Of a stretch of 64,000 nt of DNA, positions 1-64,000 are shown one piece after another. The position numbers and the translations under genes are program-made. Under the pieces are notes generated by a model, which did not search any database, was not told the origin of the DNA, and saw only the letters and a list, made by a program, of their open reading frames with translations. The stretch lies in contig NZ_ABTR02000001.1 of the NCBI RefSeq assembly GCF_000172975.1, forward strand, positions 2,084,501 through 2,148,500. The letters are read 5' to 3'. Numbering within the stretch: position 1 is the stretch's first letter; every line of letters begins with the position of its first letter. Source of the stretch: Dethiosulfovibrio peptidovorans DSM 11002 (GTDB lineage Bacteria > Synergistota > Synergistia > Synergistales > Dethiosulfovibrionaceae).

Positions 1-909
1 AAAGAGGGTTTTCTGGCGGTGATCTCCTTCGCCGACGAGAGGGTCAACCGTGTGCTGGCCGATTCGTGGCGACAGGGAGATCCGGTGTTGCTCTTGGCGG
101 ACGATTCCTCCACAGTTTTGAGGGACGAAAAGGAGGTCGTAAAGGCAGGACTTTTTTCACTTGACCTTCACGATTCCTACGTTACAAGGGCCGCCGTCGA
201 GACCGCCGTATCGATCCTTCCTCCCGCGAGCGAGGTGGGGCTTTTATCCGATCGTCTGGCCCAGTCTCTTTCCAGAGGAGCCAGAGCCGTCTCGAGAGGC
301 CTGAGAGAGGGAGGGCTCAATTCTCAGGTTTTCTGGGTTGCCGGAGGGGGCACCGATTCGTTTTCCATGATGGCTCAGGAGATGCTGGGCTTCGGATCCG
401 ATATGGTAGTGGTCTGGATGACCGACATGGCAGCCAGGGAATTTTACCGGCAGTTGAGGGTGCTGGATGGATCCGTTCCGGTATGGTCCGGTGGGGCTTC
501 TCTGGACGGTATCGTCGGTTTAGAGGGAATAATGACTGTCGATCAGGATCTGCCCCTTAGGCTCGACAAAGCTATCAAGACCCTCAAGACCGACGTCTGG
601 GATGCCACCAGGGTTCGGGTTCCGGACAGCCCTCTGGCTGCCAAGGCCTACGCCTGCTGTCAGTGGGTATTTCAGGGGCTGAAAGACGTACAGAAGGCCG
701 ATCCCGAGCACTTGGCCAAGGTAATGGCGTCCACCAAGGGAATTCCTCTAGGATCGGAGAACTTGGAGATAAACCCCGTTACCCATCGTCCTTCTGTGAA
801 GAAGGTGGCGGTCATAAGGGCAAAAAAAGGAAAATGGATTCAGGACGAGATATTCTCCCTTTCCGAGTCCGGAGCCGGCTATTACTTCGGAACTCCTAAA
901 AATGAATAA
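1..909 (+). CDS. ABC transporter substrate-binding protein (branched-chain amino acid type), 5' partial
   Basis: The reading frame is open from the first base, so the true start lies to the left; a GTG at 19 is in frame but would start inside the fold. About 300 C-terminal residues are visible. They resemble the LivJ/Peripla_BP_6 family: a stretch reading LLSDRLAQSLSRGARAVSRGL followed by a second alternating alpha/beta half, and a C-terminal strand with the family-typical THRP...VAVIRAKKGKW ending. Such proteins bind amino acids or other small ligands outside the membrane and deliver them to an ABC permease. No permease genes lie downstream; the next gene is unrelated and AT-rich. The ligand cannot be read from this fragment. 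It could also be a sensor-type member of the same fold. Confidence 0.7.
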   Translation, partial: KEGFLAVISFADERVNRVLADSWRQGDPVLLLADDSSTVLRDEKEVVKAGLFSLDLHDSYVTRAAVETAVSILPPASEVGLLSDRLAQSLSRGARAVSRGLREGGLNSQVFWVAGGGTDSFSMMAQEMLGFGSDMVVVWMTDMAAREFYRQLRVLDGSVPVWSGGASLDGIVGLEGIMTVDQDLPLRLDKAIKTLKTDVWDATRVRVPDSPLAAKAYACCQWVFQGLKDVQKADPEHLAKVMASTKGIPLGSENLEINPVTHRPSVKKVAVIRAKKGKWIQDEIFSLSESGAGYYFGTPKNE

Positions 910-925
910 TTATTTGTTATTTTTA

Positions 926-954
926 TTGATAAGACAGTCTGTTTGTGATAAAAT
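926..954 (+). promoter_or_regulatory. sigma70-type promoter for vapD
   Basis: A TTGATA box at 926-931 and a TAAAAT box at 949-954 are separated by exactly 17 bases, about 37 bases ahead of the vapD-like start. It lies in an AT-rich spacer after the upstream gene. Confidence 0.7.
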
Positions 955-990
955 CTTCCTAGAAGATGACCTGCTGAGGAGGGGTGTTAA

Positions 991-1284
991 GTGAGATATG
1001 CTATAGCATTTGATTTAGATCAAGATACTCTCTCTAAGAGTTATCCCAATCCAAGTTATACTAACGCATATAATGATATAAAGAAAATCTTAGAGGATCA
1101 CGGTTTTAGCAGACGTCAAGGTAGTGTGTATTTTGGCAATGAAACCGTTGATGCTGTCAAATGTGTCCTGGCGGCCCAAAAGCTAGCTAAAGAATTTTCT
1201 TGGTTCCCCTCTAGCGTAAAGGACATCAGGATGCTAAGGGTTGAGGATGATAACGATTTAAGAGAGGCTATCGAGAGTATTTAA
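991..1284 (+). CDS. vapD: VapD-like endoribonuclease (Cas2-related fold)
   Basis: The 97-residue protein matches the VapD family along its whole length: an N-terminal MRYAIAFDLD strand, a central GFSRRQGSVYFGN segment and a late VKDIRMLRVED strand, which corresponds to the SVRDIRAFRIE region of Haemophilus VapD. VapD proteins are small RNA-cleaving enzymes with a ferredoxin-like fold related to Cas2, and in some bacteria they act as toxins paired with VapX. The start is GTG at 991, nine or so bases after GAGGAGGGG. The gene is plainly richer in A and T, with codons such as TTA, ATA and AGT, than its neighbours, which suggests acquisition by transfer. It has its own promoter and a strong terminator. 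No antitoxin-sized gene is visible beside it. Confidence 0.85.
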   Translation: MRYAIAFDLDQDTLSKSYPNPSYTNAYNDIKKILEDHGFSRRQGSVYFGNETVDAVKCVLAAQKLAKEFSWFPSSVKDIRMLRVEDDNDLREAIESI

Positions 1285-1334
1285 AAAAGAGCAGAGTTCC
1301 ATGTTTTTCCTTAACAGTGGAGCTCTGCTCTTTT
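1285..1334. terminator. bidirectional intrinsic terminator between vapD and hisIE
   Basis: The arms at 1285-1301 and 1318-1334 pair over 17 bases with one G:T wobble. The T-run after the plus-strand arm and the A-run before it make the hairpin work for both the vapD transcript and the converging his operon. Confidence 0.85.
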
Positions 1335-1339
1335 TGTCG

Positions 1340-1957
1340 TTATTTATGTCTTTTTTTCAGCTCTCTCCAGATCTCTCCCGGAGACAGGTCCGAGGCCAAT
1401 AGTCCCACCAGCAGATGGTAGACCAGGTCCGCTGCTTCGTAGATAGTCTGTTTCCTGTCCTCGGTGGCTATCGCCAGGGCCGTCTCCACCCCTTCCTCCC
1501 CGATCTTCTGGGCGACCCGGCTCTTGGGCCCGGCGATCAGTCTGGCCGTGTAGCTTTCCTCCGGCGAGTCCTGGGATCTCTTCTTCAGGTAAGCCCACAG
1601 ACGGCCCAGAAATACGGGAGAATCGTCGTCGTTTCCATGGATGAAGCGGTAGAAGCAGCTGATCTTCCCTGTGTGGCACGCCGGTCCCATGGGATGCACT
1701 CTGGCAAGGACGGCGTCGCAGTCGCAGTCTATCTGCAACGACGCCAGAGGCAGCCTGTTGCCGCTTGTCATTCCTTTGTGCCATATCTCTTTTCTGGATC
1801 GACTGTAGAAGACCATCTCGCCTCTCTCCAGGGTCAGCCTCATGGATTCCTCGTTCCCGTAGGCCAGCATGAGGACCTCTCCGCTGTCGGCGTCCTGTAC
1901 CACCACCGGTACCAGGCCGTCGGGACCGTATTTTATGTCTTCCGGTTTCATCTGCAT
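1340..1957 (-). CDS. hisI: bifunctional phosphoribosyl-AMP cyclohydrolase / phosphoribosyl-ATP pyrophosphatase
   Basis: The 205-residue protein fuses the two activities for the second and third steps of histidine synthesis. The HisI half (about residues 1-110) shows the metal-site stretch CDCDAVLARVHPMGPACHTG. The HisE half (about 115-205) shows KIGEEGVETALA and YEAADLVYHLLVGL, the MazG-like helices that hold the metal. Cytoplasmic. It is the last gene of the operon, starting 7 bases after hisF stops, with GAGAGGA ahead of ATG 1957. A second ATG two codons on is possible. The order of domains is the usual enterobacterial and clostridial one. Confidence 0.95.
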   Translation of the reverse strand: MQMKPEDIKYGPDGLVPVVVQDADSGEVLMLAYGNEESMRLTLERGEMVFYSRSRKEIWHKGMTSGNRLPLASLQIDCDCDAVLARVHPMGPACHTGKISCFYRFIHGNDDDSPVFLGRLWAYLKKRSQDSPEESYTARLIAGPKSRVAQKIGEEGVETALAIATEDRKQTIYEAADLVYHLLVGLLASDLSPGEIWRELKKRHK

Positions 1958-1964
1958 CGTCCTC

Positions 1965-2717
1965 TCATATCCTGACCGGGATTTTCGCCCCGACGAGGTA
2001 CCCCTTCACATCTCCTATCCTAAGCTTACCGTAGTGGAAGATCGACGCTGCCAGGGCTGCGTCCGCTCCGGCTCGAAAGGCCTGAAGTATGTGTTCTTCC
2101 TTTCCCGCTCCTCCCGATGCTATCACCGGGACGGTGGCTTTAAGGGATACTCGTCTCAGAAGCTTGAGGTCGTAGCCCGCCTCCGTTCCATCTCCGTCCA
2201 TCGATGTCAGGAGTATTTCGCCGCAGCCCAGTTTCTGGGCTTTTTCTATCCATTCCAGTCCGTCCAGGTCGGTTTTATTCGCTCCTCCCTGGATATAGAC
2301 GGCCCAGCGGCCGTTTTCCCTCTTGACGTCCACCGCAACCACCACGGCCTGGCTTCCCAGCAGTCTCGAACATCTCTCTATCAGAGAGGGGTCTTTTACC
2401 GCGGCGGTGTTCAGGGAGATCTTATCCGCTCCGAGGGCTATTATCTCTCTGGCCTGTTCCGCCGAGGATATTCCTCCCCCGACGGTGAAGGGTATGGTCA
2501 GGCGATCCGCCACGGCTTTTACCCATTCGGCCATGGTGGCCCTTCTTTCTTCCGAGGCGCTTATGTCCAGCAGGACAAGCTCGTCCGCTCCCTCGGAGGA
2601 GTAGAGCTCCGCCAGCTCCGCCGGATCTCCGGCGTCCTTCAGGTTTACGAAGTTTATGCCCTTTACCACCCGTCCGTTCTTAACGTCCAGGCAGGGTATT
2701 ATCCTCTTGGTCAGCAT
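1965..2717 (-). CDS. hisF: imidazole glycerol phosphate synthase, cyclase subunit HisF
   Basis: The 250-residue TIM barrel begins MLTKRIIPCLDVKNGRVVKG; the Asp of CLDVKNG and the Asp of LLTSMDGDGT are the two catalytic acids of the family. HisF accepts ammonia from HisH and converts PRFAR to imidazole glycerol phosphate and AICAR. The open frame runs upstream to 3080, but the family alignment fixes the start at ATG 2717, which overlaps the hisA stop by 7 bases. That overlap suggests translational coupling. Phosphate-binding loops (VGGGISS, ASGGAGK, AASIFH) are intact. Confidence 0.95.
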   Translation of the reverse strand: MLTKRIIPCLDVKNGRVVKGINFVNLKDAGDPAELAELYSSEGADELVLLDISASEERRATMAEWVKAVADRLTIPFTVGGGISSAEQAREIIALGADKISLNTAAVKDPSLIERCSRLLGSQAVVVAVDVKRENGRWAVYIQGGANKTDLDGLEWIEKAQKLGCGEILLTSMDGDGTEAGYDLKLLRRVSLKATVPVIASGGAGKEEHILQAFRAGADAALAASIFHYGKLRIGDVKGYLVGAKIPVRI

Positions 2718-3430
2718 ATCCCGAATTCCTCGACGGCCTCTCGGAGATCTACCGTGCCTTCGTAGATGCTTTTGCCGAGCACTGCTCCGGATACGCCGAT
2801 TTCGGCCAGGTCGGCCAGGTCTTTTTTGTCCCTTATGCCTCCCGCCGCCAGGATCCGTCCGTCCGTTTTTTTCAGCCTTTCGTAGAGCTTCAGGTCCGGT
2901 CCGGAGGCGGTGCCGTCTCTGGATACCGACGTGACCAGAAAAGTGGAGTAGCCGATCCGGAGGAGTTCCGTTATAGCCTCCTCCGGAGGGAGTTGGGTTA
3001 CCTCGGTCCATCCGGATAGCGCCACGGTTCCGTTTTTGACGTCTACCGATGGCACGATGGAGTTGCCGAACCTTTTCCACAGGGTCCTCGGCGATCCCTT
3101 GAACAGCAGGCTTCCCAGGTATACCCTTTTCGCTCCGGAGGAGAGGGCCAGGGCTACGTCCTCCTCCGTTCTCAGTCCCCCTCCGTATTGAACCGGCAGG
3201 CCGGTGGAGGCTGCCACCTTTTCCAGCTCTTTCAGGTGGACCGGAGAGCCTTTTTCCGCTCCCTCCAGATCTATAAGATGTATCCAGCGGGCTCCCGCCT
3301 CTGCGAAGGATAGGGCTGTTTCCACCGGGTCGTCTCCGTATTCCTTTATCTTTTCGAAGTCTCCTCCGGTCAACCTGACGACCTTTCGGCTGTATAGGTC
3401 TATGGCTGGGTATATCTCGATTTTTTTCAT
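2711..3430 (-). CDS. hisA: ProFAR isomerase HisA
   Basis: The 239-residue TIM barrel begins MKKIEIYPAIDLYSRKVVRL. The Asp in AIDL and the Asp in VTSVSRDGT are the catalytic pair that carries out the Amadori rearrangement of ProFAR to PRFAR. Phosphate-binding loops QYGGGLR and AAGGIRD are present. The protein lacks the extra features of the PriA enzymes that also serve tryptophan synthesis, as far as can be judged by eye. It overlaps hisH upstream by 4 bases and hisF downstream by 7, in the middle of the tightly packed operon. Confidence 0.94.
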   Translation of the reverse strand: MKKIEIYPAIDLYSRKVVRLTGGDFEKIKEYGDDPVETALSFAEAGARWIHLIDLEGAEKGSPVHLKELEKVAASTGLPVQYGGGLRTEEDVALALSSGAKRVYLGSLLFKGSPRTLWKRFGNSIVPSVDVKNGTVALSGWTEVTQLPPEEAITELLRIGYSTFLVTSVSRDGTASGPDLKLYERLKKTDGRILAAGGIRDKKDLADLAEIGVSGAVLGKSIYEGTVDLREAVEEFGIC

Positions 3431-4029
3431 CGGCCTAGTTCCTCCAGTATTCGGTCCAGTATGGCGTGTCCTACGTCGCCGCTTCGTTCCGGGTGAAACT
3501 GAAGCCCCATGACGGAGTCTTTCCTTACGGCGGAGACGAAGGCGACTTTTCCCGCCTCGGTCGTGGCTGCCCGGTCCTTCGAGTTTTTAAGGCCGTAGCT
3601 GTGGACGAAGTAAAGGTAGCTGCCGTCGAAGGGCTTTAGTATGGGGTCTTCCGTGGATATGTCGTTCCATCCCATGTGGGGCAGAGGGGTCATGTCCAGT
3701 TTTTCCGATTTTCCCTCTATGAGTCCAAGCCCTCGGTGGCTCCCGTTTTCGTCGCTTCCTTCGGCGAAGAGCTGCATTCCGAGACATATTCCGAGAAGGG
3801 GCCTTTCTCTATCGGCCCATTCGATAAGGGCCCGGTCCCAGCCTTTTTTTCTCAGAGAATCCATCGCCGGTCCGAAAGCCCCGACTCCGGGCAGAACGAT
3901 GGTGGATACGGATTCGGGGATCTCGTCGGGGGATTCGAGCAGCACGCCGGATCTGCCGAGTCTTTTAAGGGCCCTCATAACGTTGCCCAGGTTCCCGGCA
4001 CCGTATTCCACTATGCCAACCTGTTTCAC
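3427..4029 (-). CDS. hisH: imidazole glycerol phosphate synthase, glutaminase subunit HisH
   Basis: The 200-residue class I glutamine amidotransferase releases ammonia from glutamine for HisF. The nucleophile Cys sits in LLGICLGMQLF (about residue 82) and the His-Glu pair in GLQFHPERSG (about residue 178). The N-terminal MKQVGIVEYGAGNLGNV and the LPGVGAFGPAM oxyanion region are typical. It overlaps hisB by 4 bases and hisA by 4 bases. The complex with HisF forms in the cytoplasm. The sequence contains no feature out of line with the family. Confidence 0.95.
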   Translation of the reverse strand: MKQVGIVEYGAGNLGNVMRALKRLGRSGVLLESPDEIPESVSTIVLPGVGAFGPAMDSLRKKGWDRALIEWADRERPLLGICLGMQLFAEGSDENGSHRGLGLIEGKSEKLDMTPLPHMGWNDISTEDPILKPFDGSYLYFVHSYGLKNSKDRAATTEAGKVAFVSAVRKDSVMGLQFHPERSGDVGHAILDRILEELGR

Positions 4030-4595
4030 AGGAGTCTACCCTTGGTGGAGTTCAGGTCGCTCGATTCGGCAAGTGCTTGGCCGAGGGCCCGTCCAGCTCC
4101 TTTGAAGATGGCCTCCGCGAGGTGGTGGGAGTTATCCACCGCCAGGGCCTTTACGTGCACCGTGGCCCTGGCCTCCCTGGAGAAGGCCCTCCAGAACTCC
4201 GGTATCAGCTCCAGATCGAAGGTTCCGCATTTTTCCGTGGGAAACGGGGCTTCCATGGTGAGGCTTCCTCTGCCGCTCAGGTCCACCGCCACCAGTGCCA
4301 GAGATCCATCCATCGGCAGTGCGCACCAGCCGTATCTTTCGTATTTGCGCCCCTCTAGAGACTTCAGCAGGGCGGATCCCAGGACTATGGCGAGGTCCTC
4401 CGTCAGATGGTGTTCGTCGACGTCGTCTCCTCTGGCGGATATCTTAAGGCTCATTCCGCCGTGGAAGGCCATCAGGGTGAGCATGTGGTCCATGAAGCCG
4501 CATCCCGTGTCTATGTCGACGGACCTTTCCTCGGGGGAGATGTCCAGCGACAGACATATGGAGGTCTCCTTAGTCCCCCTTTTAAGGGTTGTCAT
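4026..4595 (-). CDS. hisB: imidazoleglycerol-phosphate dehydratase HisB
   Basis: This is the monofunctional 189-residue dehydratase, without the phosphatase domain of enterobacterial HisB. It shows the manganese-binding motifs DTGCGFMDHM and DDVDEHHLTED in the first half and VDNSHHLAEAIFKG in the second. The open frame continues upstream to 5021, but the family start is ATG 4595, in a 4-base overlap with the hisG stop. A histidinol-phosphatase gene is therefore expected elsewhere, as are hisC and hisD, which are also absent from this operon. Confidence 0.95.
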   Translation of the reverse strand: MTTLKRGTKETSICLSLDISPEERSVDIDTGCGFMDHMLTLMAFHGGMSLKISARGDDVDEHHLTEDLAIVLGSALLKSLEGRKYERYGWCALPMDGSLALVAVDLSGRGSLTMEAPFPTEKCGTFDLELIPEFWRAFSREARATVHVKALAVDNSHHLAEAIFKGAGRALGQALAESSDLNSTKGRLL

Positions 4596-5236
4596 GCCAC
4601 CACCTCCCCTACCAGTCCCTTCATGTTTTCCAGCACCGGTTTTATGCCGTTCCATCCGAGGGAGGCGCTTTTCCTGCTGGCCACCAGACGGAGGGACACG
4701 GGAGCCACCTTTTCCAGTGTAACCAGGCCGTTGGCCTTGAGGGTCGTGCCGGTCTGGACGATGTCCAGTATGCAGTCGGTCATGCCGAGCATGGGGGCCA
4801 GCTCTATCGATCCGTTCAGATGGACTATCTCCACCTGGACTCCTCTTCTTGAGAAGTGGTCGTCGGCTATCTTTGGGTACTTGCTGGCGACTCTGAGCCA
4901 CATGAGCTCCGATCTGTGGCAGCGAAACCTCTCGCCGAGCTCGGGAGGTCCCGCCACCTGGAGAGAGCATCGACCCATTCCCGTGTCCAGAAGCTCCACC
5001 AGTCTGGCCCCAGATTCCCACATCACGTCGCTTCCCACCAGAGCGAGGTCCGCCACGCCTCTGTCGACGTAGAGGGGAACGTCCATGGGTTTTGCCAGGA
5101 TATAGCGTATTTTGTCTTCCTCTATCACCAGTTCTCTGCCGGGGTTGCTCAGTTTTTTCGACGGGAGCCCGGCTTCCCTCAGAAGTTCTATCGCCTCTTT
5201 CATAACTCGTCCCGTCGGCAGGGCTATGGTCAGCAT
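4592..5236 (-). CDS. hisG: ATP phosphoribosyltransferase, short catalytic subunit HisG
   Basis: The 214-residue protein begins MLTIALPTGRVMKEAIELL and is the short form of HisG, which lacks the C-terminal regulatory domain and needs HisZ for activity. The PRPP-binding loop reads LDIVQTGTTLKANGL, and VGSDVMWESG is the typical mid-region motif. It catalyses the first, committed step of histidine synthesis. The start is ATG 5236, overlapping the end of hisZ by 7 bases, which fits the need for equal amounts of both subunits. Feedback control by histidine is expected to act through HisZ. Confidence 0.95.
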   Translation of the reverse strand: MLTIALPTGRVMKEAIELLREAGLPSKKLSNPGRELVIEEDKIRYILAKPMDVPLYVDRGVADLALVGSDVMWESGARLVELLDTGMGRCSLQVAGPPELGERFRCHRSELMWLRVASKYPKIADDHFSRRGVQVEIVHLNGSIELAPMLGMTDCILDIVQTGTTLKANGLVTLEKVAPVSLRLVASRKSASLGWNGIKPVLENMKGLVGEVVA

Positions 5237-6456
5237 GAGCCTTTCTCCTCTCTGTTTCGAAACCAGACCTCCAGGCTCGCCGTATTTCCGCCTTCCCTGG
5301 ATATATCGGTCACTGTGTCGTTTTCCGGATCGTACCACCAGGAGTATCCCTTGGCTTTGGCTCGGGCCATTCCCGAGTCTCCGTCGTGGCTCCAGGTTAT
5401 CTCGGTGGTGAGCCCTGCGTCGTGGAAGGCGGAGCATCTGGACAGGACCAGGTCCGGCGGTGTTCCTCCTCCTTTGATGGCCACTATCGGTTCCGGGTTC
5501 CTGTAGATCGAGTGTCTGGCCAGTTCCTCCAGATCGAGTCCGAAGCCTATGGCCTGGCCGCTGAGGCCGTAGGAGCCTAACAGGCTGTCGTATCGTCCTC
5601 CGCCTCCCAGAGATTTTCCCGATTCGGGGGAGTAGACGTCGAAGACCGGTCCGCTGTAGTAGTCCAGCTCTCTGATCGATCCCAGGTCGAAGGCTATTCT
5701 GTCCGATTTTCCCATCCTTCCGAGGATCTCACTGATGTTGTCCAGGGATCGAAGGGACTCTGCTCCTGTCAGTTTTCTGGCCTCGTCCAGCACCTCCGGG
5801 CCTCCCTTCAGCTCCGGAAGGGCCTCCAGAAGCCTGTTTTCCTTGGATCGGCATCCGGACAGAAGTTTAAAGTAGGTTCTGTATGATCCTTCCTGAAGGG
5901 CCTTCAGCAGGTCGGATTTAAGCTCCTCGTCCAGTTTCTCCATGGCGTTGTCCACTAGGGTGACGTCGCTCAGAACGAGCTTTCCGTCGATCAGCCCCAG
6001 AGAGTCCAGTCCCTCCAAAAGAAGGGAGAGGATCTCCACGTCGGCACCCTCTCCCTCCCATCCGAGCAGCTCGGCTCCGATCTGAAATTTCTCCAGGTCC
6101 CCGCCTGGAGCGGGGTTTCTGTAGAGACGATCGGCGTAGCACATCCTGAGAGGCCGTTCCTGAGGGGAGTAATGGTTCGCCAGATAGTTCACCGCCGCCA
6201 GTGTTATGTCGGAACGAAGACAGCAGGGCTCTCCCATGGGAGAGGTCAGTACCAGAAGGCTCTCCCTTATGGTTCGAGGAAGAAGATCCCAGGAGGTCTC
6301 CAGCAACTGGAGCCCGGAAGACCAGAAGAGGCGGTATCCGTGTCGGTTGAAGAGGCTTATGAATCGATGTCGGCATCTCTCCATGGCTATGGCCATGCGT
6401 CCTCCGGTGCTTCTGCACCCTGCCGGTAACCGTCTCATCGATCTCGAAGATGTCAT
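5230..6456 (-). CDS. hisZ: ATP phosphoribosyltransferase regulatory subunit HisZ
   Basis: The 408-residue protein is a catalytically inactive relative of histidyl-tRNA synthetase. It keeps motif-2-like and motif-3-like stretches (LRSDITLAAVNYLANHY, GGGRYDSLLG, AIGFGLDLEEL) but no anticodon-binding domain of the usual kind. HisZ forms an octamer with short HisG and carries the histidine feedback site. It is the first gene of the his operon. ATG 6456 follows AAGGAGAG at a good distance. The gene lies about 45 bases after a strong promoter, so the leader is short and holds no T-box or his attenuator that I can see. Confidence 0.92.
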   Translation of the reverse strand: MTSSRSMRRLPAGCRSTGGRMAIAMERCRHRFISLFNRHGYRLFWSSGLQLLETSWDLLPRTIRESLLVLTSPMGEPCCLRSDITLAAVNYLANHYSPQERPLRMCYADRLYRNPAPGGDLEKFQIGAELLGWEGEGADVEILSLLLEGLDSLGLIDGKLVLSDVTLVDNAMEKLDEELKSDLLKALQEGSYRTYFKLLSGCRSKENRLLEALPELKGGPEVLDEARKLTGAESLRSLDNISEILGRMGKSDRIAFDLGSIRELDYYSGPVFDVYSPESGKSLGGGGRYDSLLGSYGLSGQAIGFGLDLEELARHSIYRNPEPIVAIKGGGTPPDLVLSRCSAFHDAGLTTEITWSHDGDSGMARAKAKGYSWWYDPENDTVTDISREGGNTASLEVWFRNREEKGSC

Positions 6457-6505
6457 TGGGATCTCTCCTTTATCATGCTAAAGCGATAGTATGGTGTCGT
6501 GCGGG

Positions 6506-6534
6506 ATCATACCATCGTGAGGTCGTCCTGTAAA
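6506..6534 (-). promoter_or_regulatory. his operon promoter
   Basis: On the minus strand, TTTACA (6534-6529) and TATGAT (6511-6506) are separated by 17 bases. This gives a leader of about 45 bases before the hisZ start. Confidence 0.75.
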
Positions 6535-6535
6535 G

Positions 6536-6564
6536 TGGTCAGGACAGGCCTGTGACGGTACAAT
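6536..6564 (+). promoter_or_regulatory. candidate radA promoter
   Basis: TACAAT at 6559-6564 is preceded 17 bases earlier by TGGTCA at 6536-6541, a four-of-six match to a -35 box. It is divergent from and adjacent to the his promoter. Confidence 0.45.
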
Positions 6565-6598
6565 GATCCGGTGAAGGTCGAAACGGAGGCTGTTTCTT

Positions 6599-7945
6599 AT
6601 GGCGAAGAAGAACGAGGTAAGATACGTCTGTTCCGAGTGCGGCTACGTCAGCCTGTCTCCCATGGGACGCTGTCCCGGCTGCGGAGAGTGGGGGACCGTT
6701 GAGGCCGAGGTTCTGTCGGTCTCGACTGAGGGCAGAAAGAGCGGATCGTCCCCCCTTTCTCCCCGGTCCATACTGGGGCTGAAGCCCCCGAAGCGGCTGC
6801 CCTCGGGGATAGGGGAGCTGGACCGGGTTATGGGAGGAGGCTGGGTCGAGGGCGGAGTCGTCCTCCTCGGTGGACAGCCCGGTATCGGGAAGTCCACTTT
6901 GTTGTTGCAGGTCTGCGGGAACCTGGCCAGATCGGGCTCCAAGGTGCTGTACGTCTCGGGGGAGGAGTCCGCTTCCCAGGTGGCTTTGAGGGCATCCAGG
7001 CTGGGGGCCGACTCGGAGGGACTGGAGCTGCTTTGCATAGCCGACGTAGAGATGGCTCTGGGGTCCCTGAACGATCACGGTCTAGTGGTGATAGACAGCG
7101 TTCAGGCCATGAAGGATCCCGGAGAGGGAGGCTGGCCCGGCACTCCGAGCCAGGTCAGGGCCACGGCTCAGAGGTGTATAGACACGGCCAAGTCCAAGGG
7201 GATTCCGATGGTGCTGGTCGGCCATATAACCAAGGAGGGCCGCATAGCCGGGCCCATGTTGCTGGAGCATATGGTGGATACGGTCCTTTTATTCTCGGGA
7301 GACGACGGGTCTCCCTACAGGACCTTGAGGGCCACCAAGAACAGATACGGAGGGACAGACGAGGTCGGACTCTTCCAGATGGGCGAGAGGGGGTTGAACC
7401 CGGTCGACGATCCCAGCGGCCTTTATTGGGATAGAGGTGATCAGTCGGTTCCGGGAGTGGCTCTCACCGTGGTGATGGAGGGAAGCCGAGCCTTGGTCGC
7501 AGAGGTTCAGGCTCTTGCCGCATCGACCAGTTTCGCCTATCCCAGACGGACCGCCAGGGGTACTTCGGTTAACAAGCTCCATTTGCTGCTGGCGGTGCTT
7601 CAGAAAAGATGCGGTTTAACTTCCTCCGGATTGGACGTCTACGTAAACGTGGCGGGAGGGATGGACCTTAGGGATCCCGGGGCCGATCTGGCCCTGGCTC
7701 TCTCTTTGGCGTCTTCCGCCATGGACAGGGCTCTTCCGTCGGACTGCTGTCTCTTGGGAGAGGTCGGTCTGGTAGGCGAGATAAGGCCGGTCGGCCGGAC
7801 CGGACAGAGGCTAAGGGAGGCTGCCCGGTTGGGATTCAGAAGCGCCGTGGTCAGCGCCAGGGAGAAGGAGGAAGCCCCTAGGGGGATGGATGTGATGGCG
7901 GTCAGGTCTCTGGCTGAGGCCATGGCCCGATTAGGGCTGAACTAG
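6599..7945 (+). CDS. radA: DNA repair protein RadA
   Basis: The 448-residue protein has a four-Cys zinc finger (Cys11, 14, 25, 28), a RecA-like ATPase with Walker A GQPGIGKST near residue 92-100, the RadA-specific KNRYG motif, and a C-terminal Lon-protease-like domain (LHLLLAVLQKRCG, DVYVNVAGG, GEVGLVGEIRPV). RadA drives branch migration during recombination and processes stalled forks. The start is ATG 6599 after GGAGG. It is divergent from hisZ and 66 bases ahead of leuS. All the family motifs are intact. Confidence 0.96.
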   Translation: MAKKNEVRYVCSECGYVSLSPMGRCPGCGEWGTVEAEVLSVSTEGRKSGSSPLSPRSILGLKPPKRLPSGIGELDRVMGGGWVEGGVVLLGGQPGIGKSTLLLQVCGNLARSGSKVLYVSGEESASQVALRASRLGADSEGLELLCIADVEMALGSLNDHGLVVIDSVQAMKDPGEGGWPGTPSQVRATAQRCIDTAKSKGIPMVLVGHITKEGRIAGPMLLEHMVDTVLLFSGDDGSPYRTLRATKNRYGGTDEVGLFQMGERGLNPVDDPSGLYWDRGDQSVPGVALTVVMEGSRALVAEVQALAASTSFAYPRRTARGTSVNKLHLLLAVLQKRCGLTSSGLDVYVNVAGGMDLRDPGADLALALSLASSAMDRALPSDCCLLGEVGLVGEIRPVGRTGQRLREAARLGFRSAVVSAREKEEAPRGMDVMAVRSLAEAMARLGLN

Positions 7946-7965
7946 CGATAAGTCGATTTTGTAGG

Positions 7966-7971
7966 TATAAT
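7966..7971 (+). promoter_or_regulatory. candidate -10 box for leuS
   Basis: A perfect TATAAT lies in the 66-base gap between radA and leuS. I see no convincing -35 box at 16-18 bases, so this is tentative. Confidence 0.4.
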
Positions 7972-8011
7972 CGGCGAGTTCAGATAGAACCTGGAGGAGG
8001 ACGAACTGGCT

Positions 8012-10519
8012 ATGGATTACGATTTTCGATCCATCGAGAGCAAATGGCAGGCCTATTGGGAGGAGAACAAGACCTTCAAGGCCGAGGAGGACCCCGCGAT
8101 TCCCCGGGATAAGCGTCGTTATGTACTGGATATGTTTCCCTATCCCTCCGGGGCGGGGCTACACGTCGGCCATCCCGAGGGCTACACAGCCACGGATATA
8201 TACTGTCGTTTCCTGAGGATGAAGGGCTACGCCGTTTTGCATCCCATGGGATTCGATTCTTTCGGCCTTCCGGCGGAGAACTACGCCATAAAGACCGGAA
8301 CCCACCCGGTCGTGACGACCGAGAGGAACATAGAGCGTTTCAGAGAGCAGATAAAGTCGTTGGGATTCTCCTACGACTGGGACAGGGAGGTCTCCACCCA
8401 CAAGTCGGATTACTACCGCTGGACTCAGTGGATATTCCTGAAACTTTTCGAAAAGGGGCTGGCCTACGAGGCTGAGACCCCGATCAACTGGTGTCCCTCC
8501 TGTCAGACCGGCCTCGCCAACGAGGAGGTAAAGGAGGGGCGATGCGAGAGATGCGGAGCCCAGGTTGAGAGGCGAAACCTGAGGCAGTGGATCCTCAGGA
8601 TAACAGCCTATGCAGAGAGGCTTCTCCAGGATATCGACAAGGTGGAGTGGCCCGAGGCCATCAAGGCCATGCAGAGAAACTGGATCGGAAAGAGCACCGG
8701 CGCCAATGTATCTTTCCCTCTGGAGGACGGAAAGGGCGAGCTGGTAGTCTACACGACCAGGCCCGACACGCTTTTCGGTGCTACCTATATGGTGTTGGCT
8801 CCGGAGCATCCTTTGGTGGCAGAGATAACCACCGAAGAACATAGAGGTGCGGTGGAGGACTACATCCGTCAGGCCTCCCTGAAGTCCGATCTTGAGCGTA
8901 CCGAGCTCAGCAAGGACAAAACCGGCGTCTTCACCGGAGGGTACGCCATAAACCCGGTGAACGGCAAGAAGATCCCCGTGTGGATATCGGACTATATCCT
9001 CATCTCCTACGGCACCGGGGCCATAATGGCCGTTCCCGCCCACGATCAGAGGGACTGGGAGTTCGCCGTCAAGTTCGACCTGCCTATAGTCGAGGTGCTT
9101 CAGGGAGGGGATGTCTCCGTCGAGGCCTACACCGGGGACGGACTGCACGTAAACTCCGATTTCCTGGACGGCATGGGCAAGGAAGAGGCCATCTCGTCCA
9201 TGATATCCTGGCTTGAGGATAAGGGGCGCGGCGAGAAGACGACGAACTATAAGCTGAGAGACTGGGTCTTCTCCAGACAGCGTTACTGGGGAGAGCCCAT
9301 TCCCCTGGTTCACTGCGAGAAGTGCGGGGTTGTGCCGGTGCCGGAGGATCAGCTGCCTCTGGTGCTTCCCGAGGTGGAGAGCTACGCTCCTACCGGGACT
9401 GGCGAGTCTCCTCTGGCCGCTATAGACTCCTGGGTGAACACGACCTGTCCCTGCTGCGGAGGGCCTGCCAAGAGGGAGACCAACACCATGCCCCAGTGGG
9501 CCGGCTCCTGCTGGTATTACCTTCGCTATCTCGACCCGGACAACGAGTCCGAGTTCGTGGGGCGGGACAAGGTGGATTACTGGATGCCGGTGGACCTCTA
9601 TGTCGGAGGAGCGGAGCACGCTGTTCTCCATCTGCTCTACGCTCGCTTCTGGCACAAGGTTCTCTTCGATCTCGGGGTGGTTAACACCGATGAGCCTTTC
9701 CAGAGGCTGGTCAACCAGGGGATGATAACCTCCTTCGCCTATCAGAGAAAGGACAAGTCTCTGGTGCCGACCGACGAGGTCGAGGAGACCGGTCCGGACA
9801 CTTTCGTGGAGAAGGATACCGGCGAGCCACTCGAGAGGGTCGTGGCCAAGATGTCCAAGTCCCTGAAGAACGTCATCAATCCGGACGACATAATAGAGAA
9901 CTACGGAGCCGATTCCATGAGGATGTACGAGATGTTCATGGGGCCCCTTCAGATGTCCAAACCCTGGTCCACCCAGGGACTCATAGGGGTTCACCGTTTC
10001 CTCGACAGATTGTGGAGGCTGATGGACAGGCCTTTGGTGGACGACGAGCCTCCTGTGGAGCTTACCAGGGTTCTCCATCAGACCATAGCCAAGGTGTCCT
10101 CCGATACCGACTCTCTGAATTTCAACACCGCCATAGCTCAGATGATGGTGTTCGTGAACGAGTGTTTCAAGGCAGAAGCGGCCTATAGATCCCTAATGGA
10201 GCCCTTCGTTCTGTGTCTATGTCCCTACGCTCCCCATATGGCGGAGGAGCTATGGGAGCGTCTCGGCCATAAGCCCTGTGCCTCCCTTCAGCCGTGGCCG
10301 TCCTACGATCCCGAGCTGGTCAAGGAGCCGGAGATAACCGTGGCGATTCAGGTAAACGGAAAGGTCCGGGAGAAGATACAGGTGTCCTCCGATGTGTCCG
10401 AGGACGAGTTGAGAAAGGCCGCCATGGAACATCCTGGAATAGTCGGCCGGATCGAGGGTAAGTCGGTCGTGAAGGTCATAGTAGTGCCAGGTCGACTGGT
10501 CAACGTGGTGGTGAAGTAG
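8012..10519 (+). CDS. leuS: leucyl-tRNA synthetase
   Basis: The 835-residue class Ia synthetase attaches leucine to tRNA-Leu. The HIGH motif appears as [16 protein letters not shown] near residue 42-57, and the second signature as KMSKSLKNV near residue 615. Between them are a zinc-type region ([19 protein letters not shown]), the CP1 editing domain with [20 protein letters not shown], and a second CPCCGG cluster. The C-terminal anticodon domain ends in the usual small KVREKI module. ATG 8012 follows GGAGGAGG. No T-box leader precedes it. Confidence 0.97.
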
Positions 10520-10522
10520 ACG

Positions 10523-11431
10523 GTGCCCCATCTTGTGATAGTAAGCGCCGCTGAGTCCTCTCAGCGGCGTCTTCTGGTGGAGGCGGTGGAAAAGGCGAGA
10601 TCAGACGGCTACGACGTCCTGGGCTCGTCGGAGGAGATGGACTGGAACGGCCTTTTCGCCGACGCCATGACCGCCGGTCTGTTCTCCTCTCGCTCCGCCC
10701 GGGTGATAGAGAAGGCCGAGGCAATGGGGAAGTTTCCCGATTCTTTGATACCCTCCTTGGAGGGCTGCGATGCCGATTACAGGTTTATACTCCTCTACGG
10801 CGGTGGATATAAGAAGTTTTTTCCCAAAGATGCGATCGCTTCCTCCACCGTCAAGGAGGCCGAGCAGGTTCCCTTTTGGCCCTCTCAAAGGACCAAGTGG
10901 CTTCTGGGTCGGGCACGGTCCCTCAGGATAGACTTAAATTACGATGCAGCCTCTCTGATGGTCGAATGGGTGGAGGAGCCGGAGGAGCTTCTGTCCGTCC
11001 TGTCCACCTTGGGGAATTTCGCCGACGGTGAAACGGTGGACTGCGATATGGTCGAGAAGCTGGTACTGAACCAGGAGGCCAAGGGTATGCTCCGCCTATT
11101 GGACGGTTTCTGCGCCAGGAAGGCGGGAAAGTGTCTTCAGGGTTTCTTGGAGCTCAGGGAGACCGGGGATGTTATTCCCACCATGGCTGCCCTGCACAAA
11201 AGGGTTCGTTTCGCCGCCTATCTGTCACTGACAGGCGGGGGCGATTCCGTGGAGAAGGCTTTCGGCATGACCAAATATCAGGCTAGACAGGCGAGGGATG
11301 CTGCGGGCAGGTACGACCCTCAGGAGCTGAAGGACCTTCTGGCCGGGGTTATCTCACTTTCCATGGCGGAACGTACCGGAGCGGGAGAGGGCTGGGCCGG
11401 ATTTGAGAGATTGGTGCTTCAGTCCATGTGA
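10523..11431 (+). CDS. holA: DNA polymerase III delta subunit (HolA-like)
   Basis: The 302-residue protein resembles HolA, the clamp-loader subunit that opens the beta clamp. Visible are an N-terminal region with QRRLLVEAVEKA, a short RFILLYGG strand, and a helical C-terminal collar with KRVRFAAYLSL and MTKYQARQARDAAGRY, the latter typical of the end of HolA. It starts with GTG 10523, three bases after the leuS stop, with no good ribosome-binding site, so it is probably coupled to leuS. The gene next to it in the convergent direction, rpsT, is the usual neighbour of holA in many bacteria, which supports the call. Confidence 0.85.
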   Translation: MPHLVIVSAAESSQRRLLVEAVEKARSDGYDVLGSSEEMDWNGLFADAMTAGLFSSRSARVIEKAEAMGKFPDSLIPSLEGCDADYRFILLYGGGYKKFFPKDAIASSTVKEAEQVPFWPSQRTKWLLGRARSLRIDLNYDAASLMVEWVEEPEELLSVLSTLGNFADGETVDCDMVEKLVLNQEAKGMLRLLDGFCARKAGKCLQGFLELRETGDVIPTMAALHKRVRFAAYLSLTGGGDSVEKAFGMTKYQARQARDAAGRYDPQELKDLLAGVISLSMAERTGAGEGWAGFERLVLQSM

Positions 11432-11445
11432 GGTTATGGAGGCAT

Positions 11446-11478
11446 AAAAAAAGAGAGGATGCGAATTCGCAACCTCTC
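11446..11478 (-). terminator. intrinsic terminator of rpsT
   Basis: On the minus strand a hairpin with arms GAGAGG-T-TGCG and CGCA-T-CCTCTC around AATT (11478-11453) is followed by seven T residues. It may also stop converging leuS-holA transcripts, though the plus-strand T-run is missing. Confidence 0.85.
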
Positions 11479-11514
11479 GGTAGGGTCCTCTCGTCGAGGA
11501 TTTCGGTGGTTTTG

Positions 11515-11790
11515 CTACGCCTTTGCCGTGGCCAAAGTCTTGACCTTGGCTGCCAACCGCGCTTTGCGGCGGGCTGCGGTGTTTTTGTGAACCACGCCCT
11601 TGACGACGGCCTTGTCCAGAACGGACTGAGCCATGTCGAGCCTCTTTGCGGCCAGCTCCACGTCACCGGCGCTGACGGACTCGAGCACTCTTTTTACCGC
11701 GGTCTTGCACCGGCTTTTCCAGTAACGGTTGTAAAGACGGTTTCTCTCGGACGTACGGACCCGTCTCCTGGCGGACTGTTTGTTGGGCAT
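11515..11790 (-). CDS. rpsT: 30S ribosomal protein S20
   Basis: The 91-residue, strongly basic helical protein begins MPNKQSARRRVRTSERNRLY and contains the S20 core (KRVLESVSAGDVELAAKRL, KGVVHKNTAARRKARL). S20 binds 16S rRNA early in small-subunit assembly. It is a single-gene unit on the minus strand with a consensus ribosome-binding site AAGGAGGTGA before ATG 11790, its own -10 box and an intrinsic terminator. The arrangement facing holA is common. Confidence 0.96.
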   Translation of the reverse strand: MPNKQSARRRVRTSERNRLYNRYWKSRCKTAVKRVLESVSAGDVELAAKRLDMAQSVLDKAVVKGVVHKNTAARRKARLAAKVKTLATAKA

Positions 11791-11823
11791 CCTCGACTCA
11801 CCTCCTTGGTAAAATCATGGTGT

Positions 11824-11829
11824 ATTATA
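11824..11829 (-). promoter_or_regulatory. candidate -10 box of rpsT promoter
   Basis: TATAAT on the minus strand lies about 34 bases before the rpsT start. A -35 box at normal distance is poor. Confidence 0.5.
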
Positions 11830-11905
11830 CACGCTCGTCGAACATTGAGCCATAGGCTACTTTCGGGCGCAAGACAAGATTGTATCAGAAAACGACGGTG
11901 ATTGC

Positions 11906-13864
11906 ATGACCGATTTATTCGGCCCAGATGGGCTTTTCTGCAACAACCTCTCCGGATTCGAATATCGTCCTCAACAGGAGAGGCTTTCTCAGGCGGTGTT
12001 GGGCCTGCTGGAGGGGAATTCCGGTCGAATTTTGGCCGCCGAAGCTCCTCCCGGGGTGGGCAAGACTTTTGCCTTATTGGCTCCGGCCGTAACCTGGGCC
12101 AAGACTACGGGAAACACGGTTTTGGTGTTGACCTCGAGCATAACCCTTCAGGAACAGCTTATAAACAAGGACCTTCCGACCCTTTCGGAGGTGTTGGGTT
12201 TGGACGTTCCCTTCGGTCTTCTGAAGGGAAGGAGCAACTACGCCTGCATGAGAAAGGCGTCGGAGCTAGGGGACGAGGGGTTGCTTTCCTTCAACGATAA
12301 GGGAGAGGCTTCCGGTGTGATACTGGAGTGGCTGGCTCTGACCGAGGAAGGGGATCTGTCCGAGGTTCCTCTGCCGCCGGGGCATCCCGCGGTGGAGCGG
12401 ATATCCGGCAGTTTTAGAGGGTGTCTGGGGGCTCGGTGTCCCTACAGGGATCGTTGTTTCGTTCAGAGGGCTCTTCGGAACGCTTCTAGATGGACGGTGG
12501 TGGTCGCGAACTATCACCTTTATTTTTCCTACGCTTTAGGAAGGGGAGGGGCTTTTCCGGTTCCGGCCCGTCTGGTGCTCTGCGACGAGGCCCATAGGAT
12601 GCCTGAGGCGGCATCCTCGGTCTCGGCCGTAAGCACCAGGATGGACGACTGGATCAGACATCTCAGAAGGGTTCCGTCTCCCGGATTGAACGAACTGGGA
12701 GCGAAGACGGTGGGCTACGATCAGCAGAAGACGCTGGACGATGTGAAGTCCTTGAATCGGGCGGTAAGGCTGTTTTTCGAGAGGCTCGATTCCTCCGGGA
12801 TAAAAAACGGCCTTTTTATCGAGCCTCCGGAGGAGTTGGTCAGGGAGGGACTCGACGTCCTGGACCTGGCGGCTCCCGTTATAGCAACCGGTCGTCGTTT
12901 TTCCTCCTATCTGGATGATCTGGGGCCCTCCGGCGAGGAGATGGCCAGGGACGGAGCGGAGTATCTCGCCTGGGTACAGGTACTGGACGAGATGGGGCAG
13001 GCCTTTCGGTGGTGTCTGGACGTTTCGGACTATCCCGATTGGACTTACTGGAAGGAGGACGGCGCCCTGTCGAGCGCTCCGAGCAAGTGCGGCGATATCC
13101 TGCCCAGGGCTTTCGGAGGGGACGATCCTCCCTATATGGTGGCTGTTTCCGCCACCATGGCTGTGGACGGGCGTTTCGACTATTGGAGCAGGGAGACCGG
13201 CCTCGAGCCGGACGAAGCTCTGCTGCTGGACTCTCCCTTCCCCCTGTCGGAGCAGATGGAGCTTTTGGTGGTCGATCTGGGGATAGCCGTTACCGACGAA
13301 AAATACGACGATCGGGTATGCAGGGTGGTCAGAAAGCTCTGCAAGGAAAACGGGGGGGCGTCCTTGGTGCTCTTGAGCTCCACCAGGCTGCTCAAGAGGG
13401 TGGGAGGTTACCTCAGGCGTTGCAGCGGAGACGGCTACAACGTGTTGATTCAGGGAGACCTTCCCAAGGTGGAGCTTCTACGTCGTTTTAGGGAGGACGA
13501 AAGCTCCGTTCTGGTGGGCACTGTTTCGTTCCGAGAGGGGGTGGACGTTCCGGGAGATTCTCTGACCCAGGTGATAATCGATCGTATTCCCTTTCCCCAT
13601 CCGGACGATCCTATCCAGAGGGCGAGACGGGATCTGGAGGGGCCCTCCAGCTTCGTAAAATCGGTCCTTCCCAACGCTAAAATGCACCTCAGACAGGCGG
13701 TGGGGAGGTTGATACGCTCTTACGGAGATAGAGGAAGGGTCGCCGTTTTGGACGGAAGGCTTTTATCCCGCAGGAACTGGAGGGTCTTGGACAGCCTTCC
13801 GGATGTGCCGATAAGAAAGATAAGAGTGGTCGACAGATCTGTTGATACTACAGGTGGAGTGTGA
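11906..13864 (+). CDS. dinG: DinG/XPD-family superfamily 2 DNA helicase
   Basis: The 652-residue protein carries the helicase motifs in order: Walker A APPGVGKTF (near residue 47-54), motif Ia TSSITLQEQL, an iron-sulfur-type Cys set (YACMRK, then CLGARCPYRDRC near residues 112-190), the DEAH box CDEAHRM (near 229), and motif VI QAVGRLIRS (near 596). These are features of the DinG/XPD group, which unwinds DNA 5' to 3' using a 4Fe-4S domain. It lacks the N-terminal exonuclease domain found in Bacillus-type DinG. ATG 11906 has only a weak ribosome-binding site. The rpmH promoter lies in its last codons. Confidence 0.88.
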   Translation: MTDLFGPDGLFCNNLSGFEYRPQQERLSQAVLGLLEGNSGRILAAEAPPGVGKTFALLAPAVTWAKTTGNTVLVLTSSITLQEQLINKDLPTLSEVLGLDVPFGLLKGRSNYACMRKASELGDEGLLSFNDKGEASGVILEWLALTEEGDLSEVPLPPGHPAVERISGSFRGCLGARCPYRDRCFVQRALRNASRWTVVVANYHLYFSYALGRGGAFPVPARLVLCDEAHRMPEAASSVSAVSTRMDDWIRHLRRVPSPGLNELGAKTVGYDQQKTLDDVKSLNRAVRLFFERLDSSGIKNGLFIEPPEELVREGLDVLDLAAPVIATGRRFSSYLDDLGPSGEEMARDGAEYLAWVQVLDEMGQAFRWCLDVSDYPDWTYWKEDGALSSAPSKCGDILPRAFGGDDPPYMVAVSATMAVDGRFDYWSRETGLEPDEALLLDSPFPLSEQMELLVVDLGIAVTDEKYDDRVCRVVRKLCKENGGASLVLLSSTRLLKRVGGYLRRCSGDGYNVLIQGDLPKVELLRRFREDESSVLVGTVSFREGVDVPGDSLTQVIIDRIPFPHPDDPIQRARRDLEGPSSFVKSVLPNAKMHLRQAVGRLIRSYGDRGRVAVLDGRLLSRRNWRVLDSLPDVPIRKIRVVDRSVDTTGGV

Positions 13865-13870
13865 TATATT
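13842..13870 (+). promoter_or_regulatory. promoter of the rpmH-rnpA-yidD-yidC-jag-lgt operon
   Basis: TTGATA (13842-13847) and TATATT (13865-13870) are 17 bases apart. The -35 box lies inside the last codons of the helicase gene, and the leader before rpmH is about 55 bases. Confidence 0.7.
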
Positions 13871-13932
13871 GTCCAAGCTGGTTTTGATTCTATAGGGATT
13901 TTTGTCTTCACTAGATGGCAGGAGGTGTAACC

Positions 13933-14067
13933 ATGAAGCAGACGTTTCAGCCCCACAATAGACCTAGAAAGAGAAAGATGGGTTTTCTCGCCCGTTCCAG
14001 TTCCCCCAGCGGCCGCAGGATCCTCGCTAACCGTCGTGCCAAAGGTCGGAAGCGCTTGGCCGTTTAA
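13933..14067 (+). CDS. rpmH: 50S ribosomal protein L34
   Basis: A 44-residue, very basic protein beginning [20 protein letters not shown] and ending [11 protein letters not shown], the full L34 signature. L34 is a late-assembly protein of the large subunit. The ATG follows AGGAGGTG. It is the first gene of the conserved rpmH-rnpA-yidD-yidC-jag block. In many bacteria this block lies beside dnaA and the replication origin; here the upstream gene is a helicase instead and no DnaA-box cluster is visible. Confidence 0.97.
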
Positions 14068-14077
14068 CACCGGGGCC

Positions 14078-14449
14078 TTGGAGTTCAAGTATCCACCCTC
14101 GTTAAGATTGAAGAGGGGATGGGAGTTTGACGTCGTATTCCGCACCGGCAGTCGGCATAAAGGCGCGCTGGTGCGGTTGTTGTTTATCGAAGCCCCCGAC
14201 GGAAAGACCCGCTTCGGAGTCGTTGTGGGCAAAAAACAGGGTAATGCCTGTGTCCGCAGTCGTGGGAGACGGGTGCTTCGGGAGGCGGCCCGCAGGCTGG
14301 CTCCCTGGGTTCGTCCGGGATATTGGTTCGTACTGAGTCTGTCTTACAGAGGGCTCGGCGGCAACGCCAGAGATGTCTATGTCGATGTATCCCGTCTGAT
14401 GGAGCGCAAGGGTTTTTTGTCTTCCGATTGGCCTGGAATATCGTGGTGA
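14078..14449 (+). CDS. rnpA: ribonuclease P protein component
   Basis: The protein part of RNase P, which removes 5' leaders from tRNA precursors. Family marks are [17 protein letters not shown] near the start and the basic helix [17 protein letters not shown] (the RNR-like motif). I chose TTG 14078, giving 123 residues, because the resulting start [11 protein letters not shown] lines up with family N-termini such as that of E. coli RnpA; the ribosome-binding site is weak. An earlier GTG at 14036 would overlap rpmH by 32 bases and add an unrelated tail. The stop overlaps the next gene. Confidence 0.9.
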
Positions 14450-14700
14450 AAATTCCGGCTCGAATCGCCGTTTGTTTTATTAGGGGATATCAGCTGTTCA
14501 TATCCCCCTATCTAGGAAAAAACTGTCGGTTTCATCCTACCTGCTCTCGTTATGCCATAGAATCTATAGAGCGTTTCGGCTTGATCAGGGGTGGTTGGCT
14601 GACTTTGTGTAGAATCGTTAAATGCGGTCCCTGGCATCCTGGGGGCTACGATCCGGTTCCAGAAAAAACAACAGATGGACCCGACTCAAGAGGAGAGTGA
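14443..14700 (+). CDS. yidD: membrane protein insertion efficiency factor YidD
   Basis: A small protein of about 85 residues with an amphipathic N-terminal helix ([20 protein letters not shown]) and the highly conserved core [13 protein letters not shown]...[10 protein letters not shown]. YidD helps YidC insert inner-membrane proteins. The start is one of two adjacent GTG codons at 14443 or 14446, overlapping the end of rnpA. The stop overlaps the yidC start. Position and motif make the call safe; only the exact start is open. Confidence 0.93.
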
Positions 14701-15485
14701 AAGTTTTGTGGGAAGCAGCTAGTAACGCTATGTATGGTCTTCTTTCAACCATCCACAATTTTGTAGGTTCCTGGGGCCTTGCGGTTATAGTTCTGACTTT
14801 GTTGGTGAGGTTGCTACTTCATCCTCTGAACCACAAACAGCTGGTCAGCATGCAGAAGATGCAGAAGCTTCAGCCTCGGATCAAGATGCTTCAGGAGAAG
14901 TACAAGGACGACAAAGAGGGGCTCAGCAGGGAGACCATGGCCCTCTACAAGGAGAACAAGGTTAACCCTGCGGCGGGGTGTCTCCCCCTTCTGGTGCAAT
15001 TGCCCATACTGATACTTCTCTTCAGGGTACTCATGAACTCCGATTTCGGAGGAGCCAGTTTTCTCGGCATCACTTTGGAAGGATCCGTTCTCACCACCAT
15101 GGCGGAGGCTCTCGGAGTCGTGGCCGCCGAGGGCACCAATATCGGCTTTATGACCGTGGTCAAGGCGATAATGGCCAACCCCTCCGGACTGGCCTCTTTC
15201 GGTCTGTACGGACCCAATCTCCTTCTTCTTGGCCTGATCATATTCGTGACCTGGTATCAGCAGAGGATGTCCTCTACCGGAAATCCTCAGATGGCTATGA
15301 TGAACTGGTTCATGCCGGTCTTCATGGGATTCATCTGCCTTAGCCTTCCCGGAGGAGTCATGCTTTACTGGGGGGCCTCGTCTTTCATAGGAGTGGGGCA
15401 GCAGTGGTGGGTCCTTCACAAGACCTCGCAGGAAGGGAAGCCCACTCTATACAAGGATAACCCGACGAAGTCCAAGGAGGATTAG
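14697..15485 (+). CDS. yidC: membrane protein insertase YidC (short, Oxa1-type)
   Basis: About 262 residues with five hydrophobic segments: [19 protein letters not shown], the [20 protein letters not shown] region, [30 protein letters not shown] and the following turn. The first transmembrane segment carries the conserved Arg in LLVRLLLHP. The protein inserts and folds inner-membrane proteins, alone or with SecYEG. It lacks the large periplasmic domain of proteobacterial YidC and looks like the Gram-positive SpoIIIJ type. GTG 14697 overlaps the yidD stop; TTG 14706 has better spacing from the AGGAG at 14691 and is an alternative. Confidence 0.93.
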
Positions 15486-15510
15486 GTTTCCTCGAAGGGA
15501 GGAATAAAGG

Positions 15511-16245
15511 GTGACCGAAGACTACAGAATAGTTCTGGACGTCAAGTCCGAGGAAGAAGCTATCGCACAGGCATCGGATATCTGGGAAGTCGATCCTGAT
15601 AGATTGATAGTGAAGGTCTTGGACGAGGAGAAGGCTTTTTTCGGCCTTTTCGGAAGAAAACTGAGGGTCGAGGTTCGAATGGAGGCCGACGACCCCGAGG
15701 TTACTGAGGTCGATTCCGACGGAGGTCCATCGACGGAGGACGAGGATACTCTCCCTGTAAAGGGGGATCCAGCTTCGGATGGGCCGAGCTCCAAGGAGGA
15801 GATTGTTCGAAAGCTGATTTCCCTGATGGGGCTCGACATCCAGGTCGACCTCAACGAGCGGGACAGGATAAACCTCTCCGGTCCGGATGCCGGTATCGCT
15901 ATAGGCAAATACGGCGATACGATAAAGTCCATGGAATATCTGGCAAATCTCATGGTGCGACAGAGTTCGGGAGGTCCTAGGATTCGGCTGGACAGCGACG
16001 GATACAGAGAACGAAGGGAGTCCTCTCTAAGCCGTTTGGCTAACTCCGCCGCCAAGGATGCTCTCAGAAGCGGACGCACCGTATATCTGGATCCCATGAC
16101 CAGCTGGGAGAGACGGATCGTTCACCTCGCTCTCAAGGACAGAAAGGACGTCGAGACCCACTCGGTAGGTGTAGACCCCGATCGTAAGGTCGCCATCCGC
16201 CTCACTCAGCAGGGCAGAAAAAGACGAACCTCCAGGAGGCATTGA
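15511..16245 (+). CDS. jag: RNA-binding protein Jag/KhpB (SpoIIIJ-associated)
   Basis: The 244-residue protein has the Jag-N domain (about residues 5-55, ending KAFFGLFGRKLRVEV), an acidic linker (about 58-95), a KH domain with GIAIGKYGDTIKSMEYL in place of the GXXG loop (about 100-165), and an R3H domain (about 180-240). With KhpA this protein binds many RNAs and influences cell division and elongation. It starts with GTG 15511 after GGGAGGAAT, 25 bases from yidC, which is its usual partner. Confidence 0.93.
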   Translation: MTEDYRIVLDVKSEEEAIAQASDIWEVDPDRLIVKVLDEEKAFFGLFGRKLRVEVRMEADDPEVTEVDSDGGPSTEDEDTLPVKGDPASDGPSSKEEIVRKLISLMGLDIQVDLNERDRINLSGPDAGIAIGKYGDTIKSMEYLANLMVRQSSGGPRIRLDSDGYRERRESSLSRLANSAAKDALRSGRTVYLDPMTSWERRIVHLALKDRKDVETHSVGVDPDRKVAIRLTQQGRKRRTSRRH

Positions 16246-17021
16246 TGCATCCCGTCTTATTTTATATCGGTTCCGTGCCGGTCCACAGCTATTACGTGCT
16301 GTGGACCGCCGGTTTGTGGATAGCCCTCTTTTGGACCAGGTCCAGAGCGGAAAGACGTTACTTCGTCGACCCGGACGATCTTCATCACGTCCTTATATGG
16401 AGCTTCATCGCCATGCTTCTCGGAGCCAGGATAGGCGGATATTTCGACAATTGGTCGATCTACGCTCAGGATCCATCCAGGATATGGCGGATCTGGGAAG
16501 GGGGGATGTCCTCCATTCCTGCGGCAATTTCTTGCGGATTGACGGGGATCTGGCTCTGTCGGCGTAAGGGGATAGATGTTTGGCGTCTTGCCGAGGCTGC
16601 TAGCGTTCCTACCATGGCCTGTATCGCCATAGGCAGGTGGGGATGCTTCCTGAACGGGTGCTGTCACGGGATTACTACCTCCTGTCCTCTGGCGGTTAAA
16701 TTTCCCAGGCTTTCCATACCTGTTCATCCTACCCAGCTTTATTATTCTTTCGGAGCTCTGGCGATAGCCATGCTTTTATGGGCTATCGAGAGGCGGATAG
16801 GTGCAGGGGATAGAAAGACCCCTGTGGCGATTCTGTGGCCCCTCTTGATGATCCTCTACGGTGCCGAACGTTTCTTTGTCGATATTCTAAGAGATGGAGA
16901 CCGAATATTGGATTTCAAGGTTGGGCAGGGGTTGGGCTTTTTTGTGGCTTTGGCCGGCTTTCTCTGGCTTTTCAGATCGATCTCCGTTATGTATATTCAT
17001 TCTAGATCTCAAAAAGGTTAA
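16245..17021 (+). CDS. prolipoprotein diacylglyceryl transferase (Lgt) family protein, variant motif
   Basis: The 258-residue membrane protein has about seven hydrophobic segments and the Lgt fold pattern: PVHSYYVLWTAG near the start, ARIGGY, a signature GRWGCFLNGCCHG near residue 129, HPTQLYYS and a late GAERFFVDILR. Lgt moves diacylglycerol onto the Cys of lipoprotein precursors. In E. coli Lgt the signature reads GRLGNFINGELWG, so the Asn after GRxG and the Glu after NG are both Cys here. Such Cys-rich relatives exist, and their activity is less certain. ATG 16245 overlaps the jag stop by one base and follows AGGAGG. Confidence 0.8.
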   Translation: MHPVLFYIGSVPVHSYYVLWTAGLWIALFWTRSRAERRYFVDPDDLHHVLIWSFIAMLLGARIGGYFDNWSIYAQDPSRIWRIWEGGMSSIPAAISCGLTGIWLCRRKGIDVWRLAEAASVPTMACIAIGRWGCFLNGCCHGITTSCPLAVKFPRLSIPVHPTQLYYSFGALAIAMLLWAIERRIGAGDRKTPVAILWPLLMILYGAERFFVDILRDGDRILDFKVGQGLGFFVALAGFLWLFRSISVMYIHSRSQKG

Positions 17022-17054
17022 AACACCTCCGCGATATCGCGGAGGTGTTTTTTT
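17021..17054 (+). terminator. intrinsic terminator after the lgt-family gene
   Basis: A perfect 15-base inverted repeat (AAACACCTCCGCGAT and its complement) directly follows the stop codon and continues into a run of T. It closes the rpmH operon. Confidence 0.92.
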
Positions 17055-17058
17055 GAAT

Positions 17059-17113
17059 CAATATTCAGCATATAGGGAATATTGCGCGTGCATTATTGAA
17101 TATACTTTATACT
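17059..17113 (+). promoter_or_regulatory. hydrogenase operon control region with inverted repeat
   Basis: CAATATTC (17059-17066) and GAATATTG (17077-17084) form a perfect inverted repeat around a 10-base spacer. A TATACT box at 17108-17113 has no good -35 box, and the repeat would be centred about 48 bases before the likely start of transcription, where an activator often binds. A half copy (GAATAT) occurs at 17098-17103. The role is inferred. Confidence 0.5.
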
Positions 17114-17203
17114 GTATTTTGGAACGGGCCTTTCTTGAGATGCACGGTGAAAGAGAGTATTCTTAGATGGAGAAGTTTTTAACAATCTCAGAGGAGGGGG
17201 AAT

Positions 17204-17674
17204 ATGTCGCTCAACACGACAGAAGTCATCGCCAGAACCAGTGAGATCGTGTCTCCCTGGAAGTCGAAGCATGGGGGGTTGATCCCCATCCTTCAGAGCA
17301 TCCAGGGAGAGTTTGGTTATCTTCCAACGGAGGCCTTGAAGACGGTTTCCAAAGATCTAAAGATTCCGGAGGCGGAGATCTACGGAGTGGCCACTTTTTA
17401 CGCTCAATTTCATCTGAATCCGAGGGGACGCCATGTAGTGAGGGTCTGCCGAGGAACGGCATGCCACGTCAGAGGAAGCCAGAAGATCCTCGACATGGTG
17501 AAAGAGATAACCGGTATAAACGAGAACGAGACCACCAAGGATCTGCGGTTTACCATTGAGCCTGTGGCCTGTCTCGGGGCCTGCGGTCTGGCGCCGGTCA
17601 TGATGGTCGACGATCAGACCTTCGGACGTCTGGAACCCAGCAAGGTGCGGGAAATTCTGGAGAAGTTTGAGTAG
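17204..17674 (+). CDS. hydC: hydrogenase HydC subunit, NuoE-like [2Fe-2S] protein
   Basis: The 156-residue protein has the NuoE/HndA/HoxE fold: a helical N-terminal part with SIQGEFGYLPTEAL, then a thioredoxin-like domain whose Cys82, Cys87, Cys123 and Cys127 (CRGTAC, CLGAC) hold a [2Fe-2S] cluster. In bifurcating hydrogenases this subunit sits beside the NADH site of HydB. It is the first gene of a six-gene hydrogenase operon plus protease, with GAGGAGGGGG ahead of ATG 17204. All four ligands are present. Confidence 0.92.
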   Translation: MSLNTTEVIARTSEIVSPWKSKHGGLIPILQSIQGEFGYLPTEALKTVSKDLKIPEAEIYGVATFYAQFHLNPRGRHVVRVCRGTACHVRGSQKILDMVKEITGINENETTKDLRFTIEPVACLGACGLAPVMMVDDQTFGRLEPSKVREILEKFE

Positions 17675-17692
17675 CCTGAGAGGTGGGGGAAT

Positions 17693-18067
17693 ATGGCTAA
17701 GATCAAGAGCCTGGACGAGTTGCGCAGGATAAAGACGTCAGCCTCGGACCTGACCGCTGCGAGATCCAGCAATGCCGTGAAGGTCATAGTAGGGATGGGG
17801 ACCTGCGGTATCGCCGCCGGTGCCAGAGAGGTTATGGACGCCGTTTTAAAGGAAATAGAGAAAAGAGGGCTTAAGGACGTCTCGGTGCAGACAACTGGCT
17901 GCATCGGTATGTGTCAGGAAGAGCCCCTTTTGGACGTGATTTATCCCAATAAAGGGAGAATCACCTACGGTAGAGTGACCCCTGAGGACGTTCCCAGAAT
18001 AGTGTCGGAGCATGTCGTCAATGGTCGTATCGTCGAGGACCTGGTCATAGCCAGGGTCGACGATTAA
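17693..18067 (+). CDS. HndB-like thioredoxin-fold iron-sulfur protein
   Basis: A 124-residue protein of the (2Fe-2S) thioredoxin-like ferredoxin group, closest in pattern to HndB of the NADP-reducing hydrogenase of Desulfovibrio. The first 30 residues are polar and helical; the rest matches the fold, with GMGTCGIAAGA and TGCIGMC. Only three Cys are seen in ligand places (38, 70, 74); the second Cys of the usual first pair is replaced, so it may bind an altered cluster or none. It lies 18 bases after hydC and 12 before hydB, so it is expected to be made with the complex. Its exact role is not known to me. Confidence 0.85.
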   Translation: MAKIKSLDELRRIKTSASDLTAARSSNAVKVIVGMGTCGIAAGAREVMDAVLKEIEKRGLKDVSVQTTGCIGMCQEEPLLDVIYPNKGRITYGRVTPEDVPRIVSEHVVNGRIVEDLVIARVDD

Positions 18068-18079
18068 CGGAGGGCTGTC

Positions 18080-19864
18080 ATGTATAGAGCTCACGTTCTC
18101 GTATGCGGCGGTACAGGCTGTACGTCCAGCGGATCTCATGGGGTTATGGATGGCCTTAAATCCGAGCTGAAGAAGCAGAATCTCGACGACGAGGTACTGG
18201 TGGTTCAGACCGGATGTCACGGTATGTGTGAGATGGGACCCATCGTGGTGGTGTATCCCGAGGGGACCTTTTACTGCAGGGTGTCCAAGGACGATGTTCC
18301 CGAGTTGGTAGAGGAGCATCTTCTCAAGGGAAGGACCGTAGACCGTCTTCTATACACAGGAGAGGGAGACGTTCACGTTCCCCACTACAGCGAGATCCCC
18401 TTTTACTCTAAACAGGAAAGGGTAGCCTTGGGTAACTGCGGCTATATCGACGCCGACAAGATAGAGGAATATATAGCAAGGGACGGTTACGAGGCCCTGG
18501 GCAAGGTCCTTACCTCCATGACCCCCGAGGACGTCGTGGAGGAGATGAAGACATCCGGCCTCAGGGGCAGAGGCGGCGGAGGATTCCCCACCGGTCTCAA
18601 GTGGAGTTTCTGCGCCAAGTCGCCGGGGCCGAAGAAATACGTCATCTGCAACGCCGACGAGGGAGACCCCGGTGCTTTCATGGACAGATCCATACTTGAG
18701 GGCGACCCCCATTCCATCATCGAGGGCATGATGATAGGTGCCTATGCTATGGGAGCCGACGAGGGATATATCTACTGTCGTGCCGAGTATCCTCTGGCGA
18801 TAAAACGTCTGAAGAGGGCCATAGATCAGGCGGAGGAGTACGGTCTTCTCGGAGAGAACGTCCTGGGAACCGATTTCTCCTTCTCTCTCCACGTGAAGGA
18901 AGGTGCGGGAGCCTTCGTCTGCGGCGAGGAGACAGCCCTGATGGGATCGATAGAGGGTCGGAGGGGAATGCCGAGGCCTAGGCCTCCTTTCCCGGCTGTC
19001 AGCGGTCTATGGGGTAAGCCGACCAATATAAACAACGTCGAAACCTGGGCCAACGTGCCGTCCATTATCCGCAGAGGTGGCGCCTGGTTCGCTTCGATGG
19101 GAACGGAGAAGTCCAAGGGTACCAAGGTTTTCGCCCTGACCGGAAAAGTTAAGCATACCGGTCTCGTCGAGGTTCCCATGGGTATAACCCTTCGGGAGAT
19201 CATCTTCGACATAGGCGGAGGAATTCTCGGGGACAAGAAGTTCAAGGCGGTCCAGATAGGCGGCCCCTCCGGAGGATGTCTTACCGAGGAGCACCTGGAT
19301 CTTCCCGTCAGCTACGAGGATCTGGCCAAGGCCGGAGCCATAATGGGATCGGGCGGGATGGTCGTCATGGACGAGGATAACTGTATGGTCGACGTCGCCA
19401 AGTTCTTCCTGGAGTTTACCCAGAGGGAGTCCTGCGGAAAGTGCGTTCCCTGTAGAGAGGGAACCAAACAGATGCTCCTGCTTCTCAAGAAGATTTGCGA
19501 TGGAGAGGGGACCATGGAGGATCTCGCTCAGCTCGAGGAGCTGGCCCATATGGTAAAGGATATGTCGCTGTGTGGGCTTGGACAGACCGCTCCGAACCCG
19601 GTTTTGACGACTCTGCGTTACTTCCGTCACGAGTACGAGGCCCATATAAAGGACAGAAGCTGTCCCGCCGGGGCCTGTCAGGCTCTCATCCGCTACAGAA
19701 TAGATCAGGACAAGTGCAAGAAGTGCGGTCTCTGCGCTAAAAACTGTCCGGTCAACTGTATAGACGGAGATCGGAAGACCCAGTTCGTCATAGACGAGGA
19801 TGCCTGCGTCCGTTGCGGTACCTGTTACGACAAGTGCCCCTTCGATGCAATCCTCAAGCTCTAG
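18080..19864 (+). CDS. hydB: hydrogenase HydB subunit, NuoF-like NADH/FMN flavoprotein
   Basis: The 594-residue subunit holds, in order, a thioredoxin-like [2Fe-2S] domain (Cys9, Cys14, then QTGCHGMC), the NuoF flavin and NADH domain (GLRGRGGGGFPTGLKW, CNADEGDPGAFMDR), an SLBB region, a 4Fe-4S site ESCGKCVPCREG, and two C-terminal 4Fe-4S ferredoxin clusters (Cys546/549/552/556 and Cys576/579/582/586). This layout is that of HydB/HndC of electron-bifurcating and NAD(P)-linked hydrogenases, rather than plain HoxF, because of the extra ferredoxin domain. It is where NADH is expected to react and where bifurcation is thought to occur. Cytoplasmic. Confidence 0.93.
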   Translation: MYRAHVLVCGGTGCTSSGSHGVMDGLKSELKKQNLDDEVLVVQTGCHGMCEMGPIVVVYPEGTFYCRVSKDDVPELVEEHLLKGRTVDRLLYTGEGDVHVPHYSEIPFYSKQERVALGNCGYIDADKIEEYIARDGYEALGKVLTSMTPEDVVEEMKTSGLRGRGGGGFPTGLKWSFCAKSPGPKKYVICNADEGDPGAFMDRSILEGDPHSIIEGMMIGAYAMGADEGYIYCRAEYPLAIKRLKRAIDQAEEYGLLGENVLGTDFSFSLHVKEGAGAFVCGEETALMGSIEGRRGMPRPRPPFPAVSGLWGKPTNINNVETWANVPSIIRRGGAWFASMGTEKSKGTKVFALTGKVKHTGLVEVPMGITLREIIFDIGGGILGDKKFKAVQIGGPSGGCLTEEHLDLPVSYEDLAKAGAIMGSGGMVVMDEDNCMVDVAKFFLEFTQRESCGKCVPCREGTKQMLLLLKKICDGEGTMEDLAQLEELAHMVKDMSLCGLGQTAPNPVLTTLRYFRHEYEAHIKDRSCPAGACQALIRYRIDQDKCKKCGLCAKNCPVNCIDGDRKTQFVIDEDACVRCGTCYDKCPFDAILKL

Positions 19865-19883
19865 TCCCGGGAGGTTCTAAAAG

Positions 19884-21899
19884 ATGAGTCAAATTACCCT
19901 GACCATAGACGGAAAAATCTGTAACGGGTCGGCGGGGCAGACCATCCTAGAGGTTGCCCGGACCAACGATATATATATTCCCACGCTATGTTACCTGGAG
20001 GGGCTCTCTCCTATCGGGGCCTGTCGTATGTGCGTCGTAGAGGTGGAGGGGAACGCAAAGCTTCTCACGTCCTGTACCACTCCCGCCAACGATGGGATGG
20101 TAGTCCATACCGCGACGGATAAGCTGAAGGCATACCGTAAGGAGATTCTGGAGCTCATGTTCGCCGGCAGAAACCACTTCTGCATGTTCTGTTCTCAGAG
20201 CGGCGACTGCGAGCTTCAACGTCTTGCCATAGAGCATGGAATGGACAGCGTCCGTTATCCATTCCTGTACGCTCCCTTCCATAACGATACCAGCAAAGAG
20301 ACCATTCAGATGGACCATAACCGGTGCATCCTATGCCTTCGTTGTATCAGGGTCTGTGCTGAAAAGGTCGGCGCCCATACCCTCGATCTGGAGAAGAGAG
20401 GTTGGAACACCAACGTCGTCGCCGATCTCGGTCACTTGCTGGGGCAGAGTGAGAGCTGCGTAGACTGCGGCGCCTGTGCCCAGGTCTGTCCCACCGGTGC
20501 CATAACTATAAGGGACTTCGTCTATAGAGGCAGAAGGAACGACTGCGACGATGTGGTGGAGAGCGTGTGTCCTCTTTGTTCGATGGGATGCAAGATCAAA
20601 GCCTACGTGAGAACCGGAAGCGTCACCAGGGTCGAGGGAACCGAGACCTCGTCTCCCGACGGAGGTCAACTCTGTTTCAAGGGGCGCTGGGAGCTTCCCA
20701 AGTCCACAGAGCGAGACAGGGTCGCTGTTCCCATGATAAGAGAGGGGTCGTCCTTCAGAGAGGCATCCTGGGACGAGGCTCTCGATCTGGTCGCGACCAA
20801 GATGAAGGGTGCCTCCAAGGATAAGATGGGTGTTCTGGTGTCCGATCTCAGCTCCAACGAGGATCTCTCCAGCTATGCGGCTCTTTTCAGGTATGGCCTC
20901 AAACTCGGTAAATACGACGTATTCAACGGCGACGTCTCCAGAGGTTTCCTAAAGGGAATGGAGCCAGTGGCCATGCAAAAGGTTCGCCCATTTACAGCCG
21001 CTCACAATATTCTCGAGTCCGACGTCATAATGACTGTCGGTGCCGATCCTCAGGAAGAGGCTCCCGTCGTGGCTAGTTACGTGAGGGTCGGTGCTATAAA
21101 GAACGGGGCTTCGGTGATCAACGTCTCCGGCGACGGAGCGCCTTTCCCAGGAGTGACCGATTCCGATCTCAGGGTAGATGAGTCCGATATGGAGTCTTTC
21201 CTCGGCGGTCTCTGTGCGATGGTGGCCGATGTGAAGTCCGGCAAGGATATAGATACCTCGGAACTGGCCGAACGTTTCGATCTCGAAGCGGCTTCGGTGT
21301 GCGAGGCGGTCAAGCTCCTGGCCGGTGCGAAAAAACCGGTCTTCGTGGTCGGTAGAAAGGCGGCCAAGTTCCCCAAGGCCGTCACCGCTGTGACCAACGT
21401 GGCCATAGTTTCCGGCGGAACCTTCGACGATGGGCTGGCAGTGGTCCCTCTGATGACCAGCGGCAACAGCCTCGGAACCCTTCACTCCATGTTGGGACAG
21501 GAGTCCTGGCTGGGAGAAGGGGATCTGGATGTCCTGTTCGTATCGTCGACCGGATTGGTCGACGAGGATCCGGATACGCTGGACGCCATGACTAAGAGTC
21601 GTTTTACCGTGGTTCATACTCCCTTCATGGTGCATCCTCTGGTAAACATGGCCGATGTTATCCTGCCGGCACAGGCTTGGTTCGAGGTCGGAGGACATTA
21701 CTGCAGTCTCGAGGGAGAGAACAGAAAGGCCGAGGTCATAGTGAAGCCCGACGACGAGAGGCTCGGGGTCGACGAGGTCGTGAGCGGGTTGGCCGACAGG
21801 CTTGGCGTGACCCTCGACAGGTCTTGTTCCGTCGGGCCCTGCGAGAGTGTCTTCCTGTCCGAGGTAGCTCCGGACAGGGCTAAGACCGTGGAACTGTAG
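19884..21899 (+). CDS. hydA: hydrogenase HydA subunit, NuoG-like iron-sulfur protein with shortened molybdopterin-type domain
   Basis: The 671-residue protein begins with a plant-type [2Fe-2S] domain (Cys36, 47, 50, 64), a His-Cys cluster segment (His98, Cys100, 103, 109), two 4Fe-4S clusters (Cys148/151/154/158 and Cys192/195/198/202) and a molybdopterin-family 4Fe-4S domain (Cys229, 232, 236, 264). The remaining 400 residues look like a shortened molybdopterin oxidoreductase domain as in NuoG. There is no H-cluster motif, so it is not an [FeFe] hydrogenase. The subunit is expected to wire HydB to the [NiFe] module encoded next. Formate dehydrogenase is unlikely because of the short length and hydrogenase context. 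Confidence 0.88.
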   Translation: MSQITLTIDGKICNGSAGQTILEVARTNDIYIPTLCYLEGLSPIGACRMCVVEVEGNAKLLTSCTTPANDGMVVHTATDKLKAYRKEILELMFAGRNHFCMFCSQSGDCELQRLAIEHGMDSVRYPFLYAPFHNDTSKETIQMDHNRCILCLRCIRVCAEKVGAHTLDLEKRGWNTNVVADLGHLLGQSESCVDCGACAQVCPTGAITIRDFVYRGRRNDCDDVVESVCPLCSMGCKIKAYVRTGSVTRVEGTETSSPDGGQLCFKGRWELPKSTERDRVAVPMIREGSSFREASWDEALDLVATKMKGASKDKMGVLVSDLSSNEDLSSYAALFRYGLKLGKYDVFNGDVSRGFLKGMEPVAMQKVRPFTAAHNILESDVIMTVGADPQEEAPVVASYVRVGAIKNGASVINVSGDGAPFPGVTDSDLRVDESDMESFLGGLCAMVADVKSGKDIDTSELAERFDLEAASVCEAVKLLAGAKKPVFVVGRKAAKFPKAVTAVTNVAIVSGGTFDDGLAVVPLMTSGNSLGTLHSMLGQESWLGEGDLDVLFVSSTGLVDEDPDTLDAMTKSRFTVVHTPFMVHPLVNMADVILPAQAWFEVGGHYCSLEGENRKAEVIVKPDDERLGVDEVVSGLADRLGVTLDRSCSVGPCESVFLSEVAPDRAKTVEL

Positions 21900-21911
21900 G
21901 GGGGCTGGATC

Positions 21912-22451
21912 ATGTCGAAACCAAAGGTCGCTACAGTATGGCTCGAGGCCTGTGCCGGATGCCATATGTCTTTTCTCGATATCGACGAGAGGATCGTCGA
22001 TCTTCTGGACAAGGTCGAACTGACCTCCTGTCCTATAACCGATATAAAGGAGATTCCCAAGGTAACGGTGGGGGTAATCTCCGGAGCTCTCGGCAACGAT
22101 GAAGAGGTCCACATCGCTCGGGATATTAGGGAGAAGTGCGATATCCTGATAGCCTGGGGAGATTGCGCGGTTATGGGTGGTATCAACTCCATGAGGAATT
22201 TTATGAAGCCGGAGGAGGCACTGGAGGTGGGGTACAAGGATACCCTCAGCACGGTAAACCCCGATGGCGTCATTCCCGGGGAAGATCTTCCCAAGTTGCT
22301 TCCTATGGCTATCCCGATAGACGACGAGGTTAAGGTCGACGTCTATATACCGGGATGTCCTCCCGATGCGGATACCATACTTTACGTTTTCCAGGAGATA
22401 CTGGAGGGGCGCATCCCCACGGTACCTGTGGACATGATGCGGTACGATTGA
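21912..22451 (+). CDS. hydS: [NiFe] hydrogenase small subunit (HydS / HoxY type)
   Basis: The 179-residue subunit begins MSKPKVATVWLEACAGCHMSF. Cys14 and Cys17, Cys85 in WGDCAVMGG and Cys149 in IPGCPPDAD are the four ligands of the proximal 4Fe-4S cluster. It has no export signal and no extra cluster domain, as in cytoplasmic group 3 hydrogenases. It passes electrons between the active site in HydL and HydA. ATG 21912 is 12 bases after hydA; the next gene begins 13 bases on. Confidence 0.93.
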   Translation: MSKPKVATVWLEACAGCHMSFLDIDERIVDLLDKVELTSCPITDIKEIPKVTVGVISGALGNDEEVHIARDIREKCDILIAWGDCAVMGGINSMRNFMKPEEALEVGYKDTLSTVNPDGVIPGEDLPKLLPMAIPIDDEVKVDVYIPGCPPDADTILYVFQEILEGRIPTVPVDMMRYD

Positions 22452-22464
22452 GGAGGGGAGAATC

Positions 22465-23895
22465 ATGCCCAAAGAGAGAAAGACCATCGTCGTAAACCCC
22501 ATAACCAGAATAGAGGGGCACGGCAAGATAACCGTATATCTCGACGATTCTGGTAACGTGGACGAGACCCGTTTCCACGTTACCCAGTTCAGAGGCTTTG
22601 AAGCGTTCTGCAAGGGCAGAGATTTCAGGGAGATGCCGGTGATAACTCCCAGGATATGCGGAATATGCCCGGTTAGCCACCATCTGGCCTCCGCCAAGGC
22701 CTGCGACGCCATACTGGGGGTTACGATAACCCCCACGGCCCACAAGCTCAGGGAGCTGATGCACATGGGACAGATAGTTCAGTCCCACGCTCTAAGCTTC
22801 TTCCACCTCTCTAGCCCCGATCTGCTGTTCGGATTCGACGCCGATCCTGCGGTGAGACACGTCGGAGGAGTTGCAAGGGATTTCCCCGAGCTGGCCAAGA
22901 GGGGAATCCTCATGAGGAAGTTTGGCCAGGAGCTCATAAAGACCTTGGGTGGCAAGAAAATCCATCCCTGGCACAGCATTCCCGGAGGGGTCAACAGGAG
23001 CATAAAGGTAGAGGAAAGGGATCTGTTCCTCAAGGGCCTCCCCGAGCAGAAAGAGGCCATAAAGGACACCATTGAGTTGATAAGGAAATATCTCGAGGAT
23101 AACGGAGAGGAAGCCAAGAAGTTCGCCACCCTCAAGAGCTCATACCTCGGGTTGGTGAAGGGTGGAAAGCTTGAGCTTTTCGATGGCGATATCCGTCTTC
23201 GCGGCCCCAGAGGGAGGATCACCGACGAGTTCCCCGACGTGGAGTATCTGGAACACATAGGAGAGCACGTCGAGCCTTGGAGTTATCTGAAATTCCCCTT
23301 CTACCGTTCCCTCGGCTTTCCTCAGGGAAGCTACAGGGTCGGTCCTCTAGGAAGGGTCAACGCCTGCGACGACTTCGCTACCCCGGAGGCCTCCAAAGAG
23401 CTCAAGAGGTTCAGAGAGCTCGGAGAGGATGGCATGGTTCACTACACCATGTATACCCATTATGCCAGGCTGATGGAGGTCCTTTACGCCCTGGAGCGTA
23501 TGGAAGAGCTGCTTTTGGACGAAGACATCACTGGCAGCGATCTCAGGGTTTCCTCCAAAGGACTTCAGCCGGAGGGCATCGGGGTCATAGAGGCTCCCAG
23601 AGGAACTCTCATACACCACTATCAGGTGGACGAGGTGGGATCGGTCAAGGCGGTCAACCTTATCGTGGCCACCGGTCATAACAATTATGCCATGAACAAG
23701 GGCGTCGAGATGGTCGCCAAGGAGTTTATCCACGGCGCAGACGTCAAGGAAGGTGCCCTCAACAGGATGGAGCACGTCATACGTTGTTACGATCCCTGTC
23801 TTTCCTGCTCTACCCACGCTGTCGGCAAGATGCCTTTGAAGGTCTCCATAGTGGACGGAGATGGCAGGGAGATCCGAGAGATCTTAAAGGGTTAA
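22465..23895 (+). CDS. hydL: [NiFe] hydrogenase large subunit (HydL / HoxH type)
   Basis: The 476-residue subunit holds the Ni-Fe active site. The first pair of Ni ligands is Cys65 and Cys68 in TPRICGICPVSHH, and the second is Cys445 and Cys448 in DPCLSCSTH. A 25-residue tail follows His451 and is expected to be cut off by the protease encoded next, once nickel is in place. NPITRIEGHGKI near the start is the family opening. No signal peptide is present, so the enzyme is cytoplasmic. H2 formation from reduced ferredoxin and NADH is the likely direction in a fermenter. Confidence 0.95.
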   Translation: MPKERKTIVVNPITRIEGHGKITVYLDDSGNVDETRFHVTQFRGFEAFCKGRDFREMPVITPRICGICPVSHHLASAKACDAILGVTITPTAHKLRELMHMGQIVQSHALSFFHLSSPDLLFGFDADPAVRHVGGVARDFPELAKRGILMRKFGQELIKTLGGKKIHPWHSIPGGVNRSIKVEERDLFLKGLPEQKEAIKDTIELIRKYLEDNGEEAKKFATLKSSYLGLVKGGKLELFDGDIRLRGPRGRITDEFPDVEYLEHIGEHVEPWSYLKFPFYRSLGFPQGSYRVGPLGRVNACDDFATPEASKELKRFRELGEDGMVHYTMYTHYARLMEVLYALERMEELLLDEDITGSDLRVSSKGLQPEGIGVIEAPRGTLIHHYQVDEVGSVKAVNLIVATGHNNYAMNKGVEMVAKEFIHGADVKEGALNRMEHVIRCYDPCLSCSTHAVGKMPLKVSIVDGDGREIREILKG

Positions 23896-24345
23896 ATGAA
23901 GGTTCTCCTTGTAGGGTACGGCAACGAGTTTCGTCAGGACGATCGAGTAGGTCATGTCCTGGCTCCGAGGATCGCCGAGTGGCTCGGCGATCAGGGAGTG
24001 GATACGGAGTTATGGCTTGGAGCCCAGTTGCTGCCCGAGTTGGCCGACGACATGACATCGGTGGACTTGGCGGTTTTCGTCGATGCGAGCACGGTGGAGC
24101 TGCCCGGAGGGTTCTCTTTCGATGAGATATTACCGGACCCTTCTTTGGAGGGGTTGAACATACACTCCATGGGGCCGGGTTGGTTGTTGTCCCTTATGGA
24201 CGATCTCGGCTATAGGAAGCCGAAGACCCTTTTGATATCGGTGACCGGAGTTTCCTTCGACTTTAGCGACGATATAACCGAGGAATGCGCTGGTTTCGTC
24301 GATTCGGCGGAAGCGGCGTTCAAGGATTGGTGGGCTCAGGCCTAA
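23896..24345 (+). CDS. hydrogenase maturation protease (HoxW/HybD type)
   Basis: The 149-residue protein begins MKVLLVGYGNEFRQDDRVG, the nickel-sensing GxGNxxxxDDxxG motif of hydrogenase endopeptidases, and has the second metal acid in VFVDAS. It starts one base after the hydL stop. Its substrate is expected to be the tail of HydL after His451. The Hyp maturation genes (hypA-F) are not in the window, so they must be elsewhere in the genome. Confidence 0.9.
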   Translation: MKVLLVGYGNEFRQDDRVGHVLAPRIAEWLGDQGVDTELWLGAQLLPELADDMTSVDLAVFVDASTVELPGGFSFDEILPDPSLEGLNIHSMGPGWLLSLMDDLGYRKPKTLLISVTGVSFDFSDDITEECAGFVDSAEAAFKDWWAQA

Positions 24346-24362
24346 TTTGGTTCGCTTTTTCG

Positions 24363-24391
24363 GAGAGAGGGATATTCCCTCTCTCTTTTTT
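24363..24391 (+). terminator. intrinsic terminator of the hydrogenase operon
   Basis: A ten-base stem GAGAGAGGGA / TCCCTCTCTC with a three-base loop is followed by six T residues, 18 bases after the protease stop. Confidence 0.9.
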
Positions 24392-24392
24392 C

Positions 24393-24421
24393 TTGTTATG
24401 TTGTCACGGAATGCATATAAT
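24393..24421 (+). promoter_or_regulatory. promoter of the threonine degradation pair
   Basis: TTGTTA (24393-24398) and TATAAT (24416-24421) are 17 bases apart, directly after the upstream terminator. Confidence 0.7.
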
Positions 24422-24475
24422 GAACTGGGTTGTCGATTAGATCGTTTTTCGAACCTAATTGAGGAGGGTTTATCT

Positions 24476-25423
24476 GTGAAACGAATAGTGGTAACCGGAG
24501 GACTGGGACAGATAGGGACGGAGCTGATCCGCCGTCTCAGGAAGGAATACGGCAACGACTGCGTATTGGCAACGGACGTGAAGGAAGAGGGAACGGAACG
24601 TCTTGGCGAGGGGCCCTTCGAGCTTCTGGACGTGACTGACGGAAACAAGCTGAGTGAACTGGTGAAGAGACACAGGGCCGACACGGTGCTTCACCTGGCC
24701 GGCATACTCTCGGCCAACGCGGAGAAGAACCCCCAGCTGGCTTGGTCGGTCAACATGAACGGTCTCTACAACGCCCTGGAGGTCGCCCGTCAGGAGAGCT
24801 GCTCCTTCTTCTTTCCCAGCTCCATAGCGGCCTTCGGACCAGGGACGCCACAGGACAAAACGCCACAGGACACTGTCCAGAGGCCCAACACCATCTACGG
24901 AGTGGCCAAGGTATCGGGAGAGCTTCTGTGCGACTACTACCACGGCAAATACGGCCTGGACACCAGGGGAGTCCGCTTCCCCGGACTCATCTCCTACGAC
25001 GCCCTTCCCGGAGGAGGGACCACCGACTACGCCGTCCACATCTACTACGACGCAATTCGCAAAGGCAGCTACACCAGCTTCATAGCCCCGGGGACCTACA
25101 TGGACATGATGTACATGCCCGACGCCCTGGATAGTGTGGTGGGGCTCATGGAAGCCGACCCGTCCAGGCTGAAGCACCGGTGTTGCTTCAACATAACCGC
25201 CATGAGCTTCGAGCCGGACCAACTTGCGGCGGCCATAGAAAAGCACGTACCGGGATTCGTCCTGAACTACGACGTAGACCCGGCCCGTCAGGCCATAGCC
25301 GAATCGTGGCCCAACTCCATAGACGACAGCGCCGCCAGAGAGGAATGGGACTGGAACCCTAAATACGACCTGGAGGCCATGACGGTCGACATGCTTGAGA
25401 AACTGAAGGCCAAACTATCCTAG
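24476..25423 (+). CDS. tdh: L-threonine 3-dehydrogenase, epimerase-family (SDR) type
   Basis: The 315-residue protein is an extended short-chain dehydrogenase: nucleotide-binding VVTGGLGQIGTEL at the start, the catalytic YxxxK in TIYGVAKVSGELL, and the substrate region PGGGTTDYAVHIYYDA, which marks the epimerase-like threonine dehydrogenases. It oxidises threonine to 2-amino-3-ketobutyrate with NAD. The partner enzyme follows at once, which confirms the role. The open frame extends to 24347, but GTG 24476 follows GAGGAGGG with good spacing and begins the fold. This gene and the next use C-ending codons more than their neighbours, perhaps because of high expression. Confidence 0.92.
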   Translation: MKRIVVTGGLGQIGTELIRRLRKEYGNDCVLATDVKEEGTERLGEGPFELLDVTDGNKLSELVKRHRADTVLHLAGILSANAEKNPQLAWSVNMNGLYNALEVARQESCSFFFPSSIAAFGPGTPQDKTPQDTVQRPNTIYGVAKVSGELLCDYYHGKYGLDTRGVRFPGLISYDALPGGGTTDYAVHIYYDAIRKGSYTSFIAPGTYMDMMYMPDALDSVVGLMEADPSRLKHRCCFNITAMSFEPDQLAAAIEKHVPGFVLNYDVDPARQAIAESWPNSIDDSAAREEWDWNPKYDLEAMTVDMLEKLKAKLS

Positions 25424-25446
25424 AAGTAGGGGAAGGAGAGAAAACC

Positions 25447-26670
25447 ATGCTGGACAGACTGGAGAAAACCCTTAATGGGAACCTGGAGGAGCTGAGAAAC
25501 TCCGGACGGGCCAAGGGCAAGGAACTGATAATAGAGGACGTCATCAAGCCGGAAGGCGACAGGGGGCCTCGCTACCTCGTCAAGGGACACGGTGAGAAAC
25601 CCTTCATAAGGATGAACTCCAACTCCTACCTGGGACTTACCCTGAGGGACGACCTCAGAGAGGCGGAGGAAGAGGGAGCCACCAGATACGGAGTCGGCCC
25701 CGGAGCGGTCCGGTTCATAAGCGGTACCTTCAGACCTCACAGGGACCTGGAGAAAAAACTGGCCGCCTTTCACGGCAGAGAGGAAGCCATGGTCTTCAGC
25801 TCGGCCTACATGACGGTAAACGGAGTGCTCACCTCCCTGATAACCAAGGAAACGGCGGTCATAAGCGACGAGCTCAACCACAACTGCATAATAAACGCCA
25901 TAAGGCTCTCCCGCCCCAGGAGCAAATCGGTCTACGGCCACAACGACGTGGCAGAGCTGGAGAGCAGGATCCTGGAGGCCCAGGGAGCCCGGCGTCTCAT
26001 AGTCGTCACGGACGGCATCTTCAGCATGAGAGGAGACCACGCCCCTCTTAAGGAGATAGAGGCAGTGGTCAGGAAACACGACCATCTCTTTCCTGAGAAC
26101 GCCATACTGGTGGTGGACGACTCCCACGGGGTGGGGGCCTTCGGAGAGACAGGCAGAGGCACGGAGGAATACACGGGAGGTCGGGCCGACGTCCTGGTGG
26201 GGACCCTGGGCAAAGCCTACGGTGTCAACGGCGGCTACGTCGTATCCAGCGAAGCGGTAGTAACCTACCTGAGGGAACACGCCCCCATGTACATCTACTC
26301 GAACCCCATCTCCGCCGGAGAGGCGGCCGCCACGGTCAAGGCCCTGGAGATACTGGACGGCCCCGAGGGAAGGGGCATACTGAAACACCTGAGGAACATG
26401 ACCGGACGGTTCGAGAAAGGGCTGACCGACCTGGGCTACGAGGTGATCCCCGGAGACCATCCTGTGGTTCCCCTGATGGTCCGAGACACCGAGGAAACCT
26501 CCAGGATAGTCTCCTACCTGCTGGAGAATGGCGTCCTTGCCACGGGGCTGAACTACCCTGTGGTTCCCAAGGGAGACGAGGAGATACGGTTCCAGATATC
26601 CGGCGACCACACGGCATCGGATATCGACGCTGTTCTGGATATACTCAGGGAGTACAGAGAGAAACGGTAG
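25447..26670 (+). CDS. kbl: 2-amino-3-ketobutyrate CoA ligase (glycine C-acetyltransferase)
   Basis: The 407-residue PLP enzyme of the alpha-oxoamine synthase family has the PLP Lys in GTLGKAYGVNGGYV (near residue 257), the Asp-His of VVDDSHGVGAFGETGRG, and SGTFRPHRDLEKKLA. It splits 2-amino-3-ketobutyrate with CoA into glycine and acetyl-CoA. It is 23 bases after tdh in the same unit. Related enzymes make 8-amino-7-oxononanoate (BioF) or serine palmitoyl products, but the pairing with tdh settles the call. The acetyl-CoA can yield ATP through acetate, and the NADH made by Tdh could be reoxidised by the hydrogenase just upstream. Confidence 0.92.
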   Translation: MLDRLEKTLNGNLEELRNSGRAKGKELIIEDVIKPEGDRGPRYLVKGHGEKPFIRMNSNSYLGLTLRDDLREAEEEGATRYGVGPGAVRFISGTFRPHRDLEKKLAAFHGREEAMVFSSAYMTVNGVLTSLITKETAVISDELNHNCIINAIRLSRPRSKSVYGHNDVAELESRILEAQGARRLIVVTDGIFSMRGDHAPLKEIEAVVRKHDHLFPENAILVVDDSHGVGAFGETGRGTEEYTGGRADVLVGTLGKAYGVNGGYVVSSEAVVTYLREHAPMYIYSNPISAGEAAATVKALEILDGPEGRGILKHLRNMTGRFEKGLTDLGYEVIPGDHPVVPLMVRDTEETSRIVSYLLENGVLATGLNYPVVPKGDEEIRFQISGDHTASDIDAVLDILREYREKR

Positions 26671-26719
26671 AGGAGGTCGGCTATCGTCGTTTTACCCTAT
26701 GACGGTTCGGTAGAAATTA

Positions 26720-26747
26720 CGATGTAAAACGAGGGCCTTCGATGTAA
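26720..26747 (+). repeat. direct repeat before htrA
   Basis: CGATGTAA occurs at 26720-26727 and again at 26740-26747, exactly 20 bases apart, in the 107-base gap ahead of htrA. I see no convincing -35/-10 pair, so the repeat may mark a regulator site. Confidence 0.4.
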
Positions 26748-26777
26748 TTTATACGTAGATATTTTGGAGGTGATCTC

Positions 26778-28175
26778 ATGAGGGATGTAAAAAATATCAA
26801 ATCGAGAGTTCTTTTTTCAGCTTTGATGGTGTTCGTCCTTGCATTGTCCGCCGTGTCCGCTCAGGCCCAGGACGTCTATACAGGCAACCCCGTGTCCGCC
26901 ATATTCGAGCAGGCTTCTCCCGCTGTGGTCAACATAGATACGGAGGCCATGGTGAGGCAGAGCGTGTCTCCCTTCGGAGACGATCCTTTCTTTAGGGAGT
27001 TCTTCGGCGATAGGTTCAAGGAGTTCTCCAGGATGGTCCCTATGAGAGGCAAGGGATCCGGTTTCATCGTCAGCGAGGACGGCAAGATCCTTACGAACAA
27101 CCATGTCGTGGCCGATGCCGATACAATAACGGTAACTCTCTCGGACGGCAGGACTTTCGACGCCAAGATAGTGGGGAAGGATCCGACCTTCGATCTAGCG
27201 GTTTTGAAGATAGAGGCGAAGAATCTTCCGATCCTCGAGTTGGGAGACTCGGAGGCCACCAAGGTCGGCGAGTGGGCCGTGGCCATAGGAAATCCACTCG
27301 GTCTGGAACATACCGTCACAGTGGGAGTTGTCTCGGCCAAGAACAGGAGTATCCACGCCAGAAACTTCAATTTCGACGGTTTCATACAGACCGATGCGGC
27401 CATAAACCCCGGTAACAGCGGGGGGCCACTTTTGAACATGGACGGCAAGGTGATCGGTATAAATACGGCCATAATCCCTTACGCCCAGGGCATAGGATTC
27501 GCTATACCGGTGAACATGGCAAAACAGGTCATGGACGATATAGTCCGTTACGGCAAGGTCAGGAGAGGTTGGCTCGGCGTCTATATACAGCCGGTAACGA
27601 GGGACTTCGCCAAGGCCTATAAGCTCGATGGAACCGACGGAGCCGTGGTCAGCGACGTGGTTCCCGATTCTCCAGCGGCCAAGGCCGGATTGAAGAGGGG
27701 AGACGTCATAATCTCCATCGACGGGAAGAAGGTCAAGGACCATCAGGATTTCGTTATGAAGGTCCGTCATCGTATGGCGGGAGACGAGGTCGCCTTGAAG
27801 GTAGTTCGCCGAGGAAAGGAGAGGACCTTGAAGGCCAAGCTCTCCGAGGTGGACGATTCCGCTGGGTTCGGCGAGGTGTCCGGGTCGGGAGAGATCGACA
27901 GCCTTGGGGTCAAGGTGGCAGTCATCACAGGCCAGCTAAAGGATAAGTATGATCTTCCGTCGGAAGACGGTCTGGTTATACTGTCGGTTGAGGAGCGGTC
28001 CTCCGCTGCTATGGCCGGACTGAAGGAGGGAGACGTTATCCTGGAGGCCAACGGCCATTCCCTGAAGACCCCCTCCGATCTTGGCAGGGCCCTGAAGAAC
28101 GAAAAGGGTAACGCCGTGTTGTTGGTGAGAAGGGACGGAAGGACCACCTTCATCTCCATAACTCTGAGACGTTAG
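26778..28175 (+). CDS. htrA: HtrA/DegP-family serine protease
   Basis: The 465-residue exported protease has a signal peptide (about residues 1-31, cut near AQAQD), a trypsin-like domain with catalytic His in TNNHVVADAD, Asp in PTFDLAVLKIEA and Ser in NPGNSGGPLLN, then two PDZ domains (about 265-350 and 375-460). Such enzymes degrade or refold damaged proteins in the periplasm. The Q-linker between strands (FFREFFGDRFKEFSRMV) is like that of DegP/DegQ. ATG 26778 follows GGAGGTGA. It forms a single-gene unit, ending at a terminator shared with the converging regulator. Confidence 0.95.
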   Translation: MRDVKNIKSRVLFSALMVFVLALSAVSAQAQDVYTGNPVSAIFEQASPAVVNIDTEAMVRQSVSPFGDDPFFREFFGDRFKEFSRMVPMRGKGSGFIVSEDGKILTNNHVVADADTITVTLSDGRTFDAKIVGKDPTFDLAVLKIEAKNLPILELGDSEATKVGEWAVAIGNPLGLEHTVTVGVVSAKNRSIHARNFNFDGFIQTDAAINPGNSGGPLLNMDGKVIGINTAIIPYAQGIGFAIPVNMAKQVMDDIVRYGKVRRGWLGVYIQPVTRDFAKAYKLDGTDGAVVSDVVPDSPAAKAGLKRGDVIISIDGKKVKDHQDFVMKVRHRMAGDEVALKVVRRGKERTLKAKLSEVDDSAGFGEVSGSGEIDSLGVKVAVITGQLKDKYDLPSEDGLVILSVEERSSAAMAGLKEGDVILEANGHSLKTPSDLGRALKNEKGNAVLLVRRDGRTTFISITLRR

Positions 28176-28183
28176 AGTGGAGA

Positions 28184-28222
28184 AAAAGGGTGGGGTTCCC
28201 AAAAACGGAGCTCCACCCTTTT
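28184..28222. terminator. bidirectional terminator between htrA and the response regulator
   Basis: Arms at 28184-28199 and 28207-28222 pair over 16 bases with two wobbles, with A and T runs at the two ends so that it can stop both converging transcripts. Confidence 0.85.
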
Positions 28223-28243
28223 GATTTAATCTATATCGACGAG

Positions 28244-28936
28244 TTAGCTGCACTCACTGCACTGGACTTTGTAGCCAACGCCTCTTACCGTTACGACGAT
28301 AGAGTCCATCTTGTGTTCTCTGAGTTTGTCCCGGAGGTACTTTATGTGGACGTCGACCACGTTGCTGGTCCCGTCATATTCCTTCTGCCATACCTCGGAT
28401 ATGATTCTCTCTCTACTGAACACCTGGTTGTCGTGACGCATCAGGATCTCGAGGATGTCGAATTCCCGTCTTCTCAGGGGGACGGAGGTGCCGTCAACCT
28501 TGCATTCCCTCGCTACCGGATCCAGTATGAGTCTGCCGCAGGTGAGTAGCGGCCTATGGCACTGAGCGCTTCTTCTTATGAGAGAATGCACTCTGGCGAT
28601 GATCTCTCTTCCGTCGCAGGGTGAGGCCACGTAATCGTCGGCCCCTCTCTCAAACATGGCGACCAGGTCGTCCACGGTCTTGTTGGCCGATATTATCAAT
28701 ATAGGCAGTCCCATTCCACTTTCCTTGTTGAAGTCGACCAGGTCCATTCCGCAGTTATCCTCAGCGTCTTTTCTGTCTATTATGACGCAGTCGTACTTGT
28801 TGGATTTCAGCATCTCCAGGCCCTCCTCTGGATCGCTGATGCGGACTACCGTAAACTCTCGAGATAGATCGCTGAAAAGATTCTGGCTTTCACCGACGCC
28901 TACGTTGTCCTTATCCCCTATCATAAGAATTCTCAT
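28244..28936 (-). CDS. OmpR-family response regulator with degenerate receiver domain
   Basis: The 230-residue protein has a receiver domain (about 1-120) and a winged-helix DNA-binding domain (about 130-225, with VPLRRREFDILEILMRH and SNVVDVHIKYLRDKLRE). The phosphate-accepting Asp54 (VIIDRKD) and Ser83 (IISAN) are kept, but the acidic pair near the start is only Asp8 (Gly7 in the first place), and the conserved Lys of the DDYxxKP motif is Ser105 (DDYVASP). No histidine kinase lies beside it. It may be controlled by something other than phosphorylation. The start ATG 28936 follows GGGGTGG. Targets cannot be read here. Confidence 0.85.
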   Translation of the reverse strand: MRILMIGDKDNVGVGESQNLFSDLSREFTVVRISDPEEGLEMLKSNKYDCVIIDRKDAEDNCGMDLVDFNKESGMGLPILIISANKTVDDLVAMFERGADDYVASPCDGREIIARVHSLIRRSAQCHRPLLTCGRLILDPVARECKVDGTSVPLRRREFDILEILMRHDNQVFSRERIISEVWQKEYDGTSNVVDVHIKYLRDKLREHKMDSIVVTVRGVGYKVQCSECS

Positions 28937-28987
28937 TTATACCACCCCTGAAAAAATAGTAGATTTCATAGATGCTATCGCATCTTA

Positions 28988-29003
28988 TGTGTATTAAAAC
29001 ACA
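28988..29003. promoter_or_regulatory. 16-base palindrome upstream of the response regulator gene
   Basis: TGTGTATTAAAACACA is a near-perfect palindrome 52 bases before the regulator start and about 70 bases before the rpsO promoter. It would suit a dimeric regulator, possibly the neighbouring protein itself; this is an inference. Confidence 0.45.
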
Positions 29004-29071
29004 ACCACACTGCCTTGTCTAGAGTGAAAAAAGATTTTTGAGGGGATTTCTTAGGGTTGCTTTTATAGTTC

Positions 29072-29100
29072 TTGTCCGTAGCCGATTCGGATGATACAAT
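29072..29100 (+). promoter_or_regulatory. rpsO promoter
   Basis: TTGTCC (29072-29077) and TACAAT (29095-29100) are 17 bases apart. The transcript would have a leader of about 80 bases before rpsO, long enough for the S15 autoregulation known in other bacteria, though I could not identify a known structure. Confidence 0.65.
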
Positions 29101-29185
29101 TAGCGCACCCAAATCTAGGATAGCCCTTTCAGAGCTTTCGTGGATTCGGGAATTCGACGGCAAAAGTCGTTTAGAGGTGAACAGT

Positions 29186-29452
29186 ATGCTTTCCAAAGAA
29201 GAGAAGAACGTAATTATCGAGGATTTTCACTCCCATTCCACCGATACCGGATCTCCCGAGGTCCAGGTGGCGATCCTTACCAAGAGGATCAGGGATCTGA
29301 CCGAACATCTCAAGGTGCACAAGCACGACTTCCACTCCAAGAAGGGGCTTCTTACCATGGTCGGACGTCGTAGGAAGATGTTGAGATACCTCAGGAACAA
29401 GGATTTCAACAGATACAAGACTCTTATCGAGAGGCTCGGCCTGAGACACTAA
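29186..29452 (+). CDS. rpsO: 30S ribosomal protein S15
   Basis: The 88-residue protein shows the full S15 pattern: [44 protein letters not shown] and a C-terminal [12 protein letters not shown]15 binds the central domain of 16S rRNA. The frame is open from 29072, but ATG 29186 after AGAGGTG gives the family length. It precedes pnp as in most bacteria, here with a strong terminator between. Confidence 0.97.
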
Positions 29453-29476
29453 AAAAGAGTCGAAATTCTAGGTCTG

Positions 29477-29512
29477 AAATGCGGAGACGATTTAAATCGT
29501 CTCCGCATTTTT
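29477..29512 (+). terminator. intrinsic terminator between rpsO and pnp
   Basis: A perfect 17-base inverted repeat centred on TTTAAA (AAATGCGGAGACGATTT and complement) is followed by a short T-run. In E. coli the corresponding site also separates rpsO from pnp. Confidence 0.9.
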
Positions 29513-29575
29513 CGTCTTTTATGTGGTATGCTTATTCGGATCGAAAGGGATGGAAAAAACAAGGAGGAAATTTTT

Positions 29576-31825
29576 ATGCAGGATATCTATCGAGTGAGAA
29601 TTGGAGAAGAAGAGCTGGTCTTCGAGACCGGTAAGGTAGCCAAGCAGGCTAACGGATCTGTATGGGCTAGACAGGGCGACACGGTCATCCTTACGACCGC
29701 TTGTATGACCGATAAGCCGAGAGAGGGGCTGGATTTCTTCCCCCTTCTGGTCGACTTCGAGGAACGATTTTACTCCGCAGGGAAGATCCCCGGCGGTTTT
29801 ATAAAGAGGGAGGGGCGTCCTTCCCAGACCGCCATCCTGAGTGCCAGGGTTATAGACAGGTCGATTCGTTCTCTTTTCGAGAGCTGGATGAGGCACGACG
29901 TACACGTGGTTTCCACCGTCCTGTCGGTGGACCAGCATAATCCGCCTAATATACTGGCAATAAACGCAGCTTCTGCGGCCCTGACCATATCCGATATCCC
30001 ATGGGGTGGTCCTGTAGGTGCTGTACGTATAGGCTACATAGACGGTTCCCTGGTGGTTAACCCCACGGAGGAGATGATGGAGAACAGTTCTTTGGAGCTG
30101 GTCGTCTCCGGTCATTCCGACGGAATCACAATGGTCGAGGCGGGGGCCCAGGAGGTCCCGGAGGATCTTCTGGTGGACGCCATGGAGCTTGCCCAAGGAG
30201 AGATAAAGAGGATCGTCGATCTCCAGCTACGCATGAGAGAGGAGATCGGCAAGGACAAGATCGTAATAGATCCTCCCGTCAGGGTCCCCGAGATAGATTG
30301 CTGGGTGGAGACGAATCTCAAATCCGATATCGCCGAAGCCGTTATGATACACGACAAGAAACAGAGAGGCGCCGCCATTAGAGCTCTGGAAGATAGAGCT
30401 CGGGAGCATTTTGCCGAGGAGTTCCCCGATAAGGGAGGATATATATCCGGTGCCGTCGAGCATTGGGTTAAGGCTATGATGCGCAAGATCACCGTGACGG
30501 AGAAGCGCCGCGCCGACGGTCGAAAGACCGACGAACTCCGTTCTCTGAGCTGCGAGGTCGACGTCCTTCCCAAGGTCCACGGATCCGCAGTGTTTACCAG
30601 AGGGGAGACCCAGTCTCTGGCGACGGCCACTTTAGGCATGTTGGGTGAGGACGATCAGCTCATAGACGGTCTCAAGCACAACGAGCCGAACAAGAGCTTC
30701 CTGCTTCACTACAACTTTCCGCCCTACTCGGTGGGAGAGGTCCGTCCAATGAGAGGACCGGGCCGAAGGGAGATAGGACACGGTGCCTTAGCGGAGAGGG
30801 CCTTGACTCCCATTATCCCCGACGATACCGAATTTCCCTACGTGGTCAGGGTGGTATCGGATATCCTTGAATCCAACGGTTCTAGTTCCCAGGCCTCTAT
30901 ATGTGGGGGAAGCCTGGCCCTCATGAGTGCCGGAGTTCCCATAAAGAGGCATGTTGCCGGCATTGCGATGGGACTGATCAAAGAGGGAGACGACGTCGTA
31001 GTTCTCACCGATATACAGGGACTGGAGGACCACTACGGCGATATGGACTTCAAAGTCGCCGGTACCCGCGAAGGGGTCACTGCCCTTCAGATGGACAACA
31101 AAGCCGGAGGGATAACCAGGGAAATACTGAAGCAGGCTTTAGGACAGGCCAAAGACGCCAGGATGGCGATCCTTGACGTTATGGAGCAGGCCATATCCAA
31201 CCCCGGGGATCTCTCTCCCAACGCTCCCAGGATGTACACTATGATGATAAACGTGGATAAGATCCGAGACGTTATAGGGCCTGGAGGTAAGGTTATCAGG
31301 GGGATTACCCAGGAGACGGGGGCCAAGGTCAACATAGACGATGACGGTCAGATTCTGATTGCCGGAGCCTCCCAGGAAGAGGTCAACGCGGCGATAAAGA
31401 TGATCGACGACATAGTCAGAGAGGTTCAGGCCGGAGAGGTATTCCAGGGCAAGGTGACCCGTCTCATGGCCTTCGGAGCCTTCGTGGAGGTCCTGCCAGG
31501 CAAGGAGGGATTGCTCCACGTCAGCGAGATCAGCACTCACAGGGTAGGAAAGGTAGAGGATGTATTCAAGCCCGGAGATCCTGTGCTGGTGATGGTCCGA
31601 GAGATCGACGATATGGGCAGGATAAACCTGACCAGAAAGAAGATCCTGGCCGACGAGGCAAAGGTCAAGGAAGCCGGACTGGAGTCCTGTTTGTCCTTCG
31701 AGGCCGAGAGGGACGAGGCCATAGCTGCCCTGCCTCCCGCACCTGCCGGAAACGACAGGCGTAGGCCTGGCGGAGACGATCGTCGAAGAGGCGGTAACGG
31801 CGGTCGTAGAAACGATCGCAGATAA
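29576..31825 (+). CDS. pnp: polyribonucleotide nucleotidyltransferase (PNPase)
   Basis: The 749-residue enzyme has two RNase PH domains (about 10-230 and 310-540, with FFPLLVDFEERFYSAGKIPGGF and the FTRGETQSLATATLG site), a KH domain (IRDVIGPGGKVIRGI, near 560) and an S1 domain (FQGKVTRLMAFGAFVEVLPG, near 630). It degrades RNA from the 3' end using phosphate and takes part in RNA turnover. ATG 29576 follows AAGGAGGAAA; an earlier TTG/ATG in frame would add an unrelated tail. The last 25 residues form a Gly-Arg-Asp-rich tail that is longer and more basic than usual. Confidence 0.96.
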   Translation: MQDIYRVRIGEEELVFETGKVAKQANGSVWARQGDTVILTTACMTDKPREGLDFFPLLVDFEERFYSAGKIPGGFIKREGRPSQTAILSARVIDRSIRSLFESWMRHDVHVVSTVLSVDQHNPPNILAINAASAALTISDIPWGGPVGAVRIGYIDGSLVVNPTEEMMENSSLELVVSGHSDGITMVEAGAQEVPEDLLVDAMELAQGEIKRIVDLQLRMREEIGKDKIVIDPPVRVPEIDCWVETNLKSDIAEAVMIHDKKQRGAAIRALEDRAREHFAEEFPDKGGYISGAVEHWVKAMMRKITVTEKRRADGRKTDELRSLSCEVDVLPKVHGSAVFTRGETQSLATATLGMLGEDDQLIDGLKHNEPNKSFLLHYNFPPYSVGEVRPMRGPGRREIGHGALAERALTPIIPDDTEFPYVVRVVSDILESNGSSSQASICGGSLALMSAGVPIKRHVAGIAMGLIKEGDDVVVLTDIQGLEDHYGDMDFKVAGTREGVTALQMDNKAGGITREILKQALGQAKDARMAILDVMEQAISNPGDLSPNAPRMYTMMINVDKIRDVIGPGGKVIRGITQETGAKVNIDDDGQILIAGASQEEVNAAIKMIDDIVREVQAGEVFQGKVTRLMAFGAFVEVLPGKEGLLHVSEISTHRVGKVEDVFKPGDPVLVMVREIDDMGRINLTRKKILADEAKVKEAGLESCLSFEAERDEAIAALPPAPAGNDRRRPGGDDRRRGGNGGRRNDRR

Positions 31826-31826
31826 A

Positions 31827-32285
31827 ATGGAGATACGTATCCCCGTGGTACGGGAAGGGGAAGCCTTAAGGCTTCCCCTTCCCGGCTATGAGACGGATGG
31901 TTCCGCCGGTATGGACCTGATAGCGGCGGAACCTGTGGTGATCCCTCAGGGAAAATGCATGACGGTGGGAACCGGACTCAGAATAGCGGTTCCCGAGGGC
32001 TTCGAGGCCCAGGTTCGCCCAAGAAGCGGCCTGGCTCTCAATAGAGGTCTGGTGGTTCCGAACTCTCCTGGAACCATAGATTCGGATTACAGGGGGGAGC
32101 TCAGGGTAATAATGATGAACCTGGGAGATGATCCCTTCGAGGTGGCAGTAGGCGACAGGATCGCCCAATTGGTGATCGCTCCGGTCGCGAGGGCCTGCTG
32201 GGAGGAAGTCGTTACTTTGGAATCCACCGAGAGAGGCTCCGGTGGATTCGGTAGCACCGGCATCTCGACCCCTTCGAGGAAATAG
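31827..32285 (+). CDS. dut: dUTP diphosphatase
   Basis: The 152-residue trimeric dUTPase has all five family motifs: GSAGMDLIA (1), RPRSGLALNRG (2), GTIDSDYRGEL (3), GDRIAQLVI (4) and the C-terminal ERGSGGFGSTG (5). It removes dUTP from the nucleotide pool and makes dUMP for ThyX, which is encoded in this window at 48127. The ATG begins one base after the pnp stop, so the two are in one transcript. Nothing unusual was seen. Confidence 0.96.
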   Translation: MEIRIPVVREGEALRLPLPGYETDGSAGMDLIAAEPVVIPQGKCMTVGTGLRIAVPEGFEAQVRPRSGLALNRGLVVPNSPGTIDSDYRGELRVIMMNLGDDPFEVAVGDRIAQLVIAPVARACWEEVVTLESTERGSGGFGSTGISTPSRK

Positions 32286-32294
32286 TAGGAGAAT

Positions 32295-32343
32295 GGGGAC
32301 ATCAAGATCCCCTCTAGCGTTGTAAAGGGCCTGGTCGGTCCTT
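32295..32343 (+). promoter_or_regulatory. candidate tRNA-mimic translational operator of thrS
   Basis: In the 75-base gap before thrS, positions 32325-32330 (AAGGGC) pair with 32338-32343 (GTCCTT), leaving a seven-base loop CTGGTCG. Read as an anticodon loop it has U at position 33 and GGU, a threonine anticodon, at 34-36. The hairpin ends about nine bases before the ribosome-binding site. A second hairpin (GGGGA 32295-32299 with TCCCC 32308-32312) lies upstream. E. coli ThrRS represses its own mRNA through similar mimics; the same role here is an inference. Confidence 0.5.
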
Positions 32344-32360
32344 GGAAAGGCAGGTAGGAA

Positions 32361-34253
32361 ATGTATCGTTTTTCCGGTCCCGCCGGGCAGCTTCTCGAGT
32401 CGGAGAAAGCTGTCGTCGGCGATATCTTAAAGGAATGGAAGCTTGACAAGGGAGCTCTCGCGGCCAAGGTGAACGGAGAGGAGCTGGATCTCGACGTAGA
32501 GGTCTCCTGCGATGCCTCGGTGGAGCCCATAACCTCCGATACCGAAGAGGGTCTGGAGATACTGAGACACTCGACCGCCCATCTCTTGGCCCAGGCCGCC
32601 ACCAGACTGTTCCCTGGAGCAGTGGTCGCAATAGGTCCGGTGATAAAGGACGGTTTCTACTACGACATAGAGTTCAAGGAGCCCATCTCAGAGGCGGATC
32701 TGCCCGCACTGGAGAAGGAGATGCGCAGGATAGTCAAGAGGGGAATACCTCTGAAGCGCCAGCGAGTCTCCAGAGAGGAGGCCATCGAGCTCTTCAAGGA
32801 AAGGAAGGATCTCTATAAGGTCGAGATCCTGGAGGGAATAGACGACGATTCGGTCAATCTATACTGGCAGGACGAATACGTCGATCTCTGTCGGGGTCCT
32901 CACGTGCCCAACACCAGGGTGCTCCAGAACTTCAAGCTTCTCTCCGTCGCCGGTGCCTATTGGAGAGGCGACGAAAACAACATCATGCTTACCCGTATAT
33001 ATGGAACCGCCTTCGCCACCAAGGAGGATCTGGAGGCCTACGTCACCAGGATGGAGGAGGCTAAAAAGAGGGATCACCGCAAGATCGGTCGTGAGCTTGG
33101 CTTGTTCTCTCTCCACAAGGAAGGTCCGGGGTTCCCGTTTTTCCATCCCAAGGGTATGGTGGTGATAAACACCCTAATCGACTTCTGGAGCAAGGTGCAC
33201 AGAAAGAACGGTTACGATCAGATAAGGACTCCCATGATTCTTAACAGGGATCTGTGGATACAGTCGGGGCACTGGGATCATTACAGGGAAAACATGTATT
33301 TTACCGAGATAGACGATCAGCCCTACGCCATAAAACCGATGAATTGCCCCGGAGGAATCTTGGTCTATAAGTCGGATCTTCATAGCTATAGAGATCTTCC
33401 CCTCAGGCTCGGCGAGCTCGGGATCGTCCATAGACACGAGAAGTCCGGAGTGTTGCACGGTCTGATGAGGGTCCGTTGTTTCACCCAGGACGACGCACAT
33501 CACTATTGCACCCCCGATCAGATCAAGGACGAGGTCTCCCTGATCATGGACATGGTGGACTACATATACTCCGAGGTGTTCGGCTTCAAGTTCCACGTGG
33601 AACTGTCAACCAGGCCGGATAACTCTATGGGCAGCGACGAGATGTGGGAGTTGGCCGAGAAGTCCCTGAGAGAGGTGCTGGAGGAGAGGGGAACTACCTA
33701 CGTCCTCAACCCCGGAGACGGAGCTTTCTACGGTCCCAAGATAGACTTTCACCTGGAGGACTGCATAGGTAGGACCTGGCAGTGCGGGACTATCCAGCTC
33801 GACTTCCAGATGCCGGAGAAGTTCGACGTCACCTATATAGGCTCGGACGGGAAGGAACATCGTCCTGCCATGCTCCATAGGACCATATTGGGAAGCATCG
33901 AGCGTTTCCTTGGCATACTGATAGAGCACTACGCAGGGGCCTTCCCCTTCTGGATCGCTCCCGTTCAGGTGAAGGTCCTCGCCGTAGGGGACGATCACGT
34001 CGATTACGCCAAGGATTTGAAGGCTTTGCTCCAGGATCGGGAGTATAGGGTTGAACTGGACTGTCGGGACGAAAAGCTCGGTAGGAAGATCAGAGACGCT
34101 CAGATGGAGAAGGTCCCTTTCATGCTGGTCGTCGGAGACAAAGAGCTGGAGACCGGTACCGTCTCAGTGAGAGACCGGTCCGAAGGGGATAAGGGATCCA
34201 TGAGTAAGGAGGATCTACTGGAGCTGCTTAAAGGGCAGTTCTCCCCCTTATAG
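32361..34253 (+). CDS. thrS: threonyl-tRNA synthetase
   Basis: The 630-residue class II synthetase begins with a TGS-like domain (about 1-60), followed by the editing domain with HSTAHLLAQAATRLFP and YVDLCRGPHVPNT, the catalytic core (MNCPGGILVYKSDLHSYRDLPLRL, RVRCFTQDDAHHYC, RPAMLHRTILGSIER, which supply the zinc-binding Cys and His residues) and a C-terminal anticodon domain (VKVLAVGDDHVDYA). ATG 32361 follows AGGTAGGAA. It probably shares the transcript with pnp-dut, as I see no promoter in the gap. The leader holds the tRNA-mimic hairpin described separately; no T-box. Confidence 0.96.
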   Translation: MYRFSGPAGQLLESEKAVVGDILKEWKLDKGALAAKVNGEELDLDVEVSCDASVEPITSDTEEGLEILRHSTAHLLAQAATRLFPGAVVAIGPVIKDGFYYDIEFKEPISEADLPALEKEMRRIVKRGIPLKRQRVSREEAIELFKERKDLYKVEILEGIDDDSVNLYWQDEYVDLCRGPHVPNTRVLQNFKLLSVAGAYWRGDENNIMLTRIYGTAFATKEDLEAYVTRMEEAKKRDHRKIGRELGLFSLHKEGPGFPFFHPKGMVVINTLIDFWSKVHRKNGYDQIRTPMILNRDLWIQSGHWDHYRENMYFTEIDDQPYAIKPMNCPGGILVYKSDLHSYRDLPLRLGELGIVHRHEKSGVLHGLMRVRCFTQDDAHHYCTPDQIKDEVSLIMDMVDYIYSEVFGFKFHVELSTRPDNSMGSDEMWELAEKSLREVLEERGTTYVLNPGDGAFYGPKIDFHLEDCIGRTWQCGTIQLDFQMPEKFDVTYIGSDGKEHRPAMLHRTILGSIERFLGILIEHYAGAFPFWIAPVQVKVLAVGDDHVDYAKDLKALLQDREYRVELDCRDEKLGRKIRDAQMEKVPFMLVVGDKELETGTVSVRDRSEGDKGSMSKEDLLELLKGQFSPL

Positions 34254-34261
34254 AGAAAAAC

Positions 34262-34290
34262 TTGCCTAAAACGGGATGTCGTGGTAACAT
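34262..34290 (+). promoter_or_regulatory. promoter of the infC-rpmI-rplT operon
   Basis: TTGCCT (34262-34267) and TAACAT (34285-34290) are 17 bases apart, each a four-of-six match, just after thrS. The predicted leader is about 165 bases long. Confidence 0.55.
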
Positions 34291-34315
34291 CTTACGAGTT
34301 ACGATGTAGAAAAGA

Positions 34316-34434
34316 AGGGGATCCCCTCACCTGGCGACGCCTTTAGCAGTTGTCTGGTTCCAGTCGAATCATCGCGCCTCAGGGCGTAGTGTATTTCGTA
34401 CTTTCGAGGGGGCCGTAGTCGGTCCCCTCTTTTT
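34316..34434 (+). promoter_or_regulatory. attenuator-like leader of infC-rpmI-rplT
   Basis: The leader ends in an intrinsic terminator at 34406-34434 (arms GAGGGGGCC and GGTCCCCTC, then five T) only 29 bases before infC. An early palindrome AGGGGATCCCCT (34316-34327) contains CCCCTC at 34323-34328, which could instead pair with GAGGGG at 34406-34411 and prevent the terminator. Several small hairpins lie between. In Bacillus the same operon is controlled by L20 binding to a leader; this looks like an analogous switch. Confidence 0.6.
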
Positions 34435-34463
34435 ACGCCAATCATTCACGGAGGTGAACCGTT

Positions 34464-35036
34464 ATAGCTAAGAAACTTTCTGACGAGCCGAGAGTTAACG
34501 AGGAGATAACCGCACGAGAGGTCCTGGTTATAGACGATCAAGGTGGAAAATTGGGAGTCCTTCCCATAAACGAAGCCCTGGATCTGTCGGCAGGAAAGGA
34601 ACTGGACCTGGTGGAGGTGGCTCCGGGAGCCAAGCCGCCGGTCTGCCGCATCCTGGATTATGGTAAGTTCAGGTATCAGCAGCAGAAGCGGGAGAAGGAC
34701 GCTCGTAAGAAACAGAAGACCCAGACTCTCAAGGAAATGAAGATGCGTCCGAAGATCGACGAACACGATTACAACTTCAAAACCAAGGCCATTAGGAGTT
34801 TCCTGGAGAACGGTCACAGGGTGAAGGTCTCCATATTCTTCAGGGGTAGGGAGATGGCGTTTCTGGATCGCGGCAAGGAAGTGCTGGACAGAGTAGCCAA
34901 GGACTGCGAGGACCTCGGCAAGATGGAGGGCTTCCCCCGCATGGAAGGACGTTACATGCGGATGATGATAACTCCGGTCCAGCAGAAAGAGGTCAAAAAA
35001 TCCCCTAAGAGCGAAAGCGATCAGGGGGAAGAGTAA
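34464..35036 (+). CDS. infC: translation initiation factor IF-3, with AUA start codon
   Basis: The 190-residue factor keeps the ribosomal subunits apart and checks the start codon. The family core is complete: PRVNEEITAREVLVIDDQGG, DLVEVAPGAKPPVCRILDYGKF, a Lys-rich linker and the C-domain KMRPKIDEHDYNFKTKAIRSFL. In this frame a stop codon (TGA 34455) closes the 5' side, and between it and the conserved N-terminal residues the only plausible start is ATA at 34464, seven bases after GGAGGTGA. A TTG at 34551 would delete 29 conserved residues. IF-3 genes commonly use rare start codons, which lets the factor limit its own synthesis. The tail is acidic and probably disordered. Confidence 0.93.
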   Translation: MAKKLSDEPRVNEEITAREVLVIDDQGGKLGVLPINEALDLSAGKELDLVEVAPGAKPPVCRILDYGKFRYQQQKREKDARKKQKTQTLKEMKMRPKIDEHDYNFKTKAIRSFLENGHRVKVSIFFRGREMAFLDRGKEVLDRVAKDCEDLGKMEGFPRMEGRYMRMMITPVQQKEVKKSPKSESDQGEE

Positions 35037-35076
35037 GGTTCTATAAAACGGTATTCTAATATAAGGAGGAGCTCCT

Positions 35077-35274
35077 ATGCCTAAGATGAAAACCCACTCC
35101 GGCGCTAAAAAGCGTTTTTCTTTCACCGGAACGGGAAAGGTATCCTATAAGAAATCCGGTCGCGCTCACATTCTCAGGACGAAGAACGCAAGACGCCTTC
35201 GTCGCCTTCGTCAGGACGGTATCCTTAACGATACTTTGACCGAGACGATGAAGAAAATGATGCCCTACGCCTAA
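35077..35274 (+). CDS. rpmI: 50S ribosomal protein L35
   Basis: A 65-residue basic protein beginning MPKMKTHSGAKKRFSFTGTGKV, with HILRTKNARRLRRLRQ in the middle, as in all L35 proteins. The ATG follows AAGGAGGAG. It lies between infC and rplT in the universal order. Confidence 0.97.
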   Translation: MPKMKTHSGAKKRFSFTGTGKVSYKKSGRAHILRTKNARRLRRLRQDGILNDTLTETMKKMMPYA

Positions 35275-35304
35275 CGGCGATTCCGTAACGAGAGGTGAAG
35301 AACG

Positions 35305-35664
35305 ATGCGTGTTGCTGCTGCCAGCTCTAGCGATAGAAAACGCAAAAAGCTGTTTTCCATAACTAAAGGTTATTTCGGAAGAAAGAAGAACGTCTATCGT
35401 CGTGCCAGGGAGGCTTTCCTTCACTCACTGACCAGGATGTATGCCGACAGAAAGCTTCGCAAGAGGGACTTCCGTCGTCTTTGGATAACCAGGATCAATG
35501 CTGCGGCCAGGATCAACGGTATGAACTACAGCAATCTGATCAACGGCTTGAAGAAGGCCGGCGTGGAGGTCAACCGCAAGATGCTTGCGGACCTTGCCGT
35601 AAACGACATGCCCGCCTTCGAGGCCCTAGCCGTCAAGGCCAAAGAGGCCTTGAACCAGGCGTAG
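35305..35664 (+). CDS. rplT: 50S ribosomal protein L20
   Basis: A 119-residue protein with a long basic N-terminal helix ([30 protein letters not shown]) and the globular end [25 protein letters not shown]20 is needed for early assembly of the large subunit and in several bacteria represses its own operon through the mRNA leader. The ATG follows GAGAGGTG. Its stop codon overlaps the GTG of ktrB by one base. Confidence 0.97.
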
Positions 35665-36983
35665 TGAGGACATACAGCTCTATACGAGTTGAACGAGCCA
35701 TCGTCGGAGGGTTCCTATCATTGATTTTGATAGGAGCCCTTCTGCTATGGGGTTTCAACTATCTGGGAGATATGCCTATCTCTCCGTTGGACGCCCTTTT
35801 CACCTCCACTTCCGCTGTCTGCGTGACCGGTCTGGCCGTGGTAGATACCGGCAGGGACCTGGTCTTTTCGTCTCAGGCGACACTCCTTCTTCTGATTCAG
35901 CTGGGAGGTCTGGGAGTTATGACCGCGGCGACCTTCACCCTTTTTCTACTGCGTCGTCCCATAGGGATAAGACAGAGGCTTCTCTTTGCCGGAGGCATGG
36001 GGCTTGAGGGTCCCTCCGGTGCGGTGAGACTCGTAGCCCGTATAGTGAAGATGACCCTTGTGATCGAGTGCTTAGCGGCTATTCCGCTTTTTTTCGTTTT
36101 CAGCGAGACCATGTCCTCCATGGATTCCCTGTGGTGTTCGATCTTTCACAGCATCAGCGCCTTCTGCAACGCCGGTTTTTCCCTCTTCAGCGATAGCCTG
36201 GAGGGTTACGCTACGGGATGGCTTGTCCCGGCGGTGGTGATGTTTCTCATAATTCTAGGCGGTGTCGGCTTCATCGTTTTGTGGGAGCTAGGTGAGTGGT
36301 TCAGAGGTAGAAAAAGGCTTTCCATCCATACCAGGCTAGTGCTGGTGGTAACCGTATCGTTGGTTTTTTTCGGAGCGGCCGTTCTCGCCTTGACCGAATG
36401 GGATGGCCTGCTGAGAGGGCTTTCGGTTCCCATGAAGATATGGAACGTCCTTTTCGCCTCCGTTACCTCTCGTACCGCCGGATTCAACACCTTGCCGACC
36501 GTCGAGCTGTCCTCTCTAGGGGCTTTTCTGATCATGATCCTGATGATGATAGGAGCTTCGCCTGGCTCTACGGGAGGGGGAATGAAGACAACTACCTTCG
36601 GGCTTCTGGTCTCCTCCGCTTTTTTCAACACGAGAGGCGACTCCAATCTGGTGCTTTGGCACAGAAGTGTTCCTCAAAAGCTCGTGCTGAGGGCGATGAT
36701 GCTCGCTTTCCTCTACGTGGCCACGGTTTTATTTGGTATACTCCTTCTGAACTTGGTGGAGGATATGTCGTTCAGGAGCTTGGCCTTCGAGGTCGTCTCG
36801 GCCATCGGCACGGTGGGGCTTTCCATGGGGGTTACTGCGGGGCTCTCCCCTGCTGGAAAATGGATTCTCATACTCCTGATGTTCTGGGGTAGGGTGGGGA
36901 TCCTAACCTTCCTGTTCAGCCTCGCGGACAGCGACGAGTCCAGCAAGGTCAGCTACGCCGAGACCTCTATACCTATAGGATAG
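35664..36983 (+). CDS. ktrB: TrkH/KtrB-family potassium uptake channel subunit
   Basis: The 439-residue membrane protein has the four-fold repeat of membrane-pore-membrane units, with filter loops TSTSAVCVTGLAV, HSISAFCNAGFSLF, ASVTSRTAGFNTL and EVVSAIGTVGLSMG; each holds the Gly of the potassium filter. It imports potassium, or potassium with sodium, under control of the RCK protein encoded next. I place the start at GTG 35664, in a TAGTG overlap with the rplT stop, because the first membrane segment begins 14 residues on; the open frame from 35481 would overlap rplT. Being in the ribosomal operon is unusual and suggests growth-linked expression. Confidence 0.92.
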   Translation: MRTYSSIRVERAIVGGFLSLILIGALLLWGFNYLGDMPISPLDALFTSTSAVCVTGLAVVDTGRDLVFSSQATLLLLIQLGGLGVMTAATFTLFLLRRPIGIRQRLLFAGGMGLEGPSGAVRLVARIVKMTLVIECLAAIPLFFVFSETMSSMDSLWCSIFHSISAFCNAGFSLFSDSLEGYATGWLVPAVVMFLIILGGVGFIVLWELGEWFRGRKRLSIHTRLVLVVTVSLVFFGAAVLALTEWDGLLRGLSVPMKIWNVLFASVTSRTAGFNTLPTVELSSLGAFLIMILMMIGASPGSTGGGMKTTTFGLLVSSAFFNTRGDSNLVLWHRSVPQKLVLRAMMLAFLYVATVLFGILLLNLVEDMSFRSLAFEVVSAIGTVGLSMGVTAGLSPAGKWILILLMFWGRVGILTFLFSLADSDESSKVSYAETSIPIG

Positions 36984-36995
36984 GAGCTGTTCTTC

Positions 36996-37685
36996 ATGGC
37001 CCGGGAGACCAAGATGTATTTCGTCGTAGGACTGGGGCGTTTCGGCCTCTCTCTTTGCGAGAGGTTGGTAGCTCTGGAACAGAGGGTAGTTGCGGTCGAC
37101 ATGGATCCCGACAAAGTGGCGGAGGTCGCCGATACGGTGGACTACGCTGCCGAGCTAGATGCCTCAGACGAGGAGGCTCTTATAAAGGTCGGGGCCAAGG
37201 AAGCCGATGTGGCCGTTGTCGCCATAGGGGAGAACGTGGAGGCCAGCATCCTCACCACAGCGATCCTCAAGGGTTTGGGAATAGATAGGCTCGTATCCAG
37301 AGCCCAGACCGCCCTTCACGCCAGAGTCCTGGCCAGGGTCGGGGCGGACAGGGTCATCTTTCCCGAAAAGGACATGGGAGTCCGTCTGGCGGAGCAGTTC
37401 GTCAACCCCTGGCTGTCGAACTTCTCTCAGATACCGGGCAACGGCTATATAGTGGGAGAGCTTAGGCCCCTTCCTGACATGGTGGGAAAGAGCCTTATAG
37501 AGCTAAACTTTAGAAGTTCCTACGGCGCATCCATATTGTTGTTGGAGCGGGATGACGCCAAGATGATGCCTGGTCCGGATTCGGTTATAAGAGAGGGAGA
37601 TAAACTGATGCTGGTCGGCGACAGGGAACGCCTGGCCGATTGGGTGGATAAACTGGAAAAAATAAATTCGGAAAGGGAGGTCTAG
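36996..37685 (+). CDS. ktrA: KtrA/TrkA-family potassium channel regulatory protein
   Basis: The 229-residue protein has an RCK-N Rossmann domain (VVGLGRFGLSLCERL with GxGxxG, the acid at the end of the second strand in VVAVDMDPDKV) and an RCK-C domain (about 145-222). It forms a ring on KtrB and gates it in response to ATP, ADP or NAD(H). In Firmicutes the RCK-C domain also binds c-di-AMP, which shuts uptake; a c-di-AMP cyclase is encoded at the right end of this window. It starts 12 bases after ktrB and ends 3 bases before pheS. Confidence 0.92.
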   Translation: MARETKMYFVVGLGRFGLSLCERLVALEQRVVAVDMDPDKVAEVADTVDYAAELDASDEEALIKVGAKEADVAVVAIGENVEASILTTAILKGLGIDRLVSRAQTALHARVLARVGADRVIFPEKDMGVRLAEQFVNPWLSNFSQIPGNGYIVGELRPLPDMVGKSLIELNFRSSYGASILLLERDDAKMMPGPDSVIREGDKLMLVGDRERLADWVDKLEKINSEREV

Positions 37686-37688
37686 ACG

Positions 37689-38726
37689 ATGGATTTGAAA
37701 CTGGATATAGAAGGGGTGAGAAGTTCCTTCCTTTCTGAGCTAGAGGATGCGAAGTCTCTGGACGATCTAAAAGACCTCCGGGTTCGCTATCTGGGCAAGA
37801 AGGGCAAGGTGACTGCTCTTTTGAAGTCTCTGAGGACGATGTCGCCGGAGGAACGTCCGGAGGCGGGTAAGGTCATAAACGAGCTAAAACAGGTCCTCGA
37901 CTCGGATCTGACAGAGAGGTCCAAAAGGGCGGAAGACGAGGCTTTGAGGCAAAAGGAGCTCGATGAGTTCGTGGACGTTACCCAGCCCGCCAGAGGTCGC
38001 CTTTCCGGGGGAGTCCATCCGGTTATGCAGGTGATGTACGATGTCTCCGAGATACTCACCGGGCTTGGCTTTTCCGTGGCCCTTGGGCCGGAGGTGGAGG
38101 ACGACTTTCATAATTTCGAGGCCCTCAATATCCCCCCTCATCATCCCGCCAGGGATATGCAGGACACCTTTTATTTCGACGATGGCAGACTTCTCAGGAC
38201 CCATACCTCTCCGGTGCAGGTGAGGTCCATGTTGGCCTACGGGGCGCCTTTGAGGGTAGCCTGTCCCGGGAAGGTCTACAGGAGGGACAGCGATCCCACC
38301 CATTCACCTATGTTCCATCAGATAGAGGGGCTTCTGGTGGAGGAGGACGTCTCCATAGGAGATCTCAAGGGCTGTCTGGAGGCCATGGTTTCGGCGATCT
38401 TCTCCAGGCCTCTCAAGGCTCGATACAGAGCGAGCTATTTCCCATTCACCGAGCCGTCCATGGAGGTCGACATAGAGTGTATCGCCTGTTCCGGCAAGGA
38501 TCCCTACTGCCGGATATGCAAGGGGACCGGCTGGCTGGAGATAGGCGGTATGGGAATGGTCCATCCCGAGGTACTTCGGGCCGGAGGAGTCGATCCCGAG
38601 AGGTTCAACGGTTTCGCCTGGGGTATGGGGCTGGATCGAATAGCTATGTTGAAATACGATCTCAGGGACCTTCGCCCTCTCTTCGAGGGAGATCTGTCCT
38701 ATCTGCTCTCCGGGAGGGATGAATGA
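37689..38726 (+). CDS. pheS: phenylalanyl-tRNA synthetase alpha subunit
   Basis: The 345-residue catalytic subunit has an N-terminal coiled coil (about 1-90) that binds the tRNA, then class II motifs: HHPARDMQDTFYF, LRTHTSPVQVRSM, motif 2 RRDSDPTHSPMFHQIEG, the Phe-pocket FPFTEPSMEVDIEC and motif 3 FAWGMGLDRIAML. A CxxC-x6-CxxC cluster (CIAC, CRIC) precedes WLEIGGMGMVHP, as in Bacillus-type PheS. ATG 37689 comes three bases after ktrA, so potassium uptake and pheST may share a transcript. No T-box or phenylalanine leader peptide is present. Confidence 0.96.
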   Translation: MDLKLDIEGVRSSFLSELEDAKSLDDLKDLRVRYLGKKGKVTALLKSLRTMSPEERPEAGKVINELKQVLDSDLTERSKRAEDEALRQKELDEFVDVTQPARGRLSGGVHPVMQVMYDVSEILTGLGFSVALGPEVEDDFHNFEALNIPPHHPARDMQDTFYFDDGRLLRTHTSPVQVRSMLAYGAPLRVACPGKVYRRDSDPTHSPMFHQIEGLLVEEDVSIGDLKGCLEAMVSAIFSRPLKARYRASYFPFTEPSMEVDIECIACSGKDPYCRICKGTGWLEIGGMGMVHPEVLRAGGVDPERFNGFAWGMGLDRIAMLKYDLRDLRPLFEGDLSYLLSGRDE

Positions 38727-41125
38727 TGTTGGTTTCCTGGAATTGGCTCAACGAGCTGGTGAATTTGCCTGTCTCGATGGAGACTGTGGCCGAGAGGCTT
38801 ACCGTTACCGGAAACGAAATAGAGGCTATACATCGCCCGTGCGAGAGGTTGGCCGGGATAGTGGTGGCCCAAGTCTCCTCGATCGTTCCACATCCTCGCA
38901 GCGGGAACCTCCTGCTGGTGGATCTCGATAGAGGGAATGGTTCGATCTCCTGCGTTACCGCCGCTAAAAATCTGTCCGTAGGCGACAAGGTTCCCTATGC
39001 TCCCAGTGGCGCCACCATAGCCGACGGAACCGTGTTGAGCGACAGGGAGTTCGACGGTGTGGTCAGCTCGGGAATGATGCTTTCCGCCGAGGAGCTGGGA
39101 CTTCCCGACGTGGCGGACGAGTTCGGTATACTGAGACTGCCGGAACATCTGGGCGCAGGAGACGACGCAGTCAAGGCTCTGAGGTTGGACGATTTTATCT
39201 TAGAACTTTCCATAACCCCCAACAGAGGGGATATGTTGAGCATGAGAGGGATCGCCAGAGAGGTGATAGCCCTCTTCCCCGAGGCCTCCATGAGAAAAGG
39301 GGACGAGCCCGTCTCCCTGGGAGATCCCGACTGGGACTTCGATTTCAAAGGCATAACTCTGGAGGACGACGGATGTCCGGTCTATCTCATGGGTATGGCG
39401 GATAGGCTGAAGATAGCTCCGTCACCCATTGAGGCCAGGATTCGGCTGGCTCTTTGCGGAATGAGGCCGGTCAACAACGTGGTAGACGTTACCAACCTGA
39501 CCATGCTCGCCTTGGGGCAGCCCCTTCATGCCTTCGATGCCGACAGGTTGCCCGATCGGTCCATCTCGGTCCGTTCGGCCCTCCAGGGAGAGCGGTTCGT
39601 GACGCTGGACCACAAGGAAAGGGTCCTCGACTCGTCGGATCTCGTCATATGCAGTGGAGATAGCTCGGTGGCCCTGGCAGGGGTCATGGGAGGGTTGAAC
39701 TCGGAGATAGAGGACGGCACGACGCGGTTGCTCCTGGAAGGCGCCATATTCGATCCTGCCAGGATAGGCTCGACCTCCCGTCGTCTGGGACTTCCCAGTG
39801 AGGCCTCCTATCGCTACGCCAGAGGGGTGGATCCGGAGCTTCCGGAGAGAGCCATAGACTACGCTTTCTCCTTGCTGAAAGACTGGGGATGTGCGGAGGT
39901 CGCCTCCGGTGTGGCCAGAGCCTTCAGAGGCGATACGAACCGTCCGGTGGTGTCCCTGACGAAAAGAAAACTGGCCCGAATCACCCAATGGGACGATATG
40001 GAAGAGGCGTCCTCCATCCTATCGAGGCTGGGGCTTGTCGAGGTCGAGGTCAGTGAGAACGGCTGCGTGCGAAGTTTCAAAGTCCCTTCCTATCGTCCGG
40101 ATATATCCATAGAGGAGGATCTCGTGGAGGAGGTCGCCAGGATAAGGGGATACGACGTGATACCTTCCCGAATTCCCGGATGCTCCTACGGTACGGGAAA
40201 ACTGGGAGCCGTGACCGCGACGTCGAGAGAGCTGAGGTCGCTCGCCATCGCCAGAGGGTACGTAGAGGTCGTCTCTTATAGCTTCCATTCGCCTAAATAC
40301 GGAGAGACACTGCGCCTCGAGGACGATCCCAGAGGTCGTTTCCTCTCCCTCAGCAATCCGATAAGCGGAGAGCTGTCCGTAATGAGATCGACCATGTTGC
40401 CCGGACTTCTGGAGTCCCTGAGGCGGACCTTGAGGTCGGGCTGGCGAGGTCCCGTCAGGCTTTTCGAATCCGGCAGGGTCTTCAGGCTGGACGAAAGGGA
40501 CGAATTGATCGAGTTCGACAGGATCTCCGGTCTGGTCTATCCCGGTAAGGATACACGCAGCCCTTACGGTGAATCCGTCGTAGACGATCTGCTGTCGGTG
40601 AAGGCGGACGTCCAGTCCTTCGGGTTGTCCAGAAAGGTCCGTTTTTCCTTCGTTCAGGGAGAGGAGCCTTTCGGACATCTTGGGCAAACGGCCCATATCG
40701 TGTATGATGGTGCGGTGATAGGCTTTATGGTCAGGCTGAAGCCGGCCGTAGAGAGCGAGTTGGACCTGGACGGCCCGGTTTTCTGTTTCGAGTTCGACTT
40801 GGCTCCTTTGCTTGAGGATCCGGTTTTGAGGTTCGGACAGGGCTCCTCTTATCCTCCGGTTTTCAGGGATATTTCCTTGCTGGCAGATTCCTCCGTATCG
40901 GTCGAATCCGTGATTGGTGACGTAGAAAACCTCGCCGACGACCTTCTAGATAAGGTCAGGCTGTTCGATATATACGAAGGGAAGGGAATTCCCGAGGGCA
41001 AGAGGAGTCTGGCGTTTTCCATGGCCTACAGGAGCTCGGACAGAACCCTTAAGGACAAAGAGGTCGATTCCGTACACGAAGAACTGAGGTCCAGGCTGGA
41101 AGAAAAAGGCTATTCTCTCCGCTGA
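38723..41125 (+). CDS. pheT: phenylalanyl-tRNA synthetase beta subunit
   Basis: The 800-residue subunit overlaps pheS by 4 bases (ATGA). Its domains run in the standard order: an EMAP-II-like tRNA-binding fold (IVVAQVSSIVPHPRSGNLLLV), the B3/B4 editing domain (PNRGDMLSMRGIAREV; NNVVDVTNLTMLALGQPLHAFD), B5 (RITQWDDMEEASSILSRLG), the inactive core, and the C-terminal FDX-ACB anticodon-binding domain (SSYPPVFRDISLLAD, near residues 705-800). It completes the alpha2-beta2 enzyme and clears mischarged tyrosine. Confidence 0.96.
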   Translation: MMLVSWNWLNELVNLPVSMETVAERLTVTGNEIEAIHRPCERLAGIVVAQVSSIVPHPRSGNLLLVDLDRGNGSISCVTAAKNLSVGDKVPYAPSGATIADGTVLSDREFDGVVSSGMMLSAEELGLPDVADEFGILRLPEHLGAGDDAVKALRLDDFILELSITPNRGDMLSMRGIAREVIALFPEASMRKGDEPVSLGDPDWDFDFKGITLEDDGCPVYLMGMADRLKIAPSPIEARIRLALCGMRPVNNVVDVTNLTMLALGQPLHAFDADRLPDRSISVRSALQGERFVTLDHKERVLDSSDLVICSGDSSVALAGVMGGLNSEIEDGTTRLLLEGAIFDPARIGSTSRRLGLPSEASYRYARGVDPELPERAIDYAFSLLKDWGCAEVASGVARAFRGDTNRPVVSLTKRKLARITQWDDMEEASSILSRLGLVEVEVSENGCVRSFKVPSYRPDISIEEDLVEEVARIRGYDVIPSRIPGCSYGTGKLGAVTATSRELRSLAIARGYVEVVSYSFHSPKYGETLRLEDDPRGRFLSLSNPISGELSVMRSTMLPGLLESLRRTLRSGWRGPVRLFESGRVFRLDERDELIEFDRISGLVYPGKDTRSPYGESVVDDLLSVKADVQSFGLSRKVRFSFVQGEEPFGHLGQTAHIVYDGAVIGFMVRLKPAVESELDLDGPVFCFEFDLAPLLEDPVLRFGQGSSYPPVFRDISLLADSSVSVESVIGDVENLADDLLDKVRLFDIYEGKGIPEGKRSLAFSMAYRSSDRTLKDKEVDSVHEELRSRLEEKGYSLR

Positions 41126-41181
41126 GCTGCGGAGCCATAAACGGGTATTCCCGAAATTTAAATAATACTGGAGGGGTCATT

Positions 41182-41475
41182 ATGAACCTGGAAAATATGG
41201 ATCAACTTATCGATGGACTCGCTGAGAGACTTAAGGTCCTTAAAGAATCCAGAGACCGCTTCAAGGACGAGCTGGAAGGAGCCAAGACCCAGCTGAAGGA
41301 CAAAGAGATGGAACATATAAGGCAGGAAAAGGAGAGCCAGAGACGGATAGAGCAGCTGGAAAGGGAGAAGATGAATCTTCAGAAGGAGAAGGCCCAGATG
41401 GAGAGTCGTCTGACCGCCGTCTACGGCAAGCTTAAAAATCTGTTGCCCCAGGAGGGGCCGGATAACAGAGGATAA
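41182..41475 (+). CDS. small coiled-coil protein, ZapB-like (hypothetical)
   Basis: A 97-residue, highly charged protein that is almost wholly coiled coil (ERLKVLKESRDRFKDELE, RRIEQLEREKMNLQKEKAQ), ending in a short disordered tail. It has no membrane segment or catalytic motif. It lies directly before a ZapA-like gene, so a part in division-ring organisation similar to ZapB is possible, but length and charge alone would fit many coiled-coil proteins. ATG 41182 follows GGAGGGG. Confidence 0.7.
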   Translation: MNLENMDQLIDGLAERLKVLKESRDRFKDELEGAKTQLKDKEMEHIRQEKESQRRIEQLEREKMNLQKEKAQMESRLTAVYGKLKNLLPQEGPDNRG

Positions 41476-41491
41476 GAGGGGAGTCGCTTGA

Positions 41492-41746
41492 TTGTCCGAT
41501 AAAAGCCGCCAAGAGACCGTCGTGATAGGCAGGAACCGCTACAGCGTGGAGACCGCCGTAGACGAAGCTACTTGGTCACGAGCCATGGCCTTCACGGAGG
41601 AGGTCATGGGCAAGATCGATTCCAAGATGCCCTCGGATCGACGGCTTCTGATGGCGTGGCTGAACCTGGTCCTCTGGGTCGACGGTCAAAGCAGAAGGCT
41701 GGAGGATCTACTGGCAGAAGTAGATCCGGCGGAGGATTCTCCATGA
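41492..41746 (+). CDS. zapA: cell division protein ZapA-like
   Basis: An 84-residue protein matching ZapA in its opening strands (VVIGRNRYSVETAVDEATWSRAMAFTEEV) and the following helix (RRLLMAWLNLVLWVDGQSRRLEDLL). ZapA bundles FtsZ filaments at the division site. The start appears to be TTG 41492, nine bases after GAGGGGAG. Gene order pheT - zapA - cvpA - mutS2 is the same as in Bacillus (there with rnhC and polX added), which supports the call. Confidence 0.82.
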   Translation: MSDKSRQETVVIGRNRYSVETAVDEATWSRAMAFTEEVMGKIDSKMPSDRRLLMAWLNLVLWVDGQSRRLEDLLAEVDPAEDSP

Positions 41747-42279
41747 ATATAGGACTGGCAATAGACCTGATATTTCTGTTTGTCACGGTCATTTTCGCTG
41801 TCAAGGGAATGTTGCGAGGTCTTATGGGAGAGGTCATCTCCCTGGTCGCCACGGTGGGAGGTCTGGTCTTGGCTTTTCGCCTGGCCGACCAGGGCGCCGC
41901 TTTTCTGACGGAGGCTTTCGACGGTCTATCCCTTCCCGCCGGCAAGGTGATATCCATGGTGGTAGTCTTCGTCGTGGTCGTCCTTCTGGGTGCTCTGTTG
42001 ACCAGGGTATGCAGGGCTTTCCTGACCATTACATCCCTCACCTTTCTGGATCGAATGCTGGGACTGGCCGCCGGGTGCGTTAAGTCGGTAGCCCTTCTAT
42101 TGGTCCTCTTCGTACTGATCTCCATGGTGAAACCTCTGGTTCCCCAGGAAGTTTTAAAACAGAGTCGTTCGATGATTTTGGCCGCAATAATATGGCCTCA
42201 CGTCGCGCCCTATGCGGCTAAGAGCGGGCTTTTGCCCGATGAAGGGAGTTCCTATCCCGTCGATACGGGGGATATCTGA
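41743..42279 (+). CDS. CvpA family membrane protein
   Basis: A 178-residue protein with four hydrophobic segments (IGLAIDLIFLFVTVIFAVKG, VISLVATVGGLVLAF, VISMVVVFVVVVLLGAL, SVALLLVLFVLISMV) and the CvpA-like LTFLDRMLGLAAGCVKSV. CvpA proteins are tied to envelope stress tolerance and, by name, colicin V production; the molecular role is not settled. ATG 41743 overlaps the zapA stop and follows GGAGG. The B. subtilis counterpart (YshB) lies in the same place. Confidence 0.85.
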   Translation: MNIGLAIDLIFLFVTVIFAVKGMLRGLMGEVISLVATVGGLVLAFRLADQGAAFLTEAFDGLSLPAGKVISMVVVFVVVVLLGALLTRVCRAFLTITSLTFLDRMLGLAAGCVKSVALLLVLFVLISMVKPLVPQEVLKQSRSMILAAIIWPHVAPYAAKSGLLPDEGSSYPVDTGDI

Positions 42280-42282
42280 GTT

Positions 42283-44631
42283 ATGTATGTGTCGAAAGCG
42301 GCCTATAAAAGCCTTGAAATAGAGAAGATAATGCTCCAGTTCGCCTCTCGGGCTCGAAGCGAACTGGGCGTTTTTATGTTGTCCCGGCAGGAACCCTTTT
42401 CCGATATGGACCAGGTTCTCAAGAGACAGTCCCTGATAGAGGGGTATCGAAGGTATCTCTCAATACATGGCAATTTGCCCTGGTCCTCCGACGTGGCTTC
42501 CGTCGACGGCCTGATCGAAGGAGCCTCCGAGACCGGAATGATGTCGGGAGAGGAGCTTCTGCGTGTGCGTGTCCTCCTTCATCTGGCTGGGCGTATTCGC
42601 GATTCTGTCGTAGAGGTCAGGGATGATTTCCCCTCCCTGTGGACTTTGGCCAGAAGGGTCCGGGATTTTTCCGAGGATCTCGAAAGGCTATCCGTGTTGG
42701 ACGAGAAGGGAGAGCTCTACGACGGAGCATCTCCAAGGTTGAGGGATCTGAGAGAGAGGATAGACGAACTACGGAGAAGAATAAGGAGAGACTGTAACGG
42801 CATAATCAACGGTAGCTCCTCTCATATGCTGCAGGAGAGGGTCCTCTCCATGAGAAACGGTAGATCGGTCCTTCTGGTCAGACAGGAGTTCGTGGGAAGG
42901 TTCCCGGGGATATTGGTAGATCGTTCTTCATCGGGAAATTCCGCTTACATGGAGCCCAACTGCGTGGTCTCCCTGAACAATCGCATGGTGGAGCTCCGTC
43001 AGGACGAGAGAGACGAGGAAAGACGAATTTTCCGGGCCCTTACCGCCGGTATAATGTCCAGAAAAGGGGCCGTCCTAGAGGCCCAGGACGTCTTAGGGAC
43101 TATGGATATGATATACGCCGTATCCGATCTGATGGACAGAGAGAGATGGGCCTTCCCTGAGATGGCGGGGGGAACCCGTTTCAGGTTGTTTCAGGTACGC
43201 CATCCTATGCTCGGTTCGTCGGCCGTTCCCATTGACGTCCATTGCGGTGGGGCCTTCAGGGTCCTGGTCATCACCGGTCCTAATACGGGAGGAAAGACCG
43301 TGGTCCTCAAGACCGTGGGGGTGTCGGTTTTTCTGGCCTGGTGCGGCCTGCCTATCCCGGCGGTGGAGGGCTCCCAGGTCGGAGAGGTGTCGTCTCTTTT
43401 CTCCGATATCGGCGACGAACAGAGCATAGAACAGAGTCTATCGACCTTCAGTGCCCACCTCAAGAACATCGTGAATATATTGGAGGATTCGGACGATCGA
43501 TCCCTTATCCTTCTGGACGAGCTGGGTGCGGGTACCGATCCCCAGGAGGGAGCTGCCCTCGGAGTTGCGTTGCTTAAGACCTTCAAGAGAAGAGGTTCTT
43601 TGGTTCTGGCGACTACCCATCACAACCCCATAAAAAAGTTCGCCACCACCACCGATGGAGTAGAGACAGCCAGCGTGGATTTCGATCTGTCCACCCTCAC
43701 GCCGACCTACCGGCTGATAATGGGCATTCCGGGACAGAGCAACGCCCTGGCTATAGCTGAGAGGCTAGGCATGCACCGGGAGGTTCTAGGGGATGCCGAA
43801 AAAGTTCTTAAAAGCGGAGAGGCCTCCATAGAGACCATGATAGGCGAGCTCCAGAAGAAGACCCTTCATCTCGACTCTCAGGCCGCCTCTTTGGCCAAGG
43901 AAAGGCTGGAGATTGAGGAGCTTAAAAAGGCTATCGAAAAAGAACGCCGCGATCTTGAGAGGATAAAAAGACGGACCATCATGAAGGCCGACAGAGAGGC
44001 GGAGAGGGTCCTGGAGGAGGCGGAGAGGCAGGCCAGAGAGATGCTCCGCGGCCTCGACGAGGCCGCTAAATCGGCAGCCGACAGAGAGTTGAATAAGCAC
44101 AAAAAAGGGGTCAAAAAATCGAAGGAACGATCCCAGGTCCGTCAGGCTGTATTCGAGGCCAAGGAGATAAAGGAACGGGGGGCCAAGGAGATAGAGGTGG
44201 GAGACGTGGTTCAGGTCTCCGGATCAGGTTCGGCCGGAGAGGTGCTCTCCATAAAGGGGAAGAGAGCGGTCGTCCTGGTGGGGGGGCTGAAGATAGAGAC
44301 GGATATCAAAAAACTTACGGTGAGCGATAAGAAGATACGTCCTGAGGTTTCCGGTCCTTCTATCTCAGTATCTCGTCCCGTCGGGGTACCTAGCTCCATA
44401 ATGGTACGGGGAATGACGGTGGACGAGGCCATGCCTATAGTGGCGGATTACCTGGACAGGGCTGTCCTGGCTGGCTACGGAGAGGTTACCGTGATTCACG
44501 GACGGGGCGAGGGGATTCTGCGTAGAAAGGTCCACGAGCTATGCTGCCGTCTGCCCTATGTGGCGAATTTTCGACTGGGAGAGAACGGAGAAGGCGGCTA
44601 TGGGGTAACAGTGGTCAGTTTCAGGGACTAG
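42283..44631 (+). CDS. mutS2: endonuclease/ribosome-rescue ATPase MutS2
   Basis: The 782-residue protein has the MutS core and clamp domains, an ABC-type ATPase (Walker A ITGPNTGGKTVVLKT near residue 328-342, Walker B SLILLDELGAGTDPQEG), a long coiled coil (about 510-620), a KOW-like region and a C-terminal Smr nuclease domain (VRGMTVDEAMPIVADYLDRA ... VIHGRGEGILRRKV). MutS2 suppresses recombination and in Bacillus splits collided ribosomes. The mismatch-recognition domain of MutS is absent, as expected. It is the last gene of the pheST-zapA-cvpA block. Confidence 0.95.
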   Translation: MYVSKAAYKSLEIEKIMLQFASRARSELGVFMLSRQEPFSDMDQVLKRQSLIEGYRRYLSIHGNLPWSSDVASVDGLIEGASETGMMSGEELLRVRVLLHLAGRIRDSVVEVRDDFPSLWTLARRVRDFSEDLERLSVLDEKGELYDGASPRLRDLRERIDELRRRIRRDCNGIINGSSSHMLQERVLSMRNGRSVLLVRQEFVGRFPGILVDRSSSGNSAYMEPNCVVSLNNRMVELRQDERDEERRIFRALTAGIMSRKGAVLEAQDVLGTMDMIYAVSDLMDRERWAFPEMAGGTRFRLFQVRHPMLGSSAVPIDVHCGGAFRVLVITGPNTGGKTVVLKTVGVSVFLAWCGLPIPAVEGSQVGEVSSLFSDIGDEQSIEQSLSTFSAHLKNIVNILEDSDDRSLILLDELGAGTDPQEGAALGVALLKTFKRRGSLVLATTHHNPIKKFATTTDGVETASVDFDLSTLTPTYRLIMGIPGQSNALAIAERLGMHREVLGDAEKVLKSGEASIETMIGELQKKTLHLDSQAASLAKERLEIEELKKAIEKERRDLERIKRRTIMKADREAERVLEEAERQAREMLRGLDEAAKSAADRELNKHKKGVKKSKERSQVRQAVFEAKEIKERGAKEIEVGDVVQVSGSGSAGEVLSIKGKRAVVLVGGLKIETDIKKLTVSDKKIRPEVSGPSISVSRPVGVPSSIMVRGMTVDEAMPIVADYLDRAVLAGYGEVTVIHGRGEGILRRKVHELCCRLPYVANFRLGENGEGGYGVTVVSFRD

Positions 44632-44658
44632 CTCCAGGTTTATTTCCGTAGGGGACAC

Positions 44659-44687
44659 TTGACCTAAGAGGCTTTTCGATGTATCGT
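44659..44687 (+). promoter_or_regulatory. promoter of tRNA-Arg
   Basis: TTGACC (44659-44664) and TATCGT (44682-44687) are 17 bases apart and end 26 bases before the tRNA. Confidence 0.65.
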
Positions 44688-44713
44688 ATCCAAGTTGCTT
44701 AGCTTTGAACGAT

Positions 44714-44790
44714 GCGCCTGTAGCTCAGCTGGATAGAGTGCTGGCCTCCGGAGCCAGAGGTCGTGGGTTCGAATCCCGCCGGGCGCGCCA
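44714..44790 (+). tRNA. tRNA-Arg (anticodon CCG)
   Basis: The 77-base cloverleaf has an acceptor stem GCGCCTG / CGGGCGC with one G:T pair, a D-loop with AGCTGGATAGAG, an anticodon stem CTGGC / GCCAG around the loop CTCCGGA (anticodon CCG, reading CGG), a T-loop GGTTCGAATCC and an encoded CCA end. It stands alone with its own promoter and terminator. Confidence 0.97.
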
Positions 44791-44821
44791 TATGAGATAT
44801 CGAGCCTCCAAGAGGCCTTCC

Positions 44822-44847
44822 AACCCGCCTGTAGGCGGGTTTTTTTA
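44822..44847 (+). terminator. intrinsic terminator of tRNA-Arg
   Basis: AACCCGCC and GGCGGGTT form an eight-base stem around TGTA, followed by seven T residues. Confidence 0.93.
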
Positions 44848-44904
44848 TAGCCTATCTACGGTCGTACCATCGGTAGATATTAGACCGAGACGGGGAAAAA
44901 GATG

Positions 44905-44910
44905 TATAAT
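44905..44910 (+). promoter_or_regulatory. candidate -10 box for the AI-2E permease gene
   Basis: TATAAT lies 35 bases before the start codon. The -35 region is poor. A seven-base inverted repeat (TATCTAC 44853-44859, GTAGATA 44873-44879) lies just upstream. Confidence 0.45.
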
Positions 44911-44945
44911 CGACGGGCAAAATACGATTTCCAAGGGAGGTCGCG

Positions 44946-45980
44946 ATGAAAAACGTAAACATCATAGTGGCGTGCGTTTTCATACTGACTTTGGTAGCGG
45001 TAGGTATGGTGCTCAAGGCCGCTCAGAGCGTCATACTTCCCTTCGTTATAGCCTGGCTTCTTTCATATGTGTTCGGACCTATAGTTCGCTTCATGGCCCG
45101 GAAGAAGATTCCAATCTTCTTCACCATCGTGGCGGTTTTAGCCCTGTTTTTGGGGGTATGTGCCCTAGGGGCCATTTTCATGAATACCCGGGTGGTGGCT
45201 TTCGCGTCGGCTTATCCCAAGTATTACGATCAGCTCATAGCTCTCACGAAGAGCTTCGCCAGCAGCGATCTGCTGCCTCCGGATTTCTGGGATAACATAA
45301 ACTGGGGTGAGAGGATAGGCAAATATCTCCTTTCCCTTTCCGGCTCTCTGGTGACCTTTATGTCGAACTTGGTGTTGGTCATAGTCTTTCTGGTCTTTAT
45401 GCTTTTGGGCAGCCCATACGTGGAGTACAAGATCAAAAAGGCCTTCTCCGTCGACTCGGGGTCCAGAATTCTTTCGGTTCTGAAGGCCATCTCCACCCAG
45501 ATAGGGAGCTATTTGACCTTACAGACCTTGATAAGCGTCTCCACCGGGGTCTGCGTCTGGTTGGCTCTGTCCTACCTTAGGGTCGATTTCGCCATGACCT
45601 GGGGGGTTTTGGCTTTCGCTCTCAATTTCATCCCGACCATCGGTTCTATAATAGCCTCGGTTCCTCCAATTCTGCTCGCTCTGGTACAGTATTACCCGAA
45701 TACTTTCCCCGCCATAGGCGCGGCGGTGTCCCTTCTGTTAATCCAGATGCTTATCGGAAACGTGATAACCCCTAAGGTCATGGGGGACAGTCTGGACGTC
45801 AGTCCGGTGGTAATACTCATATCCCTGTTCTTCTGGGGCTGGCTTTGGGGTGTCATAGGCGCGTTATTGTCGGTCCCAATAGTGGCGATCATCAAGATAA
45901 TATGCGAGAACGTCGATTCCCTGAACACGGTGGGAGTTATGATGGGAACGGGTAAACAGTATAAAAAGGAGTTCGAATGA
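44946..45980 (+). CDS. AI-2E family transporter
   Basis: A 344-residue membrane protein with about eight hydrophobic segments in the AI-2E/PerM pattern: two at the start (IIVACVFILTLVAVGMVL, VILPFVIAWLLSYVFGP), a soluble stretch (about 80-130), and a conserved C-terminal block with ALNFIPTIGSIIASVPPILLAL, LLIQMLIGNVITPKVMG and GVIGALLSVPIVAIIKI. Members export autoinducer-2 or act as sodium/proton antiporters, so the substrate is open. GGGAGG precedes ATG 44946. The stop overlaps the next gene by 4 bases. Confidence 0.88.
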   Translation: MKNVNIIVACVFILTLVAVGMVLKAAQSVILPFVIAWLLSYVFGPIVRFMARKKIPIFFTIVAVLALFLGVCALGAIFMNTRVVAFASAYPKYYDQLIALTKSFASSDLLPPDFWDNINWGERIGKYLLSLSGSLVTFMSNLVLVIVFLVFMLLGSPYVEYKIKKAFSVDSGSRILSVLKAISTQIGSYLTLQTLISVSTGVCVWLALSYLRVDFAMTWGVLAFALNFIPTIGSIIASVPPILLALVQYYPNTFPAIGAAVSLLLIQMLIGNVITPKVMGDSLDVSPVVILISLFFWGWLWGVIGALLSVPIVAIIKIICENVDSLNTVGVMMGTGKQYKKEFE

Positions 45981-47170
45981 TCCAGAGAGGAGGTCGTTCC
46001 GGAGTGTCGGTTCGAGTGCTGAGGTTGGATAACAAAAAAGGGAAGAAAGCCAGCGTTCTGATAGATGGGGATCACTTTCTTCACCCCGAGGGAGGCGGAC
46101 AGCCCGGCGATTCGGGTGTTTTCTCCTCCGACAACTGCGATGGATTCATCTTAAATACCAGAAAGGACGAAGACGGTCTCTGTGTCCTGGATCTAAAGCT
46201 TAAGAGCGGGGAGCTTCGGGAGGGGGATCTCCTGAAGATAGAGAGAGACGACGTCAGACATTCCGTCCTATCGAGGATGCACTCGGGGGAGCACGTTCTT
46301 TCCCGGATCATGGAGGATATGCGGCCGGGGCTGTCGGTTTACAAGGTCGCTGTAGGCGAGGAACGGACCGGGATCTACATGAGATACGACGGCGATCTGG
46401 ACTGGGATTTTCTCTTCGAAGCGGAGGATCGGGCCAGAGGGGTCGTAAGGTCGTCCTTGCCGGTGGAGACCTTAGTTCTCCCGATAGAGGAAGCAAAGAG
46501 ACTGGACGGTCTCAAGGCCCGGTGGGACAGGGTTTCCGACGACTCCATAAGGGTAGTCCGAATACCGGATTTCGACCTGATCGCCTGTTCGGGAAGCCAC
46601 GTGGAGAACACTTCCGAGATAGGAACCCTGTTCGTCGAGTCCTTCAAGGGCAGTTCTCCCGAGTGGGAGGTCGTGTTTTCCTTGGATTCCGATAGGGATG
46701 TCCTGTATTCCAGGGAAATGAGAAGGTTGATCTCTAGGGCGAACTGTCGATACGACGAGGTAGGAAAGATAATGGACCGTCTTGGCGAGGAGAATGGCAG
46801 CCTGAGAAAACAGCTCGCCAAGGTTCAACAGTACGTGACCCTTCCGTGGGAGACCAGAGAACTAGATGGACTGACTTTCGATGTGCTTCACTCGATAGGG
46901 TTGCCCAAGGAGCTGGTTACCTCTTCCTGTAGAAAGAGGGCGGAAGGCCGTCCCGACTCTATAGTGTTGGCCCTCATCGACGACGGGGTCGGTCGGGCCA
47001 TCCCCTTTATGCTGTGCGTGGGGGAGGATTACTCCTTCGATTCTAAGGGTTTGCTCGGTTCGGATGAGCTCAAGGTCCGTGGAGGCGGAAGAGGAGGAGT
47101 CCTCTCGGGGCAGGCGGAATGTCGGTCTCTGGACGTATGGTTGAAGGTCTGTAGAGGATTTATTTCTTGA
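45977..47170 (+). CDS. alanyl-tRNA editing protein (AlaX-like with DHHA1 domain)
   Basis: A 397-residue stand-alone relative of the editing half of alanyl-tRNA synthetase. It has the editing fold with zinc ligands in HSVLSRMHSGEHVLSR (HxxxH) and CSGSHVENTSEIG (Cys-x3-His), and a C-terminal DHHA1 domain with GGGRGGVLSGQAE. Such proteins hydrolyse Ser- or Gly-tRNA-Ala. A coiled stretch (EVGKIMDRLGEENGSLRKQLAK) joins the parts. The ATG overlaps the transporter stop by 4 bases, so the two are likely co-expressed, though no functional link is evident. Confidence 0.88.
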   Translation: MIQRGGRSGVSVRVLRLDNKKGKKASVLIDGDHFLHPEGGGQPGDSGVFSSDNCDGFILNTRKDEDGLCVLDLKLKSGELREGDLLKIERDDVRHSVLSRMHSGEHVLSRIMEDMRPGLSVYKVAVGEERTGIYMRYDGDLDWDFLFEAEDRARGVVRSSLPVETLVLPIEEAKRLDGLKARWDRVSDDSIRVVRIPDFDLIACSGSHVENTSEIGTLFVESFKGSSPEWEVVFSLDSDRDVLYSREMRRLISRANCRYDEVGKIMDRLGEENGSLRKQLAKVQQYVTLPWETRELDGLTFDVLHSIGLPKELVTSSCRKRAEGRPDSIVLALIDDGVGRAIPFMLCVGEDYSFDSKGLLGSDELKVRGGGRGGVLSGQAECRSLDVWLKVCRGFIS

Positions 47171-47189
47171 GAGGTCGGTGTTTTTTTAG

Positions 47190-47729
47190 ATGAAGTGGAC
47201 GAAAATGTTCGCCGGAGAGGAAAGGGAACAGGATGCCGCCTATAACGGGGGGGAGATGGAGAGAGATAGCCTTTCAGACGATGACGACGGAGTGGAGATA
47301 GTAGCCAGGATCCGTTTTAGCGCCGACGGTCAGATAGGCAGAGCCGCCTTGCTATTGGCCTCTACCTTGACGAAGGAAGACGAGGATTCGGTCAAGAGAC
47401 AGCTTCTCGATCTGGGATGGCATTCCGTAGCAACCGAGGTGGGAGGCGTTTACGGAGACCTTCCCCAGAAGATAACCAGGGCTTTGGTAGGGGCGGCTCT
47501 AAACAGCGGTGTTATACAGAAGGACCAGAGGGAGATGCACGCCCTTATGCACGCAGCTTTCGAGTCTTTGGATGCATTCATCCCGTCCGGCCTCCTGGAG
47601 GCCAGCATAGGTGCCAAGATAGCCATCGTCAGGAACGATAAGTGGATATCCGTCGCCGTAATGGGGGACACCGCTTATCATGCCGTGGCCCATCACGAGA
47701 GGTTCGGCCTGGGAGTCATGCATATCTGA
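47190..47729 (+). CDS. HutP-family RNA-binding regulatory protein
   Basis: The 179-residue protein has an acidic N-terminal extension (about 1-36) and then the HutP fold. Matches to Bacillus HutP are NSGVIQ (105-110), RExHALxHA (114-122, with His117 and His121 in the places of metal-binding His73 and His77), HHERFGLGVMHI at the end (like EHETFGVGINHI). Bacillus HutP binds UAG-rich hut mRNA with histidine and Mg2+ and prevents termination. No hut gene is present here; the upstream neighbour edits alanyl-tRNA. Its RNA target and ligand are unknown. The ribosome-binding site before ATG 47190 is poor. Confidence 0.8.
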   Translation: MKWTKMFAGEEREQDAAYNGGEMERDSLSDDDDGVEIVARIRFSADGQIGRAALLLASTLTKEDEDSVKRQLLDLGWHSVATEVGGVYGDLPQKITRALVGAALNSGVIQKDQREMHALMHAAFESLDAFIPSGLLEASIGAKIAIVRNDKWISVAVMGDTAYHAVAHHERFGLGVMHI

Positions 47730-47742
47730 ATCGATTCTCTCC

Positions 47743-47771
47743 TTGATAAAAATCGGCAGCTGTGATAGATT
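47743..47771 (+). promoter_or_regulatory. rpmE promoter
   Basis: TTGATA (47743-47748) and TAGATT (47766-47771) are 17 bases apart, giving a leader of about 60 bases. Confidence 0.65.
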
Positions 47772-47773
47772 CT

Positions 47774-47811
47774 CGTTTTGAGATATTTTCGGTTCTTAGG
47801 AATATCGAACG
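47774..47811 (+). promoter_or_regulatory. candidate leader hairpin of rpmE
   Basis: GATATT (47782-47787) pairs with AATATC (47801-47806), and CGTT/AACG (47774-47777, 47808-47811) could extend it. It lies between the promoter and the ribosome-binding site of L31 and might bind the protein; this is inferred. Confidence 0.4.
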
Positions 47812-47836
47812 TTTCATTTAGAGGAGGAGCTTCAAT

Positions 47837-48067
47837 ATGAAAAAGGACATTCACCCCAACTACGGGCCCTGTAAGGTCTCCTGCGCCTGTGGGAACACCT
47901 TCGAGACCCAGGCGACCGTCGACGAGATCAAGGTAGGCGTCTGCTCGGTCTGCCATCCTTTCTACACCGGCAAGAAGGGAAGAATTCTCTCCGAAGCTGG
48001 AAGGCTGGAGAAGTTCAACAAGAAATACGCTGGAATCAACTACGGCCAGAAAGAGGCCACCGAGTAA
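47837..48067 (+). CDS. rpmE: 50S ribosomal protein L31 (zinc-binding form)
   Basis: A 76-residue protein beginning [24 protein letters not shown], with [16 protein letters not shown]. Four Cys (in CKVSCAC and CSVC) form the zinc-binding C+ type, which bacteria often replace with a Cys-free copy when zinc is scarce. L31 bridges the two ribosomal subunits. GAGGAGGAG precedes ATG 47837. It is a one-gene unit with its own promoter and terminator. Confidence 0.96.
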
Positions 48068-48094
48068 AAGAGGGGCTTTGCCCCTCTTTTTTTT
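48067..48094 (+). terminator. intrinsic terminator of rpmE
   Basis: AAAGAGGGGC and GCCCCTCTTT pair around TTT and run into eight T residues, directly after the stop codon. Confidence 0.93.
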
Positions 48095-48126
48095 CTAGAG
48101 TATCTCAGAAGAGAAAGGGGCACATC

Positions 48127-48774
48127 ATGAGAGTCGATCTGATCTATACTACCCCGGACTACCTCATGGCCGTATGGCTCGCAGGCCATACATGTCACAG
48201 TCCCAAGGCCCCTCAGGAGCTATACGCCGAGCCGGTCAGCAGGGAAAAGATGCTGAAGCTTGCCGACTTTCTCATCAAGGCGAAGCACCTGAGCGTCATG
48301 GAGCATTGTTCCATGACCTTCGCCGTTTCCGGGGTTTCCAGGACCTTGTTGGCCCAGTACAGTCGTCACAGGATAGGGGTTAGCCTCAGCGTTCAGAGTC
48401 AGCGATATGTCTCGGAGAGGTCCGATTCTGGAGCTGTCTTCGATCACGTGGTTCCCCCTACCGTATCTGCCTCTCCGGAGGCCATGGAGATATTTTCCAA
48501 GGCAATGGAAAGCTGTCAGGACTATTACGATAGACTGTTGGACGTTGGAATCCCCAGGGAGGACGCTAGGTTCGTACTTCCCGGCGCGATAACTACTAAC
48601 TTCGTCACCACGTTGAACCTGCGGTCGTTTCTCGATGTATACAGCAAGAGGGTCAGCGTCAAGGGGGCGCAGTGGGAGATCCGGGAGCTTTTGGTCGAGA
48701 TGGGAAGGTTGTTGCTCGAAAAAGAATCCTGGCTTAAGCCTTATCTGGGCTCCGATCTGGAGGAGAAACGATGA
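48127..48774 (+). CDS. thyX: flavin-dependent thymidylate synthase ThyX
   Basis: The 215-residue enzyme methylates dUMP using methylene-tetrahydrofolate, FAD and NADPH, and replaces ThyA. It shows SVMEHCSMTFAVSGVSRTLLAQ, the signature RHRIGVSLSVQSQRYV (near residues 80-95) and LPGAITTNFVTTLNLRSFLD ... GAQWEIRELL. Between RHR and the SQRY serine there are eight residues, one more than in the RHR-x7-S rule I know for the family. ATG 48127 begins after AGAAAGGGG, and the last codons overlap the next gene by 4 bases. dut in this window supplies its substrate. Confidence 0.93.
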   Translation: MRVDLIYTTPDYLMAVWLAGHTCHSPKAPQELYAEPVSREKMLKLADFLIKAKHLSVMEHCSMTFAVSGVSRTLLAQYSRHRIGVSLSVQSQRYVSERSDSGAVFDHVVPPTVSASPEAMEIFSKAMESCQDYYDRLLDVGIPREDARFVLPGAITTNFVTTLNLRSFLDVYSKRVSVKGAQWEIRELLVEMGRLLLEKESWLKPYLGSDLEEKR

Positions 48775-49745
48775 TATTAGGTCCAATCAAGTTCATGGCT
48801 CTTTTGGCCGGAGCCTCCGATAGGGTATCGGAAAACGCCTGTCCTGAGACCCTGCCGGTCGGAGGCCAAGCGGTCATAGAGGGGGTCATAATGAAGGGTC
48901 CCAGCCATTGGGGGATGGCGGTGCGTCGCCCCGATGGCGAAATATGGAAAGACCGCTGGCCTTGCGCCGGGTGGGATAAAAAAGGTATATGGAAAAACCC
49001 TGTTTTCAGGGGAATGGCCACCATGGCAGAGATGCTCAGAGAAGGCTTCAGGGCTCTGTCCCGATCCGCCCAGATAGCTCTAGGGGAGGAAGAGGAACTT
49101 ACCTCCTTCGATATAGCGATGTCCGTCCTGGTGGCGGTAGTGGCGGTCGTAGGGCTTTTCGTCGCCCTGCCCCTTTGGATCGGCGATCTTTTCGGTGGCT
49201 GGTTCGGCCTGGGACATCTGGGTAAAAACGTGGTGGAGGGCGTCGCCAGAGGGCTCGTCTTCGTCACCTACGTCGGCTGTATCGGCCTGTGGAAGGATAT
49301 TCGAGAGGTTCTGATGTACCACGGAGCGGAGCACAAGACCATAAACGCCTTCGAGGCCGGTTCCCCTATGACGGTAAAAAGGATAGGAAGGTACTCCAGG
49401 ATCCATCCCAGATGTGGGACGTCCTTTCTTATGGTTGTGGTGGTCATGAGCATTCTCGTCTTCTCCCTGGTCGGAGGGGGAGGCATTCTGTGGAGGGTGG
49501 GATCCAGGGTGGTGCTGTTGCCTCTGGTGATAGGTCTTTCCTACGAGATAATACGTTCCTCCGCGAAATGGGGTTCCTTGGGAAAGAGCATAATGGCTCC
49601 GGCCTTGAGCCTGCAGTACCTCACGACCAGGATACCGACCTACAGGCAGTTGGAGGTTGCCCTGTCCGCCTTGGAATCCGCTCTTGACGTCTCTTTCTTG
49701 CCCGATAGACCTGGGAGGGATCTGTACCGTGAAACTAGACGATAA
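48771..49745 (+). CDS. DUF1385 family membrane protein (YqhQ-like)
   Basis: The 324-residue protein has the DUF1385 opening ([23 protein letters not shown]), a hydrophobic middle ([38 protein letters not shown]) and the highly conserved [14 protein letters not shown] ... [24 protein letters not shown], then [15 protein letters not shown]. The His and Cys residues of that block suggest a metal or catalytic site in the membrane, but no activity is known to me. In Firmicutes it also lies beside prfA. It overlaps thyX by 4 bases and prfA by 17. Confidence 0.88.
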
Positions 49746-50805
49746 ACTTCAGGAAATAGCGGCCACCCACGAGGAAATAGAACACAAGATGGCCGACCCC
49801 TCTGTTACCTCCAATCCGAAGGAGCTTCAATCTCTGGGAAAGAAACATGCCGAGCTGTCGGAGATCGTGGAGGCATACGAAGAATACAAGAGGATAAGGT
49901 CCGAGCTGGAGGAGGCTAAGGCTCTTCTGGACTCGGATGACCCCGAGATGGCCCAGTTGGCCAAGGAGGAGGTCCACAGTCTGGAGCCTCTTCTGGAGGA
50001 GCAGGAGAAAAAGGTTACTTTGTTGCTTCTTCCCAAGGACCCGAACGATGATAAAAGCGTGATGGTAGAGATAAGAGCCGGTACCGGCGGAGACGAGGCC
50101 GCGCTTTTCGCCTCCGACCTTTTCCGTATGTACAGTCGTTTCGCCGAGCAGCGTCGGTGGTCGGTAGAGATACTTGATGCCAACGAAACGGAGATAGGCG
50201 GCTACAAGGAGATCGTCTTCAAGGTCGACGGCCAGGGGGCCTACAGCGATCTAAAGTACGAGAGCGGGGTGCACAGGGTCCAGAGGGTTCCTGCCACCGA
50301 GTCGGGGGGGAGGATACACACGTCCGCAGCCACTGTGGCGGTCTTGCCCGAGGCGGAGGAGTTCGACGTTGAGGTTCGTCAGGAAGACCTCAAGATAGAT
50401 ACCTACCGTTCCAGCGGCGCCGGAGGACAGCACGTCAACATGACCGATTCTGCTGTCAGGATCACCCATCTGCCGACCGGTATAGTCGTTACCTGCCAGG
50501 ACGAGAGATCTCAGATAAAGAACAGGGCGAGGGCCATGGCTTTTCTGCGGACCAAGCTCTACGACATGGAACAGCGGAAGAGACAGGATGCCGAAGCCCA
50601 GGAGCGAAAGGGACAGATAGGTTCGGGGGACCGTTCCGAGAGGATAAGAACCTACAACTTTCCTCAAAACAGGATAACCGACCATCGGATAGGACTTACC
50701 CTTTACAAACTCGACGCCGCCATGGGAGGATCTATAACTGAGCTGGTGGAGGCTCTTCGGATGGCAGAACAGGCGGAGCGTATGAAGGATCTGGACGATA
50801 GGTGA
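49729..50805 (+). CDS. prfA: peptide chain release factor 1
   Basis: The 358-residue factor reads UAA and UAG. It has the N-terminal helical domain, the codon-recognition region ([21 protein letters not shown]), and the catalytic GGQ in [20 protein letters not shown] (near residue 234). I placed the start at GTG 49729, after GGGAGGGAT, which matches the family; the frame is open to 49657 inside the previous gene. The GGQ glutamine is methylated by PrmC, encoded next in a 4-base overlap. Confidence 0.96.
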
Positions 50806-51650
50806 GCCTCCCCCTGAAAGATCTGAGGCGACTGTTCATAGCGGATCTTTCCGAAACCGGGGTTGATAATCCCGATCTGGATGTTGATCTGATATTGTCC
50901 CATTTTATGGGTGTGAGTAGGTCGTGGATTCACTGTCATGGGGAATTCCCCTTTGAAGGTGCTACATTGGACTTAATGAAGGAGGCTGTCTTTCGTAGGA
51001 AGGGCAGAGAGCCTCTACACTATATTTTAGGCAGCTGTCCTTTCTGGGGGAAGACTCTGTCCGTGAGGTCCGGCACCCTGATTCCCCGGCCTGAGACGGA
51101 GTTTTTGGTCGAGGTCGCTTTAAATTATTTCGACGGCGGGACGTTCGTCGACTGGGGGACCGGCTCGGGATGTATCACCTGTGCGATTCTGTCCGATAGA
51201 CCGGATGCCTCCTGTATCGCTGTAGATTCCGAGGCGTCGGCGATAGAGGTCGCCTACGGTAATCTCCGGAGGGAGGGCTTTTTAAACCGCTGTCTGCTTT
51301 GGCACGGTTCGACTCCCGAGTCCATCCCAGTGGCTTCCGGAACGGTGGACCTGATAGTCTCCAATCCACCCTATATTCCCTCCGAGGACGTTCCGTCGTT
51401 GATGCCGGAGGTCGCCCGTTACGAACCTCGTTCCGCCCTCGATGGAGGTAGGGACGGTCTGGATCCATACAGGATGCTCCTGCCATGGGCGAAGAGGACC
51501 TTACGGCCAGGAGGACTGCTTTGGGTCGAATTCGGAGGGGCAGATCAGGTTCGGCCTCTGGAAGAGATGGCGCCGTCGGGAATGTCGCTTCTCGAGGTCA
51601 GGAACGACCTTTCCGGCATACCTCGCCTTATGGGATGGCGTCGTGTATAA
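50802..51650 (+). CDS. prmC: release factor glutamine methyltransferase PrmC
   Basis: A 282-residue SAM-dependent methyltransferase with an N-terminal helical domain, the SAM-binding motif [12 protein letters not shown], the acid in [10 protein letters not shown], and the catalytic NPPYIPSED motif (near residue 188). ETEFLVE and PRPETE before the SAM motif are typical of PrmC. It methylates the GGQ glutamine of RF1 and RF2. It begins with GTG 50802, overlapping the prfA stop by 4 bases. Confidence 0.95.
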
Positions 51651-51651
51651 T
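51646..51651 (+). promoter_or_regulatory. candidate -10 box for trxB
   Basis: TATAAT overlaps the prmC stop codon, 67 bases before trxB. The possible -35 box TCGCCT (51623-51628) is weak. Confidence 0.4.
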
Positions 51652-51717
51652 AATCAGCTGGTTATATCCTGCGATCGTGTCGCATGGAAGAGATATCAGA
51701 ACTGAGGAGGAATTGTC

Positions 51718-52635
51718 ATGGAACAGAGAGATCTTGTTATCATAGGAGCTGGGCCTGCCGGTCTTACCGCGGCCATCTACGGAAGAAGGGCCGGTTTGAG
51801 CACCTTGGTGATAGAGAAGGGTGTCTTTGGCGGCGCTATCTGCGTGACCGACGAGATCGAGAACTGGCCTGGAGTTAAGCACGCTACCGGCCCCGAGCTC
51901 GGAGATATGTTCAGAGATCACGCCGAATCCCTGAAGACAGAGTTCATGGAGGCCGAGGTCAAGTCCATCAAGGAGAACGGAGATTCCAAGATAGTCGTGA
52001 CCGACAAGGGCGAGATAGAGGCTAAGGCCCTCATCGTCGCTACCGGAGCCAGCTTCAGAAAGCTCGGTTGCCCCGGAGAGGCCGAGTTCACCGGCAAGGG
52101 GGTCAGCTACTGCGCTACCTGTGACGGAGCCTTCTTCGAGGATCTTGAGATAGCGGTCATCGGAGGAGGAAACACCGCCGTAGAGGAGGCCTGCTACCTC
52201 ACTCAGTTCGCCTCCAAGGTCTATATCGTACATAGAAGGGACAAGTTCCGGGCCGATCAGGTGGCTGTGGATCGTGCTCTGGCCAATCCCAAGATCCAGC
52301 CTGTCTGGGATTCCGTGGTCGAGGAGATCGCCGGAGACGGTATGGTCGAGAAGGTCGTTCTCAAGAACGTCAAGACCGGAGAGATCTCCGAGATCCCCGT
52401 ATCCGGCGTATTCATGTTCGTCGGCAACACCCCCAACGCCGAGTTGGTCAAGGATATTCTGGAGACCGAAAAGGGCGGATGGGTCAAGACCGACGAAAAG
52501 ATGGCCTCGTCGATGAAGGGACTCTTCGTCGCCGGCGACCTTAGGAGCAAATCCCTCCGCCAGGTTGTCACTGCCGCGAGCGACGGAGCAATCGCGGCCA
52601 TGTCCTCCTACGAATATATTGCGGAGCACTTCTAG
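51718..52635 (+). CDS. trxB: thioredoxin reductase (NADPH/flavin)
   Basis: The 305-residue flavoprotein has an FAD-binding start (DLVIIGAGPAGLTAAIYGRRAGL), the redox-active pair in YCATCDGAFF (near residue 134-142), the NAD(P)-binding IAVIGGGNTAVEEA, and the FAD-binding end GLFVAGDLRSKSLRQVVTAASDGAIAA. It keeps thioredoxin reduced, which in this group supplies thiol-based anaerobic metabolism. GAGGAGG precedes ATG 51718, and a strong terminator follows. Confidence 0.95.
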   Translation: MEQRDLVIIGAGPAGLTAAIYGRRAGLSTLVIEKGVFGGAICVTDEIENWPGVKHATGPELGDMFRDHAESLKTEFMEAEVKSIKENGDSKIVVTDKGEIEAKALIVATGASFRKLGCPGEAEFTGKGVSYCATCDGAFFEDLEIAVIGGGNTAVEEACYLTQFASKVYIVHRRDKFRADQVAVDRALANPKIQPVWDSVVEEIAGDGMVEKVVLKNVKTGEISEIPVSGVFMFVGNTPNAELVKDILETEKGGWVKTDEKMASSMKGLFVAGDLRSKSLRQVVTAASDGAIAAMSSYEYIAEHF

Positions 52636-52658
52636 AAGATTTATACTTATAGGCGGTG

Positions 52659-52687
52659 GGGCGGGGTGGCTGTCACCCCGCCCTTTT
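52659..52687 (+). terminator. intrinsic terminator after trxB
   Basis: GGGCGGGGTG and CACCCCGCCC form a ten-base stem around GCTGT, followed by TTTT. Confidence 0.88.
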
Positions 52688-52726
52688 CTTTAGGTAAAAT
52701 GTCCCTTCAACGGAGGAGGATGATCG

Positions 52727-53662
52727 ATGATCGTCACTGTGACTCTAAACCCAGCGGTCGATGAAGGCTATGTAGTCAGGGATTTCAATCCGGGAGGGTG
52801 GTTTCGGGCGGTATCGTCCGACAGATCTCCAGGGGGAAAGGGGATCAACGTCTCCCTGCTCCTGAATCAGCTGGGCCATGAATCGGCCGCTATGGGTTTT
52901 TTGGCGGGGTTTAATGGGGATTACATCAGAGACGTCTTGAGGCGCCTTCGCATAACCACCAACTTCGTACACGTTACCGGAGAGACCAGGACCAACGTCT
53001 ATGTAGTGGACGAGACCGGCCGGGTCGAGACGGGAATATCCGAGTCCGGACCGGAGATCTCGGAGGATGCTCTCACTCGCTTTCTGTCCAATTACAGACG
53101 GATGTTGAACAGAGCTTCGGTGGTGGTTATAGGAGGCTCCATCCCTCCGGGAGTTCCGCAGGATATCTACAGGGATCTGGTGTCCATGGCCAAAGACGTA
53201 GGAGTGGAAACCTTCGTTGATGCCGCGGGGCCAGCTTTTATGGCCGGTATAGAGGCGGGACCGTCCTTTGCCAAGATCGACCATAGGTTCATGTCTCAAC
53301 TTTCGGGAACCCCGCTTTCCACTCTGGACAACCTGATCCGCGCTGTCTCCGACCTCCACGATCTGGGGGTGAACTGGGCGGTCTCCTCGTATCACGTCTA
53401 CGGAGACGTGTTTTTTACACCGGACGGCATCTATCTGGCAAAACTGGGAGACAGGACCGACGTGGTCTCCATGTTCGGGGCCAGCGATGCTCTGGTGGCT
53501 GGGTTAGTTGTGGGTTATATGGAAGGCATGTCTCCGGAGGAAGCCATCCGTTTCAGCATGGGCTGTGCCATGGAGGACGCTACCCACATGGCCAAGGGGA
53601 TCAGCGGCAGAGAGGCAGTGGAACGGTATATGTCGACGGTGGAGATAGAGAAACTTCGTTGA
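52727..53662 (+). CDS. PfkB-family sugar kinase (1-phosphofructokinase-like)
   Basis: The 311-residue kinase begins MIVTVTLNPAVDEGYVV like FruK and LacC, and has the first PfkB signature near SPGGKGINVSLLLNQLG. In the second signature the usual GAGD reads GASD (VVSMFGASDALVAGLVVG, near residue 250), keeping the catalytic Asp but changing the anion-hole Gly. It probably phosphorylates fructose-1-phosphate or tagatose-6-phosphate. No PTS genes are near. It lies between trxB and fliS with GGAGGAGG before ATG 52727. The substrate is open. Confidence 0.82.
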   Translation: MIVTVTLNPAVDEGYVVRDFNPGGWFRAVSSDRSPGGKGINVSLLLNQLGHESAAMGFLAGFNGDYIRDVLRRLRITTNFVHVTGETRTNVYVVDETGRVETGISESGPEISEDALTRFLSNYRRMLNRASVVVIGGSIPPGVPQDIYRDLVSMAKDVGVETFVDAAGPAFMAGIEAGPSFAKIDHRFMSQLSGTPLSTLDNLIRAVSDLHDLGVNWAVSSYHVYGDVFFTPDGIYLAKLGDRTDVVSMFGASDALVAGLVVGYMEGMSPEEAIRFSMGCAMEDATHMAKGISGREAVERYMSTVEIEKLR

Positions 53663-53728
53663 CCGTCGAATTTCGGTTCAAGCCGGAGACGGGAAACATC
53701 CGAAACTACTGATAGGAGGTGGGTGCTT

Positions 53729-54178
53729 ATGGAACAGAAGAATCAGAACGCTCAGTTGGCCTATCAGGTCACTAGGATCAGAACTGCCTCTAGAGAACAG
53801 TTGTTGCTGATAACCTACGATATAGCCATTAGATTTTGCCTGTCCGCCGAATCGGCCATAGCGAAGGGCGATACCGAGGAAAGCCACGAGAACCTCTTGA
53901 GAGCTCAGAACGCAATTAGGGAACTTATGGTTTCACTCAACGTGCAGGTCGGTGGTTCCGTCGCGGAGAACTTGATGGGGCTATACGATTTCATGCATCG
54001 TAGCCTCGTGGAGGCCAACGTGGAGAAATCGGAGGAAAAGGTGGCTATGGTCAGGTCCATGCTGGAAGAGCTGCGGGATACCTGGCAGGAAGCATTGGAG
54101 AAGATCAAGAAAGAGGCCATCTCCAACAATCAGGAGGAGACCGTCCCGTCCGGGGGAGGGGTTAGTTTTGCCGGTTAA
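53729..54178 (+). CDS. fliS: flagellar export chaperone FliS
   Basis: The 149-residue helical protein has the FliS pattern: QNAQLAYQVTRIRTASREQLLLITYDIAIRF at the start and a middle helix RAQNAIRELMVSLNVQVGGSVAENLMGLYDFMHRSL. It binds flagellin in the cytoplasm and prevents early polymerisation. ATG 53729 follows AGGAGGTGGG; an upstream GTG at 53723 is inside that site. The flagellin and filament-cap genes are not in the window. It overlaps flgN by 11 bases. Confidence 0.9.
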   Translation: MEQKNQNAQLAYQVTRIRTASREQLLLITYDIAIRFCLSAESAIAKGDTEESHENLLRAQNAIRELMVSLNVQVGGSVAENLMGLYDFMHRSLVEANVEKSEEKVAMVRSMLEELRDTWQEALEKIKKEAISNNQEETVPSGGGVSFAG

Positions 54179-54620
54179 GCTGGAAGATCTGGTAGCCGGA
54201 TTGCTGAGACAGGAGCTTGATCTTTACCGGCTGCTCAGGTCGAGAATAGACGCAGAGCTGGAGGCCATCGACGGTGACGATATGGATCTCCTCATGTCCA
54301 TCCTTCAGGAAAAACAGTCCATAATATCCAGACAGGAGCTTCTTATGGAGCGTTGGGGGGATGTGTCCTCCGAACTAGGGATATCGGAGGGCCGAGACGA
54401 ACCGGTTTTCTGGAAGGCTCTTGCCTCGGCGGTGGGTGAGAGAGGCTACGAGGCCCTTATATCCAGGGTGAGAGAGATTCAGGATCTGGTCTCTGCCTCT
54501 ATAGATTTCGAGAACGTCGCGCAGGAGAAGATGGCCGGAAAATTGAGTGAGCTCAGAAGCCGGATGTCCCGGGTCGCCAACGGCAAAAAGGCGGTACGGG
54601 GATATATGGGCAGCATCTGA
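54168..54620 (+). CDS. flgN: FlgN-family flagellar chaperone
   Basis: A 150-residue all-helical protein with the FlgN pattern (LEDLVAGLLRQELDLYRLLRS near the start, LLMSILQEKQSIISRQELLMERW in the middle). FlgN escorts the hook-filament junction proteins FlgK and FlgL. The start appears to be TTG 54168 after GGGGGAGGGG, overlapping fliS. Position beside fliS supports the call; helical proteins of this size are otherwise hard to name. A terminator-like hairpin begins 29 bases after its stop. Confidence 0.78.
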   Translation: MPVKLEDLVAGLLRQELDLYRLLRSRIDAELEAIDGDDMDLLMSILQEKQSIISRQELLMERWGDVSSELGISEGRDEPVFWKALASAVGERGYEALISRVREIQDLVSASIDFENVAQEKMAGKLSELRSRMSRVANGKKAVRGYMGSI

Positions 54621-54630
54621 AGGTGCCGTC

Positions 54631-55725
54631 GTGAGGATGGATACTCTTAAAAAAATGGCTGAGAAAGCCATTTTTTTATTATCCTTGGCTCTCTGTCTCT
54701 TTCTGTCCCCCGTGGCCGGACTAGCCGGTCCTTACGAAAGGGAGATAGCCTTAGGCAAAAAAGTGGCCTCTCAGGTAGAGGAGCAGTGGCCGATCGTATC
54801 CGATCCAGTCAAGGTCGCTAGGGTAAGGGCGGTGTTCGAGAGATTGCTTCCCTTCGTCGAGAGGAAGCTTCCCTACAGCGTGAATCTCCTGGATGCCGAT
54901 TTTCCCAACGCCTTCTGTATCCCCGGAGGTGGAATATACGTCACATCCGGCATGTTGGATTTCGTTAGGAGCGACGGCGAATTGGCCGCTATTTTGGCTC
55001 ACGAGTTGACCCATGCAGACAAAAACCACGTCATGATCCAGGCGGAGAGATCCCAGAAGCTGTCATTGGCTACCTTGGCTATCTTGATCGCCAGCGAGGG
55101 GCAGGCAGCCGCTGCCATGATGGCTGGAGTGGCTCAGATCGCCATAACCAACGGATACAGCCGGGACCTCGAGAGGGAGGCGGATCTTGGCGCCGTCGAT
55201 AAGATTCACCGGGCCGGTTATCCTTCCGCCGCCGCTCTTACCGTGATGGAGGGGTTGGCAGCGGAACAGCTGAAGAGGCCTTACGTAGATCCCGGTGTTT
55301 TCATGGATCATCCTAGATTATCCGATAGAATCGACTATATCACGAGGTTCATAGAGGACAGCGGCTGGGAGCTCAGCCGTAAAGCCGCTTTGAATCTTTT
55401 AGTTACAGAGGTGAGGGAATCGGACTATAGGTTGGAGCTGACCGTCGACGGGCTGCCCGTCTGGTCGTCTTCCTCGGAGAATCGGGAGTACTTGGCCGAG
55501 GTGGCTTCGGCTATATCCGATAGCCTGGAACTTGAGACATCACCACACGACATACAGATAATAGGGACCCTCGAGGGACGGAAATCGCTTATCATAAGCG
55601 GACATATAATAGCTTCCGACCCCCTTCCGAAAGGAACATCCTCTCTGTCCGAGCTCAGAAAGGGCATATTGAAAGCTCTCTCCGCGGCTAAGGACAAGAA
55701 CCCCACAGCAGACTATCTTTCCTGA
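54631..55725 (+). CDS. M48 family zinc metalloprotease, exported
   Basis: The 364-residue protein has a signal peptide (positive start with KK, then IFLLSLALCLFLSPVAGLAG) and an M48 catalytic domain with HELTH in AAILAHELTHADKNH (near residue 120) and the third ligand Glu in LEREADLGAVD. It resembles the BepA/LoiP group, which handles outer-membrane proteins, supporting a two-membrane envelope. About 120 C-terminal residues are unassigned. I chose GTG 54631; ATG 54637 is possible. A terminator-like hairpin lies within codons 7-16, so expression may depend on ribosomes melting it. Confidence 0.88.
   Translation: MRMDTLKKMAEKAIFLLSLALCLFLSPVAGLAGPYEREIALGKKVASQVEEQWPIVSDPVKVARVRAVFERLLPFVERKLPYSVNLLDADFPNAFCIPGGGIYVTSGMLDFVRSDGELAAILAHELTHADKNHVMIQAERSQKLSLATLAILIASEGQAAAAMMAGVAQIAITNGYSRDLEREADLGAVDKIHRAGYPSAAALTVMEGLAAEQLKRPYVDPGVFMDHPRLSDRIDYITRFIEDSGWELSRKAALNLLVTEVRESDYRLELTVDGLPVWSSSSENREYLAEVASAISDSLELETSPHDIQIIGTLEGRKSLIISGHIIASDPLPKGTSSLSELRKGILKALSAAKDKNPTADYLS
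54649..54677 (+). terminator. terminator-like hairpin inside the M48 protease start
   Basis: Seven A residues plus TGGCT (54649-54660) pair with AGCCA plus seven T (54666-54677) around GAGAA. It has the form of an intrinsic terminator for fliS-flgN yet lies within the coding region of the next gene. Confidence 0.7.
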
Positions 55726-55764
55726 CGAAGAGCCCGACACGCTGCATCCGAACAGCCCGTCGGG

Positions 55765-55770
55765 TATAAT
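55765..55770 (+). promoter_or_regulatory. candidate -10 box for dnaX-dnaE
   Basis: TATAAT lies 47 bases before the dnaX start, in the 91-base gap after the protease gene. The -35 region is poor. Confidence 0.45.
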
Positions 55771-55816
55771 GGTCGTGCCTCCTTGGAGGATTTTTTATAA
55801 GAACAGGAGGACTTCC

Positions 55817-57481
55817 ATGTACCTTTCTCTGTACCGTCGCTATAGACCTCAGACTTTTCAGGACGTAACCGGCCAAAATACCGCCGTAGAGGTGGTGCGC
55901 CGCGCCGTCTCCAGGGGTAACGTGGGACACGCCTATCTCTTTTCCGGTCCTAGAGGTTGCGGAAAGACCACTGTAGCCAGGCTTTTCGCCAAGGCCGTCA
56001 ACTGTAGTGACCGAGGCAAGGGCGGAGAACCCTGCAACGTCTGTGATTCCTGTCGCAGTATCTCGGAGGGAAACTCCCTCGACGTCGTAGAGATAGACGG
56101 AGCCTCCAATAACAGGGTCGACGAGATAAGGGATCTCAAGACCCACGTGGGGCTGGCGTCTTTTTCCTCTCCCTACAAGGTCTATATAGTGGACGAGGTC
56201 CACATGCTTTCCATAGGGGCTTTCAACGCCTTGTTGAAGACACTGGAGGAGCCCCCCGAGTCGGTGCTCTTCATCCTGGCGACCACGGAGCCCTTCAAGG
56301 TTCCGGTTACGATTCGTTCCAGATGTCAGCATATACCCTTTCACTCTATCGGTCTGGAGGATATGGTCTCCAGATTGCGTTATGTCACCGAACTGGAAAA
56401 GGTGAAATGCGACGACGACTCCCTATGGGAGATCGCCCGTCAGGCCGACGGTGGTCTGAGGGACGGGCTTTCACTGTTGGAGCAGGCTATGGCTGTCCAG
56501 GATGACGGGGTGGATTTGTCCGTGGTTGAACGGTTGGTGGGAGGAGGAAGTCACGGAGAGCTGTGTAGATGGCTCGACGGTTTTCACGAAAGAGGTGAAA
56601 TGGGCACCCTCAAGGACCTCGAGGGGATGTTCCTCAGAGGCGCCTCTGTGGAGAGGGTGCTCGACGGACTTTACGTTATATTCAGGAATCTCTGGATAGC
56701 CTCTAGGTGGGGCGAGAAGGGAATAGACGCTTTGGGCCTGTCTCCCTGGGAAAGTCGTTTCCTGACCCGAACCGTCGGAAGATGGAACGAACCGTTTCTC
56801 AGGGATATGATGGAACTGACGTCGTCCCTTATGCCTCAGGGCAGAAGAGGACTGAGGCAGGACGTGCTGATCGGGATTTTGATGACCCGTCTGGTGCCTT
56901 CGGAAACGCCGTCCTCCATCAAGTCTCCTACCGTCGAGCCGCCTAATGAGGAGCCGGTCTCGGCGAAACCGGCGCCCGTATCCGTTCCCGCGTCAGACGG
57001 AGAGGATCCGCCACTGTGGTCTCGCTTTGGGGATATACCCCATATAGTCTCCGCCCTGGCTTTTTGCGCCATATCTAGGTCCGACGACGAGATGGAGGTC
57101 GTGGTATCTCCGGAAAGAGTCTTCTGCTTCGAGCTTCTCTCCGGAGAGAGAAACGCCTATATAATGCAGTCCGTTCTGAACGAGGACGGATGGGAGGGGC
57201 GAGTCGTCTTTCGTTGCGGAGATCGAGAGAGGGTTTACGAGCCCTTATCGGCTCCTTCGTCGCAGGAACTTCCCCTGGAGGTCGATCGGGAGGACCAGAG
57301 GGAGACTGTTAAAGAGGTAAAATCGACGGATGTCTCCAAAACAGAGGATATAGAGGTCCCCGACGGGGACGACGGTTTATTGAGAGCCCTTCAGGTGGTC
57401 CGATCCCAGACCTCCGGGGAGGTCCTTTACCTTCGCAAAGACGAGGAGATAGAGAAGGAGGATGAGATAGACGGTGACTAA
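55817..57481 (+). CDS. dnaX: DNA polymerase III gamma/tau subunit
   Basis: The 554-residue clamp-loader ATPase has Walker A SGPRGCGKTTVA (near residue 43-54), a four-Cys zinc site (CSDRGKGGEPCNVCDSC), Walker B YIVDEVHML, the sensor region ILATTEPFKVPVTIRSRCQ and a collar domain. The C-terminal part (about 370-554) is acidic and rich in Pro, Ser and Glu, as in tau. No A-rich slippery site for a shorter gamma form was seen. ATG 55817 follows AGGAGG. The gene overlaps dnaE by 8 bases; the more usual partners ybaB and recR are absent. Confidence 0.95.
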   Translation: MYLSLYRRYRPQTFQDVTGQNTAVEVVRRAVSRGNVGHAYLFSGPRGCGKTTVARLFAKAVNCSDRGKGGEPCNVCDSCRSISEGNSLDVVEIDGASNNRVDEIRDLKTHVGLASFSSPYKVYIVDEVHMLSIGAFNALLKTLEEPPESVLFILATTEPFKVPVTIRSRCQHIPFHSIGLEDMVSRLRYVTELEKVKCDDDSLWEIARQADGGLRDGLSLLEQAMAVQDDGVDLSVVERLVGGGSHGELCRWLDGFHERGEMGTLKDLEGMFLRGASVERVLDGLYVIFRNLWIASRWGEKGIDALGLSPWESRFLTRTVGRWNEPFLRDMMELTSSLMPQGRRGLRQDVLIGILMTRLVPSETPSSIKSPTVEPPNEEPVSAKPAPVSVPASDGEDPPLWSRFGDIPHIVSALAFCAISRSDDEMEVVVSPERVFCFELLSGERNAYIMQSVLNEDGWEGRVVFRCGDRERVYEPLSAPSSQELPLEVDREDQRETVKEVKSTDVSKTEDIEVPDGDDGLLRALQVVRSQTSGEVLYLRKDEEIEKEDEIDGD

Positions 57482-60400
57482 GGAAAAGAATTTCGTCCAC
57501 CTTCACGTCCATACGGAATACAGCCTTCTTGACGGTGCCATCCGATGCAAGGAGCTAGCCAGAAGGGCCAAGGAATGGGGTATGCCCGCCGTAGCCATAT
57601 CGGATCACGGCGTGATGTACGGTGTCATAGAGTTTTACCAGGCCTGCAAGGACGAGGGAATCAAGCCGATCATAGGGTGCGAGATCTACGTTGCCCCAGA
57701 GGGAATAGAGGAGAAGAGAAAGGAAAATCCGATAAATCACCTTCTCCTCCTGGCGGAGAACGACGTCGGATACCACAACCTGGTAAAGCTGGTCTCCATC
57801 GCCAACACCGACGGTTTCTACTACAAACCCAGGGTGGACCACGACCTTCTGTCCCGTTACAGCGAGGGGATCATAGCCTGTTCCGCCTGCCTGGCCGGAG
57901 AGATCCCCCAGCTTCTCATAGCAGGAGAGGACGAGAAGGCCCTGGATAGGGCGAATCTCTACAGGGATATATTCGGCGAGGACAACTTCTTTCTCGAGAT
58001 ACAGTACAACCATATCCCTCACCAGGCGGTTGTCAACAAGGGACTGATAGAGATGTCCCGTAAGCACGGTTTCCCTCTGGTGGCCACCACCGACTCGCAC
58101 TACATGAACAAGGAGGACTACGACTGGCACGAGATTCTTCTGTGCGTGGGGACCAACTCGACCCTGGACGATCCTAAGAGGATGTCCTTCGAGACCAACG
58201 ACTTCTACCTTCGTTCCGCAGAGGAGATGTGGCAGATATTCGGGGACGATGTGCCGGAGGCTCTGGAGAATACTCTGAAAATAGCGGAAAGGTGCGACGT
58301 TTCCTTCGACCTGGGGACGAGGGAGTATAAGCTTCCCCAGTTCGATATACCCGAGGGTGAGACCTTGGAGAGCTTTCTGGAGAAAAGCGCCTTCGATGGA
58401 CTCAAGGAGAGGTTGAAGGGTGCTCCTCTGACGGATGAGTACAGACGGAGACTCGAATACGAGCTGTCGGTGATTAATCAGATGGGGTTCCCCGGTTATT
58501 TTTTGATAATCGCCGATGTCATACAGGCCTGTAAGGAGAGGGGCATACCCATAGGTCCCGGGAGAGGTTCCGCTGCGGGGTCTCTGGTGGCATACGCCAT
58601 GAAGATAACCGAGCTGGATCCCATAAAATACGGTCTGATCTTCGAGAGATTCCTCAATCCCGAGAGGGTGACCATGCCCGATATAGACACGGACGTCTCT
58701 GACAAGGGACGGGAAGATCTTCTAAAGTATGTCGTGGAGAAGTACGGGGTGGAAAACGTCTCCCAGATAATAACCTTCGGTAGGATGAAGACCAAGGCTG
58801 CCATAAAGGACGTGGGAAGAGCCATGGGTATTCCCTACGCCGAGGTGGACAGGGTAGCCAAACTCGTTCCCGACGGAGTGAAGTCCATCGCCGATGCCAT
58901 CTCCCTGACCCCGGATCTCAAGGAAATCCGTGACAAGGACCCTAAGATGAGGACCTTGCTGGAAAGCGCCGCCAAGATAGAGGGCTTGGCCAGGCATTGT
59001 TCCCAGCACGCAGCCGGGGTGGTAATAACCCCCATGCCTCTTACCGACCTGGTTCCGGTCCGTAAGATAGGGGAGAACCAGGTAGTGACGCAGTTCTCGA
59101 TGGAGCCTGTCGAGAGGCTGGGGTTGGTCAAGATGGACTTTCTGGGACTTCAGACTCTCTCCATATTGGAAGAAGCGTTGGAAAATATAAAAACCAACGG
59201 CAAGGAACCTCCAAACCTGAACGAACTGCCCATGGACGATCAGTCTACCTTCAAGATGCTCCAGGCGGGAGATACCTTGGGAGTGTTCCAATTGGAGTCG
59301 GCCGGTATGAGACGGTTGCTCAAGAAGATGCTTCCCGACAGCTTCGAGGACGTCATAGCGGTGCTGGCTCTCTATCGCCCCGGTCCTCTGGAGAGCGGAA
59401 TGCTGGATCAGTACGTGGAGTGCAAGCACGGCAGGGCCAAAGCTCATTATCTTCATCCCATGCTGGAGGACGTCCTGAAGGAAACCCACGGGGTCATTCT
59501 CTATCAGGAACAGGTTATGAAATGCGCATCCACCCTCGCTGGTTACACTCTGGGGGGAGCGGATCTTCTTCGCAGAGCCATGGGGAAAAAAAAGGTCGAG
59601 GTCATGAACGAGCAGAGGGCCATCTTCCTCTCCGGAGCGGAGAAGCAGGGAGTTGACAAGGCCAAGGCCGACGAGATCTTCGACATAATACAGAAGTTCG
59701 CCGGATACGGCTTCAACAAATCCCACAGTGCCGCCTATGCTCTCATCAGTTACCAGACAGCCTATCTCAAAGCCCATTACGATAGGGAATTTATGGCAGC
59801 CTATCTTACCAGCCAGATAGGGTCAAAAAAGGACGTCATGGCAGCCTACGTCAGGGAGGTCAGAAAATCTGGCATTCCTGTGTTGCCCCCGGACGTAAAC
59901 CAGTCCCGTTCGGCCTTCACAGCTGCGGAGAACGTAATCCGTTTCGGCCTCGAGGCCGTGGGCAAGGTGGGATCAGGGGCGGTGGAGGCTATCATAAAGG
60001 CCAGGGAAGAGGGAGGCCCCTTCAAGGATCTCTGGGATTTTCTGGACCGAGTGGACGTTCGCTGTCTGAACAAGGGGGTCATGGAAAACCTCATAAAGGC
60101 CGGGGCGTTCGACAGCATATCTCCAAATCGCAGACAGCTCATGGAATCCTTCCCGGCCATGATGGACTATGCTTTGAAACGGGGTTGCGACGGAGACCAG
60201 TGTTCGCTTTTCGGGGAACAGGAGGCGGCAGTTCACCCAGATATGGTAGAGGTCGAGGATTACGATATACAGGAAAAACTGGAGATGGAAAAGTCCGCCA
60301 TAGGCATGTATATATCGGGACATCCCTTCGAGAGATACGAGGAGAAGGCCTCCAGATACGTCAACTGTACCATCTCCGATCTGGAGCTCTGGAGGAGCGA

Positions 60401-60911
60401 GAAGGTGTCTCCCTGCTTCGCCGGCATGTTGGTGGAATCGGTGGAAAAATATACCAAAAGAGGGGAGCCTATGGGGATACTTCGTTTCGAGGATTGTTCC
60501 GGAGAGATCGAGGCAGTATGTTTCCCCAAACCCAGGGAAGGAAGACCCTGGTTGGATATCAAGCCCTCTTTGATATTGGGAGACCCCTACCTGGTCAGAG
60601 GATCCGTGCAGGATCGGGGCGGGGTGAACGTTCTGGTGAACGAGGTAGTTCCCCTGAAGGGAGAGCTCGTAGGCGTCAAACGATACGCCGAGATATCCCT
60701 CCGGGAGGAGGCCTTCAGGGAGTCCTTTTTCAGGGAGTTTTTGCGTATATTGAAGGGGCACCCAGGCGATAGTTCGGTCTTGTTGAAGTTGGAGGGCGAC
60801 CACGAAAGAGCGTGCGTGATCCTGGACGATATCAGAATATCCCCTAGCTCGGATCTCCGTAAAAAGCTGGAGAGTTTGATTTCCTCCGATCTAGTTGCTT
60901 TGAGGATATAG
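57474..60911 (+). CDS. dnaE: DNA polymerase III alpha subunit DnaE
   Basis: The 1145-residue replicative polymerase has a PHP domain (HLHVHTEYSLLDG, ISDHGVMYG, GCEIYVAPEG, TDSHYMNKEDY; about 1-280) whose metal-binding His and Asp residues look complete, the palm with GPGRGSAAGSLVAYAM and catalytic PDIDTDVSDKGR (near 403), the fingers, a beta-clamp-binding region and an OB domain (GILRFEDCSGEIEAVCFP, near 1010). An intact PHP site suggests built-in proofreading. It starts with GTG 57474, overlapping dnaX by 8 bases. Confidence 0.96.
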   Translation: MTKEKNFVHLHVHTEYSLLDGAIRCKELARRAKEWGMPAVAISDHGVMYGVIEFYQACKDEGIKPIIGCEIYVAPEGIEEKRKENPINHLLLLAENDVGYHNLVKLVSIANTDGFYYKPRVDHDLLSRYSEGIIACSACLAGEIPQLLIAGEDEKALDRANLYRDIFGEDNFFLEIQYNHIPHQAVVNKGLIEMSRKHGFPLVATTDSHYMNKEDYDWHEILLCVGTNSTLDDPKRMSFETNDFYLRSAEEMWQIFGDDVPEALENTLKIAERCDVSFDLGTREYKLPQFDIPEGETLESFLEKSAFDGLKERLKGAPLTDEYRRRLEYELSVINQMGFPGYFLIIADVIQACKERGIPIGPGRGSAAGSLVAYAMKITELDPIKYGLIFERFLNPERVTMPDIDTDVSDKGREDLLKYVVEKYGVENVSQIITFGRMKTKAAIKDVGRAMGIPYAEVDRVAKLVPDGVKSIADAISLTPDLKEIRDKDPKMRTLLESAAKIEGLARHCSQHAAGVVITPMPLTDLVPVRKIGENQVVTQFSMEPVERLGLVKMDFLGLQTLSILEEALENIKTNGKEPPNLNELPMDDQSTFKMLQAGDTLGVFQLESAGMRRLLKKMLPDSFEDVIAVLALYRPGPLESGMLDQYVECKHGRAKAHYLHPMLEDVLKETHGVILYQEQVMKCASTLAGYTLGGADLLRRAMGKKKVEVMNEQRAIFLSGAEKQGVDKAKADEIFDIIQKFAGYGFNKSHSAAYALISYQTAYLKAHYDREFMAAYLTSQIGSKKDVMAAYVREVRKSGIPVLPPDVNQSRSAFTAAENVIRFGLEAVGKVGSGAVEAIIKAREEGGPFKDLWDFLDRVDVRCLNKGVMENLIKAGAFDSISPNRRQLMESFPAMMDYALKRGCDGDQCSLFGEQEAAVHPDMVEVEDYDIQEKLEMEKSAIGMYISGHPFERYEEKASRYVNCTISDLELWRSEKVSPCFAGMLVESVEKYTKRGEPMGILRFEDCSGEIEAVCFPKPREGRPWLDIKPSLILGDPYLVRGSVQDRGGVNVLVNEVVPLKGELVGVKRYAEISLREEAFRESFFREFLRILKGHPGDSSVLLKLEGDHERACVILDDIRISPSSDLRKKLESLISSDLVALRI

Positions 60912-60940
60912 AGTCTTTTTTTTCGGAGGTGAAATATAAT

Positions 60941-62695
60941 ATGCAGAGAAAGGTCAAGATAATATGCACATTGGGCCCTTCCAGCTCCGACAGAGAGGTT
61001 CTGGCGGAGATGATAAAGGGAGGCATGACCGTGGCTCGCCTGAACTTCAGCCATGGAACCCACGAAGGGCATCTCGATACTTTGAGGTTGGTCCGTGGTC
61101 TCTCCGATGTGTACGGAGGCCCGGTGCCGATCATGCTTGATACCAAGGGACCGGAGATAAGGACCGGGCTTCTGAAAGACGGAACCACCGATCTCGTTCA
61201 GGGCTCCGCCTTTTCCTTGAGGCTTAAAGACGATTCTCCCGGGGACTCCTCCGGCGTGTGGGTCACCTATCATCTCTTGGGAGACGAGGTCTCGGTGGGA
61301 CAGGATGTCTTCATAGACGACGGTACCATTCATCTCAGGATAGATTCCATCTCGAAGGAATCTGTCGACTGTTCCGTAGTGGTAGGAGGCTCTTTGGGCA
61401 ACAGAAAGGGCGTCAACGTGCCTGGAGCGAACTTCTCCTTCTCCGCCATGTCCGAAAAGGACAGGGAGGACATACTATGGGGCGTAGAAAACGACGTGGA
61501 TTTCGTGGCTGTCTCTTTCGTGAGGGACAGACAGGACGTCCTGGCTGTGAGAAAGGTAATAGAGGATGCCGGTGGAAACATAAAGATAATCGCCAAGATC
61601 GAGACCCGCCAAGCGGTGGCAAACATAGACGAGATAGCCGAGGTCGTAGACGGGATGATGATAGCTAGAGGAGATCTGGGAGTCGAGATACCGACCGAGG
61701 AGGTTCCGCTGGTCCAGAAGAGATTGATAGATATATGCAGAGGTCAGGGAAAGCCGGTCATAGTGGCCACCCAGATGTTGGACTCGATGATCAGAAATCC
61801 AAGGCCTACCAGAGCGGAGGCCAGCGACGTGGCAAACGCGGTTCTAGACGGCGCCGACGTGTTGATGCTCTCGGGAGAGACCGCGGCGGGGAAATATCCT
61901 GCGAGGTCCGTGGAGACAATGTCCAGAATTATCTCCAAGGCGGAGGAACAGCTCGAGAGATGGCAACGTCCCTTTGAGGTCCCTTCCGTGCCCAACAGCG
62001 TTCCGGATGCGGTCAGTATGGCCGCGGTGGAGATAGCTAAAAAAACCGGGGCCAAGGCAATTCTTTCCCTTACCAGAAGCGGCGTTACTGCCAGGATGGT
62101 CAGCAAATATCGTCCGGATTGTCCGATTATCGCCACCACTCCATCGGTAAAGACGCAAAAAGAGCTCTCGCTCAGTTGGGGAGTAGTTCCCCTTTTCAAG
62201 AGCACCGACGGTTCTGAGGACGAGGCGATAGAGGGAGCGGTCGCCGCCGCCATGGGGCGAGGATTTCTATCAGAAGGGGATATGGTAGTGATAACCGCCG
62301 GTATGCCCTTGGACGTGCCAGGGACTACGAATATGGTGAGGGTCCATACCATAGGGCGAATCGTCCTTAGAGGCCTTCCGGTGATTCCCAAGGTCCTGGC
62401 TGGTCGGGTGTTTAAGGCCTCTTCTGCCAAGGAAGCTCAATCCATGCAGGACGGGGATATACTGGTGACTTCCTTTACCGATGGATCCTACATGTCTGCT
62501 TTAAAGCGAGCCGGTGCTTTGATCACGGAGGAGGGAGGGCTTACGTCTCCCTCGGCTATAATGGCCCTTGAACTCGGCCTGCCCTGTATCGTCAACGCCT
62601 CTCGATGCATGGAGTCCCTTAAGACCGGAAACATCGTGACGGTAGACAGCGGGAAAGGACTGGTCTACGAGGGGACTGTAAACGTTGGAGCCTAG
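60941..62695 (+). CDS. pyk: pyruvate kinase with C-terminal PEP-utiliser domain
   Basis: The 584-residue enzyme makes ATP and pyruvate from phosphoenolpyruvate. Family marks are KIICTLGPSSSDREVL, RLNFSHGTHEGH, LDTKGPEIRTG, the catalytic Lys in IKIIAKIETRQAVANIDEI, and MIARGDLGVEIP. After the usual 475 residues follows a swivelling phosphohistidine-like domain (about 500-584) with GGLTSPSAIMALELGLPCIV, as in Bacillus and Geobacillus enzymes; its usual His is Ser in this TSPSA motif. ATG 60941 lies nine bases after GGAGGTGA; the GTG at 60929 is inside that site. Confidence 0.94.
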   Translation: MQRKVKIICTLGPSSSDREVLAEMIKGGMTVARLNFSHGTHEGHLDTLRLVRGLSDVYGGPVPIMLDTKGPEIRTGLLKDGTTDLVQGSAFSLRLKDDSPGDSSGVWVTYHLLGDEVSVGQDVFIDDGTIHLRIDSISKESVDCSVVVGGSLGNRKGVNVPGANFSFSAMSEKDREDILWGVENDVDFVAVSFVRDRQDVLAVRKVIEDAGGNIKIIAKIETRQAVANIDEIAEVVDGMMIARGDLGVEIPTEEVPLVQKRLIDICRGQGKPVIVATQMLDSMIRNPRPTRAEASDVANAVLDGADVLMLSGETAAGKYPARSVETMSRIISKAEEQLERWQRPFEVPSVPNSVPDAVSMAAVEIAKKTGAKAILSLTRSGVTARMVSKYRPDCPIIATTPSVKTQKELSLSWGVVPLFKSTDGSEDEAIEGAVAAAMGRGFLSEGDMVVITAGMPLDVPGTTNMVRVHTIGRIVLRGLPVIPKVLAGRVFKASSAKEAQSMQDGDILVTSFTDGSYMSALKRAGALITEEGGLTSPSAIMALELGLPCIVNASRCMESLKTGNIVTVDSGKGLVYEGTVNVGA

Positions 62696-63272
62696 CCCAC
62701 GCTTTTCCCCTTTTTCTCCGTGGGAGACTCTCGTCGGTAACTTTGAACCGGTCCGATGGGGAGCGGTTGCCATTCCTATCTTATCGACCAAAGCTGGGCC
62801 TAGAGTTGTGTCGATATTAAGGCCGGAATCGATGAGGTCTCACGGAGGGCAGATAGCTTTTCCCGGAGGAGCCAGAGAGGAGGGGGACCTCACCCCATGG
62901 GAAACGGCCTGTAGAGAGACCTGCGAGGAGATAGGCCTGGACGGGAAATATCTTAAATTTCTCGGAGCCGTCCCAATTGAGGACGTCTTTGTCAGCGGTT
63001 TCAAGGTCATACCTATAGTCGTAGAGGTCGATGGAGCCGTGAGGGAGTCGGATTTCGTCCTCAACGAGGACGAGGTCGCGAGGGTGATTCTCCTGGATCC
63101 CGATACTCTCTCCGGTTCTCCGGAGATGAAGAGAGGTCTTTATAGGGGGGTCGAATACTCTTATCCCATATATCCTCTTTGCGAAAAAATGTCCCTTTGG
63201 GGGGCTTCAGCCAGGATGTTCCGGAATGTGGATCGCCTAGGGTTCTTTCGGCGTTTTCGGTCTTTTGAATAG
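62685..63272 (+). CDS. NUDIX hydrolase, CoA pyrophosphatase-like (NudL type)
   Basis: The 195-residue protein has the NudL pattern MRSHGGQIAFPGGAREEGD followed by the NUDIX helix ETACRETCEEIGL (RExxEE), which binds the catalytic metal. Such enzymes cleave CoA or other nucleoside-diphosphate compounds. It starts with TTG 62685 after GAGGGGA and overlaps the pyk stop by 11 bases. The rest, including YRGVEYSYPIYPL, fits the CoA-type subgroup. The exact substrate is inferred from the motif only. Confidence 0.85.
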   Translation: MEPSPRFSPFSPWETLVGNFEPVRWGAVAIPILSTKAGPRVVSILRPESMRSHGGQIAFPGGAREEGDLTPWETACRETCEEIGLDGKYLKFLGAVPIEDVFVSGFKVIPIVVEVDGAVRESDFVLNEDEVARVILLDPDTLSGSPEMKRGLYRGVEYSYPIYPLCEKMSLWGASARMFRNVDRLGFFRRFRSFE

Positions 63273-63325
63273 TCGTTTTTCCAAGCCTCTTGAATCTAGC
63301 GGCCAGGTCGAGAAGGGGATGCATC

Positions 63326-64000
63326 ATGACGGAAATATTTAAGCTTATAAGATGGCAGGATGTAGTCGATATATTGGTCATATATTACGTCGTCTATCGC
63401 CTTCTTTCGCTGCTATACGGAACGAGAGCGATGCAGCTGGTCAAGGGGCTTCTGGTTATCGGTATGCTCGCGGCATCCGCCAGGCTCCTCAACCTGGGGA
63501 CCATATCGTGGTTTATGGGGCAAATCCTGAGCATAACGGTAATAGCCGTTCCCATAGTCTTTCAGCCCGAGCTTCGGAAAGTCCTGGAGGAGCTCGGCAG
63601 GGGGAACATATGGAAGAGACATAAGGCGCAGAAAAGAGCGGAGACGATCGCCGGGGAAATATCGAAAGCCCTAATCTACATGAAGGGTCAAAGGATAGGA
63701 GCTTTGCTGGTATTGCAGAGAGGGACGGGGCTGAAGGATTTTTGGCGTACAGCCATAGAGTTGAACGCGGACATAACTCAGGAACTCTTGATATCCATCT
63801 TTTGGGTCAACAACCCACTCCACGACGGAGCGGTCATCCTGGATCAATCCAAGATCATAGCGGCTGGATGTTATCTGCCCTTGACGGAGAACAGCGATCT
63901 CTCTAGGTGGATAGGGACGAGGCATCGGGCCGGTCTTGGGGTCACCGAGGTGTCGGACGCTATTTCCCTGATAGTTTCGGAGGAGAGAGGAGAGGTGTCT
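63326..64000 (+). CDS. cdaA: diadenylate cyclase CdaA, 3' partial
   Basis: The first 225 residues are visible; the frame runs off the right edge. Three hydrophobic segments (VVDILVIYYVVYRLLSLLYG, LVKGLLVIGMLAASARLL, QILSITVIAVPIVF) are followed by the DAC domain with WVNNPLHDGAVILD (DGA motif, near residue 172) and GTRHRAGLGVTEVS (RHR motif, near 200), the two sites that join two ATP into c-di-AMP. ATG 63326 follows AGAAGGGG. The partner gene cdaR is expected just beyond the window. c-di-AMP usually limits potassium uptake, including through KtrA. Confidence 0.93.
   Translation, partial: MTEIFKLIRWQDVVDILVIYYVVYRLLSLLYGTRAMQLVKGLLVIGMLAASARLLNLGTISWFMGQILSITVIAVPIVFQPELRKVLEELGRGNIWKRHKAQKRAETIAGEISKALIYMKGQRIGALLVLQRGTGLKDFWRTAIELNADITQELLISIFWVNNPLHDGAVILDQSKIIAAGCYLPLTENSDLSRWIGTRHRAGLGVTEVSDAISLIVSEERGEVS

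Follow-up and report, generated by a model that had tools for sequence, protein, structure and literature searches.

In Escherichia coli, the thrS operator provides the classic example of a synthetase that controls its own synthesis by tRNA mimicry, and a hairpin that carries a threonine anticodon in its loop, located just upstream of thrS in Dethiosulfovibrio peptidovorans DSM 11002, raises the question of whether threonyl-tRNA synthetase (ThrRS) controls its own mRNA in the same manner in the distant phylum Synergistota. We analyzed the surrounding 64,000 nucleotides of DNA (hereafter, the window) and read thrS leaders across the Synergistota (n = 173). The relevant features of the window are as follows (hairpin loops in square brackets).

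31827–32285, + strand: dut (dUTPase), the ORF upstream of thrS, identified from its translation with the C-terminus GGFGSTG
32295–32312, + strand: distal hairpin GGGGA-CATCAAGA-TCCCC, with GGGGA at 32295–32299 and TCCCC at 32308–32312
32325–32343, + strand: proximal anticodon-arm-like hairpin AAGGGC[CTGGTCG]GTCCTT, the proposed ThrRS operator arm, from sequence, folding and comparison
32333–32335, + strand: putative threonine anticodon mimic GGU (tRNA positions 34–36), with G35 and U36 at 32334–32335
32352–32358, + strand: probable Shine-Dalgarno region AGGTAGG, read from the sequence
32361–34253, + strand: thrS, threonyl-tRNA synthetase, 630 aa (ORF; TIGR00418, 726 bits, above the cut-off)

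The genes run in the order rpsO, pnp, dut, thrS, infC, rpmI/rplT (all names except thrS were read from translations), and the 75-nt gap between dut and thrS contains the reported hairpin. The sequence-only reading had described a six-pair stem with one G:U pair, a CTGGTCG loop, U33 and GGU at positions 34–36, and all of these were confirmed: the strands AAGGGC (32325–32330) and GTCCTT (32338–32343) enclose a 7-nt loop (32331–32337; CUGGUCG in the RNA), which, when read as an anticodon loop, places U33 at 32332 and GGU at 34–36. The stem indeed lies close to the thrS ribosome-binding site, as it had been described, with 8 nt from its 3′ end to the first AGG of this site (32352–32354) and 17 nt to the thrS ATG (32361), and the second hairpin mentioned upstream is also present. 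In a sequence alignment, the ThrRS of the window retains the residues aligned to R583, E600 and R609 of the E. coli enzyme, which we take to be its anticodon contacts.

Upon folding, the proximal hairpin reached −9.9 kcal/mol and was more stable than its shuffles (z −2.45, with 4 of 200 shuffles as good). C32 and G38 of the loop can pair, and the predicted fold thus has 7 bp in the stem and the five-base loop UGGUC; position 37 is C, the corresponding base being A in the tRNA-Thr loops of the same genome. A copied tRNA arm was considered and rejected, as the tRNA-Thr anticodon arms of the genome (CAUCC/GGAUG, GCGCA/UGCGC and CUGAU/AUCAG) do not match the stem. The distal hairpin, which is a 6-bp GGGGAC/GTCCCC stem in two close relatives, carries the loop CAUCAAGA, in which inspection of the sequence found neither NGU in register nor a Thr anticodon, and for the window we therefore make no claim to the two-arm form of the operator.

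Six congeners of the source genome (G000) are in the collection, and the closest named relative by thrS is a contig of Dethiosulfovibrio sp. at 81%. The exact proximal arm is common only to two relatives, whose ThrRS proteins are 97–98% identical, and a 58-nt identical run spans the arm in three species. Sequence conservation was discarded as evidence, since identity in the region around the arm is 92% and still longer stretches without a difference lie nearby. The sequence-only reading had named a lack of conservation in close relatives as the result that would speak against it, and this is in part what we found: the two relatives have the arm, and none was found in the AT-rich thrS leaders of the congeners G003 and G004 or in that of G007, from the same family (f1). 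Arms of other sequence were present in the congener G002, CGCGG[CCTGTGG]CCGTG, and in the congener G006, CGACGACCC[ATCGTAG]GGGTCGTCG, in which GU is found in the distal hairpin, which forms the arm, and is lacking from the proximal one. As a separate observation, two matches to TwoAYGGAY RNA (RF01731; 49 and 55 bits) flank thrS of G003 (L004), one per side, at 347–500 and 2545–2698 on the − strand, where the anticodon arm is absent.

Across the phylum, thrS leaders carry hairpins with unrelated stems and a common loop pattern upstream of the start codon. Besides the window, the clearest cases are from Pyramidobacter, which family f1 holds together with Dethiosulfovibrio (TGCGC[AGAGTCA]GCGCA, TGCGC[AGAGTAA]GTGCA, TGCGC[AAAGTAC]GTGCA and CTGAACGT[CCCGTAT]GCGTTCAG), from family f5 (CGGGGG[GCGGTAT]CCTCCG and CAGGGG[ACGGTAT]CCCCTG), and from one f6 leader (L031) with two arms, GTTTCGTC[AGGGTAG]GGCGGAAC and GCGGA[AGAGTGA]TCCGC, both with GU in register. 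Most of the arms end between −17 and −26. Arms are present in 10 of the 13 f1 species with a readable leader, in 4 of 4 in f5 (two with one A·C mismatch) and in 1 of 2 in f6. Weaker arms, with one mismatch or bulge, showed no excess of GU (1 of 23) in the remaining 83 Synergistota leaders, and among the leaders read the arm is thus limited to f1, f5 and f6. The comparison that had been proposed, for stem changes with the Thr anticodon kept, thus returned different, fully paired stems with GU at 35–36 in three families, although the stem sequence itself is not conserved. The proposed loop set of GGU, UGU or CGU retained its GU and, with AGU present in Pyramidobacter, had to be extended to NGU, and U33, on which the reading had laid stress, is absent from most arms, with loop bases 33 and 37 both varying across the Synergistota. 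In the Pyramidobacter genus group, one genome also has a second ThrRS gene, 45% identical (L059; G009:C12:57587-59287).

For the enrichment test, an arm had to have five or more stem pairs, among them no more than one G:U and at least 3 G-C, enclose a 7-nt loop and end, on its 3′ side, between −60 and −10, and the leaders were clustered by shared sequence with T-box leaders excluded (58 clusters). The pattern had been seen before this rule was written, and the loop criterion came from the sequence-only reading and fits E. coli. As a result, 8 of the 58 thrS clusters had a strict 7-nt-loop hairpin, and 6 of these 8 carried GU at loop positions 4–5 (35–36), whereas 91 of the 665 control upstream regions of this genome had such a hairpin and only 3 of the 91 carried GU in register (Fisher 2e-6; four of the six GU clusters are from f1 and are not fully independent by descent, though their stems do not align). 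When two G:U pairs were permitted, the counts were 7 of 9 clusters versus 4 of 111 control regions (Fisher 1.9e-7). No excess of GU was observed at other loop offsets, and four-pair stems without G:U gave no significant difference (2/5 versus 5/54). Dinucleotide shuffles yielded a mean of 0.18 leaders with GU in register and a maximum of 2 across 300 shuffles, versus 7 observed (f5 leaders unmerged).

In a gapless alignment of 13 arms, G35 and U36 were the sole invariant columns, both-side changes occurred in 5 of 5 pairs, and 64 of 65 cells were paired (98.5%); the arms had been picked as hairpins with GU, and the pairing percentage and the invariant columns are thus partly given by construction, which does not apply to the enrichment test. 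The covariation score was 1.14, whereas shuffles gave 0.27 and sliding no more than 0.39. Because of this choice of arms, the alignment mainly documents unrelated or turned-over stems and is not an independent proof. We also observed one compensatory A-U/G-C change and one G-C/G-U change within f5, and two G-C/G-U changes within Pyramidobacter, from too few sequences for significance alone.

The same scan of E. coli MG1655, used as a positive control, returned GTGATCT[TTCGTGT]GGGTCAC ending at −21, which matches the known domain 2 of the operator (PDB 1kog is presumably ThrRS with this operator). The arms of Proteus, Aeromonas and Vibrio end at −19 to −21, with the loops TGCGTAT, TTGGTAG and TTGGTGT. 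Among the eleven records of a plasmid collection that we checked outside the Synergistota, four showed, near the start codon, a strict arm that carries GU, three of them gammaproteobacteria and one an alphaproteobacterium. No such arm was found in Legionella, Neisseria, Sinorhizobium, Bernardetia, Dolichospermum (start codon uncertain) or Fusobacterium. Acinetobacter had no strict arm, although its leader has TTCGTAT within an imperfect stem. The thrS leader of the alphaproteobacterium Methylobacterium bullatum (L275) contains CCTGC[CTCGTTC]GCAGG ending at −25, with a U33-CGU loop, and this single unreplicated case may be due to chance or represent a further operator.

Chiefly on comparative evidence, we interpret the window hairpin as the anticodon-arm mimic of a ThrRS translational operator, to which we assign a probability of about three in four; the original reading of the hairpin as a thrS operator arm that ThrRS would bind is thus supported. 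By analogy with E. coli thrS, ThrRS in excess over tRNA-Thr would grip the loop with its anticodon-binding domain via G35 and U36, the bound dimer would cover the ribosome-binding site and block loading of the 30S subunit on thrS, and free tRNA-Thr would displace ThrRS from the leader by competition. In the E. coli operator, domain 2 corresponds to the tRNA-Thr anticodon arm and the other arm mimics a second anticodon stem, exchange of the anticodon-like triplet transferred control to MetRS (PMC9976931), and ThrRS binding hinders the ribosome (PMC3858243). The window element resembles this operator in its 7-nt-loop hairpin with GU at 35–36 just 5′ of the ribosome-binding site, in the position of the arm (3′ end at −17; E. 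coli, −21) and in the second hairpin further upstream. It differs in its unrelated stem sequence, in the upstream hairpin without a Thr anticodon, in the phylum and in the location of thrS 75 nt after dut; the two arms of the f6 leader L031 come closer to the two-armed form of E. coli (PMC9976931). The mRNA anticodon mimics of yeast HisRS, ThrRS and AspRS likewise present an anticodon-arm-like element to the synthetase, but they are eukaryotic, with other elements and outcomes (PMC6542539, PMC9956033). The comparison lends good support to an E. coli-like mode of operation outside the Pseudomonadota, for which we found no report of an E. coli-type thrS operator in the open-access literature.

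The hairpin could instead be an intergenic one that happens to show GGU and has no role for ThrRS, the recurrence in the phylum being real but not applicable to this genome. For a single hairpin, such a chance is appreciable: in this genome, GU stands in register in 3 of the 91 upstream regions with a hairpin, and thus before 3 of all 665 genes. The exact element is also limited to three close species, and the whole thrS leader is not more stable than its shuffles, folding little better than they do (z −1.29). However, the hairpin precedes thrS rather than a random gene, the family has the arm in most of its readable leaders, and the cluster-level enrichment is strong; it is the phylum-wide pattern that makes coincidence unlikely. 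Somewhat more doubtful still is a purely structural role, in which the hairpin, as a standby site or as a processing site 3′ of dut, would adjust mRNA stability or the access of ribosomes and no ThrRS would act in trans. A stable GC-rich stem immediately 5′ of the Shine-Dalgarno sequence would suit this role, such hairpins are common in the genome (91 of 665 genes), and the thrS start region is itself predicted to be able to pair, but the recurrence of GU at one loop position on varying stems would be left unexplained, and no terminator-like site was found in the leader.

A degenerate T-box or another tRNA-sensing leader, in place of a protein-binding operator, is highly improbable here. T-boxes (RF00230) do precede thrS in other Synergistota families, where they sense the supply of threonine tRNA: signals were detected in f8 and in parts of f3 and f4, with two leaders (L018 and L021) exceeding the gathering score and the motif present in about 45, while the remaining leaders of the phylum have neither arm nor T-box. 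In a T-box, however, the RNA itself senses the tRNA through a codon, not an anticodon, and an antiterminator, and a terminator is usually needed; the 75-nt gap contains no RF00230 match, antiterminator motif or terminator, and the Rfam search found no family matching the thrS leader and no T-box in the window.

If the window hairpin is indeed a ThrRS operator arm, the tRNA-reading rules of ThrRS would suffice to shape an operator, with the same two anticodon bases on unrelated stems in a distant phylum, and an ancestral versus a repeated origin would become testable. In the ThrRS tree, T-box and unmarked clades separate f1 from f5/f6, and the arm-bearing families do not form one clade, so that the arm may have been lost and replaced in some lineages or may have been gained independently. 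Regarding descent from the gammaproteobacterial operator, the stems do not align, and the arms lie in f1, f5 and f6 of a Synergistota tree with its root and other phyla unsampled. We tentatively propose, at somewhat less than even odds, that ThrRS anticodon-mimic operators form a widespread bacterial class, defined solely by a hairpin that bears G35-U36 and keeps a fixed spacing to the start codon, that this class had several independent origins and was missed by RNA-family models as only two bases are fixed, and that the Synergistota switch between this operator, T-boxes and no apparent control. Such a hairpin, with GU at 35–36, would also serve as a simple search rule for further cases.

Two further observations concern the region downstream of thrS. 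Between thrS and infC, at 34306–34441 on the + strand, the sequence matches the Rfam L20 leader (RF00558; 37.9 bits, E 2.6e-5, below the gathering score of 58.7), and infC-rpmI-rplT probably has here a divergent leader for autoregulation by L20. The infC gene (34464–35036, + strand) has an apparent AUA start at 34464–34466, shortly 3′ of GGAGGTG (34450–34456), and the only alternative start in the ORF list is a TTG inside the gene. Such a start would be uncommon for IF3 and has a parallel in E. coli infC, which begins with AUU.
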